From positions 1 through 64,000 of the forward strand of contig QHSX01000049.1 in the NCBI GenBank assembly GCA_003221695.1: a stretch of DNA of 64,000 bases. The letters are read 5' to 3'. The notes under the pieces are model-generated. The model worked only from the letters and a program-made list of their open reading frames with translations. It made no database searches and was not told the DNA's origin. Made by a program: the position numbers and the translations under genes. The DNA comes from Candidatus Rokuibacteriota bacterium. GTDB taxonomy: Bacteria > Methylomirabilota > Methylomirabilia > Rokubacteriales > CSP1-6. This document shows positions 1-64,000 of this stretch, one piece after another; the stretch's first letter is position 1; every line of letters begins with the position of its first letter.

Positions 1-267
1 TCGCTCCCCATCGTCGTCTGGGGGGCCGGCCTGCTCGCCCATCTCATGAACCGTTTCGTCTGGGTCGTCTGGCTCGGCGGCGGCCTGCTCGGCTACGTGG
101 CCGGCGAGATGCTCATGGAGGACCCGCTCGTGAAGCGCGGGCTCGGCGAGGCCGAGGGTGCCCTCCACTATCCGGTGCCACTCGCCATCGGCCTCGTCGT
201 CACCGCGTGCGGCTGGTGGTTCGCGCGTGAGCACCGCCACCGGGTCAAGGTGCCGGAGCACCTGTGA
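1..267 (+). CDS. TerC/YjbE-family integral membrane protein, C-terminal part (5' truncated by window edge)
   Basis: Frame open from base 1: SLPIVVWGAGLLAHLMNRFVWVVWLGGGLLGYVAGEMLMEDPLVKR, resembling the TerC C-terminal helices; stop at 265-267. Confidence 0.65.
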   Translation, partial: SLPIVVWGAGLLAHLMNRFVWVVWLGGGLLGYVAGEMLMEDPLVKRGLGEAEGALHYPVPLAIGLVVTACGWWFAREHRHRVKVPEHL

Positions 268-323
268 GGCACCCGGGACCATCGAAGCCGGCGCGGCCGG
301 ACGAGCCGTCGGGAGAGCGGGCG

Positions 324-1046
324 ATGGAGGTCGCCCCGATCAAGTCGACGCGGATCTACGAGGAGATCGTCCGCCAGGTCAAGCAGATGATCGCCGAGGG
401 CCGGCTCAAGAGCGGCGACCGGCTCCCGCCCGAGCGCGATCTTGCCGAGAAGTTCGTCGTGAGTCGCTCCTCGGTTCGTGAGGCCCTGCGGGCGCTGGAG
501 AGCCTCGGCCTGGTCGAGATCCGGCCGGGCGAGGGCACGTTCGTTCGCGAGGTCTCCGTCGAGTCGCTGATCGAGCCGCTCGCGCTCATGATGGTCTCGC
601 AGCGCGGGGCGCTCGCCGAGCTCTTCGAGGCGCGGCGCCTCCTCGAGCCCGGCATCGCGGCCCTCGCCGCGAGCCGCGCGACCCTCGAGGAGGTCTCCGA
701 GATGGAGCGGATCCTCGAAGAGCAGTCCAAAGAGATCGCCGAGGGCCGGACGGGCCTCGTCCAGGACGCCGCCTTTCACGCCGCGATCGGCGTCGCCGCC
801 CACAACGGCGCGATCACGCGGATCGCGCACGCGGTCATGGACCTCCTGACCCAGAGCCGCGAGGAGTCGCTCAACACGCCGGGCCGGCGGCAACGCTCCC
901 ACCAGGACCACCGCCGCATCCTGATAGCGATCCGCGAGCGCAACGAGCAGGGCGCGCGCGAGGCGATGCTCGATCACCTCGACGCGGTCGAGGGCCTCGT
1001 GCTGGGGCGAGAGGCCGGCCGCCGCGGGAACGCGAAGTCGTCTTGA
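324..1046 (+). CDS. GntR/FadR-family transcriptional regulator
   Basis: N-terminal wHTH 'IYEEIVRQVKQMIAEGRLKSGDRLPPERDLAEKFVVSRSSVREALRALESLGLVEIRPGEGTFV' plus FCD-type C-terminal domain. The ORF can start at 264, but ATG 324 fits the family better. Confidence 0.9.
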   Translation: MEVAPIKSTRIYEEIVRQVKQMIAEGRLKSGDRLPPERDLAEKFVVSRSSVREALRALESLGLVEIRPGEGTFVREVSVESLIEPLALMMVSQRGALAELFEARRLLEPGIAALAASRATLEEVSEMERILEEQSKEIAEGRTGLVQDAAFHAAIGVAAHNGAITRIAHAVMDLLTQSREESLNTPGRRQRSHQDHRRILIAIRERNEQGAREAMLDHLDAVEGLVLGREAGRRGNAKSS

Positions 1047-1071
1047 CCCGCGCGGGTCGGACGCCTATACT
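1043..1071 (+). promoter_or_regulatory. sigma70-type promoter TTGACC-N17-TATACT
   Basis: TTGACC at 1043-1048, 17-nt spacer, TATACT at 1066-1071; predicted start near A1078. Confidence 0.75.
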
Positions 1072-1083
1072 TGCCGCACTGTG

Positions 1084-1164
1084 ATGTCGTTCACATCGCG
1101 GGTGCTGACGCTGGAGCTTCGCCTTCTGGCGCTGCCGGGCCTGCCCGGAGCATCCGCGCAGTAG
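1084..1164 (+). CDS. Candidate Leu-rich leader peptide, 26 aa: MSFTSRVLTLELRLLALPGLPGASAQ
   Basis: ATG 1084 to TAG 1162; 7 of 26 codons are Leu; starts only about 6 nt after the predicted transcription start and is followed by alternative hairpins and a terminator. Confidence 0.6.
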   Translation: MSFTSRVLTLELRLLALPGLPGASAQ

Positions 1165-1255
1165 CTCAACGTCGGATGCCGCGGGCAGGTTGGAGCCCGT
1201 GGCGCGAGTCGACTGCGAGGGCCACGGGTTGAACGACCCGTGGCCCTCGCTTTTT
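1136..1255 (+). promoter_or_regulatory. Candidate transcription attenuator with alternative 1:2, 2:3 and 3:4 pairings
   Basis: 1:2 stem: CCTGCCCG 1140-1147 / CGGGCAGG 1182-1189, GCATCCG 1150-1156 / CGGATGC 1173-1179, CGGG 1136-1139 / CCCG 1196-1199. 2:3 antiterminator: CCCGTGGC 1196-1203 / GCCACGGG 1221-1228. 3:4 terminator: 1215-1229 / 1236-1250. Confidence 0.65.
1215..1255 (+). terminator. Rho-independent terminator
   Basis: Perfect 15-bp stem GCGAGGGCCACGGGT / ACCCGTGGCCCTCGC, loop TGAACG, followed by TTTTT. Confidence 0.92.
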
Positions 1256-1371
1256 CGGGCGAGGCGTCCTGTGGGAGGGAAGCCAGGAAGCTTGAGAAAG
1301 ATTGACACGAATGCGACGTATCTAGTAACCTTAAAAGACTTTTTCGCCGTTCAGGACGGAGACCTGAGGCC

Positions 1372-4074
1372 ATGACGAAATACGTCTACTCCTTCGGCGC
1401 GGGGAAGGCGGAAGGCTCCTCCCTGATGCGGAACCTCCTCGGCGGCAAGGGCTGCGAGCTCGCCGAGATGACCAACCTCGGGATCCCCGTGCCCCCGGGC
1501 TTCACGATCACCACGCAGGCGTGGTCTCGCTACAACAAGACCGGCCGTCAGTGGCCCGAGGGGCTCTGGGAGCAGGTGCTCGAGCACCTCGCGAAGCTCG
1601 AGGCCACGACGGGCGTGACGTTCGCCGACGCCCAGCGTCCGTTGCTCGTCTCCGTCCGCTCGGGCGCGCGGACGTCGATGCCGGGCATGATGGAAACGGT
1701 CCTCAACCTCGGCCTCAACGACACGACGGTGCTCGGGCTCGCCGCGTGGACCAAGAACGACCGCTTCGCGTGGGACTGCTACCGGCGGTTCATCGCGATG
1801 TTCGGAAGCGTCGTGCTCGGCATCAAGCGCGAGACCTTCGACGCCGAGCTCGACGCGGCGAAGCGGCGCCTCGGCGTGAAGAGCGATCCCGAGGTGTCCC
1901 CGGACGAGCTCCAGAAGCTCACCCAGACGTTCAAGGACATCGTGAGCGCGCGCACCGGCGCGCCGTTCCCGCAGGATCCGAGAGAGCAACTGCGCCTCGC
2001 GATCGACGCGGTGTTCGACTCCTGGTTCGCCAAGAAGGCCACCGAGTACCGGCGGATCCACGGGATCCCGGCCGACTGGGGCACCGCCGTGACGGTGATG
2101 GCGATGGTCTTCGGCAACCTCGGCGAGACCTCCGGGACCGGGGTCGGATTCACTCGGGACCCGCGGACCGGGGATCGCCACTTCTACGCCGAGTTTCTCG
2201 CCAACGCGCAGGGTGAGGACGTCGTGGCCGGCATCCGCACCCCCGAGCACATCGACGACCTCAAGCGCCGGATGCCCGCGATCTACGACGAGCTGCTCGG
2301 GATCGCCGACCGCCTCGAGCGTCACTACAAGGACATGCAGGACATCGAGTTCACCGTCCAGGAGGGCAAGCTCTATCTCTTGCAGACGCGCTCGGGCAAG
2401 CGCGCGGCGGCCGCCGCGGTGGGCGTCGCGGTGGACCTCGTGCGCGAGAGCGTGATCGACCAGCACACCGCGCTGCTCCGCGTGCCGCCGCGCGAGCTCA
2501 GCAAGATCTTCCTGCCCGTGCTGGACCCGAAGGACAAGGAGCAGGCGCTCGCGAAGGGACGCCTGCTCGCCCGGGGGCTGCCCGCCGCGCCCGGGGGGGC
2601 CGTCGGGCACGTGGTCTTCAACGCCGATCGGGCGGTGGAGGCGGCGCGGGACGGCCAGCACGTCATCCTGGTGCGGCCGGAGACGTCCCCCGAGGACGTG
2701 GCCGGCATGTACGCCTCCGAGGGCATCGTCACCGCCCGCGGCGGGCGCACCTCGCACGCGGCGGTCGTCGCCGTTGGGATGGGGAAGTGTTGCGTCGTGG
2801 GCGCAAGCGGCATCGCCGTGGACGAGGAGCGACGGGTCTTCGAGGCGGGCGGGCGCACGATCCGCGAGGGCGACCTGATCTCGATCGACGGCGACACCGG
2901 CGAGGTGATCGTGGACGCGGTGAAGCTGATCCCGCCGCAGCTCACCGACAAGGTCCGTGAATTCCTCGGCTGGGCGGACCGGGTCCGCACGCTGGGCGTG
3001 CGCGCGAACGCCGACACGCCCGAGGACGCCAGGAAGGCGCGCGAGTTCGGCGGTGAGGGCATCGGGCTCGTCCGCACCGAGCACATGTTCTTCGCTCCCG
3101 ACCGGATCCCGATCGTACGCGAGATGATCATGGCGGCCGACTCGGCGTCGCGCCACGCGGCTGTCAAGAAGCTGCTCCCGTTCCAGCGCGAGGATTTCAT
3201 CGGGATCTTCCGCGCGATGGACGGGCTGCCCGTCACGATCCGCCTCCTCGACCCGCCGCTCCACGAGTTCCTCACCACGCCAAAGGAATACAAGGAGATG
3301 CTCGAGGAGCGCGCCCGTCTCGACGCGCTCGGCGTGAACCCCGAACGCCAGCGCGCCCTCGACGAGAAGATCGCGAAGATCGAGGCGCTGCGCGAGGCCA
3401 ACCCGATGCTGGGGCACCGCGGCTGCCGGCTCGGGATCACCTATCCCGAGATCTACGGGATGCAGGTGCGGGCGATCATGGAGGCGGCGTGCACGGCGGC
3501 GGCCGCGGGCGTGACGGTCGAGCCCGAGATCATGATCCCGCTGACCGGCACCGTCGGCGAGATGCAGCTCACCTACGCGCAGACGAAGAAGGTCGCCGAC
3601 GGCATCATCGCGGAGATGGGGGTCCCGGTGAAGTATCTCATCGGGACCATGATCGAGGTGCCGCGGGCGGCGCTGCTCGCCGACAAGATCGCGAAGACCG
3701 CCGAGTTCTTCTCCTTCGGCACCAACGACCTCACGCAGATGACGTTCGGGTACAGCCGCGACGATGTCGCGACGTTCCTCCCGGACTATCTTCAAAAAGG
3801 GCTCCTGCCTTTCGACCCCTTCTCGGTTCTCGATCAGGAGGGCGTCGGGGAGCTCATCAAGATCGGCATCGAGCGGGGCCGCCGCACGCGGCCCGACCTC
3901 AAGATCGGCATCTGTGGCGAGCACGGCGGCGAGCCTTCGTCGGTCGAGTTCTGCCACAAGGTCGGCATGACGTACGTGTCGTGCTCTCCGTTCATGATCC
4001 CTATCGCGCGGCTCAGCGCCGCGCAGGCCCGCATCAAGGCGCGTCAGGCGTCGGAAGGGACCCCCAATGCCTAG
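1372..4074 (+). CDS. ppdK: Pyruvate, phosphate dikinase
   Basis: Full-length 900 aa; 'GGRTSHAAVVA' phosphohistidine region, 'GTNDLTQMTFGYSRDD' and 'GICGEHGGEPSSVEF' signatures. Confidence 0.97.
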   Translation: MTKYVYSFGAGKAEGSSLMRNLLGGKGCELAEMTNLGIPVPPGFTITTQAWSRYNKTGRQWPEGLWEQVLEHLAKLEATTGVTFADAQRPLLVSVRSGARTSMPGMMETVLNLGLNDTTVLGLAAWTKNDRFAWDCYRRFIAMFGSVVLGIKRETFDAELDAAKRRLGVKSDPEVSPDELQKLTQTFKDIVSARTGAPFPQDPREQLRLAIDAVFDSWFAKKATEYRRIHGIPADWGTAVTVMAMVFGNLGETSGTGVGFTRDPRTGDRHFYAEFLANAQGEDVVAGIRTPEHIDDLKRRMPAIYDELLGIADRLERHYKDMQDIEFTVQEGKLYLLQTRSGKRAAAAAVGVAVDLVRESVIDQHTALLRVPPRELSKIFLPVLDPKDKEQALAKGRLLARGLPAAPGGAVGHVVFNADRAVEAARDGQHVILVRPETSPEDVAGMYASEGIVTARGGRTSHAAVVAVGMGKCCVVGASGIAVDEERRVFEAGGRTIREGDLISIDGDTGEVIVDAVKLIPPQLTDKVREFLGWADRVRTLGVRANADTPEDARKAREFGGEGIGLVRTEHMFFAPDRIPIVREMIMAADSASRHAAVKKLLPFQREDFIGIFRAMDGLPVTIRLLDPPLHEFLTTPKEYKEMLEERARLDALGVNPERQRALDEKIAKIEALREANPMLGHRGCRLGITYPEIYGMQVRAIMEAACTAAAAGVTVEPEIMIPLTGTVGEMQLTYAQTKKVADGIIAEMGVPVKYLIGTMIEVPRAALLADKIAKTAEFFSFGTNDLTQMTFGYSRDDVATFLPDYLQKGLLPFDPFSVLDQEGVGELIKIGIERGRRTRPDLKIGICGEHGGEPSSVEFCHKVGMTYVSCSPFMIPIARLSAAQARIKARQASEGTPNA

Positions 4075-4954
4075 CTTCGACGGAGTCTTCATCCCGGTCA
4101 CGACCCCCTTCCGTGGCGACGACGTGGCGCCGGAGCGGCTCCAGGCCAACCTCCAGAAGTGGAACGCGACCGCGCTGGCGGGCTATGTCGTGCTCGGCTC
4201 GACGGGGGAGTTCCCTATGCTCAGCGAGGCCGAGCGCGACCGGATCCTCGTGGCCGCACGCGAGGCGATTCCAAAGGCGAAGGCGTTCATCGCGGGGACC
4301 GGCACGAACTCCACGCTCCACACGATCCGACAGACGAGGCGGGCCGCCGAGGTCGGCGCGGACGCGGCGATCGTGATCACACCGCACTACTTCACGAAGG
4401 GATTCTCGCAGGGCGCGGCGCAGGTCCGCCACTACCTGGCCGTGGCGGACGCGTCGCCGATCCCGATCATGATCTACAACTTTCCGCTCAACACCGGGAT
4501 CAACCTCGAGGCCGAGACCGTCGCGAAGATCGCTCAGCACCCGAACGTGTGCGGGATCAAGGACTCGTCGGGAAACATTCCGCAGGCCGCCCAGATCATC
4601 GACCAGACGCCGAAGACCTTCCACGTCCTGGTCGGCGCGGCGTCGGCGTTGCTCCCGTCGCTTGCGATCGGTTCGTCGGGCGGCATCCTGGCGCTGGGCC
4701 TCATCTGCGCGCGCGAGTTCTGCGACGTGTACGCGCTCGCGAAGGCCGGGCGGTGGGACGAGGCGCGGGAGATCGCCGCGCGCATGATGCTCGCGGACCG
4801 CGGCGTCCCGGGCCGCTACGGGATCGGCGGCCTCAAGGCGGCGCTCGAGCTCCAGGGGTTCTACGGCGGTCCGTGTCGGATGCCGCTCGGGACGCCGGAC
4901 GGCGACGCGATCGAGGACATCAAGGAAGTCCTGGCCACGGCCGGGCTCCTGTAG
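4067..4954 (+). CDS. dapA: Dihydrodipicolinate synthase (DapA) family protein
   Basis: 'GVFIPVTTPFRGDD', 'GSTGEFPMLSEAER', 'IMIYNFPLNTGINL', 'VCGIKDSSGN'. Family is clear; the exact substrate is not proven. Confidence 0.85.
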   Translation: MPSFDGVFIPVTTPFRGDDVAPERLQANLQKWNATALAGYVVLGSTGEFPMLSEAERDRILVAAREAIPKAKAFIAGTGTNSTLHTIRQTRRAAEVGADAAIVITPHYFTKGFSQGAAQVRHYLAVADASPIPIMIYNFPLNTGINLEAETVAKIAQHPNVCGIKDSSGNIPQAAQIIDQTPKTFHVLVGAASALLPSLAIGSSGGILALGLICAREFCDVYALAKAGRWDEAREIAARMMLADRGVPGRYGIGGLKAALELQGFYGGPCRMPLGTPDGDAIEDIKEVLATAGLL

Positions 4955-4960
4955 GAGGAC

Positions 4961-6721
<1,761 letters not shown>

Positions 6722-7297
6722 ATGCAGAATGGGAGCGGGCCCCGGAAGCACACGATCGCCGTCCTCGTCGAGAACAAGTTCGGCGTCCTCTCGCGCGTCG
6801 CCGGCCTCTTCTCGGCCCGCGGCTACAACATCGAGAGCCTCTCGGTCGGCGAGACACTCGATCCGTCCGTCTCCCGCATGACGCTCGTCGTGACCGGCGA
6901 CGAGTTCGTGATCGAGCAGGTGACGAAACAGCTCCACAAGCTCATCGATGTCATCAAGGTGTCGGACCTCACCGACGACGACCACGTGGAGCGCGAGCTG
7001 ATGCTGATCCGGGTCAACGCCGAGCCGCAGCACCGGGAGGAAATTCTGAGGACGGCCGACATCTTCCGCGCGAAGGTGGTCGACGTCACGCCCGTCTCGT
7101 TCACGCTCGAGGCGACCGGCGACGAGGCGAAGCTCGAGGCGCTCGTCGAGCTGCTCCGTCCGATGGGGGTCCAGGAACTGGTGCGGACCGGTAAGGTGGC
7201 GATCGCCCGCGGTCCGAAGACGCGGGTGCGAAAGGCCGAGGCGCCGAAGAAGGCTCGCGTCTCGGACGACCCGAAGGTGGTCGGGTTCGCGGACTAA
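6722..7297 (+). CDS. ilvN: Acetolactate synthase small subunit
   Basis: ACT domain '[45 protein letters not shown]'. Confidence 0.95.
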
Positions 7298-7330
7298 CGC
7301 AACGGGCGACGAGGGAAAGGAACGTCAGGG

Positions 7331-8338
7331 ATGCCGGCGAAAATCTACTACGACGCGGACGCCGACCTCGGCCTGCTCAAGGGCCGGAAGATCGCGATCA
7401 TCGGCTACGGCAGCCAGGGGCACGCCCACGCGCTGAATCTCAAGGACTCCGGTCAGGACGTCGTGGTCGGGCTCTACAAGGGCTCGAAGAGCTGGGCGAA
7501 GGCCGAGAAGGACGGGCTGCGCGTGGCGTCCGTCAACGAGGCCGCCCAGCAGGCGAGCGTGATCATGATCCTGCTGCCCGACCAGAGCCAGCGTCAGGTG
7601 TTCGAGAGCGAGATCAAGGGCGGGCTCGGCCGGGGCAAGATGCTCATGTTCGCCCATGGCTTCAACATCCACTTCAACCAGGTGGTGCCGCCGCCGGACG
7701 TGGACGTGACGATGATCGCGCCCAAGGCGCCCGGCCACGTGATGCGCGACCTCTTCACCCAGGGGCCCGGCGTCCCCGCGCTGCTCGCCGTCTTCCAGGA
7801 CGTCTCCGGCCGGGCCAGGGACACGGCGCTCGCCTACGGCAAGGGCGTGGGATGTACCCGGGCGGGAGTGATCGAAACCACGTTCAAAGAAGAGACCGAA
7901 ACAGATCTCTTCGGTGAGCAGACGACTCTCTGTGGCGGGATCTCGCACCTCATCAAGGCGGCGTTCGAAACGCTCGTGGAGGCCGGATACCAGCCGGAGG
8001 TCGCGTACTTCGAGTGCATGCACGAGATGAAGCTGATCGTCGACCTCTTCTACCAGGGCGGTCTCGCGTACATGCGCTACTCGGTCTCCGACACCGCGGA
8101 GTACGGCGACTACACCCGCGGGCCGCGTATCGTGAGCGCGGAGACCAAGGCCGAGATGAAGAAGATCCTCGCCGAGATCCAGTCCGGTCAGTTCGCCCGC
8201 GAGTGGGTGCTGGAGAATCAGGCCAACCGGGCGGGGTTCCTCGCGATGCGCCGGCGCGACGCCGAGCATCCGATCGAAGACGTCGGGAAGCGGCTGCGTG
8301 CCATGATGTCGTGGATCGCGCCGCCGCGGATGGGCTGA
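7331..8338 (+). CDS. ilvC: Ketol-acid reductoisomerase
   Basis: '[21 protein letters not shown]', '[38 protein letters not shown]'. Confidence 0.97.
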
Positions 8339-8341
8339 CGC

Positions 8342-8968
8342 GTGAAGGTCTCCGTTGCGCGCGAGGGCTGGCCGTTCATCACGGTCCCCGCGTTCCTCGC
8401 CGTGGGGCTCCTGCTCGGTGGTCGCCGCGCCCTCGCGCTCCCGTTTGCCGCGGCGGCGCTCGCGTCCCTCGGCTTCTTTCGGGATCCCGACCGGGACGTG
8501 CCGTCGGTGCCGGGCGGCGTGCTGTCGCCGGCGGACGGACGCGTCCTCTCGGTGGAGACGATCGAGGACCGGTTCGTGGGCCCGGCCCTCCGGGTCGGGA
8601 TCTTCCTCTCCCCGCTCGACGTCCACGTCAATCGCTCGCCCATTGCGGGGCTCGTGGTCGGGACCGTGTACTCGCGGGGCCGCTTTCTCGCGGCCTACCG
8701 CTCCGAGGCCGAGGGCGCGAACGAGCGTTGTGCCCTCCACCTGCAGGGTGAGACGGCGCGCGTCACGGTCGTCCAGATCGCGGGCGTGCTCGCCCGGCGG
8801 ATCGTCTGCCGAGTCGGCCCGGGCGACAAGCTCGCGGCGGGCGAGCGGTTCGGCATGATCCGCTTCGGCTCCCGCACCGACTGCGTGATGCCGCGGGGGA
8901 CCGACGTACGCGTGCGCGTCGGCGACCGTGTGACGGGCGGCGTCACCGTCCTCGGGCTCCTGACATGA
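8342..8968 (+). CDS. psd: Phosphatidylserine decarboxylase (short type)
   Basis: 'FFRDPDRDVPS', 'SPADGRVLSVE', 'LSPLDVHVNRSP', autoprocessing-type 'IRFGSRTD'. Confidence 0.93.
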   Translation: MKVSVAREGWPFITVPAFLAVGLLLGGRRALALPFAAAALASLGFFRDPDRDVPSVPGGVLSPADGRVLSVETIEDRFVGPALRVGIFLSPLDVHVNRSPIAGLVVGTVYSRGRFLAAYRSEAEGANERCALHLQGETARVTVVQIAGVLARRIVCRVGPGDKLAAGERFGMIRFGSRTDCVMPRGTDVRVRVGDRVTGGVTVLGLLT

Positions 8969-9759
8969 TCCGACGGCACGGCAAGGGCCTGAGGCGGCGC
9001 CGCTGGCACGAGCTGCGGGAGCGGCGGCGGAGAGGGATCTTCCTGCTCCCGAGTCTCCTCACGACCGGGAACCTCTTCTGTGGATTTTTCGCGCTCATCC
9101 TCACGGTCGAGAACCGGTACACCGAGGCCGCGCTCGCGATCTTCGTCGCGATGATCATGGACATCCTGGACGGGCGCGTTGCCCGTCTGATGAAGGCGAC
9201 CAGCCAGTTCGGCCTCGAGTTCGACTCCCTCGCCGACGTCGTGTCGTTCTGCGTGGCGCCGGCCTTTCTCGTCTACTCGTTCGCGCTCTCCGTCCTCGGG
9301 CGCCCGGCGTGGTTCGGTGCGTTCCTGTTCGTGATCTGCGGGGCCCTCCGGCTCGCCCGCTTCAACGTCCACACGGGGACGGGGGACCGTCGATTCTTCG
9401 TCGGGCTTCCGACGCCCGCCGCGGCGGGGCTCGTGGTATCCGCGGTGATCCTGCTCAAGGGGGTCGAGCTCGTCCCCTGGCTTCTCTTGACGATCGCGGT
9501 CGGAACGTACGTGGCGGCGCTCTTGATGGTCTCGACGTTCCGCTACTGGAGCTTCAAGGAGTTCGACTTCGCCCGGCGGCGTCCGCTCTGGACGCTGCTC
9601 GTCATGGTGCTGAGCGTGATGATCGTGGCCACGCGCCACGAGGTCTTCCTCTTCCTCATCTTCGCGGGGTACGCGGCGTCGGGCCCGATCAGGCGGTTCA
9701 TCGTCGGGCGGACGCCTGCGGTGCTCCCCGCGGACCAAGCCGTCAGGGACCATCCGTGA
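8965..9759 (+). CDS. pssA: CDP-diacylglycerol--serine O-phosphatidyltransferase
   Basis: 'LPSLLTTGNLFCGFFALI' and CDP-alcohol phosphotransferase motif 'DILDGRVARLMKATSQFGLEFDSLADVVSF'. Confidence 0.93.
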   Translation: MIRRHGKGLRRRRWHELRERRRRGIFLLPSLLTTGNLFCGFFALILTVENRYTEAALAIFVAMIMDILDGRVARLMKATSQFGLEFDSLADVVSFCVAPAFLVYSFALSVLGRPAWFGAFLFVICGALRLARFNVHTGTGDRRFFVGLPTPAAAGLVVSAVILLKGVELVPWLLLTIAVGTYVAALLMVSTFRYWSFKEFDFARRRPLWTLLVMVLSVMIVATRHEVFLFLIFAGYAASGPIRRFIVGRTPAVLPADQAVRDHP

Positions 9760-9773
9760 GTCAGGGGGGTCAC

Positions 9774-11318
9774 ATGGATCGCGTCATCATCTTCGACACG
9801 ACGCTGCGGGACGGCGAGCAGTCGCCGGGGTTCTCGATGAACACGGTGGAGAAGCTCGAGATGGCGCGGCAGCTCGCCCGGCTTCAGGTCGATGTCATCG
9901 AGGCGGGCTTCCCGATCTCGTCGGACGAGGACTTCGAGGCGACGCGCGAGGTCGCCAAGCAGGTCGGCACGCTCGAGAACGCGCCGACGGTCTGCGGCCT
10001 CTCGCGCGTGGGGCTGGCGGACATCGACCGCTGTTGGGAGGCGGTGAAGTATGCGCGGAAGCCCCGGATCCACACCTTCGTCGCGACCTCCGACATCCAC
10101 CTGAAGTACAAGCTGCGGAAGTCCCGGGCCGAAGTGCTGAAGGCGGCGGTCGACGCCGTGCGGCACGCGAAGGGCTACTGCGAGGACGTCGAGTTCTCGC
10201 CCGAGGACGCCTCGCGCTCGGACTTCGACTACATGTGCGACGTGCTGTCGGCGGTGATCGAGGCGGGGGCAAAGACGATCAACATTCCCGACACCGTCGG
10301 CTACGCGATCCCGCGCGAGTGGGGCGAGCGCATCGCCCGGATCCGCGAGAAGGTCCGCGGAATGGAGAAGGTGATCCTCTCGGTCCACTGCCACAACGAC
10401 CTCGGCCAGGCGGTCGCCAACTCGCTGACGGCCATCATGAACGGGGCGCGGCAGGTCGAGTGCACCATCAACGGGATCGGCGAGCGGGCGGGGAACGCGT
10501 CGCTCGAGGAGATCGTGATGGCGCTTCGCACCCGCAAGGACTTCTTCGGCGTCGACACGGGCGTGAAGACCGAGGAGATCTTCAAGACCTCGCGGCTCCT
10601 CTCGCACATCACGGGCATCCACGTCCAGCCGAACAAGGCAATCGTGGGCGAGAACGCGTTCGCCCACGAGGCGGGGATCCACCAGGACGGTGTGCTGAAG
10701 GAGAAGCTCACGTACGAGATCATGCGGCCGGAGGACATCGGACGGCCGTCCAACAAGCTCGTCCTGGGCAAGCACTCTGGGCGGCACGCCCTGGCGGCGC
10801 GGCTCAAAGATCTGGGCTTCGACCTCTCCGGGCCCGACCTCGACCGGGCATTCAAGGCCTTCAAGGACCTCGCCGACCGGAAGAAGGAGGTCTTCGACGA
10901 AGACTTGATGGCGATCGTCACCGACGAGGCGGCGCAGGGCGCGATCGGGTACGAGCTCGAGTACCTGCACGTGATCAGCGGGACGGGCGTGGTGCCGTCG
11001 GCGACCGTGAAGCTCAAGAAGGAGGGGCAGGTGTTCCAGGACTCGGGCGTGGGCGACGGGCCCGTCGACGCGGTGCTGAACGCGATCGACGCGGTCACGG
11101 GGATGAAGGGTCGGCTCCAGGACTACTCGCTCCGTGCCGCGACGTCGGGCAAGGACGCGATCGGTGAGGTGTCGATGAAGGTCGACTTCGACGGGACGGT
11201 CGTCTGGGGCAAGGGCGCGTCGACGGACGTGATCGAGGCGAGCGCGCGGGCGTATCTCTCGGCGCTCAACCGGGTGACCCACCCCGCCGCCCAGCACGTC
11301 AAGGAAATCGGACCATAG
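9774..11318 (+). CDS. leuA: 2-isopropylmalate synthase
   Basis: 'IIFDTTLRDGEQSPGFSM', 'VHCHNDLGQAVANSL', C-terminal LeuA allosteric domain. Start taken as ATG 9774. Confidence 0.97.
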   Translation: MDRVIIFDTTLRDGEQSPGFSMNTVEKLEMARQLARLQVDVIEAGFPISSDEDFEATREVAKQVGTLENAPTVCGLSRVGLADIDRCWEAVKYARKPRIHTFVATSDIHLKYKLRKSRAEVLKAAVDAVRHAKGYCEDVEFSPEDASRSDFDYMCDVLSAVIEAGAKTINIPDTVGYAIPREWGERIARIREKVRGMEKVILSVHCHNDLGQAVANSLTAIMNGARQVECTINGIGERAGNASLEEIVMALRTRKDFFGVDTGVKTEEIFKTSRLLSHITGIHVQPNKAIVGENAFAHEAGIHQDGVLKEKLTYEIMRPEDIGRPSNKLVLGKHSGRHALAARLKDLGFDLSGPDLDRAFKAFKDLADRKKEVFDEDLMAIVTDEAAQGAIGYELEYLHVISGTGVVPSATVKLKKEGQVFQDSGVGDGPVDAVLNAIDAVTGMKGRLQDYSLRAATSGKDAIGEVSMKVDFDGTVVWGKGASTDVIEASARAYLSALNRVTHPAAQHVKEIGP

Positions 11319-12404
11319 ATGGCCACGTACCGGATCGCGGTCCTCCCCGGCGACGGCATCGGGCAGGAGGTCACTCCCGAGGCCGTGCGGGTTCTCAAGG
11401 CGGTCGGCAAGGGGGCCGGCGTCGGCTTCGAGTTCGAGCAGGCGCTCGTCGGGGGCGCCGCGATCGACGCGACCGGGAGCCCGCTGGCGCCCGGCACGCT
11501 TGAGCTGTGCCGACGGTCCCACGCGATCCTCTTTGGCGCCGTCGGTGGCCCCAAGTGGGACGGCGTCGCGCACGAGCGACGGCCGGAGCGCGGGCTCCTC
11601 GCCCTGCGCAAGGAGCTGGACCTCTACGCGAACCTGCGGCCGGCGAAGTGCTTCCCGATGCTCGTGGACGCCTCTCCCCTGAAGCGATCGGTCGTCGAGG
11701 GCACGGACCTCATGATGATCCGCGAGCTCACGGGGGGCCTGTATTTCGGGGAGCCCCGCGGGATAGAGCGTGTCGCCGACGGTGGGGCGCGCGCGGTCAA
11801 CACCATGGTCTACACCTCGCGCGAGATCGACCGGATCGCCCGGACCGCCTTCGAGGTGGCCCGGGGGCGCCGGAAGCGCCTCGCCTCGGTGGACAAGGCC
11901 AACGTTCTGGTCGTCTCCCAGCTCTGGCGCGAGGTCGTGACGCGCGTCGGCCAGAACTACCCCGACGTCGTACTCGAGCACGTGCTCGTCGACAACTGCG
12001 CGATGGCACTCGTCCACCGGCCGACGCAGTTCGATACGATTGTGACCGAGAACACCTTCGGTGATATTTTGTCGGATGAGGCCGCGATCCTCGCGGGCTC
12101 GATGGGGATGCTGCCCTCCGCGTCCCTCGGCGCGTCGGCGGCGCTCTACGAGCCGGTGCACGGCACGGCGCCGGACATCGCCGGTAAGGGGATCGCGAAC
12201 CCGATCGCCGCGATCCTCTCGGTCGCGATGCTGCTCCGCCACACGCTGAGTCTGGAGAAGGACGCGGACCGGGTCGAGCGCGCCGTGCTGCGCGTCCTCG
12301 AGCAGGGCCACCGCACGGCGGACATCGCGGCCCCGGGCGCGCGGAGGGTCGGCACGAAGGAGATGACGGACCTGATCGTGCGGGAAGTGGAGGCCCAGTA
12401 CTGA
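11319..12404 (+). CDS. leuB: 3-isopropylmalate dehydrogenase
   Basis: '[23 protein letters not shown]', '[29 protein letters not shown]'. Confidence 0.97.
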
Positions 12405-13408
12405 TGGCATCGGGACTGACGGTTGCGGTGGTCGGCGCCACGGGCGCGGCGGGAGCGACCACGCTCAGGATCCTCGAGGAGCGCAAGTTCCCGGTGCGAG
12501 AGCTGCGCGCCTTCGCGTCCGAGCGCTCGGTCGGCAAGGCGGTGACGTTCCGCGGCGAGCCGATCCGCGTCCAGAAGATCGAGCCCGGGGCCTTCAAGGG
12601 CGTGGAGATCGCCATCTGCGCGGCGGGCACCGCCCAGTCGAAGGAGCTGGCACCGATCATCGTCCGGGCGGGAGGCGTCGTCGTCGACAAGTCCAACGCC
12701 TATCGGATGGACCCGAGCGTGCCGTTGGTGGTCCCCGAGATTAACGCGCATGCCGCGAAGCACCACCAGGGTATCTTGGCGTCCCCGAACTGCACGACGA
12801 TCGTCACCGTCATGCCGCTCAAGCCCCTGCACGATGCCGGCCGCCTGCGCCGCGTGCTCGCGGTGAGCTACCAGGCGGTGTCGGGCGCCGGGGTCAAGGG
12901 GATCGCCGAGCTGAGGGAGCAGACCCTCGCGTGGGCGCGCGGGGATACCGTCCGGCCCAGCCACTTCCCGCATCCGATCGCCTTTAACCTGATCCCGGCG
13001 ATCGACCGGTTCGGACCCGACGGATACACGGGCGAGGAGACGAAGCTGGTCAACGAGACGCGCAAGATCTTGGAGTCGCCCGACCTCCTGATTTCGCCCA
13101 CGGCGGTGCGTGTCCCGGTCTTCACGTGTCACTCGGTCGCCGTGACGGCGGAGACCGAACGGAAGATCACGCCGGGGGAGGCGCGTGAGCTCTTCGAGCG
13201 CTTCCCCGGGCTCAAGGTGTTGGACGACCCGGCCCAGGACCGCTATCCGATGCCGATCGCGGTCGAGGGCCAGGACGACTGCTTCGTCGGCCGGATCCGC
13301 GCGGACCTCTCGAGCCCGACCGGGCTGAACTTCTGGGTCGTCGGCGATCAGCTGCGGAAGGGCGCCGCCACGAATGCGGTCCAGATCGCCGAGCTCCTGC
13401 TGGGCTAG
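12404..13408 (+). CDS. asd: Aspartate-semialdehyde dehydrogenase
   Basis: 'VAVVGATGAAGATTLRILEERKFPV', 'LASPNCTTIVTVMPLKPLHDAG'. Confidence 0.96.
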   Translation: MASGLTVAVVGATGAAGATTLRILEERKFPVRELRAFASERSVGKAVTFRGEPIRVQKIEPGAFKGVEIAICAAGTAQSKELAPIIVRAGGVVVDKSNAYRMDPSVPLVVPEINAHAAKHHQGILASPNCTTIVTVMPLKPLHDAGRLRRVLAVSYQAVSGAGVKGIAELREQTLAWARGDTVRPSHFPHPIAFNLIPAIDRFGPDGYTGEETKLVNETRKILESPDLLISPTAVRVPVFTCHSVAVTAETERKITPGEARELFERFPGLKVLDDPAQDRYPMPIAVEGQDDCFVGRIRADLSSPTGLNFWVVGDQLRKGAATNAVQIAELLLG

Positions 13409-13435
13409 ACTGACTTCCGAAGGGAGTGGCGAAGG

Positions 13436-13765
13436 GTGATGTCGCTCCGGCGCTATTACCATCGACACTTCGGCCACCACGAGCGGTTCCACGTCGCCGT
13501 CATCCTCACCATCATCGTCGTCGCGTACGTGGTCGTCCCCGCGGCCGTGCGTTACATCGAGGCGCTCCAGGGTTATTCGCCGAACTACTACGAGCCGAAG
13601 GACGTCGCGCGCCAGGAGTGGCTGCGTCAGAAGGGTGTCCCCGAAGACTTGGCGGGGCTCTCGTGGGACCTCGTGGTCAACGCCGTGCTCTTGATCCTGG
13701 TGGCGGTGGTCTGGCTCACCCTGGTGCCGACCCGCGCGTCGCGCCGTCGCTCGCCACCGCGATAG
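13436..13765 (+). CDS. Small hypothetical membrane protein
   Basis: Intact ORF with two predicted TM helices, in the gap between asd and truA. Confidence 0.6.
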   Translation: MMSLRRYYHRHFGHHERFHVAVILTIIVVAYVVVPAAVRYIEALQGYSPNYYEPKDVARQEWLRQKGVPEDLAGLSWDLVVNAVLLILVAVVWLTLVPTRASRRRSPPR

Positions 13766-13788
13766 CTTCCTCGTCCACGTTCCTCCTG

Positions 13789-14508
13789 GTGCTGGCCTAC
13801 GACGGCACCGACTACCGCGGTTGGCAGATCCAGCCCGACGCACGCACCGTGCAGGGCGTCCTCCGCGACGCCGCGCGGCGGCTCGCGGCGGACGCGCGGG
13901 TGACCGGGGCGAGCCGCACCGACGCTGGCGTCCACGCCCTCCGCCAGGTCGCCTCGCTGACGCTCTCGCGTGAGCTCACCCCTCGGGTCGTCGTGCGAGC
14001 GCTCAACGCGACGCTGCCCCGTGACGTCCGCGTCCGGGAGGCTCGGGAGGCCCGGCACGAGTTCGACGCGCGCCGCGCGGCGCTCGGCAAACGCTACGCC
14101 TACCTGATCGACAACGGCGCGGTCCCGAATCCGCTTCTCTCGCGATACGCGTGGCACGTGCCCGGGGCCCTCGACGTCGGGGCGATGCGTCGGGCCCTCG
14201 CTCCCCTGCGCGGCCGTCACGACTTCGGCGCGTTCTGCGCGGCGCCGGGACGGGCGAAGGACCCCATGTGCGACGTGCGGGCACTGCACGTCGTGCGGCG
14301 CCGGGACCGGGTCGCCGTGCTCCTCTCGGCGGACCGGTTTCTCCATCACATGGCGCGCAACCTCGTCGGCAGCGCGGTCGCCGTCGGTCGCGGCTCCCGG
14401 GAACCCGACTGGCTGCGGGCGGTGTTGGACTCGCGCGACCGGCGCCTCGCGGGAGCGACGGCCCCGGCGCAGGGGCTCACGCTGGTTCGGGTTCGCTATC
14501 CGCGCTAG
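13789..14508 (+). CDS. truA: tRNA pseudouridine(38-40) synthase TruA
   Basis: 'LAYDGTDYRGWQIQPDARTVQGVL', 'GASRTDAGVHALRQVASL'. Start is approximate (GTG 13789; CTG 13786 possible). Confidence 0.92.
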   Translation: MLAYDGTDYRGWQIQPDARTVQGVLRDAARRLAADARVTGASRTDAGVHALRQVASLTLSRELTPRVVVRALNATLPRDVRVREAREARHEFDARRAALGKRYAYLIDNGAVPNPLLSRYAWHVPGALDVGAMRRALAPLRGRHDFGAFCAAPGRAKDPMCDVRALHVVRRRDRVAVLLSADRFLHHMARNLVGSAVAVGRGSREPDWLRAVLDSRDRRLAGATAPAQGLTLVRVRYPR

Positions 14509-14535
14509 AGGTCTCGCGGAGCCGTGCCAGAAGCG

Positions 14536-15390
14536 CTACGGGCTTCGGAGAAGCCCGATTGTCTTTGCAAAGGTCCCAGCGATCACCCAGTACCCCACGA
14601 CATTCGGGTGGATATTCGGGCCGATTGGCGACGGCGCGCACATCCAGGTCGAGGCGCAGAGGAGAGCGACGTTGAGGGGCAATCCGAGCGGCGGCACGGG
14701 CGTGAAATTCGTTGTCTGGAACGCCGCCTGAACGTCAGCGACGGGAACCCTGGCGGCGGCGTAGATCTGAGCGAGCACACTGTTGAAGAATGTGGTGAAC
14801 TGCACCGACTGCTTGGCAAGCGCCTGGCCCGCCGGCCCCTGGAGCCACTCGGCCAGGAAGGGGTCGTAGTAGTTCATCGCCACGATGGGAACGCCGGGGC
14901 CCGCCGCCGCCCGGAGCTGCGCGAGGATGTAGGGCAGGTCATGGGAGACCTCCCCGACGCCCTGGTTGATGCACCCCGTGTCGATGCCGCTGAGGCCCAC
15001 GCACGGGAGCACGTTGTTCGCGCCGATATCGATCGTCACCAGGACGACGAGGTGGGACCGTAAGAAGGCGACCGCCCGATCGAGCTGACTCGTGCCCGCC
15101 GGGTAACAGACACCCCCGTGGATCATCGTCGTGGTGGTCTCTCCGGGGCAGCCGAGCTTCGCCAGTTGGAGCCCGGCGACCTCTGCACGGTAGAGCCCAT
15201 AGAGATCGTCGACATAACCCTGATTCGTTACGACGGAATCTCCGCGGGTGTTGGGTTGGACCCCTTGTGCTAAGGAGTCGCCGAGCGCGAGGTAATAGTA
15301 GGATGTCCCGCCAGCCGCGGTGGCCGGGAGTGCGCCTGCCAAGACGAGCGTGAGAAATGCGGCGATCACTGGAATGGAGCGCGCGTTCAT
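14536..15390 (-). CDS. Secreted SGNH/GDSL-type hydrolase
   Basis: Signal peptide then 'YYYLALGDSLAQG' (GDS block) and 'TIDIGANN'; ATG at 15390-15388 on the minus strand. Confidence 0.8.
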   Translation of the reverse strand: MNARSIPVIAAFLTLVLAGALPATAAGGTSYYYLALGDSLAQGVQPNTRGDSVVTNQGYVDDLYGLYRAEVAGLQLAKLGCPGETTTTMIHGGVCYPAGTSQLDRAVAFLRSHLVVLVTIDIGANNVLPCVGLSGIDTGCINQGVGEVSHDLPYILAQLRAAAGPGVPIVAMNYYDPFLAEWLQGPAGQALAKQSVQFTTFFNSVLAQIYAAARVPVADVQAAFQTTNFTPVPPLGLPLNVALLCASTWMCAPSPIGPNIHPNVVGYWVIAGTFAKTIGLLRSP

Positions 15391-15464
15391 CGCGGACCTC
15401 CTTTTAGCTCTGGTTACGCAAGGCGGTGAATCTTGGAGGGTCGTGGCGACCACGTTCAGCATTT

Positions 15465-16181
15465 CTAGCGGCTGAAGTTCACTTCGAGGCGCACGGTCGG
15501 GAAGCCCATCGAGTGCTGGTCCCACTCGATCGGGATGGGGGTCTTAAGGTCATCCGCCAGGTAGTACGCCACTTGCGTCTGGTCGGTTTTCACAGCCGAG
15601 CCCGTGGGGCTGATCGCGAACGGGAGGCGGAAGGTGCCCGTGAAGGGCAGCGAGGAGGTCGTCACGGACACCAGCCGGCCAGTCGCATCCGCCACCCTTG
15701 TGATCGTGAAGGTGCCCGAGATCGAGCCGAGGGGGACGCCGTGGAGGATCGCGGGCGACAGATCCACGGTGCCCGAAAACTTGCCACTGATGACGGGCAA
15801 ATCGGGAATGTGCACCGAGCTGTTGCCCGGCGCGTTGATCACGACGTCGAAGATCCCTTGGACGGGCCCGAGGCCCGTCACCGTGGAAACGCTGTCCCAG
15901 CCGATCGCGGTGACCGTGCAGCTATTCACTTCCGGGACCGTGACCATGAGGCTTGACGGACAGAGCGGCGTGCCAAGCGTGGCGAATCCGAGAAGCGGTG
16001 AGATCGCGCTCCTCATGATCACGAAGGCGCCACCATCGCCATCGCCCTTGGGGCGAAACGTTACTCGCTCGCTGATCTCGTGTAACGTGACACTCGGCGT
16101 GCCCGTTTGCGCATCACCGACAGCTGGGAAGGCTAGCAGCGCCGTAGCAAGCGCGACCAAAGTCGCGACGCGGGTCGTCAT
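15465..16181 (-). CDS. Secreted protein of unknown function
   Basis: Intact 238-aa ORF with clear N-terminal signal peptide (MTTRVATLVALATALLAFPAVGDAQT); beta-rich low-complexity body, no family recognised. Confidence 0.7.
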   Translation of the reverse strand: MTTRVATLVALATALLAFPAVGDAQTGTPSVTLHEISERVTFRPKGDGDGGAFVIMRSAISPLLGFATLGTPLCPSSLMVTVPEVNSCTVTAIGWDSVSTVTGLGPVQGIFDVVINAPGNSSVHIPDLPVISGKFSGTVDLSPAILHGVPLGSISGTFTITRVADATGRLVSVTTSSLPFTGTFRLPFAISPTGSAVKTDQTQVAYYLADDLKTPIPIEWDQHSMGFPTVRLEVNFSR

Positions 16182-16363
16182 GTCTCGCTCCCTTTCGCAG
16201 ATTGTGAGTTCACTCTGCGTTCGATCATCGCCGCGGCCCGCGAGGCCCGTCCATCGTATCTTGGTACTAGACCGGAGGTCCCATGACGTTTCCGGAAAGG
16301 ACGCCGCGTGAGAGGGGTGCTGGCGCTCCAGATCCGCGTTAGAATCGTGCCCGGGACGTCTCG

Positions 16364-17137
16364 ATGCGGACCTATCTGCGAGTCCGGGCCAATCGCGCCG
16401 ACGAGGTCAGCGGCGAGGTCGTGCGCGAGCAGCCACTGACGATCTGGGTGAACGGCGAGAAGTTTCTCACGCTCCTCTGCTCGCCGGTCAAGCTCGAGGC
16501 GCTCGTCGTCGGCTACCTCTGGATGGAGCGGGTGATCGAGGATCACGCGGAGATCATCCGGCTCGACGTGTCCGCCGTGGACGGCCGCGCCGACGTGACG
16601 CTGGCCCGGCCCGTGACGTTGCCGACCGAGCGGATCCTGACCTCGGGGTGCGGCGGCGGCATCACGTTCCGTATCGACCACCGGCTGTTTCCCAGGCTCA
16701 GCTCGATGCTCCGCGTGGCGCCGGAGACGCTGGCGCTCAGAATGAAGGACCTCTTCGCCGCCGCGATCCACTACCGGGCGTCGCGCGGGATCCACGGCGC
16801 GGCGCTGTCCGACGCGGAGCGGCTCCTCGTCGTTGCCGAGGACGTCGGGCGCCACAACGCGGTGGACAAGGTCAAGGGCGAGGCGCTCCTGCGCGGGATC
16901 CCCACCGAGGGCCTGATCCTTTTGTCCACCGGCCGCGTCTCCTCGGAGATGCTCCTCAAGGCGGCGCGGATGGGCGTGCCGCTCGTCGCGTCGCGGACGT
17001 CGCCCACGGAGATGGCGGTCGCGCTCGCCGAGCAGCTCAACGTGACCGTCTGCGGATACGTCCGTGGGGACAGCCTCAACCTCTACGCCGGGAGCGCGCT
17101 CCTGCTGGGGGAGGAGGCGATGGCGACGCGTCGCTGA
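16364..17137 (+). CDS. fdhD: Formate dehydrogenase accessory sulfurtransferase FdhD
   Basis: 'EQPLTIWVNGEKFLTLLCSPVKLEALVVGYL', 'TSGCGGGI', 'EDVGRHNAVDKVKGEALLRG', 'STGRVSSEMLLKAARMGVPLVASRTSPT'. Confidence 0.95.
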   Translation: MRTYLRVRANRADEVSGEVVREQPLTIWVNGEKFLTLLCSPVKLEALVVGYLWMERVIEDHAEIIRLDVSAVDGRADVTLARPVTLPTERILTSGCGGGITFRIDHRLFPRLSSMLRVAPETLALRMKDLFAAAIHYRASRGIHGAALSDAERLLVVAEDVGRHNAVDKVKGEALLRGIPTEGLILLSTGRVSSEMLLKAARMGVPLVASRTSPTEMAVALAEQLNVTVCGYVRGDSLNLYAGSALLLGEEAMATRR

Positions 17138-17155
17138 CGCGACACGACGGTCGGC

Positions 17156-17812
17156 GTGGAGCGCTTGTCGTCGGACGAGCTGAGACGGGCCCAGCGTGAG
17201 ACCCTGGGGGCGCCGAGAATGCGCTACGGCCTCCTCGCGTGGGTCTTGTTCGTCTCGATGGATCTCCTCTACGGTCGCCGGCGGACCCTGTCGAAGTTCA
17301 AGGTTCTCGAGGTGATCGCCCGCGTGCCCTACCAGGCGTGGGAGCACGTCGCCTACATCGCGATCACCCACGTGCATCCGCGGCCCGACTTCGCGCGGCG
17401 CATCTTCGAGCGCGTCAGGGAAAGCCGGCTCCAGCAGGACAACGAGCAGTGGCATCTGCTGCTCCTGGAAGAGCTCACCGATCGCCTCGGGGTCCGCGAG
17501 GGCTTCGTCCGGTACCGGGTCGTCCCGCAGATCATGGCGTTCGTGTACTACCACATCGCCTGGCTGCTGTACGTGATCCGACCCCGCTGGAGCTACCTTC
17601 TGAACGCCTGGTTCGAGGACCACGCCGAGCACGAGTACATGCAGTACGTCGCGGAGAACCCCCCGCTCGAAGTCGAGCCGTTCGAGTCCATCTTCGCCGA
17701 CGACTACGGGCGCTTCGCGTCGATCGCCGACCTCTTCCGTCAGATCGGCTACGATGAAAGGGTGCACAAGCTCGAGAGCCTCGAGCGCGTCGCGACCGCC
17801 CGCTTCCGGTGA
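17156..17812 (+). CDS. Alternative-oxidase (AOX/PTOX)-like diiron protein
   Basis: Four helix blocks match the AOX/PTOX pattern: 'VLEVIARVPYQAWEH', 'DNEQWHLLLLEEL', 'WFEDHAEHEYMQYV', 'YDERVHKLESL' (ExxH ligand motifs). Confidence 0.82.
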   Translation: MERLSSDELRRAQRETLGAPRMRYGLLAWVLFVSMDLLYGRRRTLSKFKVLEVIARVPYQAWEHVAYIAITHVHPRPDFARRIFERVRESRLQQDNEQWHLLLLEELTDRLGVREGFVRYRVVPQIMAFVYYHIAWLLYVIRPRWSYLLNAWFEDHAEHEYMQYVAENPPLEVEPFESIFADDYGRFASIADLFRQIGYDERVHKLESLERVATARFR

Positions 17813-17819
17813 GACTCCC

Positions 17820-18182
17820 GTGAGCGACGACGGCTCCCTCGACGCCAAGTACCAGCGCCTCCGGCGCGGCCTCCGGTCGCGGCGGCGCGACGACCATGCG
17901 CTCGATCTGTTCAGGCGGATCGAGACGAGCCTCGCCGACATCCGCGCGGTCGACCGGATGCTCCTCGAGCTCGGCCGGTGCTACAACCCGCTTACGAACG
18001 GGCCGATCGTGGACCTGGCCACCCGCCGGGCGATCGTCGAGTCCCTCGAGGCCGGCCGGCGTGACGAGGCTCGGGCGCTCCTCGGCGCCTGCGTGGCTCG
18101 TTACGCACCGCCCGAACCACCCCCGAGGGCGTCGTCGCCGGCCCAGCCGGGGGAGCTGCCGCTGCCCGGCGAGCCACATTAG
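17820..18182 (+). CDS. Hypothetical protein in formate dehydrogenase locus
   Basis: 121-aa ORF from GTG 17820 immediately downstream of the AOX-like gene; helical N-terminal part, Pro-rich C-terminus. Confidence 0.55.
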   Translation: MSDDGSLDAKYQRLRRGLRSRRRDDHALDLFRRIETSLADIRAVDRMLLELGRCYNPLTNGPIVDLATRRAIVESLEAGRRDEARALLGACVARYAPPEPPPRASSPAQPGELPLPGEPH

Positions 18183-18194
18183 ACGCGGTGCGGC

Positions 18195-18223
18195 TTGACG
18201 GGTGGTCGGGCCATGCCTAGGAT
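18195..18223 (+). promoter_or_regulatory. Candidate sigma70-type promoter TTGACG-N17-TAGGAT
   Basis: Located directly upstream of the 18269 ORF and fdn genes. Confidence 0.55.
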
Positions 18224-18268
18224 GCCCGCGATTTCTTCGCCCAACTCCTGTCCAGGAGGTTTCAGGCG

Positions 18269-18547
18269 ATGACACAAAGCCTCACCGAGCAGATACAGAG
18301 GTCCCGTCTCGTGGTCGTCGAGGTCAAGGGTGCCGAGGGCCGACTGCGCGTCAGGGGTGAGGCCGACGTGTGCACCGAGCTCTCGTGTGCGGCCGAGACC
18401 CTCGTGGTCACGGATGAGGACACGAAGGCGGGTCTCGACACGCTGCACCCCGGGGACATCATCAAGGTCGAACCGGCGGACGGACGTCCCGACAGGATCG
18501 TCGTGCTGCGCCGGGCGTGGGATGAAATCGCGAGTCCTGAGGTCTAG
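18269..18547 (+). CDS. Small hypothetical protein upstream of fdnG
   Basis: 92-aa ORF with a good RBS (AGGAGG about 10 nt upstream), mixed alpha/beta; family not recognised. Confidence 0.65.
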   Translation: MTQSLTEQIQRSRLVVVEVKGAEGRLRVRGEADVCTELSCAAETLVVTDEDTKAGLDTLHPGDIIKVEPADGRPDRIVVLRRAWDEIASPEV

Positions 18548-18610
18548 GGGCGCGTCGGGGACCCTGTCCGATCTGGCTCTCCAATCCTGCCTGCGTAGAG
18601 GAGTGTCGCT

Positions 18611-21600
18611 ATGAGTCTGTCGCGACGCGACTTCCTGAGATACGGCATGGCCGCGGCCTCAAGCGCGGCCGCCTCCGGGACCATCGATCTAAGCCCCGTG
18701 GAGGCGGCTGCGACGTCCCTCAGGATCAAGGAAGCCAAGGCGTTTCCGGGCGTGTGCCCGTATTGCGCGGTCGGCTGCGCCCAGCTCATCTACGTCAAGG
18801 ACGGCAAGATCGTCGACATCGAGGGTGACCCCGACGCGCCCCACACCGAGGGCGCGCTCTGTCCGAAGGGCTCGTCCACGTACCAGCTGTCACTGAACGA
18901 GCGGCGGATCACCAGGTGCCTCTACCGCGCGCCTGGCGCGACCACGTGGGACGAGAAGCCGCTCGACTGGATGATGGCCGAGATCGCCCAGCGCGTGAAG
19001 AAGACGCGTGACGCGACCTTCGTCGAGAAGGTCCGGGTCGGCGCGCGGGACGTCACCGTGAACCGGTGCGAGGGCATCGCCTGGCTCGGGTCGTCGGTGC
19101 TCGACAACGAGGAGAACTACCTGATCGCCAAGCTCTCACGGGGCCTGGGGCTCGTGAACTTGGAGAACTCCGCGCGTCTCTGTCACTCGGCCACGGTGCC
19201 AGCCCTCGGCGCGACCTTCGGTCGCGGGGCGATGACGACCAACCTCATCGACGTCCAGCATGCGGACGTGATCATGCCGACCTCCAACTGGGCCGAGTGT
19301 CACCCGGTCAGCTACAAGTGGGTGATGAAGGCCAAGGAGCGCGGCGCGAAGATCATCCACGTCGACCCGCGCTTCACCCGGACGTCGGCGACGGCGGACA
19401 TCTGGGTGCCGATCCGGTCGGGCACCAACATCGTGTTCTTCGGCGGCCTGATCCGCTATGCGATCGAGAGCAAGAAGTACTTCCACGATTACGTCGTGGC
19501 CTACACGAACGCTTCCCTGTTGCTCGATCCCCAGTTCAAGACCCCGACGGATCTGGACGGGCTCTTTAGCGGATTCAACCCCGCGATCCGGAGCTACGAC
19601 CAGTCCACGTGGAAGTTCGAACTGGACGCCGACGGCTATCCGAAGAAGGACCCGACGCTGCGCGACACGAACTGCGTGTTCCAGCGCCTCCGTCAGCACT
19701 ACAGCCGCTACACCCCGGAGATGGTCGAACGCGTGTGCGGCATCCCGAAGGAGCTGTTCCTCAAGGTCGCCGACATCTACTGCTCGGCCTCGGGACCCGA
19801 CAAGACGGCGACGGCCTCGTACGCGCTGCAGCTCAACCAGTCGACGAACGGCGTGCAGCAGATCCGCGCCCTCTGCATGCTGCAGCTCATCCTGGGGAAC
19901 GTCGGGCGCCCCGGTGGCGGGGTCGTCGCGCTCCGCGGCCACTCGAACGTCCAGGGGGCCACCGACTTCGGAACGCTCTACCACATGTTGCCCGGCTATC
20001 CCGCCGAGCCACTGCAGGGGCCGCACCCGACGCTCACCGACTACCTGGAGAAGACGACGCCGAAAGGCGGGTACTGGGTCAACAACCCGAAGTTCGTCGT
20101 CAGTCTGCTGAAGGCGTGGTGGGGACCGGCGGCGACGAAGGAGAACGACTACGCCTACGACTATCTCCCGAAGCGCGAGAAGGCGGACGCGTATTCTCAC
20201 CAGCACTTCACGATCGGGATGCTCCAGAAGAAGGTGAAGGGCTTCATCTGCATGGGTCAGAACCCCGCGGTGGATAGCCCGAACGCCAAGATGGTCCGGC
20301 AGGGGCTGCGGAACCTCGAGTGGATGGTGGTCGTCGACCTCTTCGAGACCGAGACCGCCAGTGCGTGGAAGGAGCCGGGGATCGATCCGACGTCCTCGCA
20401 GGTCGAGGTCTTTTACATCCCGGGCGCGCCGGCCGCCGAGAAGGACGGCTCGATCACCAACACGATGCGGATGGCCCAGTGGCACGTGAAGGCCGTCGAG
20501 CCGCCCGGCGAGGCGCGCTCCGACGCGGCGTTCATCGTGGACCTCGGCAATCGCGTCAAGGCGCTCTACGCGGCGTCCAAGGCCAAGAAGGACCGACCCG
20601 TCCTCGACCTCGTCTGGGACTACCAGCCCCAGGGGCCCAAGCGGGAGCCCACCATGGAGCTGGTCCTGAAGGAGTGCAACGGCTACGCGACGGAGGACAT
20701 CACCGACAAGGACGGCGCGTCCCTGTATAAGAAGGCCGAGCCGCTCAAGACGTTCGGCCACCTCCGGGACGACGGGTCCACCGCCTGCGGCAACTGGATC
20801 TATGGGGGCATCTATCCGGAAGAGGGAAAGAACCTGGCGCTGCGTCGTGAGAAGGCGAAGGCCGGGGACTATCTCGCCCACGGGTGGGGCTTCGTGTGGC
20901 CGGCGAACCGGCGGATCATCTACAATCGCGCCTCGGCCGATCCCTCGGGCAAGCCGTGGAGCGAGAAGAAGAAGCTCATCTGGTGGGACGCCGAGCAGAA
21001 GAAGTGGGTCGGCAACGACGTGCCCGACTTCCCGGGGACGATGGCGCCGGACGCCCCGCGGGCGAAGGACGGCCCGTTCAAGGGGGTCAGCGGGACGGAC
21101 GCCTTCATCATGAACCCGCACGGCCTCGGCCAGTTCTTCGCGTCGATCGTGGACGGCCCGTTCCCCGAGCACTACGAGCCGTTCGAGTCGCCGACACACA
21201 ATCTCCTGTCGAAGGTCCAGAACAACCCCGTGGCCAAGGTCTACAACGTCGGGGACCTGAACAAGCTCGGCACGCCCGACCGGTACCCCTACATCCTGAC
21301 CACCTACCGGCTCACCGAGCACCACGCGGCCGGTATGTCGCGGCACGTGCCGTGGCTCTCCGAGCTCTTCTACGGGCACTTCGCGGAGATCGGGCCCGAG
21401 ATGGCCAAGGAGCTCGGAATCCAGAACGGTGACATGGTCACCGTCGAGACGCCCCGCGCGAAGATCAGGGTGCGCGCGCTCGTCACCGAGCGGATCAAGC
21501 CGTTCATGATCAACGACAAGAAGGTCTACCAGGTGGGCATCCCGTGGCACTGGGGCTATCAGGGCGTCATGAAGTCCGCGCGGGGTGACATCACGAACGA

Positions 21601-21682
21601 CCTGGTCGCCAGCCTCGGCGACCCGACCACGTTCATCCAGGAGTCGAAAGCCCTCCTCTGCAACGTCAGGAAGGAGGCGTAG
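18611..21682 (+). CDS. fdnG: Formate dehydrogenase catalytic subunit (FdnG type, Cys instead of Sec, Tat-exported)
   Basis: Tat signal 'SRRDFLRYGMAAA', [4Fe-4S] motif 'CPYCAVGCAQLIYV...LCPKG', active site 'ARLCHSATVPALGATFGRGAMTTN'. Confidence 0.95.
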   Translation: MSLSRRDFLRYGMAAASSAAASGTIDLSPVEAAATSLRIKEAKAFPGVCPYCAVGCAQLIYVKDGKIVDIEGDPDAPHTEGALCPKGSSTYQLSLNERRITRCLYRAPGATTWDEKPLDWMMAEIAQRVKKTRDATFVEKVRVGARDVTVNRCEGIAWLGSSVLDNEENYLIAKLSRGLGLVNLENSARLCHSATVPALGATFGRGAMTTNLIDVQHADVIMPTSNWAECHPVSYKWVMKAKERGAKIIHVDPRFTRTSATADIWVPIRSGTNIVFFGGLIRYAIESKKYFHDYVVAYTNASLLLDPQFKTPTDLDGLFSGFNPAIRSYDQSTWKFELDADGYPKKDPTLRDTNCVFQRLRQHYSRYTPEMVERVCGIPKELFLKVADIYCSASGPDKTATASYALQLNQSTNGVQQIRALCMLQLILGNVGRPGGGVVALRGHSNVQGATDFGTLYHMLPGYPAEPLQGPHPTLTDYLEKTTPKGGYWVNNPKFVVSLLKAWWGPAATKENDYAYDYLPKREKADAYSHQHFTIGMLQKKVKGFICMGQNPAVDSPNAKMVRQGLRNLEWMVVVDLFETETASAWKEPGIDPTSSQVEVFYIPGAPAAEKDGSITNTMRMAQWHVKAVEPPGEARSDAAFIVDLGNRVKALYAASKAKKDRPVLDLVWDYQPQGPKREPTMELVLKECNGYATEDITDKDGASLYKKAEPLKTFGHLRDDGSTACGNWIYGGIYPEEGKNLALRREKAKAGDYLAHGWGFVWPANRRIIYNRASADPSGKPWSEKKKLIWWDAEQKKWVGNDVPDFPGTMAPDAPRAKDGPFKGVSGTDAFIMNPHGLGQFFASIVDGPFPEHYEPFESPTHNLLSKVQNNPVAKVYNVGDLNKLGTPDRYPYILTTYRLTEHHAAGMSRHVPWLSELFYGHFAEIGPEMAKELGIQNGDMVTVETPRAKIRVRALVTERIKPFMINDKKVYQVGIPWHWGYQGVMKSARGDITNDLVASLGDPTTFIQESKALLCNVRKEA

Positions 21683-21684
21683 CG

Positions 21685-22461
21685 ATGGCACGCACGCTCG
21701 CGATGTTCACGGATGTCTCGCTGTGCATCGGGTGCCGCGCCTGCCAGGTCGCTTGCAAGCAGTGGAACCAGCTCGCGCCCGAGGAGCCGGAGTGGACGGG
21801 AACGTACCAGAACCATCACCACTTCACGGACAAGAGCTACCGGCTCGTGCGGTTCTTCGAGGAGACCGACGACAAGGGACAGATCAAGCAGTGGCACATG
21901 ATGTCCGATGTGTGCAAACACTGCGCCCAGGCCGGCTGTCTCGAGGCGTGCCCGACGGGCGCGATCTATCGGACCGAGTACGGGACCGTCAACATCAACC
22001 AGGACATCTGCAACGGCTGCCGGTACTGCGTCTCCGCGTGTCCGTTCGGCGTCGTCGCGTTCAACCACGACACCGGCACCGCGACGAAGTGCACGTTCTG
22101 CAACGACCGGATCCACAACGGCCTCGGACCGGCCTGCGCCAAGGCGTGCCCGACCCAGTCGATCAAGTTCGGCTTCCGCGACGATCTGGCGGTCGTCGCC
22201 AAGAAGCGGATCGACGAGCTCAAGACGCTCGGCTACAAGGACGCCCAGCTCTACGGCGAGGACTCGAGCGGTGACCTGGGCGGTCTCAACGCGTTCTTCC
22301 TGCTCCTCGGCAAGCCGTCGGTCTACGGGCTGCCGGAGAAGCCCAAGCTCCCCCAGCGCAACGTCGTCGTCGACTCGCTCCTGTCGATCGGATCCGCCCT
22401 GGTCGTCGCGCTGGGCGGGCTGGTCGCCTTCAGGGGACGGGGCGGACAGGGGGGCGCGTAA
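21685..22461 (+). CDS. fdnH: Formate dehydrogenase iron-sulfur subunit
   Basis: Four ferredoxin-type clusters ('CIGCRACQVACKQW', 'CKHCAQAGCLEACPTGAI', 'CNGCRYCVSACPFGV', 'CTFCNDR...ACAKACPTQSI') and a C-terminal TM helix. Confidence 0.94.
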   Translation: MARTLAMFTDVSLCIGCRACQVACKQWNQLAPEEPEWTGTYQNHHHFTDKSYRLVRFFEETDDKGQIKQWHMMSDVCKHCAQAGCLEACPTGAIYRTEYGTVNINQDICNGCRYCVSACPFGVVAFNHDTGTATKCTFCNDRIHNGLGPACAKACPTQSIKFGFRDDLAVVAKKRIDELKTLGYKDAQLYGEDSSGDLGGLNAFFLLLGKPSVYGLPEKPKLPQRNVVVDSLLSIGSALVVALGGLVAFRGRGGQGGA

Positions 22462-22462
22462 C

Positions 22463-23398
22463 GTGGAGCCCGGTCTCCTCAAGAGCGCGGACTGGCCGGC
22501 GCTGATCGATGTCTACTTCTTCCTCGGTGGGATCGCCGGTGGGGCCTTCGTGATCGCCACGATCGCCAATCTCCTCGACGGCGAACGGTATCGGGACGTC
22601 GTCCGGATCGGGTATTACATCGCCTTTCTTGCGGTGACCCCCGGGCCGATCCTCTTGACCGTGGACCTCGGCGTCCCGACGCGCTTCCTCCACATGCTGA
22701 TGGTGTCCAAGCCGTCGCTCGCCATCGGCATGGACGCCGTCACCGTCGGCCCGTTCCACCTCAAGCCCTTCTCCCCCATGAACGCGGGCGCGTGGGCGTT
22801 GCTGGGATTCAGCCTCTTCGCGTTCCTGGCGGCGCTGGACGTCTTCCTCGAGCACCGGGGAGGCCGGAGCATGCGGACGCTCCGCGTCGTCGTTGGCGTG
22901 ATCGGCGGGTTCTTTGCGTTCTTCCTCGCCGCCTACCCCGGGGTCCTCCTCGGCGCCACGGCCCGACCGCTGTTCGTCGGTGCCCACTGGCTGGGCGCCC
23001 TGTTCCTCGCGGTCGGCGCCTCGACGGGCGGCGCGGCGATCGCGCTCGTCCTGAGCGTGCTCGGCGGCCAGCGAGGCGATGCGCTCGCCCGGCTCATGCG
23101 GTTCACCGCGTTCGCGTTGATCGTCCAACTCGCCGCGCTGGCGCTGTTCGTGCTGACGGTCTCCACGACGGGTTCCGCCGGGATCGCCCGGGCGCTGGCA
23201 CAGCTCATTGCCGGATCGTATGGCGTCCCGTTCTGGCTCGGGGCCGTCGTCATCGGGATCGTGGTGCCGTTGGCGCTCCAGTTCGCGGGCGTCGTCCGGA
23301 AGACGGCACCGGCCATCACGGCGCTCATGTCCCTTCTCATCCTGGTGGGTGGGTTCGCCGTCAAGTACGTGATCATCGCCGCCGGTCAGGCGACCTGA
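22463..23398 (+). CDS. nrfD: NrfD/PsrC-type membrane anchor subunit
   Basis: Polytopic membrane protein, 'DVYFFLGGIAGGAFVIATIANLLDG', 'FLHMLMVSKPS'; GTG start at 22463. Confidence 0.88.
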   Translation: MEPGLLKSADWPALIDVYFFLGGIAGGAFVIATIANLLDGERYRDVVRIGYYIAFLAVTPGPILLTVDLGVPTRFLHMLMVSKPSLAIGMDAVTVGPFHLKPFSPMNAGAWALLGFSLFAFLAALDVFLEHRGGRSMRTLRVVVGVIGGFFAFFLAAYPGVLLGATARPLFVGAHWLGALFLAVGASTGGAAIALVLSVLGGQRGDALARLMRFTAFALIVQLAALALFVLTVSTTGSAGIARALAQLIAGSYGVPFWLGAVVIGIVVPLALQFAGVVRKTAPAITALMSLLILVGGFAVKYVIIAAGQAT

Positions 23399-24261
23399 GC
23401 TCCTACTCGAAGCTGCTCGAGGAGTGGCGCGACCTCCTGGCGCGCCGGCCGACTTTCCGCGAGCCGTTGTCGGCGTACCTCCCGGTGCTGGACGCCTGGG
23501 CACGGTGGCCGGCGGAGCGGGTGACGCCGCTCACCTGGACGGCCGCCGAATGCGACGAGCGCTGGCGGCGAGGGGTTCCACTGGTCTCTGAGGCATTACC
23601 AGCCATCATCCCGCAAGATATAGAGGATCTCCTTGGGTCGTCTCTCGGATTTCTGGCGGCGGTCGGTGAGGCCGAGGAGGCATTGGGGAGGCTCGCCGCG
23701 GCGTGGGACCGAGGCGAGATCGGTCCAGCTGCGTTGCTTTCGGCGCCGGGGCGCATCGGGCTTGCCTCGCTGCCGGCGGACCTCGGTGTTCGTGCCGAGT
23801 CGGTAAGCTTCCTGGCGTGCGGCGCACTACGTCCAGCGCTCGATCGGTACTTCTCCGGATGCCGGATCCATCTCACCGAGAGGACGTGGGATCTCGGCGT
23901 CTGTCCCTTCTGCGGCGCGCCGCCGGGGTTCGGTGACCTCACCGACACCGGCCGGCGTCGGCTCGCGTGCCACATGTGCGGTGGGGCCTGGGTCTTTCCT
24001 CGCCTGCGTTGCCCGTTCTGCGGTGCGCAGGCCGCGAAGGACCTCGTTCGTCTGGAGGCCGAAGAGAAGGAGGAAGGCTACTTCATCTCCGCGTGCCGGC
24101 AGTGCAAGGCGTACGTCAAGGAGCTCGACCGGCGGATCCGCTGGAACGCCGGTCCGGCGCTCGTTGAAGACTGGGGCTCACCACACTTCGACATGGTCGC
24201 CCTTCGCGCGGGGTACTGGCGCCCCATCGCCTCACTGATCCAGCTCGCGCGCCGCATCTGA
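23395..24261 (+). CDS. fdhE: Formate dehydrogenase accessory protein FdhE
   Basis: Zinc/rubredoxin-type CxxC pairs 'CPFCGAPP', 'CHMCGGAW', 'CPFCGAQ', 'CRQCKAYVKELD'. Start codon uncertain. Confidence 0.88.
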   Translation: MSSYSKLLEEWRDLLARRPTFREPLSAYLPVLDAWARWPAERVTPLTWTAAECDERWRRGVPLVSEALPAIIPQDIEDLLGSSLGFLAAVGEAEEALGRLAAAWDRGEIGPAALLSAPGRIGLASLPADLGVRAESVSFLACGALRPALDRYFSGCRIHLTERTWDLGVCPFCGAPPGFGDLTDTGRRRLACHMCGGAWVFPRLRCPFCGAQAAKDLVRLEAEEKEEGYFISACRQCKAYVKELDRRIRWNAGPALVEDWGSPHFDMVALRAGYWRPIASLIQLARRI

Positions 24262-24328
24262 CTCGCGGTGGGGCAAATCAGCATCGGAAATGTGGTAAAC
24301 TCTCGCTGGATTTAACGTTTTTGACGCC

Positions 24329-25141
24329 ATGTACCCAACTCTGCTCGATCTAGCGATTTTCGGCTATATCGCCGCGACGGGGCTATCGCTCGCTTATCTG
24401 GTCCAGCGGGAGGAGTGGCTCCATCGCCTCGCCTCCGTCGCGACGATCGCCGGCTGGGTCCTCCACACCGTGGCGCTTCTCGGTGTTGCCTTCCGGCTCG
24501 GCCGGCCGCCGCTCGGCAGCCTCAGCGAGGCCGTATCGGTGGCCGTGTGGGTCGCGGTGCTGTGGGCACTCTGGGCGGAGCGCCAGTACGGCGTCAAGGT
24601 CCTCGGCGCGTTCGTCCTGCCGGTCGTCCTCGTGTTCGGCATCAACTCGGCGACGACCCGACCGCTCGCCATCCCCGGGATCGAGCGGGCGCTCGGCAGC
24701 GCTTGGATCTGGGTACACATCGGGCTGGTCCTCCTCGGAATTGCGGCGTTCGTCCTGAACTTCGCCGGTGCGTTGATGTACGTGCTTCAGGAGCGCCAAC
24801 TGAAGGCGAAGCGTCCCGGCAAGCTCTACTACCGGCTGCCGGATCTCGAGACGCTGGACCGTCTGACCTATCGCACCCTCGCGCTCGGATTCCCGTTCCT
24901 CACCACGGGCCTGATTCTGGGCGTCCTCTGGGCCGGCCGTGCGTGGGGGAGCGTCTTCGCCTACGATCCGCTCGCGCTCCTGTCGTTCGTCGCCTGGACG
25001 ATCTACGCGGGGACCCTCGCGGGGCGGGCGGCGGCGGGCTGGCACGGGCGGCGCGCGGCGTACTTCGCGATCATCGGCTTCGCCGCCCTCGTGCTCACGC
25101 TGGGCGCGGGGATGTTCCTGCCCGGGAGACACGGCTCCTAG
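24329..25141 (+). CDS. Cytochrome c assembly protein CcsA/HemX family
   Basis: Eight-TM-like protein with 'WVHIGLVLLGIAAFVLNFAGALMYVLQERQLK', directly upstream of hemA. Confidence 0.88.
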   Translation: MYPTLLDLAIFGYIAATGLSLAYLVQREEWLHRLASVATIAGWVLHTVALLGVAFRLGRPPLGSLSEAVSVAVWVAVLWALWAERQYGVKVLGAFVLPVVLVFGINSATTRPLAIPGIERALGSAWIWVHIGLVLLGIAAFVLNFAGALMYVLQERQLKAKRPGKLYYRLPDLETLDRLTYRTLALGFPFLTTGLILGVLWAGRAWGSVFAYDPLALLSFVAWTIYAGTLAGRAAAGWHGRRAAYFAIIGFAALVLTLGAGMFLPGRHGS

Positions 25142-25177
25142 ATGACGCCGAAGGACGTCGCAATAAGGGGAGCGTAG

Positions 25178-26446
25178 ATGGCGCTGTTCGTCGCCGGGCT
25201 CTCGCACAAGAACGCGCCCGTCGAGCTACGCGAGCAGCTCGCCGTGGAGGAGGACAAGCTCCGCGAGCTCCTGCGCGACATCGCCGCCACGGGCGTGGTG
25301 CAGGAGACGCTGATCCTTTCCACGTGCAACCGCGTCGAGGTCTACGGGGTCGCCGAGGCGCCGGGCGAGGCGCGGGCGGTCGTGTTCCGCCAGCTCTGCC
25401 GCTACCGCGGCGTCAGCCATGCGTCGGTCGAGCCGCTCCTGTACACGCACGTCGACGACGCTGCCGTGCACCACGCCTTCCGGGTCGCCGCGAGCCTCGA
25501 CTCGATGCTGATCGGCGAACCTCAGATCCTGGGTCAGGTGAAGGACGCGTTCGCCCTCGCGCAGGGGTGCGAGACCGTCGGGCCGGCGCTGCACACGCTC
25601 TTCACTCAGGCGTTCGCCGTCGGCAAGAAGGTCCGGAGTGAGACGGAGATCGCCCGCCATGCGGTGTCGGTCTCGTTCGCCGCCGTCGAGCTTGCGAAGA
25701 AGATCTTCGCGGGGCTCGGCGGCCGGGCCGTCCTCCTCGTGGGCGCCGGTAAGATGGGCGAGCTGGCGGCGCGTCACCTGGTCGAGCAGGGCGCGTTCCC
25801 GATCTACGTCGCCAACCGGACGTGGCAGCGCGCCCAGGAGATGGCGCGGGCGCTCTCGGGCGCGGCGGTGCCGTTCGCCGAGCTCGAGGTGGCGCTCGCC
25901 GGGGTGGACATCGTGATCACCTCGACGGGCGCCCCCGAGCCGATTGTCACGCGCGCGATGGTCCAGCGGGTCATGCACGGTCGGCGCGCGCGGCCGTTGT
26001 TCTTCATCGACATCGCGGTGCCGCGTGACGTCGAGGGCAGCGCGAACACGCTCGACAACGTGTACTGCTACGACATCGACGACCTGAAACAGGTCGTCGA
26101 GGCGAACCTGCGCGAGCGCCTCCGGGAGGCGCAGCGCGCCGAGGTGCTGGTCGAGCGCGAGGTGGCGAAGTTCCTCGCCCGCCAGGGCGACGTCGAGGTG
26201 ATCCCGACGATCGTCTCGCTGCGCGAGCGGCTCGAGGAGATTCGTGTCGGCGAGGTGAAGAAGGCGCTGGCGCGGCTCCCGGGCGCGACGGCCGAGACGC
26301 GCGAGGCGATCGAGGGGCTCTCGTCGGCGATCGTGAACAAGATCTTGCACGCGCCGATCAGCAAGCTGCGCGAATCCTCGCGCGCGGGCTCGAGCCGCTC
26401 GTGGCTGGAGCTCGTCCACGAGCTCTTCGGCCTCGGCAGAAAATGA
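25178..26446 (+). CDS. hemA: Glutamyl-tRNA reductase
   Basis: 'AGLSHKNAPVELREQLA', 'LSTCNRVEVYGV', 'GEPQILGQVKDAF', 'VLLVGAGKMGELAARHL'. Confidence 0.97.
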   Translation: MALFVAGLSHKNAPVELREQLAVEEDKLRELLRDIAATGVVQETLILSTCNRVEVYGVAEAPGEARAVVFRQLCRYRGVSHASVEPLLYTHVDDAAVHHAFRVAASLDSMLIGEPQILGQVKDAFALAQGCETVGPALHTLFTQAFAVGKKVRSETEIARHAVSVSFAAVELAKKIFAGLGGRAVLLVGAGKMGELAARHLVEQGAFPIYVANRTWQRAQEMARALSGAAVPFAELEVALAGVDIVITSTGAPEPIVTRAMVQRVMHGRRARPLFFIDIAVPRDVEGSANTLDNVYCYDIDDLKQVVEANLRERLREAQRAEVLVEREVAKFLARQGDVEVIPTIVSLRERLEEIRVGEVKKALARLPGATAETREAIEGLSSAIVNKILHAPISKLRESSRAGSSRSWLELVHELFGLGRK

Positions 26447-26573
26447 GCGCGCGGGCTCTTGACGTGATGGTGAGGCGGGTGACGATGATGCAATGGGCAT
26501 TGGCGGCACGGAGCCACGCCGTACCCACAGCACGCCACCCACGCCGTATGCCGGCCCCGAGGCACTCGGTCCA

Positions 26574-27476
26574 ATGAAGCTCGGGACGCGGGGAAGCCCG
26601 CTCGCGCTGGTACAGGCCCGAGCGGTGGCCGCACGTCTGGGGACGCTCGGGGTCGACGTCGAGATCGTCCCGATCCGGACCGAGGGCGACCGGAGGGTCG
26701 ACGCCAGTCTGGCCGCCATCGGGGGCAAGGGCCTGTTCGTGCGGGAGATCGAGGAGGCGCTGCGCGAAGGGTTGATCGACGGCGCGGTCCACAGCCTCAA
26801 GGATCTCCCCGCCGAATTGCCGGCGGGGCTCACGCTGGCGGCGTTCGCCGAACGCGAGGATCCGCGTGACGTCCTCGTGAGCCGGTCGGGGGCGTCCTTC
26901 GAGGACTTGCCGGTGGGCGCGGTCGTCGGAACGTCGAGCCCGCGCCGGCGGGCCCTGGCGTTGGCGCTCCGGCCCGACCTCGTCGTCGAGCCGATCCGGG
27001 GCAACGTGGAGACGCGCGTGAGGAAGCTCGAGGGCGGACCCTGGGACGCCGTGATCCTCGCCGCCGCGGGGCTCTCCCGCCTCGGGCTCAAGCCCCAGCA
27101 CGCGCAGCCGCTGGACCCGACGGTCTTCGTGCCAGCCGTGGGGCAGGGGATCGTCGCGGTCGAGGTGCGCGCCGCCGACCGCACGACGCGTGCCTGGATC
27201 GATCGCATCGACGATGGGCCCACGCGGGTCTGCGCGCTCGCCGAGCGCGCGTACCTCGGCCGGCTCGGCGCCTCGTGCAACACGCCGATGGCCGCCCACG
27301 CGGTGCTGGACGGAGCCTGCCTGAGGATGACGGCGTTCGTGGGGAGCGAGGACGGCCGGCAGGTGCTTCGCGGCGCGGAGAGCGGGGCGCCGCAGGAGAG
27401 CGAGGCGCTGGGGCGGCGCCTGGCCGAGACGCTGCTCGCCCAAGGCGCGGCCGCCGTGACCGCGCTCCGGGTGTGA
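26574..27476 (+). CDS. hemC: Hydroxymethylbilane synthase
   Basis: 'KLGTRGSPLALVQARAVAARL', 'HSLKDLPAELPAGL', 'LGASCNTPMAAHA'; start taken at ATG 26574. Confidence 0.96.
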   Translation: MKLGTRGSPLALVQARAVAARLGTLGVDVEIVPIRTEGDRRVDASLAAIGGKGLFVREIEEALREGLIDGAVHSLKDLPAELPAGLTLAAFAEREDPRDVLVSRSGASFEDLPVGAVVGTSSPRRRALALALRPDLVVEPIRGNVETRVRKLEGGPWDAVILAAAGLSRLGLKPQHAQPLDPTVFVPAVGQGIVAVEVRAADRTTRAWIDRIDDGPTRVCALAERAYLGRLGASCNTPMAAHAVLDGACLRMTAFVGSEDGRQVLRGAESGAPQESEALGRRLAETLLAQGAAAVTALRV

Positions 27477-27477
27477 C

Positions 27478-28320
27478 GTGAATAGGCTGACGCGGGTCGG
27501 CGGAGCGCGCCCGCTCGAGCGGCGGACGATCGTCGTCACGCGGGCGGCCCCCCAGGCCCAGCGCTTCGTGCAGCTCCTCGAGGAGGCCGGCGCGCGCGTG
27601 CTGCGGGCGCCGACGATCGCGATCGAGCCGCCCCAGTCCTGGGAGCCGCTCGACGCGGCGCTCGACGCGCTCGATGCGTTCGCCTGGATAATCTTCACGA
27701 GTGTGAACGGTGTCGTGATGGTGGACCGGCGGCTCTCCTCACGGGGGCTCGGCTGGATGGCTGTCGCCCGGAGGCGCGTCGCCGCGATCGGCCCGGCGAC
27801 GGCCGAGGCGCTCGCCGAGCACGGCGTGCGCGTGGAGGTGGTCCCCGACGAGTACCGCGCCGAGGCGCTGGTGGAGCGGCTACGGGGGGCGGTGGCGCCG
27901 GGCGACCGGGTGCTGCTGCCGCGCGCGAAGGAGACGCGCGACGTGCTGGTGGTCGAGCTGCGACGGCTCGGGGCCTCGGTGACCGAGGTGCCGGCCTACC
28001 AGACCCGGCGCGTCGAGAACGGTGCGGGCCGCCTGCGCGAGGCGCTTGCCGCGGGCGCCATCGACGCCGTGACGTTCACCAGCTCCTCCACCGCGCGCAA
28101 CTTCGCCGAGCTCTTCACCGAGGAGGAGCGCCGCGCCTGGCGCGGCCGTGTGACCATCGCCTCCATCGGCCCGATCACCGCGGCCACCGCGGCGGAGTAC
28201 GGTCTGACGACCGACGTCATGCCGAGCGAGTACACGATTCCGGCGCTCGCGCGGGCGCTCGCCGACTACTTTGCCCGGGTCCCGACACGCGCGGGGCGCC
28301 GGAGCGGGAGGAGTGCGTGA
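27478..28320 (+). CDS. hemD: Uroporphyrinogen-III synthase
   Basis: '[37 protein letters not shown]', '[13 protein letters not shown]', position between hemC and hemB. Confidence 0.92.
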
Positions 28321-29306
28321 TGGCGCATCCGATGTTCCGCCCGAGGCGGCTCAGGGAGAAGCCCCTGCTGCGCACGCTCGTGCGTGAGACGGTGTTGGCC
28401 GTCGACGACCTGGTCTACCCGCTCTTCGCGGTCCACGGGCGCGGCGTCCGCGAGCCGATCGCGTCGATGCCGGGGCAGTTTCGCCTGTCCATCGACGAGC
28501 TGGTAAAGGAGGTCAAGGACGCGGCGGGGATGGGGATCCCCGCGGTGCTCCTCTTCGGCGTGCCGGCGGAGAAGGACCCGCGCGGCTCCGAGGCCTACGC
28601 CGAGGACGGCATCGTCCAGCAGGCGGTCCGCGCCGTGAAGGACGTCGTCCCGGACCTCCTGATCGTCACCGACGTGTGCCTCTGCCAGTACACGAGCCAC
28701 GGCCACTGCGGCATCGTCGAGGGCGGCAGCATCCGCAACGATCCGACGCTCGAGCTGCTCGCGCGGGTTGCGGTCTCGCAGGCCGAGGCAGGCGCGGACA
28801 TGGTCGCGCCGTCGGACATGATGGACGGCCGCGTGGCTGCGATCCGCGAGGCGCTCGACGAGGCGAACCTCACCGACACGCCCATCCTGGCCTACTCGGC
28901 GAAGTACGCGTCGAGCTTCTACGGACCGTTCCGAGAGGCTGCCGACTCGGCGCCGCAATTCGGTGACCGGCGCTCGTATCAGATGGACCCGGCCAACGCG
29001 CTGGAGGCCCTGCGCGAGATCGCGCTCGATCTCGACGAGGGCGCGGACATCGTCATGGTCAAGCCCGCGCTGCCGTACCTCGACATCATCTCGCGTGCGA
29101 AGGCGGAGTTCGGCGTGCCCCTCGCGGCCTACTCGGTCTCCGGTGAGTACGCCATGATCCGGGCGGCGGGCCGCCTCGGGTGGCTCGACGAGGAGCGCGC
29201 CATGCTGGAAGCCCTCGTCGCGATCCGCCGGGCGGGTGCCGATATGGTGATCACCTACTTCGCGCGTGAGGCGGCGCGGCTCTTGGAGCGCGGCAGTGCG
29301 CGGTAG
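28317..29306 (+). CDS. hemB: Porphobilinogen synthase (delta-aminolevulinic acid dehydratase)
   Basis: '[20 protein letters not shown]', '[15 protein letters not shown]', '[10 protein letters not shown]', '[12 protein letters not shown]'. Confidence 0.97.
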
Positions 29307-29324
29307 TGGGACGGCGCCCTGACC

Positions 29325-29768
29325 ATGCGAATCTCGGCGAAGGGCGAGTACGCGATCAAGGCGGTGCTCGATCTGGCGCTCCGCAGCGGGGACGGGCTCG
29401 TGCCGATCCAGGACATCGCTGTGCGGCAGGCGATTCCGCAGCGGTATCTGGAGCACGTCCTGCTGGCGCTGAAGCGCGCCGGGCTGCTCGGCTCGAAGCG
29501 GGGCGCCTCGGGTGGCTACCACCTGACGCGACCAGCCGAGGAGATCAGCGTGGGGGACGTGTTGCGCGCCGTCGAAGGTTCCCAGGCGCCGCTCGAGGCG
29601 CGCCGGCGGACGGGAGGGCGGAACGGCGACGAGACGTACGAGCTCGGCGAGCTCTGGGAGCAGATCGGCAGGGCGGTCTCGGAGGTCGTCGACCGCATGA
29701 CCTTCGGCGACCTCGCGGCCCGCGCGCGGGCGCGCCGTAGTGCCGTGCGCGCGATGTACCACATATGA
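29325..29768 (+). CDS. Rrf2-family transcriptional regulator lacking cysteines (CymR-like rather than IscR-like)
   Basis: 'RISAKGEYAIKAVLDLALR', 'IAVRQAIPQRYLEHVLLALKRAGLLGSKRGASGGYHL'; no Cys in the 147 aa. Confidence 0.9.
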   Translation: MRISAKGEYAIKAVLDLALRSGDGLVPIQDIAVRQAIPQRYLEHVLLALKRAGLLGSKRGASGGYHLTRPAEEISVGDVLRAVEGSQAPLEARRRTGGRNGDETYELGELWEQIGRAVSEVVDRMTFGDLAARARARRSAVRAMYHI

Positions 29769-30685
29769 CGCCGCGACCGAAAGTCGCGGCGTCCGTGCTG
29801 GAGTTGATCGGGCACACGCCGATTGTCCGCCTGAACCGGCTCCCGAAGCCGGGCGGCGCGAGCGTCCTCGCCAAGCTCGAGTCGGTGAATCCAGGCGGGA
29901 GCGTCAAGGACCGGATCGCCGTGGCGATGCTCGAGACCGCGGAGCAGCAGGGCCGTCTCAAACCGGGCTCGACGATCGTCGAGCCGACCAGCGGCAACAC
30001 GGGCATCGGGCTCGCCATGGCCGCCGCGGTGAAGGGCTATCGGCTCATTCTCACGATGCCCGATGACATGAGCGTGGAGCGCCAGCGGCTCCTGGCGCGG
30101 TTCGGCGCCGAGCTCCACCTGACGCCCGCGATCGAGGGTATGACCGGCGCGGTGTACGCGGCCCAGGAGCTCTGCCGCGAGCACCCGGAGTACTTCATGC
30201 CCCAGCAGTTCGAGAACCCGGCGAACCCCGAAGCTCATCGGCGCACCACGGCGCTGGAGATTCTCGAGGCCGTCGGCGGGCACCTCGACGCATTCGTCGC
30301 GGGCGTCGGGACCGGGGGCACGGTGACCGGGGTCGGCGAGGTGCTCAAGCAGAAAGTGCCCGGTGTTCGCGTGATCGCCGTCGAGCCGGCGAAGTCGCCC
30401 GTGCTCTCGGGGGGCAGGGCGCGGCCCCATGCGATCCAGGGGATCGGCGCGTCCTTCGTGCCCGGTGTCCTGAACCGGAGCGTGATCGACCGGATCGTCG
30501 TGGTCCGCGACGAGGACGCGATCGCGTGGTCGCGACGGCTCGCGCGCGAGGAGGGCCTGCTCGTGGGCGTCTCCGCGGGCGCCGCCGCGTTCGGCGCGTG
30601 CGCCGTCGCTGCGGAGCTCCACCCCGAACAGCTCGTGGTGACCGTGCTCCCCGACACCGGCGAGCGATACTTGAGTCAAGGGTAG
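29765..30685 (+). CDS. cysM: Cysteine synthase (CysM/CysK family)
   Basis: 'LIGHTPIVRLNRLPKPGGASVLAKLESVNPGGSVKDRIA', 'EPTSGNTGIGLAM', 'GTGGTVTGVGEVL'. Confidence 0.93.
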   Translation: MTPRPKVAASVLELIGHTPIVRLNRLPKPGGASVLAKLESVNPGGSVKDRIAVAMLETAEQQGRLKPGSTIVEPTSGNTGIGLAMAAAVKGYRLILTMPDDMSVERQRLLARFGAELHLTPAIEGMTGAVYAAQELCREHPEYFMPQQFENPANPEAHRRTTALEILEAVGGHLDAFVAGVGTGGTVTGVGEVLKQKVPGVRVIAVEPAKSPVLSGGRARPHAIQGIGASFVPGVLNRSVIDRIVVVRDEDAIAWSRRLAREEGLLVGVSAGAAAFGACAVAAELHPEQLVVTVLPDTGERYLSQG

Positions 30686-30880
30686 TACGAGCCGAGCGGC
30701 GGCCGCGGAGGCTCGGCGACGCGCGCCGCGCGGCGAGTCTGTGAACGGGTAGTACGAGCCGAGCGGCGGCCGCGGAGGCTCGGCGACGCGCGCCGCGCGG
30801 CGAGTCTGTGAACGGGTAGTACGAGCCGAGCGGCGGCCGCGGAGGCTCGGCGACGCGCGCCGCGCGGCGAGTCTGTGAAC
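30680..30880 (+). repeat. Three exact tandem copies of a 67-bp unit
   Basis: GGGTAGTACGAGCCGAGCGGCGGCCGCGGAGGCTCGGCGACGCGCGCCGCGCGGCGAGTCTGTGAAC at 30680, 30747 and 30814; first copy supplies the cysM stop codon. Confidence 0.97.
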
Positions 30881-30892
30881 GTGCTCGGGAGC

Positions 30893-30955
30893 GCGTCGGA
30901 CTTGCGGCGGTTCGAGCGCCGGCGTGGCGGTGCGAAGCCGCAGGGCGTCCGACGC
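30893..30955 (+). other. Long stem-loop between the tandem repeats and cysO
   Basis: GCGTCGGAC 30893-30901 / GTCCGACGC 30947-30955 and GCGGC 30904-30908 / GCCGC 30937-30941. Confidence 0.75.
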
Positions 30956-31025
30956 CCGAGGCGAGCCTGAGTGAGCGGCGCAATCGGATTGCGGGCTATG
31001 CCGCTGCGGATGATCGGTGGGGGGT

Positions 31026-31056
31026 GTTGGGGGGGAGCGGCGTCGCTCCCCCCAAC
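31026..31056 (+). other. Strong hairpin upstream of cysO
   Basis: GTTGGGGGGGAGCG-GCGT-CGCTCCCCCCAAC, 13-bp stem with one bulged G; no T-tract follows. Confidence 0.75.
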
Positions 31057-31082
31057 GTTGACGAGTCAGGCAGGAGGATCGT

Positions 31083-31361
31083 ATGGCCGTGACCGTGTAT
31101 ATCCCGACGCCGTTCCGGCGGGCGACGAACAACCGGGATCGCCTCGAGGCGTCGGCGAAGACTGTGGGCGGGCTCCTCGACGAGCTCGAGGGCGCGTACA
31201 CGGGCCTCAAGGGGCTCGTGCGCACCGAGGACGGTGAGGTGCACCACCACGTCAACATCTTCGTGAACAGCGAGGCGATCGATTCGCTCGAGGGGCTCGC
31301 GACGCCGCTCAAGGACGGCGACGAGGTGGCGATCATCCCCGCCCTGGCGGGCGGGCGGTGA
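31083..31361 (+). CDS. MoaD/ThiS-family sulfur-carrier protein, CysO-like
   Basis: 92 aa beta-grasp-like ORF, '[34 protein letters not shown]...[15 protein letters not shown]'; between cysM and a JAMM protease. Confidence 0.85.
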
Positions 31362-31837
31362 TCGTCACGCCGGAGGAGCTCACGACGATCCGCGGCCAGG
31401 CGATCGAGGAGTACCCGCACGAGTCGTGCGGTGTGATCGTCGTACGGGGCGCCGAGCGGCGCCTCGTGCGGTGCCGCAACGCGCAGAACGATCTCCACGC
31501 CAAGGACCCGGTGCGCCACCCGCGCGACGCGCGGACCGCGTACTATATCGACCCCGCCGACCTCCTACGCATCGGGCGCCTGGAGGGCGATGGGTTCACG
31601 GTCGCGGTGATCTATCACTCCCACGTCGACGCGGGCGCGTACTTCTCCGACACGGACAAGCGACAGGCGCTCATCGGGGACGCGCCCGCGTATCCGGACG
31701 CCGCCTACCTGGTCACGTCGGTGGTGCGCGGGCGAGTGGAGTCCGTGGCCGCCTTCCGCTGGGACGCCGCGCGGGGCGACTTCCTCCCGGTCGCCGTCGA
31801 GGTATCGGAGCCGAGCTCCGGGAGACACGCGACGTGA
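31358..31837 (+). CDS. JAMM/MPN-domain metalloprotease, Mec-like
   Basis: '[11 protein letters not shown]' and JAMM signature '[15 protein letters not shown]' (HxHx7SxxD). Confidence 0.9.
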
Positions 31838-33117
31838 CCGATTCGAAACGGCTCTTCGAGGCGGCGACGCGGCTCATCCCCGGCGGCGTGAACAGTCCCG
31901 TGCGCGCGTTCCGGGGCGTCGGCGGCGAGCCCTTCTTCGTCGCGCGCGGCGAGGGCGCGCGCATCTGGGACGTGGACGGACGCTCGTACCTGGACTTTCT
32001 CGGCTCGTGGGGGCCGCTCATCCTGGGGCACGCACCGAAGGTGGTGGTCGAGGCGATCAGTGAGGCCGCACGGCGCGGGACGAGCTACGGTGCGCCGACG
32101 CCGCTCGAGGTCGAGATGGCGGAGGCGATCACCGCCGCCTACTCGTCGATCGAGCTGGTCCGCCTGGTCAGCTCCGGAACGGAGGCCGCGATGAGCGCGA
32201 TCCGCGTCGCCCGCGGCGCGACGGGCCGCCCGCTCCTGGTCAAGTTCGACGGCTGCTACCACGGCCACGCCGACAGTCTTCTCGTGAAGGCCGGGTCGGG
32301 CGGCGCGACGTTCTCGATCCCAGATTCGGCCGGTGTTCCCGCGCCGCTCGCCGCGCTCACCCTGACGGCGCCGTTCAACGATCTCGACGCCGTCCGGGCG
32401 CTCTTCCGCGCGCGCGGCGACGCGATCGCCGCGGTGATCGTCGAGCCAGTCGCGGGCAACATGGGCGTCGTGGCACCGCTCCCGGGCTTCCTCGAGGGGC
32501 TACGCGAGATCACGCACGCGCACGGCGCCCTCCTGATCTTCGACGAGGTCATTACGGGATTCCGCGTGGCGTACGGCGGCGCCCAGGCGCTCTACGGCGT
32601 CCGTCCCGACCTCACGTGCCTCGGCAAGATCATCGGCGGCGGGCTGCCGGTCGGCGCGTACGGCGGCGCGCGGCAGCTCATGGCTCAGGTGGCGCCGCTC
32701 GGCTCCGTGTATCAGGCGGGAACGCTGTCGGGCAACCCGCTCGCCGTCGCCGCCGGCCTGGCGACTCTCCGCGAGCTCAGCCAGGAGAACGTGTACGCGA
32801 CGCTCGACGCACGCGGCGCCGGCCTCGAGCGCGGGCTCCGAGAGGGCGCCCGGAAGGCGTCCATCGCCCTCACGGTCAACCGCGTCGGCTCGATGCTCAC
32901 CGCGTTCTTCTGCGACGGCCCGGTCACCGACTATGCGTCGGCGAAGCGGGCCGACACCGTGCGCTACGCCCGCTACTTCCACGCGATGTGCGAGCGTGGC
33001 GTCTTCCTGGCGCCCTCGCAGTTCGAGGCGGCGTTCGTCTCGCTCGCCCACACGGAGGCCGACGTCGAGCTCGCGGCTCTGGCGGCCGCCGACGCCCTCG
33101 CGTCGCTTCCGCGCTGA
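31834..33117 (+). CDS. hemL: Glutamate-1-semialdehyde 2,1-aminomutase
   Basis: '[46 protein letters not shown]', '[12 protein letters not shown]', '[17 protein letters not shown]'; GTG start. Confidence 0.97.
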
Positions 33118-33130
33118 ACCCGCGAAAACG

Positions 33131-33159
33131 TTGACCCCGTGTGGGGTGGGTGATAGGCT
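33131..33159 (+). promoter_or_regulatory. Candidate sigma70-type promoter TTGACC-N17-TAGGCT for the act operon
   Basis: Located between hemL stop (33117) and actA start (33202). Confidence 0.6.
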
Positions 33160-33201
33160 TCACAAGCATCACTCAATCCCCCGGAGGGCGATCGACTGCC
33201 G

Positions 33202-33792
33202 ATGGGCGCAAGGGCGGGCGTGGGAGCGCTGGGGCTTGTGCTCCTCGCCATTCTGGTCTTCCTGGCGGTCTCGTCCTGGAGCCGGCAGCCGGCAGCCGCG
33301 AAGCCTTCGATCCAGCCGATCAACTTCCCGCACAGCCTGCACGTGCAGACGTACAAGATCGACTGCCAGTACTGCCACAGCGATGCGCGGCGCTCGGAGT
33401 ACGCGGGCCTGCCCTCGGTCGCACGCTGCATGGGCTGCCACAAGATCGCGGGCGCGGCGCTGCCGGAGGTGAAGAAGCTGGCGGAGTACTACGCGCGGGG
33501 AGAGCCCATCCCGTGGGTCCGCGTGAACAAGCTACCGGAGTTCACCTATTTCCCGCACAAGGCGCACCTGCGCGCAAACGTGAAGTGCCAGACGTGCCAC
33601 GGGCCCGTCGAGACGATGACGACCTTCGGCGCCGTGACCGGCCCGCGCCTGACGAACGACCTGCTGAACCTGGTGGGGCTCCGGCCGGCGCCGCCGCCGC
33701 TCACGATGGGCTGGTGCATCGACTGCCACCGGCGGCAGAACGCGACGGCGGACACGCACGCGCCGCTCGACTGCGTCACCTGCCACCATTGA
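33202..33792 (+). CDS. actA: Alternative complex III subunit ActA, pentaheme cytochrome c
   Basis: Five CxxCH motifs: CQYCH, CMGCH, CQTCH, CIDCH, CVTCH; N-terminal TM; first gene of an act operon. Confidence 0.92.
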   Translation: MGARAGVGALGLVLLAILVFLAVSSWSRQPAAAKPSIQPINFPHSLHVQTYKIDCQYCHSDARRSEYAGLPSVARCMGCHKIAGAALPEVKKLAEYYARGEPIPWVRVNKLPEFTYFPHKAHLRANVKCQTCHGPVETMTTFGAVTGPRLTNDLLNLVGLRPAPPPLTMGWCIDCHRRQNATADTHAPLDCVTCHH

Positions 33793-33858
33793 GCGGACGG
33801 AGCCGGACGTGCCCGTGACTCGCCACCCTCGCCCTGACGCGAGCTGGAGCTCCGATAA

Positions 33859-36759
33859 ATGATGAACCGACGAGACTTCTTCCGGGTCGTCGCGGCGGGC
33901 GGGGCCACCGCGGCCGCGACCGGCTGCCAGCGGACGACCGAGACCATCCTGCCGCTCGTCGTGCCGAACGAGCAGATCGTCCCGGGTGTCGCCGCGTGGT
34001 TCGCGACCGTGTGTCGTGAGTGCCCCGCCGGATGCGGGGTTATCGCGCGGAACCGCGAGGGTCGCGTCGTGAAGCTCGAGGGGAACCCCGACCACCCCGT
34101 CAACCAGGGCGCGTTGTGCGCGCGCGGCCAGGCGGCGCTCCAGGGGCTCTACCATCCGGACCGCTTCGCCGGTCCGCGCCTCCGCGACGGCGCCACGCTC
34201 AAGCCGGTGCCGTGGGACGTCGCGCAGAAGGTCGTCGTGGACAAGCTCACGGAGCTCCGGAGCGCCGCGAAGGGGCAGGCGATCGCGGTCGTGACCCAGC
34301 TCGAGCACTCGCGTCTGGGCGCGCTGGTCGACCGGTGGACGCAAGCGCTCGGTACGCGACCACGCGTGACGTTCGAGCCGTTCGGGTACGAGGCGCTCCG
34401 CGCGGCGAACCGGATCACGTTCGGGCGCGACGGGATCCCGTACTACGCCTTCGAGGACGCGGAGGTTCTGCTCTCCTTCGGCGCCGACTTCCTCGAGACG
34501 TGGCTGTCGAACGTGAACTATGCACGAACCTTCGCGCGGATGCACACGTTCCGCGACGGGCGCGCGTCCACCTTCATCCACGTCGAGCCGCGGCAGTCGC
34601 TGACCGCGTCGAACGCCGACGAGTGGGTGCGGAACGCGCCCGGGACCGAAGGGCTGCTGGCGCTCGCGATCCTCAAGGTGATGGTCGACGAGCGGCTCGT
34701 CGACCGTCGCTTCGCGGAGGCGGTGGCGGCGATCGACGTGACGAAGGTCGCGGCCGACAGCGGCGTTCCCGTCGAAACGATCGTGCACCTTGCGGAGGTG
34801 TTCGCCCACGCCCGGCCCGGTCTCGCCGTCGGCGGAGGGGTGGCCGTGACGGGCTCGAACGCGACGGCGACCCTCGTCGCCATCAACCTCCTGAATGCGG
34901 CCGCGGGCAACGTCGGCAAGACCGTGCGCTTCGGCCCCGATTCCGCGTTCGGCAAGGTGACGCCGTACGCAGAAATGGTCCGGCTCGTCGACGCGATGGC
35001 GAGAGGGGAGATCGAGGTGCTGCTGCTGGGCAGCGGCGTCAACCCCGCGTACACGCTCCCGGGCGGTCTCCGGTTCGCCGACGCCGTGAAGAAGGTGGGG
35101 CTCGTCGTGAGCCTGGCCAACCAGCCCGACGAGACGACGGCGCTCGCCCACGTCGTGCTGCCCGACACGCACTGGCTCGAGTCGTGGGGCGACTACTCGC
35201 CCCGTGAGGGCGTCACCGGGCTCATGCAGCCCACGATGTCGCCCGTGCGCGACTCGCGGCCGATGGGCGACACCCTCCTCGCGATCGCCCGCGCAGTGCT
35301 CCGGAGCGAGGCGGGGAAGGGGCCGCTGCCCTGGGCGACCTTCGAGCAGTACCTGAAAGCGATGTGGGAGCCCCTCGTGCCGGGCGAGTGGGCGGCGGCG
35401 CTCCGGCGGGGCGGCGTCTGGAAGGAGCCGGCGCCGGTCGTCGTGAACGCGCGCGTGGCTCGGGTGGACGTGACGCCTCCCACGCTCGCGGGCGACGCCG
35501 ATGGGTTCACGCTCCTCGCCTACCCGTCGCTCCGGTTCTACGACGGCCGTGGCGCCAGTCACGCGTGGCTCCAGGAAGCGCCGGACACGATGACCCAGGC
35601 GGTGTGGGATCCGTGGGTGGAGATCGCGGCGGAGACGGCGGCGAAGCTCGGCATCGCCCGCGGCGACGTGGTCAGGCTGACGTCGCCGCACGGCTCGATC
35701 GAGCTCCCCGCGTACGTCTCGCCGACGCTCCATCCACGGACGGTCGCCGTTCCCGTCGGCCATCGCTACGCGCCCTATCACGTCCCGCGCTACGTGGCGG
35801 CGCCCGCCGGGACGCTCAACCCGGTGGCGTTGCTCGGCGCCTCCGCCGAGACCGGGTCCGGCGGCCCCGCGTACCTCGGCGTCCGCGTGACGCTCGCCCG
35901 GACGGGCGCCCGGCATCCGCTCGCGATCCTCCAGGCGACGCACGACCAGGAGGGCCGAGAGCTCGCGCAGGCCATGGACCTGCGGGCCGCGCGCGAGCAG
36001 GCGCTCCGCGGCCGGGAAGACCACGAGGCCCACCCGAGCATGTACCCCGATCAGCGGTACCCCGGGTACCGCTGGGGCATGGCGATCGACGTCGACGCGT
36101 GCGTCGGCTGCCAGGCGTGCGTGGTCGCGTGTCAGGTCGAGAACAACGTCGCCGTCGTCGGCCGAGCGCAGGCCGCATACGGGCGGGGGATGCACTGGCT
36201 CCGCGTCGAACGCTGGGCGGAGGGGAAGGCGGAGCACCCCACGAACCTCTTCCTGCCGATGCTCTGCCAGCATTGTGAAGTCGCGCCGTGCGAGCCGGTC
36301 TGTCCCGTCTTCGCGGCGTACCGGACGGAAGAGGGGCTGAACGCGCAGGTCTACAACCGCTGTGTGGGGACGCGGTACTGCGGCAACAACTGCCCGTACC
36401 ACGTGCGTCGCTTCAACTGGTTCCAGTGGGAGATCCCGACGCCGCTCGAGGTGCAGCTGAACCCCGACGTGACGGTCCGTCAGCTCGGCGTGATGGAGAA
36501 GTGCACGATGTGCCTGCAGCGCATCATCGCGGGCAAGGACCACGCGCGTGACGAGAAGCGCACGGTGAAGGACGGCGACATCCTCACCGCGTGCCAGCAG
36601 ACCTGCCCGACGCGCGCGATCACGTTCGGCAATCTCAAGGACGAGCCGAGCGCGGTGGCGAAGCTCGTACGCTCGCCGCGCGCCTACCACGTCCTGGAGG
36701 AGGTCGGGACGCGTCCGTCCGTGACCTATCTCAGGAAAGTCGTCCGTGAGCACGCGTAG
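33859..36759 (+). CDS. actB: Alternative complex III subunit ActB (molybdopterin-fold plus FeS domains)
   Basis: Tat-like 'NRRDFFRVVAAGG', oxidoreductase-like domain, C-terminal ferredoxin domain 'CVGCQACVVACQVENNVAVVG...CQHCEVAPCEPVCPVFA...CVGTRYCGNNCPYHVRRFNW'. Confidence 0.93.
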   Translation: MMNRRDFFRVVAAGGATAAATGCQRTTETILPLVVPNEQIVPGVAAWFATVCRECPAGCGVIARNREGRVVKLEGNPDHPVNQGALCARGQAALQGLYHPDRFAGPRLRDGATLKPVPWDVAQKVVVDKLTELRSAAKGQAIAVVTQLEHSRLGALVDRWTQALGTRPRVTFEPFGYEALRAANRITFGRDGIPYYAFEDAEVLLSFGADFLETWLSNVNYARTFARMHTFRDGRASTFIHVEPRQSLTASNADEWVRNAPGTEGLLALAILKVMVDERLVDRRFAEAVAAIDVTKVAADSGVPVETIVHLAEVFAHARPGLAVGGGVAVTGSNATATLVAINLLNAAAGNVGKTVRFGPDSAFGKVTPYAEMVRLVDAMARGEIEVLLLGSGVNPAYTLPGGLRFADAVKKVGLVVSLANQPDETTALAHVVLPDTHWLESWGDYSPREGVTGLMQPTMSPVRDSRPMGDTLLAIARAVLRSEAGKGPLPWATFEQYLKAMWEPLVPGEWAAALRRGGVWKEPAPVVVNARVARVDVTPPTLAGDADGFTLLAYPSLRFYDGRGASHAWLQEAPDTMTQAVWDPWVEIAAETAAKLGIARGDVVRLTSPHGSIELPAYVSPTLHPRTVAVPVGHRYAPYHVPRYVAAPAGTLNPVALLGASAETGSGGPAYLGVRVTLARTGARHPLAILQATHDQEGRELAQAMDLRAAREQALRGREDHEAHPSMYPDQRYPGYRWGMAIDVDACVGCQACVVACQVENNVAVVGRAQAAYGRGMHWLRVERWAEGKAEHPTNLFLPMLCQHCEVAPCEPVCPVFAAYRTEEGLNAQVYNRCVGTRYCGNNCPYHVRRFNWFQWEIPTPLEVQLNPDVTVRQLGVMEKCTMCLQRIIAGKDHARDEKRTVKDGDILTACQQTCPTRAITFGNLKDEPSAVAKLVRSPRAYHVLEEVGTRPSVTYLRKVVREHA

Positions 36760-38110
36760 GGTGATGAGCGACACCCGCATCACGTCCCCCACGTTCGCCG
36801 ACGTCACCCGCGACGTCGCCCGGACGCTCGAGCCGCCGGGCAACCTCTACTTCTCGTGGATGAGCGTCGTCGCCCTCATCCTCACCGCGGGCATCCTCGC
36901 CTGGGCCGGCCAGGTCTGGTGGGGCATGGGAATGGCGGGGAAGCGCGTGCCCCAGATGTGGGCGATGTACATCACGAGCTTCGTGTTCTGGATCGGTATC
37001 GGGCACGCCGGCACGCTGATCTCCGCGATCCTCTACCTCTTCCGGGCGCGGTGGCGGACGTCGATCTACCGCGCGGCGGAGGCGATGACGATCTTCGCCG
37101 TCATGACCGCGGGGCTCTTCCCGCTGATCCACGCCGGGCGGATGTGGTTCGCCTACTACCTCCTGCCGTACCCGAACCAGCGGTCCCTCTGGCCGAACTT
37201 CCGCTCGCCGCTCGTCTGGGACGTGTTCGCGATCTCGACGTACCTTTCGATCAGCACCGTGTTCTTCATCGTCGGTCTGATCCCCGACATCGCCGCGCTC
37301 CGCGACGTGTCCAGCGGCTGGCGGCGGCGGATCTACGCCATGCTGGCGCTCGGCTGGGAGGGCGCCGACTCGCAGTGGCGCCACTACCGGCGCGCCTACG
37401 GGCTGCTGGCGTCGCTCGCGACGCCGCTCGTCCTGTCGGTCCACAGCGTGGTGTCCTGGGACTTCGCGATGGCCCTCGTCCCCGGCTGGCACTCGACGCT
37501 GTTCGCGCCGTTCTTCGTGGACGGCGCCATCTTCTCGGGCTTCGCGATGGTGCTGATCCTCATCCTTCCGATGCGCCACTTCTTCGGGCTCCACGCCTAC
37601 ATCCAGGAGAAGCACCTCGACGCGATGGGCAAGCTCATCCTCGTGACGGGCCTGCTGCTGACCTACTTCTACGTGTGCGAGATCTTCACCTCGCTCTACA
37701 GCGGCGACGACATCGAGAAGGCCTCGCTCTTCTGGAAGGTGACGAAGACCTACGCGTGGGCGCTCTGGCTCATGTATTTCTGCAACTGCGTCTCGCCGCT
37801 GATCCTGTTCTCGAAGCGGGCGCGCACGAGCCCCAGCGTGCTCTACGTGGTGTCGATTCTCGTCCTGATCGGCATGTGGTTCGAGCGGTTCAACATCATC
37901 GTCCCGTCGCTCGGGCACGACTTCTACCCCTACACGTGGGGCATCTACTATCCGAGCCCGACCGACACGATGATCGTCGTCGGCAGCTTCGCCTGGTTCT
38001 TCCTCCTGTTCCTCGGATTCATCCGGGTGATGCCGTCGCTCTCGGTCGTCGAGGTCAAGGAGACCCTGCCGCCGCCGATGAGGGACAAGACGCATGCCGG
38101 CCACCGCTGA
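36746..38110 (+). CDS. actC: Alternative complex III subunit ActC (NrfD-like)
   Basis: Ten-TM-type protein, 'WWGMGMAGKRVPQMWAMYITSFVFWIGIGHAGTLISAILYLFRARWRTSIYRAAEAMTIFAV'. Confidence 0.93.
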   Translation: MSTRRVMSDTRITSPTFADVTRDVARTLEPPGNLYFSWMSVVALILTAGILAWAGQVWWGMGMAGKRVPQMWAMYITSFVFWIGIGHAGTLISAILYLFRARWRTSIYRAAEAMTIFAVMTAGLFPLIHAGRMWFAYYLLPYPNQRSLWPNFRSPLVWDVFAISTYLSISTVFFIVGLIPDIAALRDVSSGWRRRIYAMLALGWEGADSQWRHYRRAYGLLASLATPLVLSVHSVVSWDFAMALVPGWHSTLFAPFFVDGAIFSGFAMVLILILPMRHFFGLHAYIQEKHLDAMGKLILVTGLLLTYFYVCEIFTSLYSGDDIEKASLFWKVTKTYAWALWLMYFCNCVSPLILFSKRARTSPSVLYVVSILVLIGMWFERFNIIVPSLGHDFYPYTWGIYYPSPTDTMIVVGSFAWFFLLFLGFIRVMPSLSVVEVKETLPPPMRDKTHAGHR

Positions 38111-38633
38111 GACGATCGTCGGCGTCTTCGCCCACGTCGATACGACGGTCCGGGCGCTGGAAGAGCTCCGGGCGAAGGGCTATCACGACCTGACCGTGTA
38201 CACGCCCGTGCCTGTGCACGAGATCGAGGAGGTCCTCGAGCGCGACCGGCCCGTGAGCCGCGTGCGCCTCTTCACGCTGATCGGCGGGCTCACCGGCATC
38301 GTCTCGGCCTTCCTCCTGACGATCTGGACCTCCCTCGTCTGGGGGCTCGTCACCGGAGGCAAGTACTTCCAATTCGGGCCCGGAGGCATCGTCGGATCGT
38401 CCCTGCCACCGTTCGTCATTATCGCGTTCGAGCTGATGGTCCTCTTCGGCGGAATCGCGACCGTGATCGGCATGGTGATGCTCGGCCGGCTGCCGAGGTT
38501 CCGGCCGAGTGCGAGCTTCGACCCGCGGTTCACGAACGATCGCTTCGGCATCGCCGTCCATTGCGCTCCGGGGCGTAGCCCCTCCGTGCGCGAGATCTTG
38601 CGAACGGCGGGCGCGGAGGAGGTGCGCGCTTGA
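38094..38633 (+). CDS. actD: Alternative complex III subunit ActD (DUF3341)
   Basis: 'IVGVFAHVDTTVRALEELRAKGYHDLTVYTPVPVHEIEEVL' and two TM helices; correct position in operon. Confidence 0.9.
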   Translation: MPATAETIVGVFAHVDTTVRALEELRAKGYHDLTVYTPVPVHEIEEVLERDRPVSRVRLFTLIGGLTGIVSAFLLTIWTSLVWGLVTGGKYFQFGPGGIVGSSLPPFVIIAFELMVLFGGIATVIGMVMLGRLPRFRPSASFDPRFTNDRFGIAVHCAPGRSPSVREILRTAGAEEVRA

Positions 38634-39136
38634 AGTACGTCTTCCTCCTCACGCTCCTCATGGTCGTGGCCGCGGGCGGGGTGATGGGCGCCGTCGTCGT
38701 CGTCCGCTGGAGCGACAACATGACCCAGACGCCGCGGATCGTGCCCGGCGAGCGCGTGTTCACGATGCCGGCGGGCATCGTGCCGCGCGGCGGCGACCTC
38801 ATCCTCCCCAAGGAGCAGCGCGACGTCGCGGCCAAGCAGCCGAACCCGATCAAGGCTTCCGGGGCGTCCGTCACGGTCGGCCGGGAGCGCTTTCAAACCT
38901 TCTGCGTCCCATGCCATGGACCCGAAGCGAAGGGCGGCACGACCGGCCTCGTGGCGACGAAGTTCATCCCCACGCCGGACCTGACCAACGCCGAGCTGCA
39001 GAAGCAGCGGACCGACGGGTACTGGCACAGCTACATCGTCGCCGGCGGCGCCGTGATGCCCGCGTATGGAGAGGCGCTGGCCTCGGAAGAGGCGTGGCAC
39101 ATCGTGAACTACCTCCGGGCCCTCGCGCAGAGATGA
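38630..39136 (+). CDS. actE: Alternative complex III subunit ActE, monoheme cytochrome c
   Basis: 'GRERFQTFCVPCHGPEAKGGT', 'MPAYGEALASEEAWHIVNYLRALAQ'; TTG start overlapping actD. Confidence 0.9.
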   Translation: MKYVFLLTLLMVVAAGGVMGAVVVVRWSDNMTQTPRIVPGERVFTMPAGIVPRGGDLILPKEQRDVAAKQPNPIKASGASVTVGRERFQTFCVPCHGPEAKGGTTGLVATKFIPTPDLTNAELQKQRTDGYWHSYIVAGGAVMPAYGEALASEEAWHIVNYLRALAQR

Positions 39137-40242
39137 CGATCTTCTGGAGCCTCGTCGCGGCGGCCGGCGCCGTCGCCTTCCTCGGTGGCGCCCGCTCGGA
39201 CGACGCCCGGGCGGTCTGGTCGATCTATCTCGTGAACCTGGTGTTCTGGTCGGGGCTCGCCGTGACCGGCCCGGCGATCGCGGCCATGATGCAGCTCACC
39301 GAGGCGCGGTGGTCGCCGAGCGTCCGGCGGATCGCGCTGACGACCGCGGGCTTCCTGCCGGCCGCCTTCGTGCTGTTCCTCGTGCTCGTCGCGGGCCAGA
39401 CGACGCTCTACCCGTGGGTGACGACGCCGGTGGTGGCGAAGCAGGCGTGGCTGAACGCGCCCTTCTTCTGGCTGCGGACCATCGCCGGCGCGGCGGCGCT
39501 CTTCGGCACGGCGCTCGGGCTCGTGAGGGCGCTCGTGCGCGACGCGGTGCCACCCGACGACGCGGGCGAGCGGGCCCGGCGGAACCGCCTCGCGGTGGCC
39601 CTCCTGTTCCTCTGGGTCATCGGCGTCTCGCTGTGGGGGTTCGACCTCGTGATGTCGCTCGACCCCGCGTGGTACAGCGGCCTCTTCGGCGGCTACTTCG
39701 TCGTCAGCACCCTCTATATAGGGTTCTGCCTGCTGTCGCTCCTCACGATCCGCGCGAATGCGCGTGGACAGGCCTCGATCCCGCCCGCCGCCGTGCAGGA
39801 CGTCGCGAAGCTCCAGTTCGCGATGTCGATCATGTGGATGTACTTCTTCTGGTCCCAGTACCTCGTGATCTGGTACGGCAACGTCCCGGTGGAGACGCGC
39901 TTTTTCGTCACGCGCTTCTTCACCCAGCCGTGGCTCACGCTCGCGTGGCTCGTGTTTGTCGTCGGCTGGCTGATTCCGTTCGCGTACCTCCTCAAGCGTC
40001 TCACGGGCCGGCCGCCGCAGCGCCACGCGCCGCTGGTCGTGATCTCCGTGTTCGGTCTCGTGGCGATCTTCCTCGAGCGTGTCCTCGTCGTCTTCCCGTC
40101 GGTGACCCCGAGCGCGCGGCTCCCGTTCGGGGCCCGCGACCTCGCGATCACGGCCGGGTTCTTGGCGCTCTTCGTACTCTCCCGGCGCTGGTTCTTCAGC
40201 CAGTTCAAGCCCGTCATCAACCTGCCACACACCGGGCACTAG
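39133..40242 (+). CDS. actF: Alternative complex III subunit ActF
   Basis: Polytopic protein 'LMSLDPAWYSGLFGGYFVVSTLYIGF'-type region, 'FWSQYLVIWYGNVPVET'; ATGA overlap with actE. Confidence 0.92.
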   Translation: MTIFWSLVAAAGAVAFLGGARSDDARAVWSIYLVNLVFWSGLAVTGPAIAAMMQLTEARWSPSVRRIALTTAGFLPAAFVLFLVLVAGQTTLYPWVTTPVVAKQAWLNAPFFWLRTIAGAAALFGTALGLVRALVRDAVPPDDAGERARRNRLAVALLFLWVIGVSLWGFDLVMSLDPAWYSGLFGGYFVVSTLYIGFCLLSLLTIRANARGQASIPPAAVQDVAKLQFAMSIMWMYFFWSQYLVIWYGNVPVETRFFVTRFFTQPWLTLAWLVFVVGWLIPFAYLLKRLTGRPPQRHAPLVVISVFGLVAIFLERVLVVFPSVTPSARLPFGARDLAITAGFLALFVLSRRWFFSQFKPVINLPHTGH

Positions 40243-40262
40243 CCCCCCACGCCGCGCGATCG

Positions 40263-40394
40263 GGCGGGGCGGGGACGGGACTGCCCTCGGAGACCCGTAG
40301 CTTCTGGGGGTTGACTCGGCTACGCGTGAGTGACAGAAGCGCCGGCGAGAAGAGCTAGCGTGGTCGACGAGGGCAGTCCCGTCCCTGCCCCGCC
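40263..40394. repeat. 132-bp element bounded by 27-bp near-perfect inverted repeats
   Basis: GGCGGGGCGGGGACGGGACTGCCCTCG (40263-40289) versus CGAGGGCAGTCCCGTCCCTGCCCCGCC (40368-40394): 26/27 complementary. Confidence 0.93.
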
Positions 40395-40426
40395 TGGCCA
40401 CGGAGCGTGTAGTACAGTAGCCCCGT

Positions 40427-41644
40427 ATGCTGACCGTTGAGGAAGCGCTTGACCAGATTCTTTCACACGTACGTCCGCTGGGGACCGAGCTCGTGGAGCT
40501 CACGGCGGCGCTGGGACGCGTGCTCGCCGAGCCGGTCGTCTCGCGCCGAGAGCTCCCGCCGTGGCCCAACTCGTCGATGGACGGTTACGCCGTCCGCGCC
40601 GACGACACGCGCGCGGGCGGCGTGGAGCTGGTGGTCGTCGGCCGGATCATCGCCGGGTCGCTGCCCGCCCGGACGTTACGAACGGGGGAGGCCATGCGGA
40701 TCTTCACGGGCGCCCCGCTGCCCGCCGGGGCGGACGCCGTCGTGCCGCAGGAGGACGTCACCGCCGACGGCGAACGCGTCGCGATCCCGCGGCCCGTCGC
40801 GCGCGGCGCGTTCGTACGACCGGCGGGAGAAGATGTCCGCGCGGGTGACGTCGTCGTCGAGACGGGCGAGACGATCTCCGCCGCCGAGGTCGGCCTCCTG
40901 GCCGCCCTGGGCCACGCGCGCGTGCGCGTCCACCGTCGGCCCCGCGTCGCCGTGCTCTCCACGGGCAACGAACTCGCCGACCTCGGCACCGAGCCCGGAC
41001 CGGGCCAGATCCCGAACACCAACACCTACTCGCTCATGGCGCAGGCCCTCGAGGCGGGTGCGGAACCCGTGAGCCTCGGTGTCGTGCCGGACCGACTCGA
41101 GGCGATCGTCGAGCGCGTCCGTTGGGCCGCGTGGGCCGACGTGCTCGTCTCGTCGGCGGGCGTGTCGGTGGGTGAGCTCGACCTCGTGCGTGAAGCGCTG
41201 GTCAAGTGCGGGGCCGTGCTCCACCTGTGGAAGGTCGCGATGCGTCCCGGCAAACCGATCACGTTCGGCTCACTCGAGAGCCGGCCCGTCTTCGGGCTGC
41301 CCGGCAACCCGGTGTCGGCGATGGTGACCTTCGAGCTGTTCGTGCGCCCCGCGCTGCGGAAGATGGCGGGGTGCCGCGGGATCGACCGCCCCCGCGTCTG
41401 GGCACGAGCGCTCGAGGCGATCTCGAACCCCGGCGGCCGGCGCGGCTACCTGCGCGTGACGCTCGCGCGGGACGGCACGGAGTACGGCGCGAGGCTCACC
41501 GGCGATCAGGGCTCGGGCATCCTCCGGTCCATGGTGCGTGCCGACGGCCTCGCGGTGGTGGCGCCGGATACGATCGTGCCGGCGGGGGACCGGGTGGAGG
41601 TCATCATCCTCCGCGCGCTCGAGCCGCGCACGCTCGGCCGTTGA
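40427..41644 (+). CDS. moeA: Molybdopterin molybdenumtransferase
   Basis: 'MLTVEEALDQILSHVRPLGTELVELTAALGRVLAEPV', 'SMDGYAVRA', 'FTGAPLPAGADAVVPQED', 'GLPGNPVSAMVTFELFVRPAL'. Confidence 0.97.
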   Translation: MLTVEEALDQILSHVRPLGTELVELTAALGRVLAEPVVSRRELPPWPNSSMDGYAVRADDTRAGGVELVVVGRIIAGSLPARTLRTGEAMRIFTGAPLPAGADAVVPQEDVTADGERVAIPRPVARGAFVRPAGEDVRAGDVVVETGETISAAEVGLLAALGHARVRVHRRPRVAVLSTGNELADLGTEPGPGQIPNTNTYSLMAQALEAGAEPVSLGVVPDRLEAIVERVRWAAWADVLVSSAGVSVGELDLVREALVKCGAVLHLWKVAMRPGKPITFGSLESRPVFGLPGNPVSAMVTFELFVRPALRKMAGCRGIDRPRVWARALEAISNPGGRRGYLRVTLARDGTEYGARLTGDQGSGILRSMVRADGLAVVAPDTIVPAGDRVEVIILRALEPRTLGR

Positions 41645-41678
41645 CTTCGTTTTCATTCGCGTGCTACGGTCGCCGCGG

Positions 41679-42620
41679 ATGACTCGCGCCCTCGCCGTGC
41701 TGGCCGTCATCGCCGTCGTCGCGACCGGCTGCGCATCCCGGGGCGAGGTGAGGCAGCTCCGCTCCGAATTCTTCCAGCTGCGCTCCGAGCTCCTCCAACT
41801 CCGCGCCGAGCTCAACGGCGCGCGCGCCGCCCAGGAGAGTCCGGTCCGCGACATCGCCCGCACCAACGCCGAGCTCCAGGGGCTCGACGCGCGCACGCGC
41901 GAGCTGGCGTCGAGCGTGCGCGAGACCAGCGACGAGGTCGCGCGACTCGGCGCGCGCATCGGCGTGACCGAGGAGACGGTACGCGCGACTCGGGAGCGGG
42001 TGGAGACCCTCGCGACGCCACCACCCGCGCCACCACCGGTGCCGGCGCCCGCGCCGGCACGGACGCCGTCGCCCTCGTCGTTGAAACCATCATCCGGGTC
42101 GCCACGGGCGCAGCCGCCTGCGCCGCCCCCTGCGTCGCCGCCGGTGTCGGCGCCCGCGCCGGGCTCCTCGCCGACGGCGGCCCTGCGGCCCGCGCCACCG
42201 GTTGAGCGGCCCCCGCGCGAGCCGCAGGCGGCGCAGACGCCAGGCGCCGAGAGGGTGTATGCCGCAGCGATGGCGACCTTCCGAGCGCGTGAGCACGGCC
42301 AGGCGGTCCTCGATCTCCTCGACTTCCTCTCCCGATATCCGAAACATCCGCTTGCCGGGGCCGCCCAGTACTGGATCGGTGAGGCGTATTACGTCCAGCA
42401 CGATTACCGCCAGGCGCTGGTCGAGTTCCAGAAGGTTCTCGAGTTCGGTTACGGGAAGGTGCCCGAGGCGCTCGTGAAGATCGGCCTGTGCCACCTGAAC
42501 CTGCGCGATCCGAATCGGGCGCGACAGACGTGGCAGCGCGTGGTGCGGGACTACCCTCAGTCGGAGTCCGCCGCCACGGCGCGGGCGCTCCTTCGCACGC
42601 ACGCCACGGCTCAGCGTTAG
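41679..42620 (+). CDS. Tol-Pal-associated TPR lipoprotein CpoB/YbgF-like
   Basis: Lipobox 'VVATGCAS', coiled coil, Pro-rich linker, TPR region 'AAQYWIGEAYYVQHDYRQALVEFQKVLEFG...KVPEALVKIGLCHLNL'. Confidence 0.88.
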   Translation: MTRALAVLAVIAVVATGCASRGEVRQLRSEFFQLRSELLQLRAELNGARAAQESPVRDIARTNAELQGLDARTRELASSVRETSDEVARLGARIGVTEETVRATRERVETLATPPPAPPPVPAPAPARTPSPSSLKPSSGSPRAQPPAPPPASPPVSAPAPGSSPTAALRPAPPVERPPREPQAAQTPGAERVYAAAMATFRAREHGQAVLDLLDFLSRYPKHPLAGAAQYWIGEAYYVQHDYRQALVEFQKVLEFGYGKVPEALVKIGLCHLNLRDPNRARQTWQRVVRDYPQSESAATARALLRTHATAQR

Positions 42621-42669
42621 CTCACTCGGGGGGCTTCGCCCGCCGAGCGACCGTATCCGCCCGGACTCG

Positions 42670-42697
42670 TTGACCAGACGCGCGCGTCCGGTATACT
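42670..42697 (+). promoter_or_regulatory. Candidate sigma70-type promoter TTGACC-N16-TATACT upstream of dprA
   Basis: Hexamers at 42670-42675 and 42692-42697; dprA starts at 42725. Confidence 0.65.
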
Positions 42698-42724
42698 GAG
42701 CCTCCGCTGCGCCACGCTGACTCC

Positions 42725-43618
42725 ATGCGCTCGCTTCACCCAGGGGACCCGAACTATCCCGCGCTGCTCGGCGCGATCCCGTCGCCGCCGCCGCTTTACG
42801 TGCGCGGGACGGTCACCGCGGACGACGCCCTCGCGCTCGCGATCGTCGGCGCGCGCGCGGCCACGCCGTACGGCGTCGAGGTGGCCGAGCGCCTGGCCGG
42901 TGAGCTCGCGGCGCGCGGCGTGACGATCGTGAGCGGCCTGGCGCGTGGCATCGACGCGGCGGCGCACCGAGGCGCGCTCGGCGCGAGAGGACGCACGCTC
43001 GCCGTCCTCGGCTGTGGGATCGACGTCGTGTACCCGCCGGAGAACCGCGCGCTCGCGCGCGCGATCGAAGCGCAGGGGGCGCTCGTGTCGCAGTTCGAGG
43101 GCGGCGTGCCGGCGCTCCCCGGCCACTTCCCCGCGCGCAACCGCACGCTCGCCGGACTCAGCCTCGGCGTCGTCGTGGTCGAGGCGGCCGAGCGGAGCGG
43201 CGCCCTGATCACCGCGGGTTTCGCGGCCGATCTCGGGCGCGAAGTGTTCGCCGTTCCAGGCAGAATCACCTCCGCGACGAGTGGCGGAACGAACCGGCTC
43301 ATCCAGGACGGTGCTAAACTGATTACTTGCTGGCAGGACGTCGTGTCAGAATTGCCGGAGCCGTGGCGTCGCATGGTTCGTGCGTCGTCGCCGACGACGC
43401 ACGACCCGTCGCGGCCGAGCGCGGAGAGTGACGAGGGGCGGATGCTGGCGTTGTTGACGCTGGATGAGCCGCAGCACATCGAGCGGCTGATTGCGCGTGG
43501 CGGGCTCGAGCCCGCGCGCGTGGCGGCGACGCTCATGGCCCTCGAGCTGGGCGGATGGGCCCGGCAGCTTCCGGGACAGCGATGGGTCTCGGTCGGCGCA
43601 CGCGCAAGGAGAACGTAG
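42725..43618 (+). CDS. dprA: DNA processing protein DprA/Smf
   Basis: 'YPALLGAIPSPPPLYVRG', 'AIVGARAATPYGVEVAERLAGELAARGVTIVSGLARGIDAAAHRGAL', 'FPARNRTLAGLSLGVVVVEAAERSGALITA'. Confidence 0.95.
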   Translation: MRSLHPGDPNYPALLGAIPSPPPLYVRGTVTADDALALAIVGARAATPYGVEVAERLAGELAARGVTIVSGLARGIDAAAHRGALGARGRTLAVLGCGIDVVYPPENRALARAIEAQGALVSQFEGGVPALPGHFPARNRTLAGLSLGVVVVEAAERSGALITAGFAADLGREVFAVPGRITSATSGGTNRLIQDGAKLITCWQDVVSELPEPWRRMVRASSPTTHDPSRPSAESDEGRMLALLTLDEPQHIERLIARGGLEPARVAATLMALELGGWARQLPGQRWVSVGARARRT

Positions 43619-45867
43619 TGGCAAAGCGATCGCTCGTGGTGGTGGAATCGCCGACGAAGGTGAAGACGATCCAGAAGTATCTGAATTCGAGCTTCATCGT
43701 CAAAGCATCGATGGGCCACGTGCGTGATCTGCCGAAGTCGCAACTCGGTGTCGATCCCAAGAAGGGCTTCAAGCCGAAGTACGTGGTCTCACCGAGCAAG
43801 AAGAAGGTCCTCGACGAGCTGAAGAAGGCGGCCCTGAAGGCCGACGCTCTCTACGTGGCGACGGACCCCGACCGCGAGGGTGAAGCGATCGGCTGGCACC
43901 TGGCCCAGGAGCTCGACGTCGACAAGAAGAATGTTTACCGCATCGCCTTCAACGAGATCACCGAGCGCGCGGTCAAAGCGGCGTTCGCCAAGCCCGGGCG
44001 CATCGACCTCAAGAAGGTGGACGCGCAGCAGGCGCGTCGCGTTCTCGACCGCCTCGTGGGTTACAGCCTCTCGCCGCTCCTCTGGGACAAGGTCCAGCGC
44101 GGGCTCTCGGCGGGTCGGGTGCAGTCGGTGGCGGTCCGCCTGATCGTGGACCGCGAGCGCGAGATCCAGGTGTTCGTTCCCGTCGAATACTGGTCGCTCC
44201 ATGCACGGCTCGCGGCCACGCTGCCGCCCGAGTTCGTCGCGACCCTTAAAGAGGTCGGTGGCGAGAAGGTGTCGCTGCCGAACGAGGACGCGACGCGTGC
44301 CCTCATGGCGTCGCTCGACGGCGCCCCCTTCGTCGTCCGCGCGGTCACGCGCGGGGAGCGCCGACGCAATCCGGCGCCGCCGTTCATCACCTCGACCCTG
44401 CAGCAGGAGGCGGGCCGCAAGCTCGGCTTCAGCGCCAAGAAGACGATGACGATCGCCCAGCAGCTGTACGAGGGCGTCGACGTCGGCACCGAGGGTCCCG
44501 TCGGGCTCATCACCTACATGCGGACCGACTCGGTGCGCGTCGCGCGCGAGGCGCAGGAGGAGGCGCGCGGCTGGATCGTGGCGCGTCTCGGCCGCGACTT
44601 CGTGCCGGACGCGCCGCCCGCCTACCGTTCACGGGGGAGCGCGCAGGAGGCGCACGAGGCGGTCCGCCCCTCTGACGTGGGGCGCGAGCCCAAGGACGTG
44701 ACGCGCTTCCTCGGCCGGGATCAGCTCGCCCTCTACCGGCTCATCTGGGAACGCTTCCTGGCGAGCCAGATGATGCCCGCCGTCTACGACACGGTGACGG
44801 CGGACATCGACGCGGGGCGCTGTCTCTTCCGTGCGCAGGGCTCGACGCTGCGGTTCAAGGGCTTCACCGCGGTGTACGAGGAGAGCCGCGAGGACGAGAC
44901 CGCGCCCGTCGAGGAGGACCCGGAGAGCGCGATCCCCCAGCTCCAGGAGGGCGAGGTGTTGCGGCTCCGAGTCCTCGAGCCCAAGCAGCACTTCACACAG
45001 CCGCCGCCCCGGTACACCGAGGCTGCCCTCATCAAGGCCCTGGAGGAGCTCGGGATCGGCCGGCCCTCCACGTACGCCTCGATCCTTGGCACCATCATCA
45101 ACGACCGCGGATACGTGCGCCGCGAGCGGCGGGCGCTCGTGCCCACGGAGCTCGGGATGGCGGTGACGGACAAGCTGAAACCGTACTTCCCGGAGATCAT
45201 GGACGTCGAGTTCACGGCGCAGATGGAGGACCACCTCGACAAGATCGAGGAGGGCGAGCGCACGTGGGTCGAGACCGTCAGGGAGTTCTACGAGCCGTTC
45301 AAGCGCGACCTGGCGCGGGCGAAGAAGGAGATGGCGAGCGAGAAGGCGGGCGAGCCGGCCGGCGAGGCGTGCCCCGAGTGCGGCGCGGAGCTGCTCCGGC
45401 GCCGCGGACGGTTCGGCATGTTCCTGGCGTGCTCGACCTATCCCGATTGTCGATACACGCGGGATCTGAAGGGCGGCGAGCGGGCGGAGGAGCAGCCGAC
45501 CGACGAGACGTGCCCGACCTGCGGGAAGCCCATGGTCATCAAGCACGGGCGCTTCGGGAAGTTTATCGCGTGCTCGGGCTACCCGGAGTGCAAGACGACG
45601 AAGCCGGTGACGCTCGGCATCGCGTGCCCGGAGCCGGGATGCCCGGGCCAGCTCGCCGAGCGCCGCTCGCGGCGGGGCCGCACCTTCTACGGATGCTCGG
45701 CGTACCCGAACTGCAAATTCGTCGTCTGGCAGCGGCCCGTCCCGGAGCCGTGTCCGAAGTGCGCCGCACCGTTCACGACCGAGCGTGCCGTCCGCGGCCG
45801 CGTGCTGCGGCGGTGCGTCAAGGCGGGATGCGACTTCGAGCGGGAGGCCGAGACCTCGGTGGCATGA
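43618..45867 (+). CDS. topA: DNA topoisomerase I
   Basis: 'SLVVVESPTKVKTIQKYL', 'ATDPDREGEAIGWHLAQEL', 'GLITYMRTDSVRV', four C-terminal zinc-finger repeats; GTG start. Confidence 0.97.
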   Translation: MAKRSLVVVESPTKVKTIQKYLNSSFIVKASMGHVRDLPKSQLGVDPKKGFKPKYVVSPSKKKVLDELKKAALKADALYVATDPDREGEAIGWHLAQELDVDKKNVYRIAFNEITERAVKAAFAKPGRIDLKKVDAQQARRVLDRLVGYSLSPLLWDKVQRGLSAGRVQSVAVRLIVDREREIQVFVPVEYWSLHARLAATLPPEFVATLKEVGGEKVSLPNEDATRALMASLDGAPFVVRAVTRGERRRNPAPPFITSTLQQEAGRKLGFSAKKTMTIAQQLYEGVDVGTEGPVGLITYMRTDSVRVAREAQEEARGWIVARLGRDFVPDAPPAYRSRGSAQEAHEAVRPSDVGREPKDVTRFLGRDQLALYRLIWERFLASQMMPAVYDTVTADIDAGRCLFRAQGSTLRFKGFTAVYEESREDETAPVEEDPESAIPQLQEGEVLRLRVLEPKQHFTQPPPRYTEAALIKALEELGIGRPSTYASILGTIINDRGYVRRERRALVPTELGMAVTDKLKPYFPEIMDVEFTAQMEDHLDKIEEGERTWVETVREFYEPFKRDLARAKKEMASEKAGEPAGEACPECGAELLRRRGRFGMFLACSTYPDCRYTRDLKGGERAEEQPTDETCPTCGKPMVIKHGRFGKFIACSGYPECKTTKPVTLGIACPEPGCPGQLAERRSRRGRTFYGCSAYPNCKFVVWQRPVPEPCPKCAAPFTTERAVRGRVLRRCVKAGCDFEREAETSVA

Positions 45868-46742
45868 GCGACCCGCTGGCGGCGTACCTGAAGTATCTGA
45901 CACTCGAGAAGGACGCGTCGCCCCACACGCTCCGGAGCTACCGGAGCGATCTGCGAGAGTTCCAGGCGTTCGTCGGGCCCGACACGCCGCTCGGCGAGGT
46001 CGACGGTCGGGCGGTGCGCGCGTACCTGGCACATCTCTGCGCCCGCGGCCTCGACGGGGCGTCCGTCGCCCGGAAGCTCGCCGCGCTACGGAGCTGGTTC
46101 CGTTTCCTCGTCCGGCGGGGGAGGCTTGCCCGGAACGTGGCCCGTGACGTCCGCGCCCCGCGCCTCGGGCGGAAGCTCGTGTCGTTCCTGCCGATCGACG
46201 AGGCGCAGGTGCTGGTCGAGGGCAAGGCGGTCGGCGGCGCCGCGCGCGAGCGGGACGTGGCGATTCTGGAGCTCCTGTACGCGACGGGGCTGCGCGTGTC
46301 CGAGCTGGTCGGCCTGGACGGCGAGGACGTGGACCGAGCGGGACAAACCGTGCGCGTGCTGGGCAAGGGGCGGAAGGAACGGATCGTCCCCTTCGGCCGC
46401 CGGGCCGCCCGCGCCCTCGACGCCTACCTCGGGCAGCGCGCAGAGCGGCGCGGGCCTCTCTTCACGAACCACCGGGGCGGCCGACTCTCGGTCCGAGCGA
46501 TCCATGCGATCGTGCGGAGGAGCGCCGCCGCGTCGGGTATCGTGCGGCGGGTGAGCCCGCACACCCTCCGTCACACCTTCGCGACGCACCTGCTCGACGC
46601 GGGCGCCGACCTCCGGGTCATCCAGGAGCTCCTCGGCCACAGCCGGCTCAGTACGACCCAGCGCTACACCCACGTGGGCGCCGACCAACTCATGCGCGTC
46701 TACGACGCCGCGCACCCGCGCGCCCGCGGCGCCTCCGCGTGA
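45864..46742 (+). CDS. xerC: Tyrosine recombinase XerC
   Basis: '[23 protein letters not shown]', catalytic '[12 protein letters not shown]', '[41 protein letters not shown]'. Confidence 0.94.
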
Positions 46743-47278
46743 TGCTGGCACCCGTTCACGCGACGACCGTCGTCGCGGTCCGCCACCGCGGCCAGGTGGC
46801 CCTCGCCGGTGACGGCCAGGTCTCGATCGGGAACACGATCGTGAAGGCGGGCGCCAAGAAGGTGCGCAAGCTGTACCACGACCGTGTGCTGGCCGGCTTC
46901 GCCGGCACCGCCGCCGACGCCTTCACGCTCTTCGCGCGCTTCGAGAGCCGGCTCGAGGAGCACCGGGGCAACCTCGCGCGGGCCGCGGTGGAGGTCGCCA
47001 AGGACTGGCGCACCGACCGCGTCCTCCGGCGGCTCGAGGCGCTCCTCGCGGTCGCCGACGGCGAGCACTCGTTTATCATCTCGGGCAACGGTGACGTCAT
47101 CGAACCCGACGACGGGCTCATCGGCATCGGCTCGGGCGGCCCGTACGCGCTCGCGGCGGCCCGGGCGCTCGTCGCGCACTCGGACCTGGACGCCAAGGGG
47201 ATCGTGACCGAGGCGATGCGCGTCGCCGCCGCGATCTGCGTGTTCACCAACGACCACATCAGCGTGGAAGTCCTGTGA
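46739..47278 (+). CDS. hslV: ATP-dependent protease subunit HslV
   Basis: '[39 protein letters not shown]'. Confidence 0.96.
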
Positions 47279-48636
47279 GTCAGCAGCTGACGCTCACCCC
47301 GGCGCAGATCGTCACCGAGCTCGACCGCTACATCGTCGGCCAGGAGCGGGCGAAGCGTGCGGTCGCGATCGCGCTGCGCAACCGCTGGCGCCGGCAGAAC
47401 CTGCCCCCCGAGCTGCGCGACGAGGTCGCGCCGAAGAACATCATCATGATCGGCCCGACCGGCGTCGGGAAGACCGAGGTCGCCCGGCGGCTCGCGAAGC
47501 TCGCCCAGGCCCCGTTCCTGAAGGTCGAGGCCTCCAAGTACACCGAGGTCGGTTACGTGGGGCGTGACGTGGAGTCGATGATCCGCGACCTCACCGAGCT
47601 GTCGGTGAACATGGTCAAGGCCGAGATGATGGCGCGTGTGCAGGAGCGGGCCGAGCAGCTCGCCGAGGATCGCCTCCTCGACCTCCTGCTGCCGCACCGG
47701 ACGCCCGAGCCCTTCTCGTCGGGCTCGCTCGAGGAGGTCACGCCCGACGCCTCGCGCGAGACCACGAAGGACAAGCTCCGGGTCCAGCTCCGGGCGGGCC
47801 GGCTCGACGAGCGGATGGTCGAGCTCGAGACGCAGCAGCAGGCGATGCCGATGATCGAGGTCCTCTCCGGTCAGGGCATGGAGGAGATGGGGCTCCACCT
47901 GAAGGACATGCTGTCGAACATTCTGCCGAGCCGGACCAAGCGGCGGCGGGTGCGGATCGCCGAGGCCCGGCGCCTTCTCGTCCAGGAGGAGGCGCAGAAG
48001 CTCGTCGACATGGAGGAGGTCGTGGCCCAGGCGATCCGACGGACCGAGAACTCGGGGATCATCTTCCTCGACGAGCTCGACAAGATCGCCGGGCGCGAGG
48101 CGGGCCACGGCCCCGACGTCTCCCGCGAGGGCGTCCAGCGGGACCTGCTCCCCATCGTGGAGGGTTCGGCGGTCACGACCAAGTACGGGATCGTGCGCAC
48201 CGACCACGTCCTCTTCATCGCGGCCGGCGCCTTCCACGTCGCCAAGCCCTCGGACCTCATCCCCGAGCTCCAGGGACGCTTCCCGATCCGCGTCGAGCTC
48301 GACCCCTTGACGCGCGAGGATTTCGTCCGCATCCTGACGGAACCTCAGAACGCGCTGATCACGCAGTACACAGAGCTCCTCCGGACGGAGCAGGTGACGC
48401 TCCGGTTCACGCCGGATGCGGTGGAGGCGATCGCGGAGATCGCGATGAGGGTGAACGCGAGCACGGAGAACATCGGCGCCCGGCGGCTCTACACGATCAT
48501 GGAGCGGCTGCTGGAGGAGATCTCGTTCAACGCGCCGGACATGCCCGGCAAGGAGTTGACCATCGACGCCGGCTACGTCTCGGGACGCCTGAGCGACATC
48601 ACGCGCGACCAGGACCTGTCGAGGTACATTCTGTGA
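47275..48636 (+). CDS. hslU: ATP-dependent protease ATPase subunit HslU
   Basis: '[35 protein letters not shown]', Walker A '[15 protein letters not shown]'. Confidence 0.97.
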
Positions 48637-48655
48637 CGGCCGGCGAGGCGCGTCG

Positions 48656-49519
48656 ATGACCGACCCGCGGCGGGCGGAGGTGCTCCTCGAGGCGCTCCCG
48701 TACATCCGGGAGTTCCGGGGAAAGACCGTCGTCATCAAGTACGGCGGCGCCGCCATGGAGCGCGCGGACCTCAAGGAGCCGTTCGCGCTCGACGTGATCC
48801 TGCTCCGCTTCGTGGGCATCAAGCCGGTCATCGTCCACGGCGGCGGCCCGCAGATCGGCGCCCTCATGAAACGGCTCGGCAAGGAGCCCCGGTTCGTGGG
48901 AGGCATGCGGGTGACCGACGAGGAGACCGTCGAGATCGTCGAGATGGTCCTGGTCGGCAAGATCAACAAGGCGATCGTCGGTCTGATCGACCACCACGGC
49001 GGGAAGGCGGTGGGGCTCTCGGGCAAGGACGCGGGGCTGCTGCGGGCGCGGCGGCGGCCGCACCGGCTCGCGAACGGCGAGGAGGTGGACATCGGTCTCG
49101 TGGGCGAGGTCGAGACGGTGAACACGGAGCCGATCCGGCTCCTCGAGGACGCCGGGTTCATCCCGGTCATCGCGCCGGTGGGCGTGGGCGCGCGGGGTGA
49201 GACCTACAATATCAACGCGGATCTGGTCGCCGGCGAGATCGCCGCGGCGCTTTCTGCCGAGAAGCTGATCCACCTCACGGACGTTCAGGGGATTCTCGAC
49301 AGCGAGCAGCGTCTGATCAGCACGCTGAGCCGCAAGGAGGCCGAGCGGCTCATGTCGGCGGGGGTGATCGAGGGCGGGATGCTGCCGAAGGTCGAGTCGT
49401 CGTTGCGGGCGCTCGAGGGCGGAACCTCGAAAGCGCACATCATCGACGGCCGGGTCCTGCACGCCATCCTGCTCGAGCTGTTCACGCGCGAGGGCATCGG
49501 GACCGAGATCGTCCTCTAG
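48656..49519 (+). CDS. argB: Acetylglutamate kinase
   Basis: 'ALPYIREFRGKTVVIKYGGAAM', 'PVIVHGGGPQIG'. Confidence 0.97.
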   Translation: MTDPRRAEVLLEALPYIREFRGKTVVIKYGGAAMERADLKEPFALDVILLRFVGIKPVIVHGGGPQIGALMKRLGKEPRFVGGMRVTDEETVEIVEMVLVGKINKAIVGLIDHHGGKAVGLSGKDAGLLRARRRPHRLANGEEVDIGLVGEVETVNTEPIRLLEDAGFIPVIAPVGVGARGETYNINADLVAGEIAAALSAEKLIHLTDVQGILDSEQRLISTLSRKEAERLMSAGVIEGGMLPKVESSLRALEGGTSKAHIIDGRVLHAILLELFTREGIGTEIVL

Positions 49520-49534
49520 GGAAGGGCGCGCGCC

Positions 49535-50728
49535 ATGGATACCAGAGAGCTCCTGGAGTGGGCGGCGAAGTACCACACCCCGAACTACGCGCGGGCTCCC
49601 ATCTGCCTCGTCCGCGGCGACGGCGTCCGCGTGTGGGACTCCGAGGGCAAGGAGTACCTCGACTTCGGTGCGGGGATCGCGGTCGCCTCGCTGGGCCACT
49701 GCCACCCGCGCGTGACCGGCGCCATCCGCGAGGCGGCGGCGACGCTGCTTCACGTGTCGAATCTCTACCACACGGCGCCCCAGATCCACCTGGCGAAGCT
49801 CCTGTCCGACCACTCCTTCGCCGACCGGGTCTTCTTCTGCAACTCGGGGGCCGAGGCGAACGAGGCCGCGCTCAAGCTCGCGCGCAAGTACGCAAAGGAG
49901 CGGCACGCGTCGGACCGGTACGAGATCATCGCCACGCACAACTCTTTCCACGGCCGGACCTTCGCCACCGTGGCGGCCACCGGCCAGGAGAAGTACCGCC
50001 ACGGCTTCGAGCCGCTCGTGCCCGGCTTCAAGCACGTGCCGTACAACGACCTCGGCGCGATGGAACGCGCGCTCGACAACCGCACGGCGGCGATCATCGT
50101 CGAGCCGATCCAGGGGGAAGGGGGCGTCCACGTCCCCGACGACGACTACCTGCCCGGGCTCCGGAAGCTCTGCGACGAGTCGGGCGCGCTCCTGATCCTT
50201 GACGAGATCCAGACCGGGGTGGCCCGGACGGGCCGGCTCTGGGCGTACGAGCACTCGGGGATCGAGCCCGACATCATGACCCTCGCCAAGGCCCTCGCCA
50301 ACGGCGTCCCGATCGGCGCGATGCTCGCGCGCGAGGAGGTCGCCCGTGCGCTTGGGCCGGGCACGCACGGTTCGACGTTCGGCGGTACGCCGTTCGTCAG
50401 CTCCGTCGCCCTCGCGACGCTCCAGACGGTGATCGGCGAGAAGATCGCCGAGCGCGCGGCGCGGATGGGACGGCGCCTCATGGACGGTCTCCGGCACGTG
50501 GCGCAGGGAGCCGTGGGGATCCGCGAGGTGCGGGGGCGGGGCCTGCTCATCGGGGTCGAGCTCGATCGGCCGGTGAGCCCCATCGTGGACGCGTGCCGGG
50601 ACGCCGGGGTGCTCGTGCTGTCGGCGGGCGAGAAGGTGCTGCGTCTCGCGCCGCCCCTGATCGTCGACGAGCGCGACTGCGACCGGGCGCTCGCGGTCCT
50701 CTCCACGGTGCTCCGGCCCGCGGCATGA
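49535..50728 (+). CDS. argD: Acetylornithine aminotransferase
   Basis: 'YLDFGAGIAVASLGHCHPRVTGAI', 'FCNSGAEANEAALKLARKY', 'LLILDEIQTGVARTG'. Confidence 0.95.
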   Translation: MDTRELLEWAAKYHTPNYARAPICLVRGDGVRVWDSEGKEYLDFGAGIAVASLGHCHPRVTGAIREAAATLLHVSNLYHTAPQIHLAKLLSDHSFADRVFFCNSGAEANEAALKLARKYAKERHASDRYEIIATHNSFHGRTFATVAATGQEKYRHGFEPLVPGFKHVPYNDLGAMERALDNRTAAIIVEPIQGEGGVHVPDDDYLPGLRKLCDESGALLILDEIQTGVARTGRLWAYEHSGIEPDIMTLAKALANGVPIGAMLAREEVARALGPGTHGSTFGGTPFVSSVALATLQTVIGEKIAERAARMGRRLMDGLRHVAQGAVGIREVRGRGLLIGVELDRPVSPIVDACRDAGVLVLSAGEKVLRLAPPLIVDERDCDRALAVLSTVLRPAA

Positions 50729-51651
50729 TGCGTCACTTCCTCACGTCGGCGGACGTCACGCGCGACGGCGCGCTCGGGCTGTTCCAGCTCGCGGCCGACC
50801 TCAAGCAGCGCTGGAAGGCGGGGCGGCGCGGCGCGCCGCTCGCCGGACGGACGCTGGCGCTGATCTTCGAGAAGCCGTCGCTTCGGACGCGCGTCACCTT
50901 GGAAGTCGGGATCGTCCAGCTCGGCGGACGCGCCGTCCACCTCTCGGGCGCCGAGATCGGCCTGGGCACGCGCGAGTCCGTCCCGGATGTGGCCCGGAAC
51001 CTCTCGCGTTGGGTGGACGGCATCGCCGCGCGCGTCTACGCTCACGCGACGGTCGAAGCCCTCGCGGAGAACGCGACGGTGCCGGTCATCAACGGCCTCT
51101 CCGACTTCGAGCACCCCTGTCAGGCGCTCGCCGACTTCTTCACGCTGTGGGAGCGCGGCCTCGACTTCGGCGCGATGCGGCTCGCGTGGATCGGCGACGG
51201 CAACAACGTCTGCCACTCCGTGATTCGCCTGGGCGCCCTGCTCGGCGCGTCGGTGGTGGTCGCGTGCCCGCCCGGCTACGAGCCCGACCCGCGCGTCGTC
51301 GACGCGATCCGCCGGCACGGTGGCCGGCTCGAGATCACCGAGGATGCGCGAAAGGCGGCGACCGGCGCCGACGTCATCTACACCGACGTGTGGACGAGCA
51401 TGGGACAGGAGGCGGAGCGGACGCGGCGCCAGGAGGCGTTCAGCCGCTATCAGGTCAACGAGACGATCGTCGGGTTTGCCAAGCCCGCGGTGCTCGTGAT
51501 GCACTGCCTGCCAGCGCACCGGGGTGAGGAGATCACCGACGCCGTGCTCGACGGGCCCCACGCGGTCGTGCTCGAGCAGTCGGAGAACCGGCTCCACGCC
51601 CAGAAGGCGGTCATCCTGACGTTGCTGGGAGGCGCGCTCGACGATGTCTAG
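50725..51651 (+). CDS. argF: Ornithine carbamoyltransferase
   Basis: '[22 protein letters not shown]', '[22 protein letters not shown]', '[19 protein letters not shown]'. Confidence 0.96.
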
Positions 51652-52852
51652 CCCCAAGCGTGTTGTCCTCGCGTACTCGGGCGGCCTCGATACCTCGGTC
51701 ATCCTTCGCTGGCTGATCGAGCGCTACCGCTGCGAGGTCGTCGCCTTCTGCGCCGACCTCGGGCAGGGCGAGGAGCTGATCCCCATCCGCGAGAAGGCGC
51801 TCCGGACCGGCGCGTCGGCCGTACACGTCGTGGACCTGCGCGAGCGCTTCGTCCGCGATTTCATCTTCCCGATGCTGCGCGCCAACGCCGTGTACGAGGG
51901 TGCCTACCTCCTCGGAACCTCGATCGCGCGCCCGCTTATCGCCGCGGCGCAGGTGGAGCTCGCGGCGACGGAGGGGGCGGATACGGTCGCCCACGGCGCG
52001 ACGGGAAAGGGCAACGACCAGGTCCGCTTCGAGCTGACCTACGCCGCGCTGGCGCCCCACCTCCGCGTGATCGCCCCGTGGCGCGAGTGGGAGCTCACCT
52101 CGCGCAGCGCGCTGATCGAGTTCGCGAAGCGCTACGACATCCCGGTGCCGGTGACGCCCGAGCGCCCGTACAGCACCGACCGCAACCTCTTCCACTGCTC
52201 CTACGAAGGCGGGGTGCTCGAGGACCCGTGGGCCGAGCCGCCGGCGAAGATGTTCCAGCTCACCCAGGATCCCGAGGCGGCGCCCGACGTGGGCGTGCCC
52301 GTCGAGATCGATTTCGAGCGGGGCGACCCGGTGGCGGTGGGCGGCGAGCGGCTCGGCCCCGTCCCGCTGCTCACCCGCCTCAACCGTCTGGGCGGCGAGC
52401 ACGGGATCGGGCGCGTCGACCTCGTCGAGAATCGGTTCGTCGGAATGAAGTCACGGGGCGTGTACGAGACGCCCGGCGGCACCATCCTGCACGTCGCACG
52501 CCGGGCGCTCGAGTCGCTCACGCTCGACCGCGAGATGCTCCACCTGCGCGACGCCCTCGTGCCGCGCTACGCCGAGATGATCTACTACGGCTTCTGGTTC
52601 TCGCCCGAGCGCCAGGCGCTCCAGACCTTGATGGACGAGTGCTCGCGGGACGTCACCGGCACGGTGCGGCTCAGGCTCTATAAGGGCAACGTCAGCGTCG
52701 TCGGCCGACGCTCCCCGCGCTCCCTCTACCGGACCGACTTCGCCACGTTCGAGGCGGACACAGTCTACCGTCAGCGGGACGCCGAGGGGTTCATCGCCCT
52801 GAACGCGCTCCGCCTCAAGATCCGGGCCCTCCGCGACCGCACCGGTCCCTAG
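51644..52852 (+). CDS. argG: Argininosuccinate synthase
   Basis: '[18 protein letters not shown]', '[14 protein letters not shown]'. Confidence 0.97.
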
Positions 52853-52902
52853 TGCGGTCCCGTGCGGCGAGTGGCCGAGACTCGTTGGAGGCTCCCTAGA
52901 CC

Positions 52903-53634
52903 GTGCGCATCGACGTCGTGCTCACCGCCGACGCGGTGGCCCCCGGGCAGCTCGACGGCACCGCTGCGCTCGTCGTCGACGTGCTGCGGGCCTCGACGAC
53001 CATGATCACCGCGCTCGCCCACGGCTGCCTCTCGATCACGCCGGTCGCCGACCCGGCCGAGGCCCGGCGCCTGGCAGCGGCCGAGGGACCCGACGGTGCC
53101 CTCGCCGCGGGTGAGCGCCGCGGCGAGCCGGTTCCCGGTTTCGACCTCGGCAACTCACCCGTCGAGTTCGCGCTCGAGCGTGTCCGCGGCCGGGCCGTCT
53201 ACTTCACGACCAGTAACGGCACCCGGGCACTTCTCGCGGCGCGCCAGGCACGGGCGGTGGGGGTGGCCGCCTTCGTCAACCTGAGCGCCGCGGCGCGCTG
53301 GGCGGCCGGGCACGGGCTGGACGTCGTCGTCGTGTGCGCCGGCGAGCGGGGTGGACGCTCGCTCGAAGACCACGCGTGCGCCGGCCTTCTCGTGGAGAAG
53401 ATCCGGGCCGCCGCTCGGCGCGCCGCGCCGAGCCCGGCGGCGCTCGCGGCGCTCGCCGTGGGCCGGCGCTACGCCGGGGACGTGACGCGTCTGCGGGACC
53501 ACTCGCCCTGGGCGCGGCGGCTGGTCGCCGCCGGACGGGGCGCCGACGTCACCGCGTGCCTGCGCCTGGACACGACCGCACTCGTCCCGGTCTACCTCCC
53601 GAGCGTTGACAAGGTCGTTCCCGGATGCGGATAA
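52903..53634 (+). CDS. comB: Probable 2-phosphosulfolactate phosphatase (ComB family)
   Basis: 'VVDVLRASTTMITALAHG', 'LGNSPVEF', 'TTSNGTRAL', 'CAGERGGRSLEDHACAGLL'. Confidence 0.85.
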   Translation: MRIDVVLTADAVAPGQLDGTAALVVDVLRASTTMITALAHGCLSITPVADPAEARRLAAAEGPDGALAAGERRGEPVPGFDLGNSPVEFALERVRGRAVYFTTSNGTRALLAARQARAVGVAAFVNLSAAARWAAGHGLDVVVVCAGERGGRSLEDHACAGLLVEKIRAAARRAAPSPAALAALAVGRRYAGDVTRLRDHSPWARRLVAAGRGADVTACLRLDTTALVPVYLPSVDKVVPGCG

Positions 53635-53635
53635 T
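53606..53635 (+). promoter_or_regulatory. Candidate sigma70-type promoter TTGACA-N18-GATAAT within the 3' end of comB
   Basis: Perfect -35 hexamer and near-perfect -10, 37 nt upstream of pgsA start. Confidence 0.65.
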
Positions 53636-53671
53636 ACTCCCGCCATTCGGCGTTGTGGACGGAGCCGCTGC

Positions 53672-54241
53672 GTGAATCTTCCCATCGGGCTGACCCTGAC
53701 GCGCATCGTCGCGGTGCCGCTGCTCATCGTGTTCCTGATCTCCTCGTCGCGCGTCCACGCGGTGATCGCCGCGGCCATCTTCATCCTGGCCGCGATGACC
53801 GACTGGGCCGACGGGGTGGTGGCGCGCCGGCGCAACCAGGTGACGACGCTCGGTACGCTCCTTGACCCGATCGCCGATAAGCTGCTCGTCGCTGCCGCGC
53901 TCGTCTCGCTCCTGGCGATCGACAAGATCGAGGCGTGGATCGTCGTGGTGATCGTCGGGCGCGAGCTCGCGGTGACCGGGCTTCGCGCCGTCGCGGCCTC
54001 CGTCGGGGTGATCGTGCCCGCCTCGCGCCTCGCGAAGTGGAAAACGGTGAGCCAGTACGTGGCGATCACGATGCTGATCATCGAGAAGGGGTTCGATCCG
54101 CCCCGTTTCCACATCGCCGCGGCCACCGTCCTCTGGGTGGCCCTCGGCTTGACCGTCAGCTCGGCGGTGGACTACTTCTACCGGTTCTTCCGCAAGGCCG
54201 ACTACCGCGCGATTGTGCCGGGCGAAGAACGCTGGTCGTGA
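53672..54241 (+). CDS. pgsA: CDP-diacylglycerol--glycerol-3-phosphate 3-phosphatidyltransferase
   Basis: 'NLPIGLTLTRIVAVPLLIVFL', 'DWADGVVARRRNQVTTLGTLLDPIADKLLVAAAL'. Confidence 0.95.
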   Translation: MNLPIGLTLTRIVAVPLLIVFLISSSRVHAVIAAAIFILAAMTDWADGVVARRRNQVTTLGTLLDPIADKLLVAAALVSLLAIDKIEAWIVVVIVGRELAVTGLRAVAASVGVIVPASRLAKWKTVSQYVAITMLIIEKGFDPPRFHIAAATVLWVALGLTVSSAVDYFYRFFRKADYRAIVPGEERWS

Positions 54242-54840
54242 GCGGCGCCGTCGCGGTCGTCGCCGCCTACGTGATCGGCGCGGTCCCGGTCGGCTTCCTC
54301 ATCGCGTGGGCGTTTGGCGTCGGTGACATCCGCCACCATGGCAGCGGCAATATCGGTGCGACGAATGTTCTAAGAACGGCCGGACGGTTCCCGGCGCTCC
54401 TCACGCTGTTCCTTGACATCGCCAAGGGCTATGCGGCCGTGTGGGTCGGCGGACGCCTGACAGGCGGCGACCCCGCTCCCACGGCCGCGTGCGCGCTGGC
54501 GACCGTCGTCGGCAATTGCTGGTCGATCTTCCTCGGATTCCGCGGGGGCAAGGGCGTCGCGACGGGTCTCGGCGCGCTCCTCGGCATCGTGCGGTGGGCG
54601 GTCGTCCCTGCGATCCCCGTCTGGCTCGCGGTCGCGCTGACGACCCGCTACGTGTCCCTCGGATCCATCCTCGGCGCGGTCTGCGTCCCGCTCGGCGCGC
54701 TGCTGCTCGGGTACCCTCGGCCCTTCGTGCTCGCCTCGCTCGTCGTCACGGCCCTGATCATCGCGCGCCATCGCGAGAACATCACGCGCCTCCTCGCGGG
54801 GACGGAGCGGAAGCTCGGCGACAGGCGGAGCACCGCGTGA
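54238..54840 (+). CDS. plsY: Glycerol-3-phosphate acyltransferase PlsY
   Basis: 'YVIGAVPVGFLIAWAFGVGDIRHHGSGNIGATNVLRTAG', 'FRGGKGVATGLGALLG'. Confidence 0.94.
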   Translation: MSGAVAVVAAYVIGAVPVGFLIAWAFGVGDIRHHGSGNIGATNVLRTAGRFPALLTLFLDIAKGYAAVWVGGRLTGGDPAPTAACALATVVGNCWSIFLGFRGGKGVATGLGALLGIVRWAVVPAIPVWLAVALTTRYVSLGSILGAVCVPLGALLLGYPRPFVLASLVVTALIIARHRENITRLLAGTERKLGDRRSTA

Positions 54841-55829
54841 CCGTCGCCATCCTCGGCGGGGGAAGCTGGGGCACGGCGCTCGCGATCCATCTCGCGAAAA
54901 ACGCGGGCGCGGTCCGGCTCTGGGCGCGCGAGCCCGAGGTCGTCGAGGGGATCCGGGCGCGCCGGCGGAGCCCCTGGTATTTGCCCGACCTGGACATCCC
55001 GGCCAGCGTCGCCGCGACGACGGATGCCGCCGAGGCGGTCGACGGGGCGTCGCTCGTGGTCGTCGCCGTGCCCAGCGAGTTCTTCGCCGCGACGCTCAAG
55101 AACGCAGGCCTCCTCCCCGACGCGGCGCCGATCGTCACGGCGACGAAGGGTTTCGAGCCCGAGCGCCACGTGCGCATGAGCGAGGTCGTGAGCGAGCAGT
55201 TCCCGCGCGCGCGGGTCGCGGCACTGTCGGGGCCGACCTTCGCGCGCGAGGTCGCGCTCGGCCGGCCCACGGCGGCGGTGATCGCCTCACGCGACGACGC
55301 GCTGGCGGCGACGCTCCAGCGCACGCTCGGCTCGCGCGAGTTTCGACTCTACGCGAACCGCGACGTCGTCGGCGTCGAGACGGGCGGGGCGCTGAAGAAC
55401 GTGATGGCGATCGCGACGGGCCTCGTCGACGGGCTCGGCCTCGGCGAGAACGCGCGTGCCGCGCTCATCACACGGGGGCTCGCCGAGATGACGCGGCTCG
55501 CCGTCGCGCTCGGCGCGGCGCCCGCGACCCTGTCGGGACTTGCCGGTCTGGGCGACCTCGTCCTCACGTGCACCGGGAGTCTCTCGCGCAACCGCCAGCT
55601 CGGTATCGCGCTCACGCGTGGCGAGACGGTCGCCGCCGTCGAGCGCGAGACCCGCATGGTCGCCGAGGGGGTGCGGACCGTCACCTCGGCGCTCGCGCTC
55701 GCGCGTCGCCACACCGTGAGCATGCCCATCTGCGAGGAGGTGGGCGCGGTGCTCTTCGAGGGCAAGGCGCCGGCGGACGCGCTGGCCTCGCTCCTCGGCC
55801 GGCCGCTGCGACGCGAGGAGGAGCAGTAG
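54837..55829 (+). CDS. gpsA: NAD(P)H-dependent glycerol-3-phosphate dehydrogenase
   Basis: 'VAILGGGSWGTALAIHLAKN', 'LSGPTFAREVALGRPTA', 'ALKNVMAIATGLVDGLGLGENARAALITRGLAEM'. Confidence 0.96.
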   Translation: MTVAILGGGSWGTALAIHLAKNAGAVRLWAREPEVVEGIRARRRSPWYLPDLDIPASVAATTDAAEAVDGASLVVVAVPSEFFAATLKNAGLLPDAAPIVTATKGFEPERHVRMSEVVSEQFPRARVAALSGPTFAREVALGRPTAAVIASRDDALAATLQRTLGSREFRLYANRDVVGVETGGALKNVMAIATGLVDGLGLGENARAALITRGLAEMTRLAVALGAAPATLSGLAGLGDLVLTCTGSLSRNRQLGIALTRGETVAAVERETRMVAEGVRTVTSALALARRHTVSMPICEEVGAVLFEGKAPADALASLLGRPLRREEEQ

Positions 55830-55904
55830 TGCCGGTCCGACTTATGTCGCCGTACTTCTCGTTGGAGGATCGCTCGGTGGGCGCCGGGGGTCACCACGTT
55901 TCGA

Positions 55905-55972
55905 GCGCGGGCTTTGCCCGCGCAATCCGATCTAGGGGAGGTTTCGGAGGGGGCCGTCGAGGCCCCCTCCGA
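55905..55972 (+). other. Two consecutive hairpins between gpsA and galT
   Basis: GCGCGGGC-TTT-GCCCGCGC (55905-55923) and TCGGAGGGGGCC-GTCGA-GGCCCCCTCCGA (55944-55972); galT ATG at 55984. Confidence 0.8.
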
Positions 55973-55983
55973 CCGAGGTAGCG

Positions 55984-56982
55984 ATGCCCGAGCTCCGAAA
56001 GGACCCGGTCGTCGGCCGCTGGGTGATCATCGCCACCGAGCGGGCGCAGCGGCCCTCCGACTTCGCCGCGCAGCCGGTGCGGCCGGTCGGCAGCGAGTGC
56101 GTCTTCTGCGAGGGCAACGAGCACAAGACCCCGCCCGAGATCCTCGCCGCTCGGAGCGCCGCGAGCCGCCCGAACGAGCCCGGATGGTCGTACCGGGTCG
56201 TGCCGAACAAGTTCCCCGCCCTCCGGATCGAAGGCGAGCTCGAGCCGACGGGCGAAGGGCTCTTCGACCGGATGAACGGCGTCGGCGCCCACGAGGTCGT
56301 GATCGAGGCCCCCGAGCACACCGCCTCGCTCGCGACGCTCCCGGTGACGGCCGTCGCCGACGTGCTCGGCGCCTTTCGCGAGCGCCTGCGCGATCTCAAG
56401 AAGGATCCGCGCCTCGAGTACGTCCTCGTGTTCAAGAACCACGGTGAGCCCGCCGGCGCGTCGCTCGAGCATCCCCACTCGCAGCTGATCGCGACGCCGA
56501 TCATTCCGATCATGGTCGCCGAGGAGCTGGCGGGCGCGGCCCGGTACTTCGAGCTGAAGGAGCGATGCGTGTGGTGCGACATCCTGCGACAGGAGCGGCG
56601 TGGCGGCCGGCGGACGATCGTCGAGGCCGGCGGCTTCGTCGCGCTCGCACCGTTCGCGCCGCGCTTCCCCTTCGAGACGTGGATCCTTCCGGCCGTCCAC
56701 CGGGCGGGGTTCGACGAGTCCGGCGTGGACGAGCTGCGCGGGCTCGCCGGCCTCCTGGGCGACTTCCTTCGCCGGATGAACCGCGTGCTCGGGGATCCCC
56801 CGTTCAACTTCATGCTCCACACGGCGCCCCTCCGTGGCGGCGAGCTCGAGTCGTTCCACTGGCACCTCGAGGTGATCCCGAAGCTGACGCGCGTGGCCGG
56901 GTTCGAGTGGGGCAGCGGCTTCTTCATCAATCCGGTGCCTCCCGAGGACGCGGCCGAGGCCCTGCGGGCCGGCACGGGTTGA
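55984..56982 (+). CDS. galT: Galactose-1-phosphate uridylyltransferase
   Basis: 'ELRKDPVVGRWVIIATERAQRPSDF', 'FCEGNEHKTPPEI', 'NHGEPAGASLEHPHSQLIATP', 'FHWHLEVIPKLTRVAGFEWGSGFFINPV'. Confidence 0.94.
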   Translation: MPELRKDPVVGRWVIIATERAQRPSDFAAQPVRPVGSECVFCEGNEHKTPPEILAARSAASRPNEPGWSYRVVPNKFPALRIEGELEPTGEGLFDRMNGVGAHEVVIEAPEHTASLATLPVTAVADVLGAFRERLRDLKKDPRLEYVLVFKNHGEPAGASLEHPHSQLIATPIIPIMVAEELAGAARYFELKERCVWCDILRQERRGGRRTIVEAGGFVALAPFAPRFPFETWILPAVHRAGFDESGVDELRGLAGLLGDFLRRMNRVLGDPPFNFMLHTAPLRGGELESFHWHLEVIPKLTRVAGFEWGSGFFINPVPPEDAAEALRAGTG

Positions 56983-57008
56983 TCCGTGATAGGATGTGCC
57001 GCTGTGGC

Positions 57009-57045
57009 GCGGGAATAGCTCAGTGGTAGAGCACGACCTTGCCAA
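57009..57045 (+). pseudogene. Truncated tRNA-Gly(GCC) 5' half
   Basis: GCGGGAATAGCTCAGTGGTAGAGCACGACCTTGCCAA: 37 nt identical to 59075-59111 of the intact tRNA-Gly, then divergence with a rough match to its 3' end. Confidence 0.92.
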
Positions 57046-57120
57046 TCCCGTGTCTCCCTATTGATTCTCCGCGGGAAGCGCGCTTTCCGTGGGCCGGTGT
57101 GCCCGCTGTGTGCACGCCCC

Positions 57121-57426
57121 TCACGGCGCTGAAGCCCTCGTGCGACGCCGGAGCGGGATTACCTTCTTCGGTTCCATTTGGTCAGCAGCGGCGCTGAGCC
57201 GCCTCGCTGCCTCCGCGCGGTCCTCCGCCGGTACGATCCGATAGCGACGGTAGATCGAGTCCGTCTTCCGCCCGAACATCACCAGGGCCACCTCCCGCCG
57301 GATGCCGAGGTTGTCATAGAGCCGAGCGGCCTCGCGGCACGTGTCGTGGAAGACGAGCTTCAGGATGTCCGGCCGGCCCAGCTCGGCCGAGTGGACGACG
57401 GCGCTCAGGCGGCACACGGGAACCAC
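57121..57426 (-). pseudogene. Degenerate C-terminal fragment of a tyrosine recombinase/integrase
   Basis: 'FHDTCREAARLYDNLGIRREVALVMFGRKTDSIYRRYRIVPAEDRAEAARRL' aligns to the integrase pattern 'FHDLRRTAARNL...GV...GHKT.SVF.RY.IV...DL..AARRL'; no N-terminal/core part. Confidence 0.78.
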
Positions 57427-57467
57427 GACACCTTACCTTCAGCGAGAGTCTTTCAGACGACGCGAAG

Positions 57468-58292
57468 TCAACTCCGGAGCAAGCCACCGGCTCGCCGAGA
57501 GAACGGGTGCGCGAGCATCCAGAAGAGCGCTCCGGACCTCGGATCGCGGAACTCGGGCAGCCCGATCGTCATCGCCTCATGGCCGGCCACGGGTTGAGCG
57601 CAGTAGGTACCGAAGAGGCGATCCCATAGCGGCACGGTGTTGCCGAAGTTCGTGTTGCCCTCGACGGCAAGCACCGAGTGATGCACGCGGTGCATGTCCG
57701 GGGTCACCACGAAGAGCCTGAGGACGCGGTCGAGGGCGAGAGGAAGGCGAACATTTCCGTGGGTGAAGAGGTTCGTCGCGCTGACCAATGTCTCAAACGC
57801 CAGCACCGCCGCGGCCGGGAGGCCGAGTATCAGGACGACCGTGATATTGATGGCGGTAAACGCAAAACTCTCGAGGGGATGAAACCGCAGGCCGGTGCTG
57901 AGGTCGAGATCGAGATCGGCGTGGTGCACCTGGTGGAAGCGCCACAGGACGGCCACGGCGTGAAAGACCCGGTGTGCGAAGTAAGAGATCACATCCAGGA
58001 TCACCATGGACACGGCGATCGACAGCCAGTGGGGCAACGCGACGTTGTTCAGGAGGCCCCAGCCACGTTCGCTAGCAAGCAGCGCCGCCCCGACGGTGAG
58101 GATGGGGGACAGCGATCGGAGCAGCAGGGTGCTGAGTACGCCGAGCGCGAGGTTATCGAGCCAGCGACCTGCCGTCGGCCACGTCGACGTCCGACGTGGT
58201 GCCGCCGCTTCCCAGAACGCCAGCAGCGTGAGGGGCCCGAAGAACGCGACGCTCCGGATGACCTGTTCGTGGCTCAGGAGGACCGTGTCCAC
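57468..58292 (-). CDS. Sterol desaturase/fatty acid hydroxylase family protein
   Basis: Membrane protein with His boxes 'HRVFH', 'HQVHH', 'HRVHH'. Confidence 0.9.
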   Translation of the reverse strand: MDTVLLSHEQVIRSVAFFGPLTLLAFWEAAAPRRTSTWPTAGRWLDNLALGVLSTLLLRSLSPILTVGAALLASERGWGLLNNVALPHWLSIAVSMVILDVISYFAHRVFHAVAVLWRFHQVHHADLDLDLSTGLRFHPLESFAFTAINITVVLILGLPAAAVLAFETLVSATNLFTHGNVRLPLALDRVLRLFVVTPDMHRVHHSVLAVEGNTNFGNTVPLWDRLFGTYCAQPVAGHEAMTIGLPEFRDPRSGALFWMLAHPFSRRAGGLLRS

Positions 58293-58337
58293 CTTCCGCC
58301 GTCCCGGCCGAAGGACCCGCCACGTCGGGAAGGAAGA

Positions 58338-58544
58338 TCAGGGCTCGTGGCGTCGCCGGTTGGTCTCGCGTCGCTTGCGCCACCTGCGGCCGAGGCCGAT
58401 CGCGCCTGCCACGGCACCGCCGACGCCGAGAAGGGTCAGGGTACCTGGTTCGGGAACCCCAACGGGTACCGTAGCCAGGGCTGGCCCTGCGGAGAGCACC
58501 ACGCCGCACAGAATCACCGCGGTCAGTACAGCTTTTTGCCGCAT
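58338..58544 (-). CDS. Very short PEP-CTERM protein (68 aa)
   Basis: Signal peptide MRQKAVLTAVILCGVVLSAGPALA followed almost directly by 'VPEPGTLTLLGVGGAVAGAIGLGRRWRKRR'. Confidence 0.85.
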   Translation of the reverse strand: MRQKAVLTAVILCGVVLSAGPALATVPVGVPEPGTLTLLGVGGAVAGAIGLGRRWRKRRETNRRRHEP

Positions 58545-59074
58545 CTGGCCCTCCTCTGCTGCCCGAGCGAGTCACAAGTGCCGAGTGAGGCCTAGGCAAG
58601 ACGGATGCCACGGCGTCAACAGTCCGAATTCATTGGGGAGCTGTCCCGACCACCATGAAGACTCTTTCAGAGAACCTGCAAGGTTCTTGCGTAAACGGTA
58701 CAAGCATCGTGCAGCCGCGCGCGAGCCCTTGATGGTTCCACTCTTCAGTGAGGACATCGGTGGGTCGGCCAGGACGCATCGTGTGTAAATGAAGCTGAGG
58801 AGCACCACCCGACTTCTGCGCGCGGACAGGGCGACCTTGTACCTCGGTCAGCAGGACGCGCAACTGCGATATCGGCCGGCGGACCTCGTGGCAAGAGAGG
58901 AAGTTGCAGACTATTCGACCGATTTTTCGCCGATGCATGACAAGGATATTGAAACGCTCACCGCTCGGCGCCGGGTCGGACCTCTGAAGTGCACCATAGG
59001 CGCCCGAAAATACAGCCGTGGTACGATCCCCAAATGGTTGGGATTCCGAAGCTGTGCTAGAGTGCGCGAGGCGG

Positions 59075-59149
<75 letters not shown>

Positions 59150-59182
59150 TCCCTAGCACCGTTTCTCCTGGGCTCACGTCGG

Positions 59183-59258
59183 GGCGGCGTAGCCAAGTGG
59201 CCAAGGCGGAGGTCTGCAAAACCTCTATTCAGCGGTTCGAATCCGCTCGCCGCCTCCA
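59183..59258 (+). tRNA. tRNA-Cys (anticodon GCA), CCA encoded
   Basis: GGCGGCG...AGAGG-type anticodon arm GAGGTCTGCAAAACCTC, T-loop TTCGAAT, CGCCGCC TCCA. Confidence 0.95.
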
Positions 59259-59333
59259 TACCCACCAGCGCACCCACCACGGCGAGTCACCCCTCGAAGA
59301 AAGCGCCGCGATGCGGTGACGACGTCGTGAGTC

Positions 59334-59419
59334 TGGTAGGGGCGGCAGGATTCGAACCTGCAAGTCCTTTTGGGACAAAGGCTTTTAAGGCCTTCGCGTT
59401 TGCATTTCGCCACGCCCCC
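59334..59419 (-). tRNA. tRNA-Leu (anticodon TAA), CCA encoded
   Basis: Reverse complement GGGGGCGTGGCGAAATGCAAACGCGAAGGCCTTAAAAGCCTTTGTCCCAAAAGGACTTGCAGGTTCGAATCCTGCCGCCCCTACCA; class II variable arm. Confidence 0.95.
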
Positions 59420-59560
59420 GTGATGTTCCCAACGACTTCTGTTTACGGCCCTCGAGTTTAGAATGCAATGCCTCGGCGTGTCGACAACCGGCGCACACCA
59501 GTCACGAAGGCCGTGAGTGGCCCCAGAGCCTCCCGTCGCGCCGTGCTATCCTGAAAAACC

Positions 59561-60352
59561 GTGATCAGCTCTCCCGGTGCGATCGCGTTCCAACTCGGTC
59601 CCGTCGTCATCCGCTGGTACGGGATTCTGATGGCGACGGCGATCGTCGCCGGCCTCTGGCTCGGCCACCGTCAGGCCAAACGCGAGGGCCTGCCGGCCGA
59701 TGACATCATCAGCTGCGGTCAGTGGGCGATCCTCGCGGGCCTCGTGGGGGCGCGGCTCTACGAGGTCGCGTTCAACTGGGACTACTACGGCCGGTATCCG
59801 TGGAAGATCGTCGCGGTCTGGGAAGGCGGCCTCGCGATCCACGGCGGGCTGATCCTGGGCCCTCTCGTCGGCGCGTGGCTCGCGTACCGCTGGAGGCTTC
59901 CGGTCCTGCGCGGCCTCGACGTGGCGGCGCCCTCGATCGCGCTCGGCCAGGCGATCGGGCGCTGGGGGAACTTCTTCAACGAGGAGGCCTACGGCAGTCC
60001 GACGGACCTGCCGTGGAAGCTCTACATCTCGCCGCCGCACCGCCAGCTCGGCTACGGCCAGTACGAGTACTTCCACCCGACCTTCCTCTACGAGTCGATC
60101 TGGAACCTCGTGGTGTTCGGGCTTCTCGTCGCCTGGCTCCGCCCGCGACTCGCCGGCCGCCCCGGCGCGCTCTTCTTCAGCTACGTCGGCCTCTACTCGG
60201 TCGGTCGCTTCGCCATCGAGGCGCTCCGGCTCGACAGCTTCTGGCTCGGCGCCTACCGCGTGCCGCAGCTCGCGAGCATGCTCGGAATCATCGTCGCGGT
60301 GGCGGGCGTCGCCTGGGTGAGCCGCCGCGCGTCGACGCTCGTCGCCAGCTAG
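59561..60352 (+). CDS. lgt: Prolipoprotein diacylglyceryl transferase
   Basis: 'IRWYGILMATAIVAG', 'GGLAIHGGLILGPLVGAWLAYRWR', 'ALGQAIGRWGNFFNEEAYG'. Confidence 0.96.
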   Translation: MISSPGAIAFQLGPVVIRWYGILMATAIVAGLWLGHRQAKREGLPADDIISCGQWAILAGLVGARLYEVAFNWDYYGRYPWKIVAVWEGGLAIHGGLILGPLVGAWLAYRWRLPVLRGLDVAAPSIALGQAIGRWGNFFNEEAYGSPTDLPWKLYISPPHRQLGYGQYEYFHPTFLYESIWNLVVFGLLVAWLRPRLAGRPGALFFSYVGLYSVGRFAIEALRLDSFWLGAYRVPQLASMLGIIVAVAGVAWVSRRASTLVAS

Positions 60353-60362
60353 CCCGGCGCCG

Positions 60363-61757
60363 ATGCAGCTCGAGCAGGTTGGTCCCTATCTCTGGCGGAT
60401 TCCCCGCGACGCGGGGCGCGGGATGCGCGTCCCGGGCCTGGTCGTCGCCGACGAGCGCCTGCTCACCTCCATCCGGAGCGACGCCTCGCTCGAGCAGATC
60501 GCCAACGGCGCCACCCTGCCCGGGATCGTCAGGGCCGCGCTCGCGATGCCGGACATCCACCAGGGGTACGGCCTGCCCGTCGGCGGCGTCGTGGCGACCG
60601 ACGCCGAGCGCGGGGTGATCAGCCCCGGCGCGATCGGGTTCGACATCAACTGCGGCGTGCGTCTCCTGAAGACCCCGCTCGACGCCGCCGACATCGCCGC
60701 CCGGATCGAACCGTTGGTGGACGCGCTCTACGCGGCGATCCCGACGGGCGTCGGCTCTCGCGGCGCGCTGACGCTCGACGCGCGGACGCTCGACGAGGTC
60801 ATGGCGCGCGGCGCCGCGTGGGCGGTGGAGCGGGGGTACGGCGTGCCCGGCGACCTCGAGCGGATCGAGTCGGGTGGCCGCCTCGACGGCGCCGACCCCG
60901 GCAAGGTCTCGGACCGCGCGCGCGAGCGAGGCCGCCGCCAGCTCGGCACCCTCGGCTCGGGGAATCATTTCCTCGAGGTGCAGGTGGTGGACGAGATCGA
61001 CGACGCGCACACCGCCGAGGCCCTCGGCATCCGCGCCGGGCAGGCGATGGTGATGATCCACACGGGGTCGCGCGGCCTTGGCCACCAGGTGTGCACCGAC
61101 TACCTCGAGGTGGCGGGCAAGGCCCTGCGCCGCTATGGCATCAGCGTGCCCGATCGCCAGCTCGCGTGCGCCCCGGCCGATTCCGCCGAGGCGCGCGACT
61201 ATCTCGGCGCCATGCGCGCCGCCGCGAACTTCGCGTTCGCGAACCGCCAGCTCCTGACCCACTGGGCCCGCGACGTCTGCGCGCGGGTGCTCGGCGCCGA
61301 AGCGCGCGACCTCGCCGTCGTCTACGATGTCGCGCACAACATCGCGAAGGTCGAGGAGCACGTGGTGGACGGCGTCGTCCGCCGCCTCATCGTGCACCGC
61401 AAGGGTGCGACACGCGCGTTCCCCGGACAGCCGGTGATCGTGCCCGGCGACATGGGCCGATACTCCTACCTCCTGGTCGGGACCGAGGCGGCGATGCGCG
61501 AGACCTTCGGGTCCACCTGCCACGGCGCGGGACGCGTGCTCTCCCGCACCGCGGCGGTGAAGGCGGCGCGCGGACGGCGCGTCGACGTCGAGCTGCGCGC
61601 GCGCGGCGTCGTCGCGCGCGCCACGGGCAGGGACGCCCTCGCCGAGGAGATGCCGGAGGCGTACAAGGACGTCAAAGACGTGGTGGACGTGGTCCACCGC
61701 TTCGGGATCTCCCTGCGCGTGGCGCGACTCAGACCCCTCGGCGTCATCAAGGGCTGA
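60363..61757 (+). CDS. rtcB: RNA-splicing ligase RtcB family protein
   Basis: 'AMPDIHQGYGLPVGGVVATDAERGVISPGAIGFDINCGVRLLKT', 'GSGNHFLEVQVVDEI', 'HTGSRGLGHQVCTDYL', 'HRKGATRAFPGQPVIVPGDMG', 'CHGAGR'. Confidence 0.96.
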   Translation: MQLEQVGPYLWRIPRDAGRGMRVPGLVVADERLLTSIRSDASLEQIANGATLPGIVRAALAMPDIHQGYGLPVGGVVATDAERGVISPGAIGFDINCGVRLLKTPLDAADIAARIEPLVDALYAAIPTGVGSRGALTLDARTLDEVMARGAAWAVERGYGVPGDLERIESGGRLDGADPGKVSDRARERGRRQLGTLGSGNHFLEVQVVDEIDDAHTAEALGIRAGQAMVMIHTGSRGLGHQVCTDYLEVAGKALRRYGISVPDRQLACAPADSAEARDYLGAMRAAANFAFANRQLLTHWARDVCARVLGAEARDLAVVYDVAHNIAKVEEHVVDGVVRRLIVHRKGATRAFPGQPVIVPGDMGRYSYLLVGTEAAMRETFGSTCHGAGRVLSRTAAVKAARGRRVDVELRARGVVARATGRDALAEEMPEAYKDVKDVVDVVHRFGISLRVARLRPLGVIKG

Positions 61758-61804
61758 GCGCGTGACCGCCGAGGGTCGGATCGCACGCATGGTAGACTAA
61801 GCCG

Positions 61805-63508
61805 ATGTCCTGGAGACTGAAGAAAAAATTCCAAGGCCTCCTGGCCGCGGAGCGGGGCACCATCCGCAAGGACTGGGGAGGGAAGATCGCCTTCGCCCTC
61901 GTCTACCCGAACACCTACGCCGTCGGCATGTCGAACCTCGGCTTCCAGACGATCTACCGCCACCTGAACGCCCTCCCCGACGTGGTGTGCGAGCGCGTCT
62001 TCCTGCCCGATCCCGAGGACCTCGCGGACCTCGGGCGCACGGAGGGTGTGCCGATCTCGCTCGAGTCGTTCCGGCGGCTCACCGACTTCCACATGGTCGG
62101 CTTCTCCGTCACCTACGAGGGCGATTACGTCAACGTGTTGCGCCTGCTAGCACTCGCCGGGATCCCGCTCCGCCCCGAGGACCGGCGCCCGAACGACCCG
62201 CTCGTCCTGATGGGCGGGGTCTGCGCCTTCTCCAACCCCGAGCCGGTCGCGCCGTTCATGGACGTCGTCGTCGTGGGTGAGGGCGAGGAGCTCGTCGCGG
62301 AGCTGATCGCGGCGTACCGGGAGCGCGCCGACGACCGCGAGCGACTCCTCGACGCGCTCGCGGCGCTCGAGGGCGTCTACGTGCCGTCGCGCTACGAGAT
62401 CGTCTACGCTCCCGACGGCACGGTCGGCGACGTCCTGCCGCAGGGCGCGACCCCGGCGATCGTGACGAAGCGCCGCCTGCGCAACGTCAACGCCTTCGAG
62501 ACCGTCGACGCCGTGAAGACGCCGAACGCCGAGTACGGGCACATGGCGCTCCTGGAGGTCGGTAAGGGGTGCAGTCGTGGCTGTCGGTTCTGTCTGGAAG
62601 GCCAGGTGTATCGACCGGTCAGGCACCGAAGCCTCGACGCCCTCCGCGAGACCGTGGCCCGCGTGGCCGCGAGCGGCGAGAGGCGTGTCGGGCTCGTCGG
62701 CGCGTGCGTCTCGGACTACCCATGGATCGGCGAGCTGCTGAAGATCGTCGAGGACACCGGGCTCGAGCTCTCGATCTCGTCGATCCGGGCCGACAGCCTC
62801 ACGGACGACCTCGTCGCCGCGCTCGCCCGCGGCGGTCACCGCACGCTGACCGTGGCGCCGGAGGCCGGCACGGAGCGACTCCGCCGGGCCATCCGCAAGG
62901 CGATCACCGACGAGCAGATCCTGGTCGCGTGCGACCTGGTCCGCGCGCACGGGATCCCGAACCTCAAGACCTACTTCATGATCGGCCAACCGACGGAGAC
63001 GCTCGAGGACGTGGAGGCGATCCCGCGCCTCGCCGAGCGGATGCTCGAGCGCCTCTCGGTGCCCGATCCGAACGCCAAGCCGTTCGGTCGGCTGACGCTC
63101 TCGATCTCGTCCTTCGTCCCGAAGCCCTGGACGCCCTTCCAGTGGGCGCCCTTCGCCGGCGCCGAGGCGCTCCAGACGAAGCTCGAGATCGTCAAGCGCG
63201 GCGCCCGGCGTCTCCACAACGTGCGGGTGCTGCACGAGAACCCGCGCGAGGCGGCGCTCCAGGCGCTGCTCGCCCGCGGCGACCGACGCGTCGCCGACTT
63301 CCTCGAGCTCGCGGCGTCGTTCGACGGCGACTGGCGGCGTGCGCTCCGCGAGTGGAAGGGCGACGCCGACTTCTGCACGACACGAGCCCGCTCGACGGAC
63401 GAGCGACTGCCGTGGGACCACTTCGACGTGGGCGTGAAGAAGGCGGGGCTGATCCGCGAATGGGAGCGGGCTCGGGCCGAGCCGCCCGTGGCGGTCGGAG
63501 CCGCCTGA
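61805..63508 (+). CDS. B12-binding-domain radical SAM protein (TIGR03960-like)
   Basis: 'NTYAVGMSNLGFQTIYRHLN', radical SAM motif 'CSRGCRFCLEGQVYRPVRHRS', 'APEAGTERLRRAIRKAI', 'LKTYFMIGQPTET'. Confidence 0.9.
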   Translation: MSWRLKKKFQGLLAAERGTIRKDWGGKIAFALVYPNTYAVGMSNLGFQTIYRHLNALPDVVCERVFLPDPEDLADLGRTEGVPISLESFRRLTDFHMVGFSVTYEGDYVNVLRLLALAGIPLRPEDRRPNDPLVLMGGVCAFSNPEPVAPFMDVVVVGEGEELVAELIAAYRERADDRERLLDALAALEGVYVPSRYEIVYAPDGTVGDVLPQGATPAIVTKRRLRNVNAFETVDAVKTPNAEYGHMALLEVGKGCSRGCRFCLEGQVYRPVRHRSLDALRETVARVAASGERRVGLVGACVSDYPWIGELLKIVEDTGLELSISSIRADSLTDDLVAALARGGHRTLTVAPEAGTERLRRAIRKAITDEQILVACDLVRAHGIPNLKTYFMIGQPTETLEDVEAIPRLAERMLERLSVPDPNAKPFGRLTLSISSFVPKPWTPFQWAPFAGAEALQTKLEIVKRGARRLHNVRVLHENPREAALQALLARGDRRVADFLELAASFDGDWRRALREWKGDADFCTTRARSTDERLPWDHFDVGVKKAGLIREWERARAEPPVAVGAA

Positions 63509-64000
63509 TGCGGATCGACGACAGGTACGGGCGCCCGCTGCGGAACCTCCGCATCTCGGTCACCGACCGGTGCAACCTGCGCTGCCAGTACTGCATGCCC
63601 GAGGAGGAGTACGTCTGGCTCCCGCGCGAGGAGATCCTCCACTTCGAGGAGATCAGCGCGCTCACCGACGTCTTCATGGACCTGGGGGTCGACAAGATCC
63701 GGCTCACGGGCGGCGAGCCGCTCCTCAGACGCGACCTGCCGCGCCTCATCCGCCTCCTCGCCCCGAAGCCCCGGCTGCGCGACCTCGCGATCACGACCAA
63801 CGGCGTGCTGCTCCTCGAGCAAGCGCGCGCGCTCAAGGACGCGGGCCTTCATCGCGTGACGGTGAGCCTCGACACCCTCCGCCCCGATCGGTTCGCCGCG
63901 CTCACACGCCGCCAGACCCACGCCCAGGTCCTGGAGGGCATCGGGGCGCTGGCGCGCGTGGGGTTTGCGGGAACCAAGCTCGATACGGTCGTGATCCGCG
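63508..64000 (+). CDS. moaA: GTP 3',8-cyclase MoaA (3' truncated by window edge)
   Basis: 'MRIDDRYGRPLRNLRISVTDRCNLRCQYCMPEEEYVWLPREEIL', 'KIRLTGGEPLLRRDLPRL', 'TTNGVLL'. Confidence 0.95.
   Translation, partial: MRIDDRYGRPLRNLRISVTDRCNLRCQYCMPEEEYVWLPREEILHFEEISALTDVFMDLGVDKIRLTGGEPLLRRDLPRLIRLLAPKPRLRDLAITTNGVLLLEQARALKDAGLHRVTVSLDTLRPDRFAALTRRQTHAQVLEGIGALARVGFAGTKLDTVVIR

Follow-up and report, generated by a model that had tools for sequence, protein, structure and literature searches.

Genomic context of the leader region

Close to the start of the window, the 64,000-nucleotide stretch of DNA analyzed here, a gntR-type regulator gene is followed by an operon with ppdK as its first structural gene, and two predicted promoters and a putative attenuator lie at their junction. 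The genes and promoters are as follows.

264 to 1046, forward strand: GntR regulator of the FadR/PdhR type, the upstream gene, whose stop codon overlaps the -35 element of P1
1043 to 1071, forward strand: predicted promoter P1, with -35 TTGACC at 1043 to 1048, a spacer of 17 nt, and -10 TATACT at 1066 to 1071
1302 to 1346, forward strand: predicted promoter P2, with TTGACA at 1302 to 1307, a spacer of 18 nt, TAACCT at 1326 to 1331, and then the conserved AAAGACTTTTTCG
1372 to 4074, forward strand: ppdK, pyruvate phosphate dikinase, first structural gene
4067 to 12404, forward strand: dapA-like gene, ilvB, ilvN, ilvC, psd, pssA, leuA (from 9774), and leuB

NCBIfam assignments gave the order ppdK-dapA-like-ilvB-ilvN-ilvC-psd-pssA-leuA-leuB with a largest gap of 33 nt, which agrees with the order and gaps listed in an earlier note on this DNA; the gene named dapA there encodes a dapA-family protein that scores below the dapA equivalog cutoff. 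The proposed link of the leader region to branched-chain amino acid synthesis is supported by relatives carrying the same element, in which ilvB is located about 2.8 to 3.9 kb downstream on the same strand wherever the contig is long enough. The near-consensus promoter TTGACC-N17-TATACT is present as described before and is the sole promoter-like match between positions 900 and 1400 (10/12; shuffles, 0.0). Transcription from P1 is expected to start at about 1077 to 1079.

A conserved leader ORF

Downstream of P1 lies a short ORF containing a cluster of putative control codons.

1081 to 1164, forward strand: leader peptide ORF, start GTG 1081 or ATG 1084, stop TAG 1162 to 1164
1117 to 1128, forward strand: putative control codons CTT CGC CTT CTG, encoding L R L L (L I L L in the family consensus)

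The encoded peptide is (V)MSFTSRVLTLELRLLALPGLPGASAQ. Counted from ATG 1084 to TAG 1164, 7 of the 26 codons specify Leu, a richness matched by none of the 318 short ORFs of the window. The Leu-rich ORF itself had been recognized earlier, but with ATG 1084 as its start and a length of 26 codons. GTG 1081 is probably the start, because it lies 9 nt past the -10 element, aligns with the ATG of the nearest relative, and fits the spacing of 7 to 10 nt between the -10 element and the leader start codon in those ilv relatives in which a -10 element was found. With this start, the leader has 27 codons, the usual length. The ORF lacks a Shine-Dalgarno sequence, and its translation would therefore have to be near-leaderless, a suggestion of the earlier note with which the spacing in the relatives is compatible.

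The leader frame is open in every aligned copy, insertions and deletions comprise whole codons, and the stop codon is located just past RNA segment 1 (see below). For the 11 codons that precede the stems, pN/pS was 0.67 in the leader frame, compared with 1.34 and 1.37 in the other two frames. The positions on either side of the Ala or Val that precedes LPG are Leu in all 25 sequences. These patterns of substitution indicate that the leader ORF is translated, and since aligned relatives retain the leader in frame, the element is not a product of chance. The leader RNA also has a fold far more stable than those of shuffled sequences (z, -5.5; 0 of 200).

A chain of five RNA segments

The end of the ORF and the downstream RNA were resolved into five segments.

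1140 to 1155, forward strand: segment 1, within the last codons of the ORF; partner, segment 2
1174 to 1189, forward strand: segment 2; partner, segment 1 and, via 1178 to 1186, also segment 3
1195 to 1203, forward strand: segment 3, GCCCGTGGC; partner, segment 2 or, in the putative antiterminator, segment 4
1215 to 1229, forward strand: segment 4, 5' arm of the predicted terminator; 1221 to 1229 pairs with segment 3 in the putative antiterminator
1236 to 1255, forward strand: segment 5 (3' arm of the predicted terminator, 1236 to 1250) and U tract (1251 to 1255)

The segments are chained through helices 1:2, 2:3, 3:4, and 4:5, which have 13, 9, 9, and 15 pairs and energies of -22.2, -19.0, -17.3, and -33.9 kcal/mol, respectively. 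The hairpin previously described as perfect is so, its arms (1215 to 1229 and 1236 to 1250) being complementary at 15 of 15 positions and followed by TTTTT, and it constitutes an intrinsic terminator before the first structural gene. The repeat of CCCGTGGC at 1196 to 1203 and again at 1237 to 1244, in the 3' arm of the terminator, was likewise confirmed. The 3' half of the leader does pair with downstream RNA, but the helix extends over 1140 to 1155 with 1174 to 1189, not over 1136 to 1156 with 1173 to 1199 as first given, and consists of 7 plus 6 bp around a 3-by-3 internal loop. The 9-bp pairing of 1178 to 1186 with 1195 to 1203 (helix 2:3) was absent from the earlier model, and it is this helix that links the leader ORF to the terminator. 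The internal-loop bases of helix 1:2 (CAC/CGC) are conserved because the 2:3 pairing uses them. Helix 1:2 sits at the end of the ORF, and helix 3:4 shares arm 4 with the terminator, the two being mutually exclusive.

The pairings are conserved both in the ilv element and in a homologous element upstream of DAHP synthase genes (the aro element, described below). Across 25 ilv sequences, the 13 pairs of helix 1:2 are 98.7 to 100% paired, helix 2:3 is 100% paired, and 99.5% of the cells of helix 3:4 are paired; the aro values are 99.3% for the lower 1:2 helix and 99.7% for helix 3:4. Paired cells drop to 29 to 49% in slid controls of the two alignments, which matter because related sequences can beat every shuffle without any structure. 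Covariation, which had been named as a check on the stems, was found: 7 pairs changed on both sides in the ilv OFF state and 6 in the aro ON state (0 of 500 shuffles in each case). Compensatory changes are more numerous in aro than in ilv, and helix 1:2 is homologous in aro, where it shows such changes. The ilv segments vary little, and covariation within the ilv switch helices is therefore modest, with two two-sided pairs in helix 1:2 and none in helices 2:3 and 3:4; the outer pairs of the ilv terminator show compensatory changes. At the one commonly variable core position, C in segment 3 never occurs with A in segment 4. The absence of this combination, which would break helix 3:4, favors that helix, but as a supportive observation that is confounded with family membership. 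A candidate sixth segment, forming helix 0:1 (1131 to 1139 with 1144 to 1151; 93.5% of cells paired, two compensated pairs), was rejected because it folds only transiently before segment 2 and is not clearly present in aro.

A homologous element upstream of DAHP synthase

The ilv covariance model matched a second site in nearly every genome of the family, upstream of DAHP synthase, whose gene is the first in aromatic amino acid synthesis. In the genome of the window, the copy is as follows.

L080:1642-1771, contig C3: aro element, putative Phe/Tyr attenuator before DAHP synthase, with thrS a short distance downstream

The DAHP synthase of this copy was assigned by NCBIfam (TIGR01361/NF006421). 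A covariance model of the aro element found it in 54 of 57 family genomes and recovered the ilv elements as second-best matches, so that each model detects the other element. The aro leader peptides, for example MGSHPTWFSFFYFGGVCPGALS, MATWWRRVGFFFYYFAGVCPGALT, and MSPWAGSGFFYFYYFTGVCPRALT, are set in the same RNA frame as the ilv leader. The terminator core occurs at only two places in the 4.6-Mb genome, the ilv and aro attenuators. A scan for the three-segment pattern returned only these two elements in nearly all genomes, with one unrelated match in genome G009 and one match in 60 genomes for the reversed-pattern control. Judged from these sequence comparisons, the ilv and aro attenuators are homologous.

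The edge of a ribosome is taken as 12 to 13 nt beyond the first base of its A-site codon. On this basis, the codons at 1117 to 1128 are modeled as the control codons, the last four on which a ribosome can stall without covering segment 1; a ribosome stalled there would uncover the switching segment, and one at the stop codon would cover it. Codons for Leu, Ile, and Val make up 89% of this control window in the 25 ilv sequences, and those for Phe, Tyr, and Trp make up 0%. The corresponding aro values are 7% and 74%, the latter being lowered by a few windows misanchored in codon count. The codon cluster of the short ORF therefore matches the amino acids made downstream, and the Leu codons to which a controlling role had been assigned are replaced in the aro homologue by Phe/Tyr codons. 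The main confidence in attenuation comes from this comparison, because two pathways share one RNA frame, at equivalent positions of which the codons suit the pathway concerned. Such a homologous pair, in which the control codons differ but their position in the structure does not, represents a natural swap experiment: the switch is separated from the amino acid that it senses.

Proposed mechanism and alternative explanations

Positions 1043 to 1255 very likely constitute a ribosome-mediated attenuator that senses charged leucyl-tRNA and confers leucine-responsive control on ppdK-ilv-leu. Isoleucyl- and valyl-tRNA are probably sensed as well, to a lesser degree. The class of mechanism put forward in the earlier note is thus supported by the conserved ORF and codons, the covariation, and the codon swap in aro. 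Its trp-like 1:2/2:3/3:4 logic is replaced by the five-segment chain, and stalling, which had been thought to free segment 2, would instead let segment 1 capture segment 2 and thereby free segment 3.

Transcription from P1 would yield a near-leaderless mRNA on which a ribosome initiates at the leader ORF at once. When leucine is plentiful, the ribosome would reach the stop codon and cover segment 1, leaving 2:3 to pair and 4:5 to terminate transcription, with a terminated P1 RNA of about 175 nt. Under a shortage of Leu-tRNA, the ribosome would stall at L-x-L-L, the codons shortly ahead of segment 1, segment 1 would capture segment 2, and the freed segment 3 would capture segment 4 to form the antiterminator, with RNA polymerase continuing through P2 into ppdK.

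The ribosome states were modeled by folding growing transcripts minus the part covered by the ribosome. With the ribosome before segment 1, the 1:2 and 3:4 helices were highly probable until the RNA end reached 1242. With the ribosome at the stop codon, folding gave a complete helix 2:3 before segment 4 emerged and an end state of 2:3 plus 4:5, 2:3 and 3:4 being almost equal in energy at intermediate lengths. Once segment 5 had emerged, terminator 4:5 won at equilibrium in every ribosome state; given the energies of terminator and antiterminator (-33.9 versus -17.3 kcal/mol), antitermination would have to be kinetic. Folding in the absence of a ribosome gave 1:2 plus 3:4, and an untranslated leader should therefore read through. 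This state, the reverse of that in trpL, is predicted from the odd number of segments and provides the five-segment model with a sharp and unusual prediction, namely, that a start-codon mutant shows readthrough.

Other functions of the P1 unit were considered. The peptide peTrpL of Sinorhizobium has been reported to act in trans (PMC7298713), and the P1 unit might similarly be an independent small RNA or peptide gene, with P2 alone driving the ilv operon. The terminated RNA would be a discrete species of about 175 nt, and P2 is conserved whether or not the element is present, as such a gene would allow. However, the alternative pairing 3:4 and the match between codons and pathway in both elements would be left unexplained, and in a genome lacking P2 (G014) ppdK needs readthrough from P1; this explanation is considered unlikely, although a trans role could exist beside attenuation. 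It is still harder to view the ORF as a functional hydrophobic micropeptide (signal-peptide-like MxxRVLSLGLILLALPGLPGASA) encoded over an ordinary terminator, an explanation held to be extremely improbable despite the hydrophobic core, the in-frame constraint, and the conserved C-terminal PGLPGASA. The conserved C terminus coincides with RNA segment 1, a Pro-to-Ser substitution at locus L014 and a Ser-to-Pro substitution at L021 alter the residue and keep the base pairing, and in the aro copies the RNA frame is retained with peptides that are unrelated.

Arrest by the nascent peptide, as in TnaC or ErmC, could stall the ribosome in place of tRNA scarcity, and the Pro-Gly-rich C terminus near the stop codon would suit it. 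However, residues close to the stop codon are free to vary as long as the RNA can still pair, and the positions under constraint farther upstream hold Leu/Ile/Val or Phe/Tyr codons according to pathway, so that such arrest is regarded as very improbable. A 6S-like or other stand-alone RNA, suggested by the fold, was dropped given the ORF frame, the codon pattern, and the aro copy.

A second promoter past the terminator

Attenuation of transcription from P1 would operate together with P2, which lies between the attenuator terminator and ppdK and was absent from the earlier note. The sequence TTGAC[ATG]-18-TAnnnT is found in 24 of the 26 element-bearing loci, usually about 40 nt before ppdK, and is followed in most of them by the consensus AAAGACTTTTTC; P2 with a 17- to 18-nt spacer is also present in seven of eight relatives without the attenuator. 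Because P2 is downstream of the terminator, P1 would contribute a further, leucine-responsive share of transcription, and because P2 can transcribe ppdK while bypassing the attenuator, the quantitative effect of the attenuator may be small. Locus L010 (G014) has no P2, and about 27 nt separate the end of its terminator from ppdK. Since P2 is missing there, ppdK and the operon should depend on readthrough from P1. At L007, upstream of ppdK in G034, the -35 element of P2 is degraded and a -10-like TAATAT and the GACTTTTTC start remain; here, as in G014, the attenuated P1 may matter more.

The presumed first bases transcribed from P2 (1332 to 1346 and the same place in relatives) read AAAGACTTTTTCG almost invariantly, and a similar GGACTTT occurs in some relatives without the attenuator. 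Initial sequences like GACUUUUU are known for UTP-sensitive slippage, and by analogy the GACUUUUU start of P2 might be another control. In addition, loci L152, L154, and L155 (G031, G005, and G011), which lack the ilv attenuator, have a small hairpin with a U tract (AGGCC..GGCCTGT..TTTTTC) before ppdK, 30 to 60 nt past P2, possibly a different attenuator; L153 is similar.

Comparison with known attenuators

Searches of Rfam at the gathering score and at E values of up to 10, in which the Leu, Trp, Thr, His, and Phe leaders and the T-box were considered, gave no leader, T-box, or riboswitch match, the weak hits being unrelated. In trpL, leuL, ilvL, and hisL of E. coli and Salmonella, control codons are combined with a coupling of ribosome position to the terminator, and in hisL the signal also runs through at least two pairs of hairpins. 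The Rokubacteria element resembles these leaders in its control codons and in the proposed coupling, but it has no recognizable relationship to them (no Rfam leader match at an E value of 10); it differs from trpL in segment number and in the predicted untranslated state, and its leader has no Shine-Dalgarno sequence.

Among Actinobacteria, both attenuators of ilv genes and leaderless leader peptides have been described (PMC8079986, PMC11857589, PMC13236596, and PMC1262725). The ilvBNC leader-peptide attenuators of Corynebacterium and Mycobacterium (PMC11857589 and PMC13236596) are similar in that the leader, leaderless in Corynebacterium or a short ORF, abounds in Leu/Val/Ile codons, that stalling favors an antiterminator over an intrinsic terminator, and that a branched-chain operon lies downstream. 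However, C. glutamicum has three hairpins and M. tuberculosis has two mutually exclusive structures that overlap directly, whereas the Rokubacteria element has a five-segment chain. Removal of the start codon lowers expression in C. glutamicum, whereas folding predicts the opposite for the Rokubacteria element, which is also distinguished by ppdK as the first gene and a second promoter past the terminator. The LEU element and ilvB leaders of Actinobacteria have Leu-rich ORFs upstream of leuA or ilvB, the LEU element being a pseudoknot without the usual attenuator parts in which Leu-codon mutations had no effect (PMC1262725); the Rokubacteria element, in contrast, has a strong terminator and explicit alternative pairings. 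Leader-peptide attenuation in aromatic synthesis, the role proposed for the DAHP-synthase element, has an example in Corynebacterium glutamicum, in which a gene for aromatic amino acids carries an attenuator (Neshat et al. 2014, known here through its citation in PMC8079986); the likeness to it is drawn from this cited description. The aromatic and branched-chain attenuators of Rokubacteria are homologous to each other. In the open-access literature searched, no report was found that connects leader-peptide attenuation with Rokubacteria or describes attenuator duplication accompanied by recoding of the control codons.

Distribution and probable origin of the putative attenuators

DNA searches and alignment identified 26 loci, that of the window included, that carry the element between a gntR-type gene and ppdK; these preserve the ORF frame, the stop position, and the segments, and their flanks diverge. 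The ORF with its Leu codons and the terminator are conserved together, the outcome on which the earlier note had made its proposal depend. The covariance model gave strong ilv matches in 36 of 95 phylum genomes, all within one Rokubacteria family (Methylomirabilota; 36 of 57 genomes); these are bacteria of soil and groundwater. A pattern scan of named genomes matched only Candidatus Rokubacteria, Rokuibacteriota, or Methylomirabilota records. Where the ilv element is missing, relatives retain P2 together with gntR and/or ppdK-ilvB but lack P1, the ORF, and the terminator. The ilv element is absent from basal family members and from families f2 and f4. With changes placed on a ppdK tree, this distribution is consistent with a single gain within the family and losses in G017 and G023, with more gains being possible. 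Since these two relatives apparently lost the element yet retain the operon, it is not essential.

The aro element is present in basal family members and in families f3, f4, and f6, and because of this wider distribution it is probably older than the ilv element. We infer from these sequences that the ilv element originated within the family, when the attenuator of DAHP synthase was copied and its control codons were changed. In f3 and f4, a single terminator has a 5' arm that pairs directly with the end of the ORF; f2 and f6 have two homologous terminators in tandem, both with U tracts; and in f1 the first has no U tract. This series, in which each outside family is represented by one genome, suggests that the terminator was duplicated and that the first copy was then turned into a relay. 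The chances are about even that the attenuator is a portable duplicated module, which passed from a simple aro form through tandem terminators to a strand-exchange relay and then to an ilv copy recoded from Phe/Tyr to Leu. The ilv/aro pair suggests that switches of this kind can be assembled in steps, multiplied, and redirected to other amino acids.

Among the aro copies L083 to L087, L096, L116, and L118, some have a Shine-Dalgarno sequence and a longer 5' untranslated region, and others are near-leaderless. Two aro-type attenuators occur in one assembly in G033 (L100 and L081) and in G088 (L092 and L097), the G088 pair being near identical, perhaps through strain mixing. A Val-rich leader in L103 and L104 (G053 and G054) was rejected as a further attenuator, having a marginal score and, downstream, a sigma-54-type regulator and no synthesis operon; its ORF (..KRSVVVAVVR.CPRAGGV) is accompanied by two tandem homologous terminators upstream of the regulator gene, which is truncated. 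At a contig end in G047 (L105, about 1762 to 1991), a leader ORF resembling those of branched-chain amino acid operons, MQRPLATLLILVGVAGVCPRADSVGA, is likewise found with two tandem terminators.
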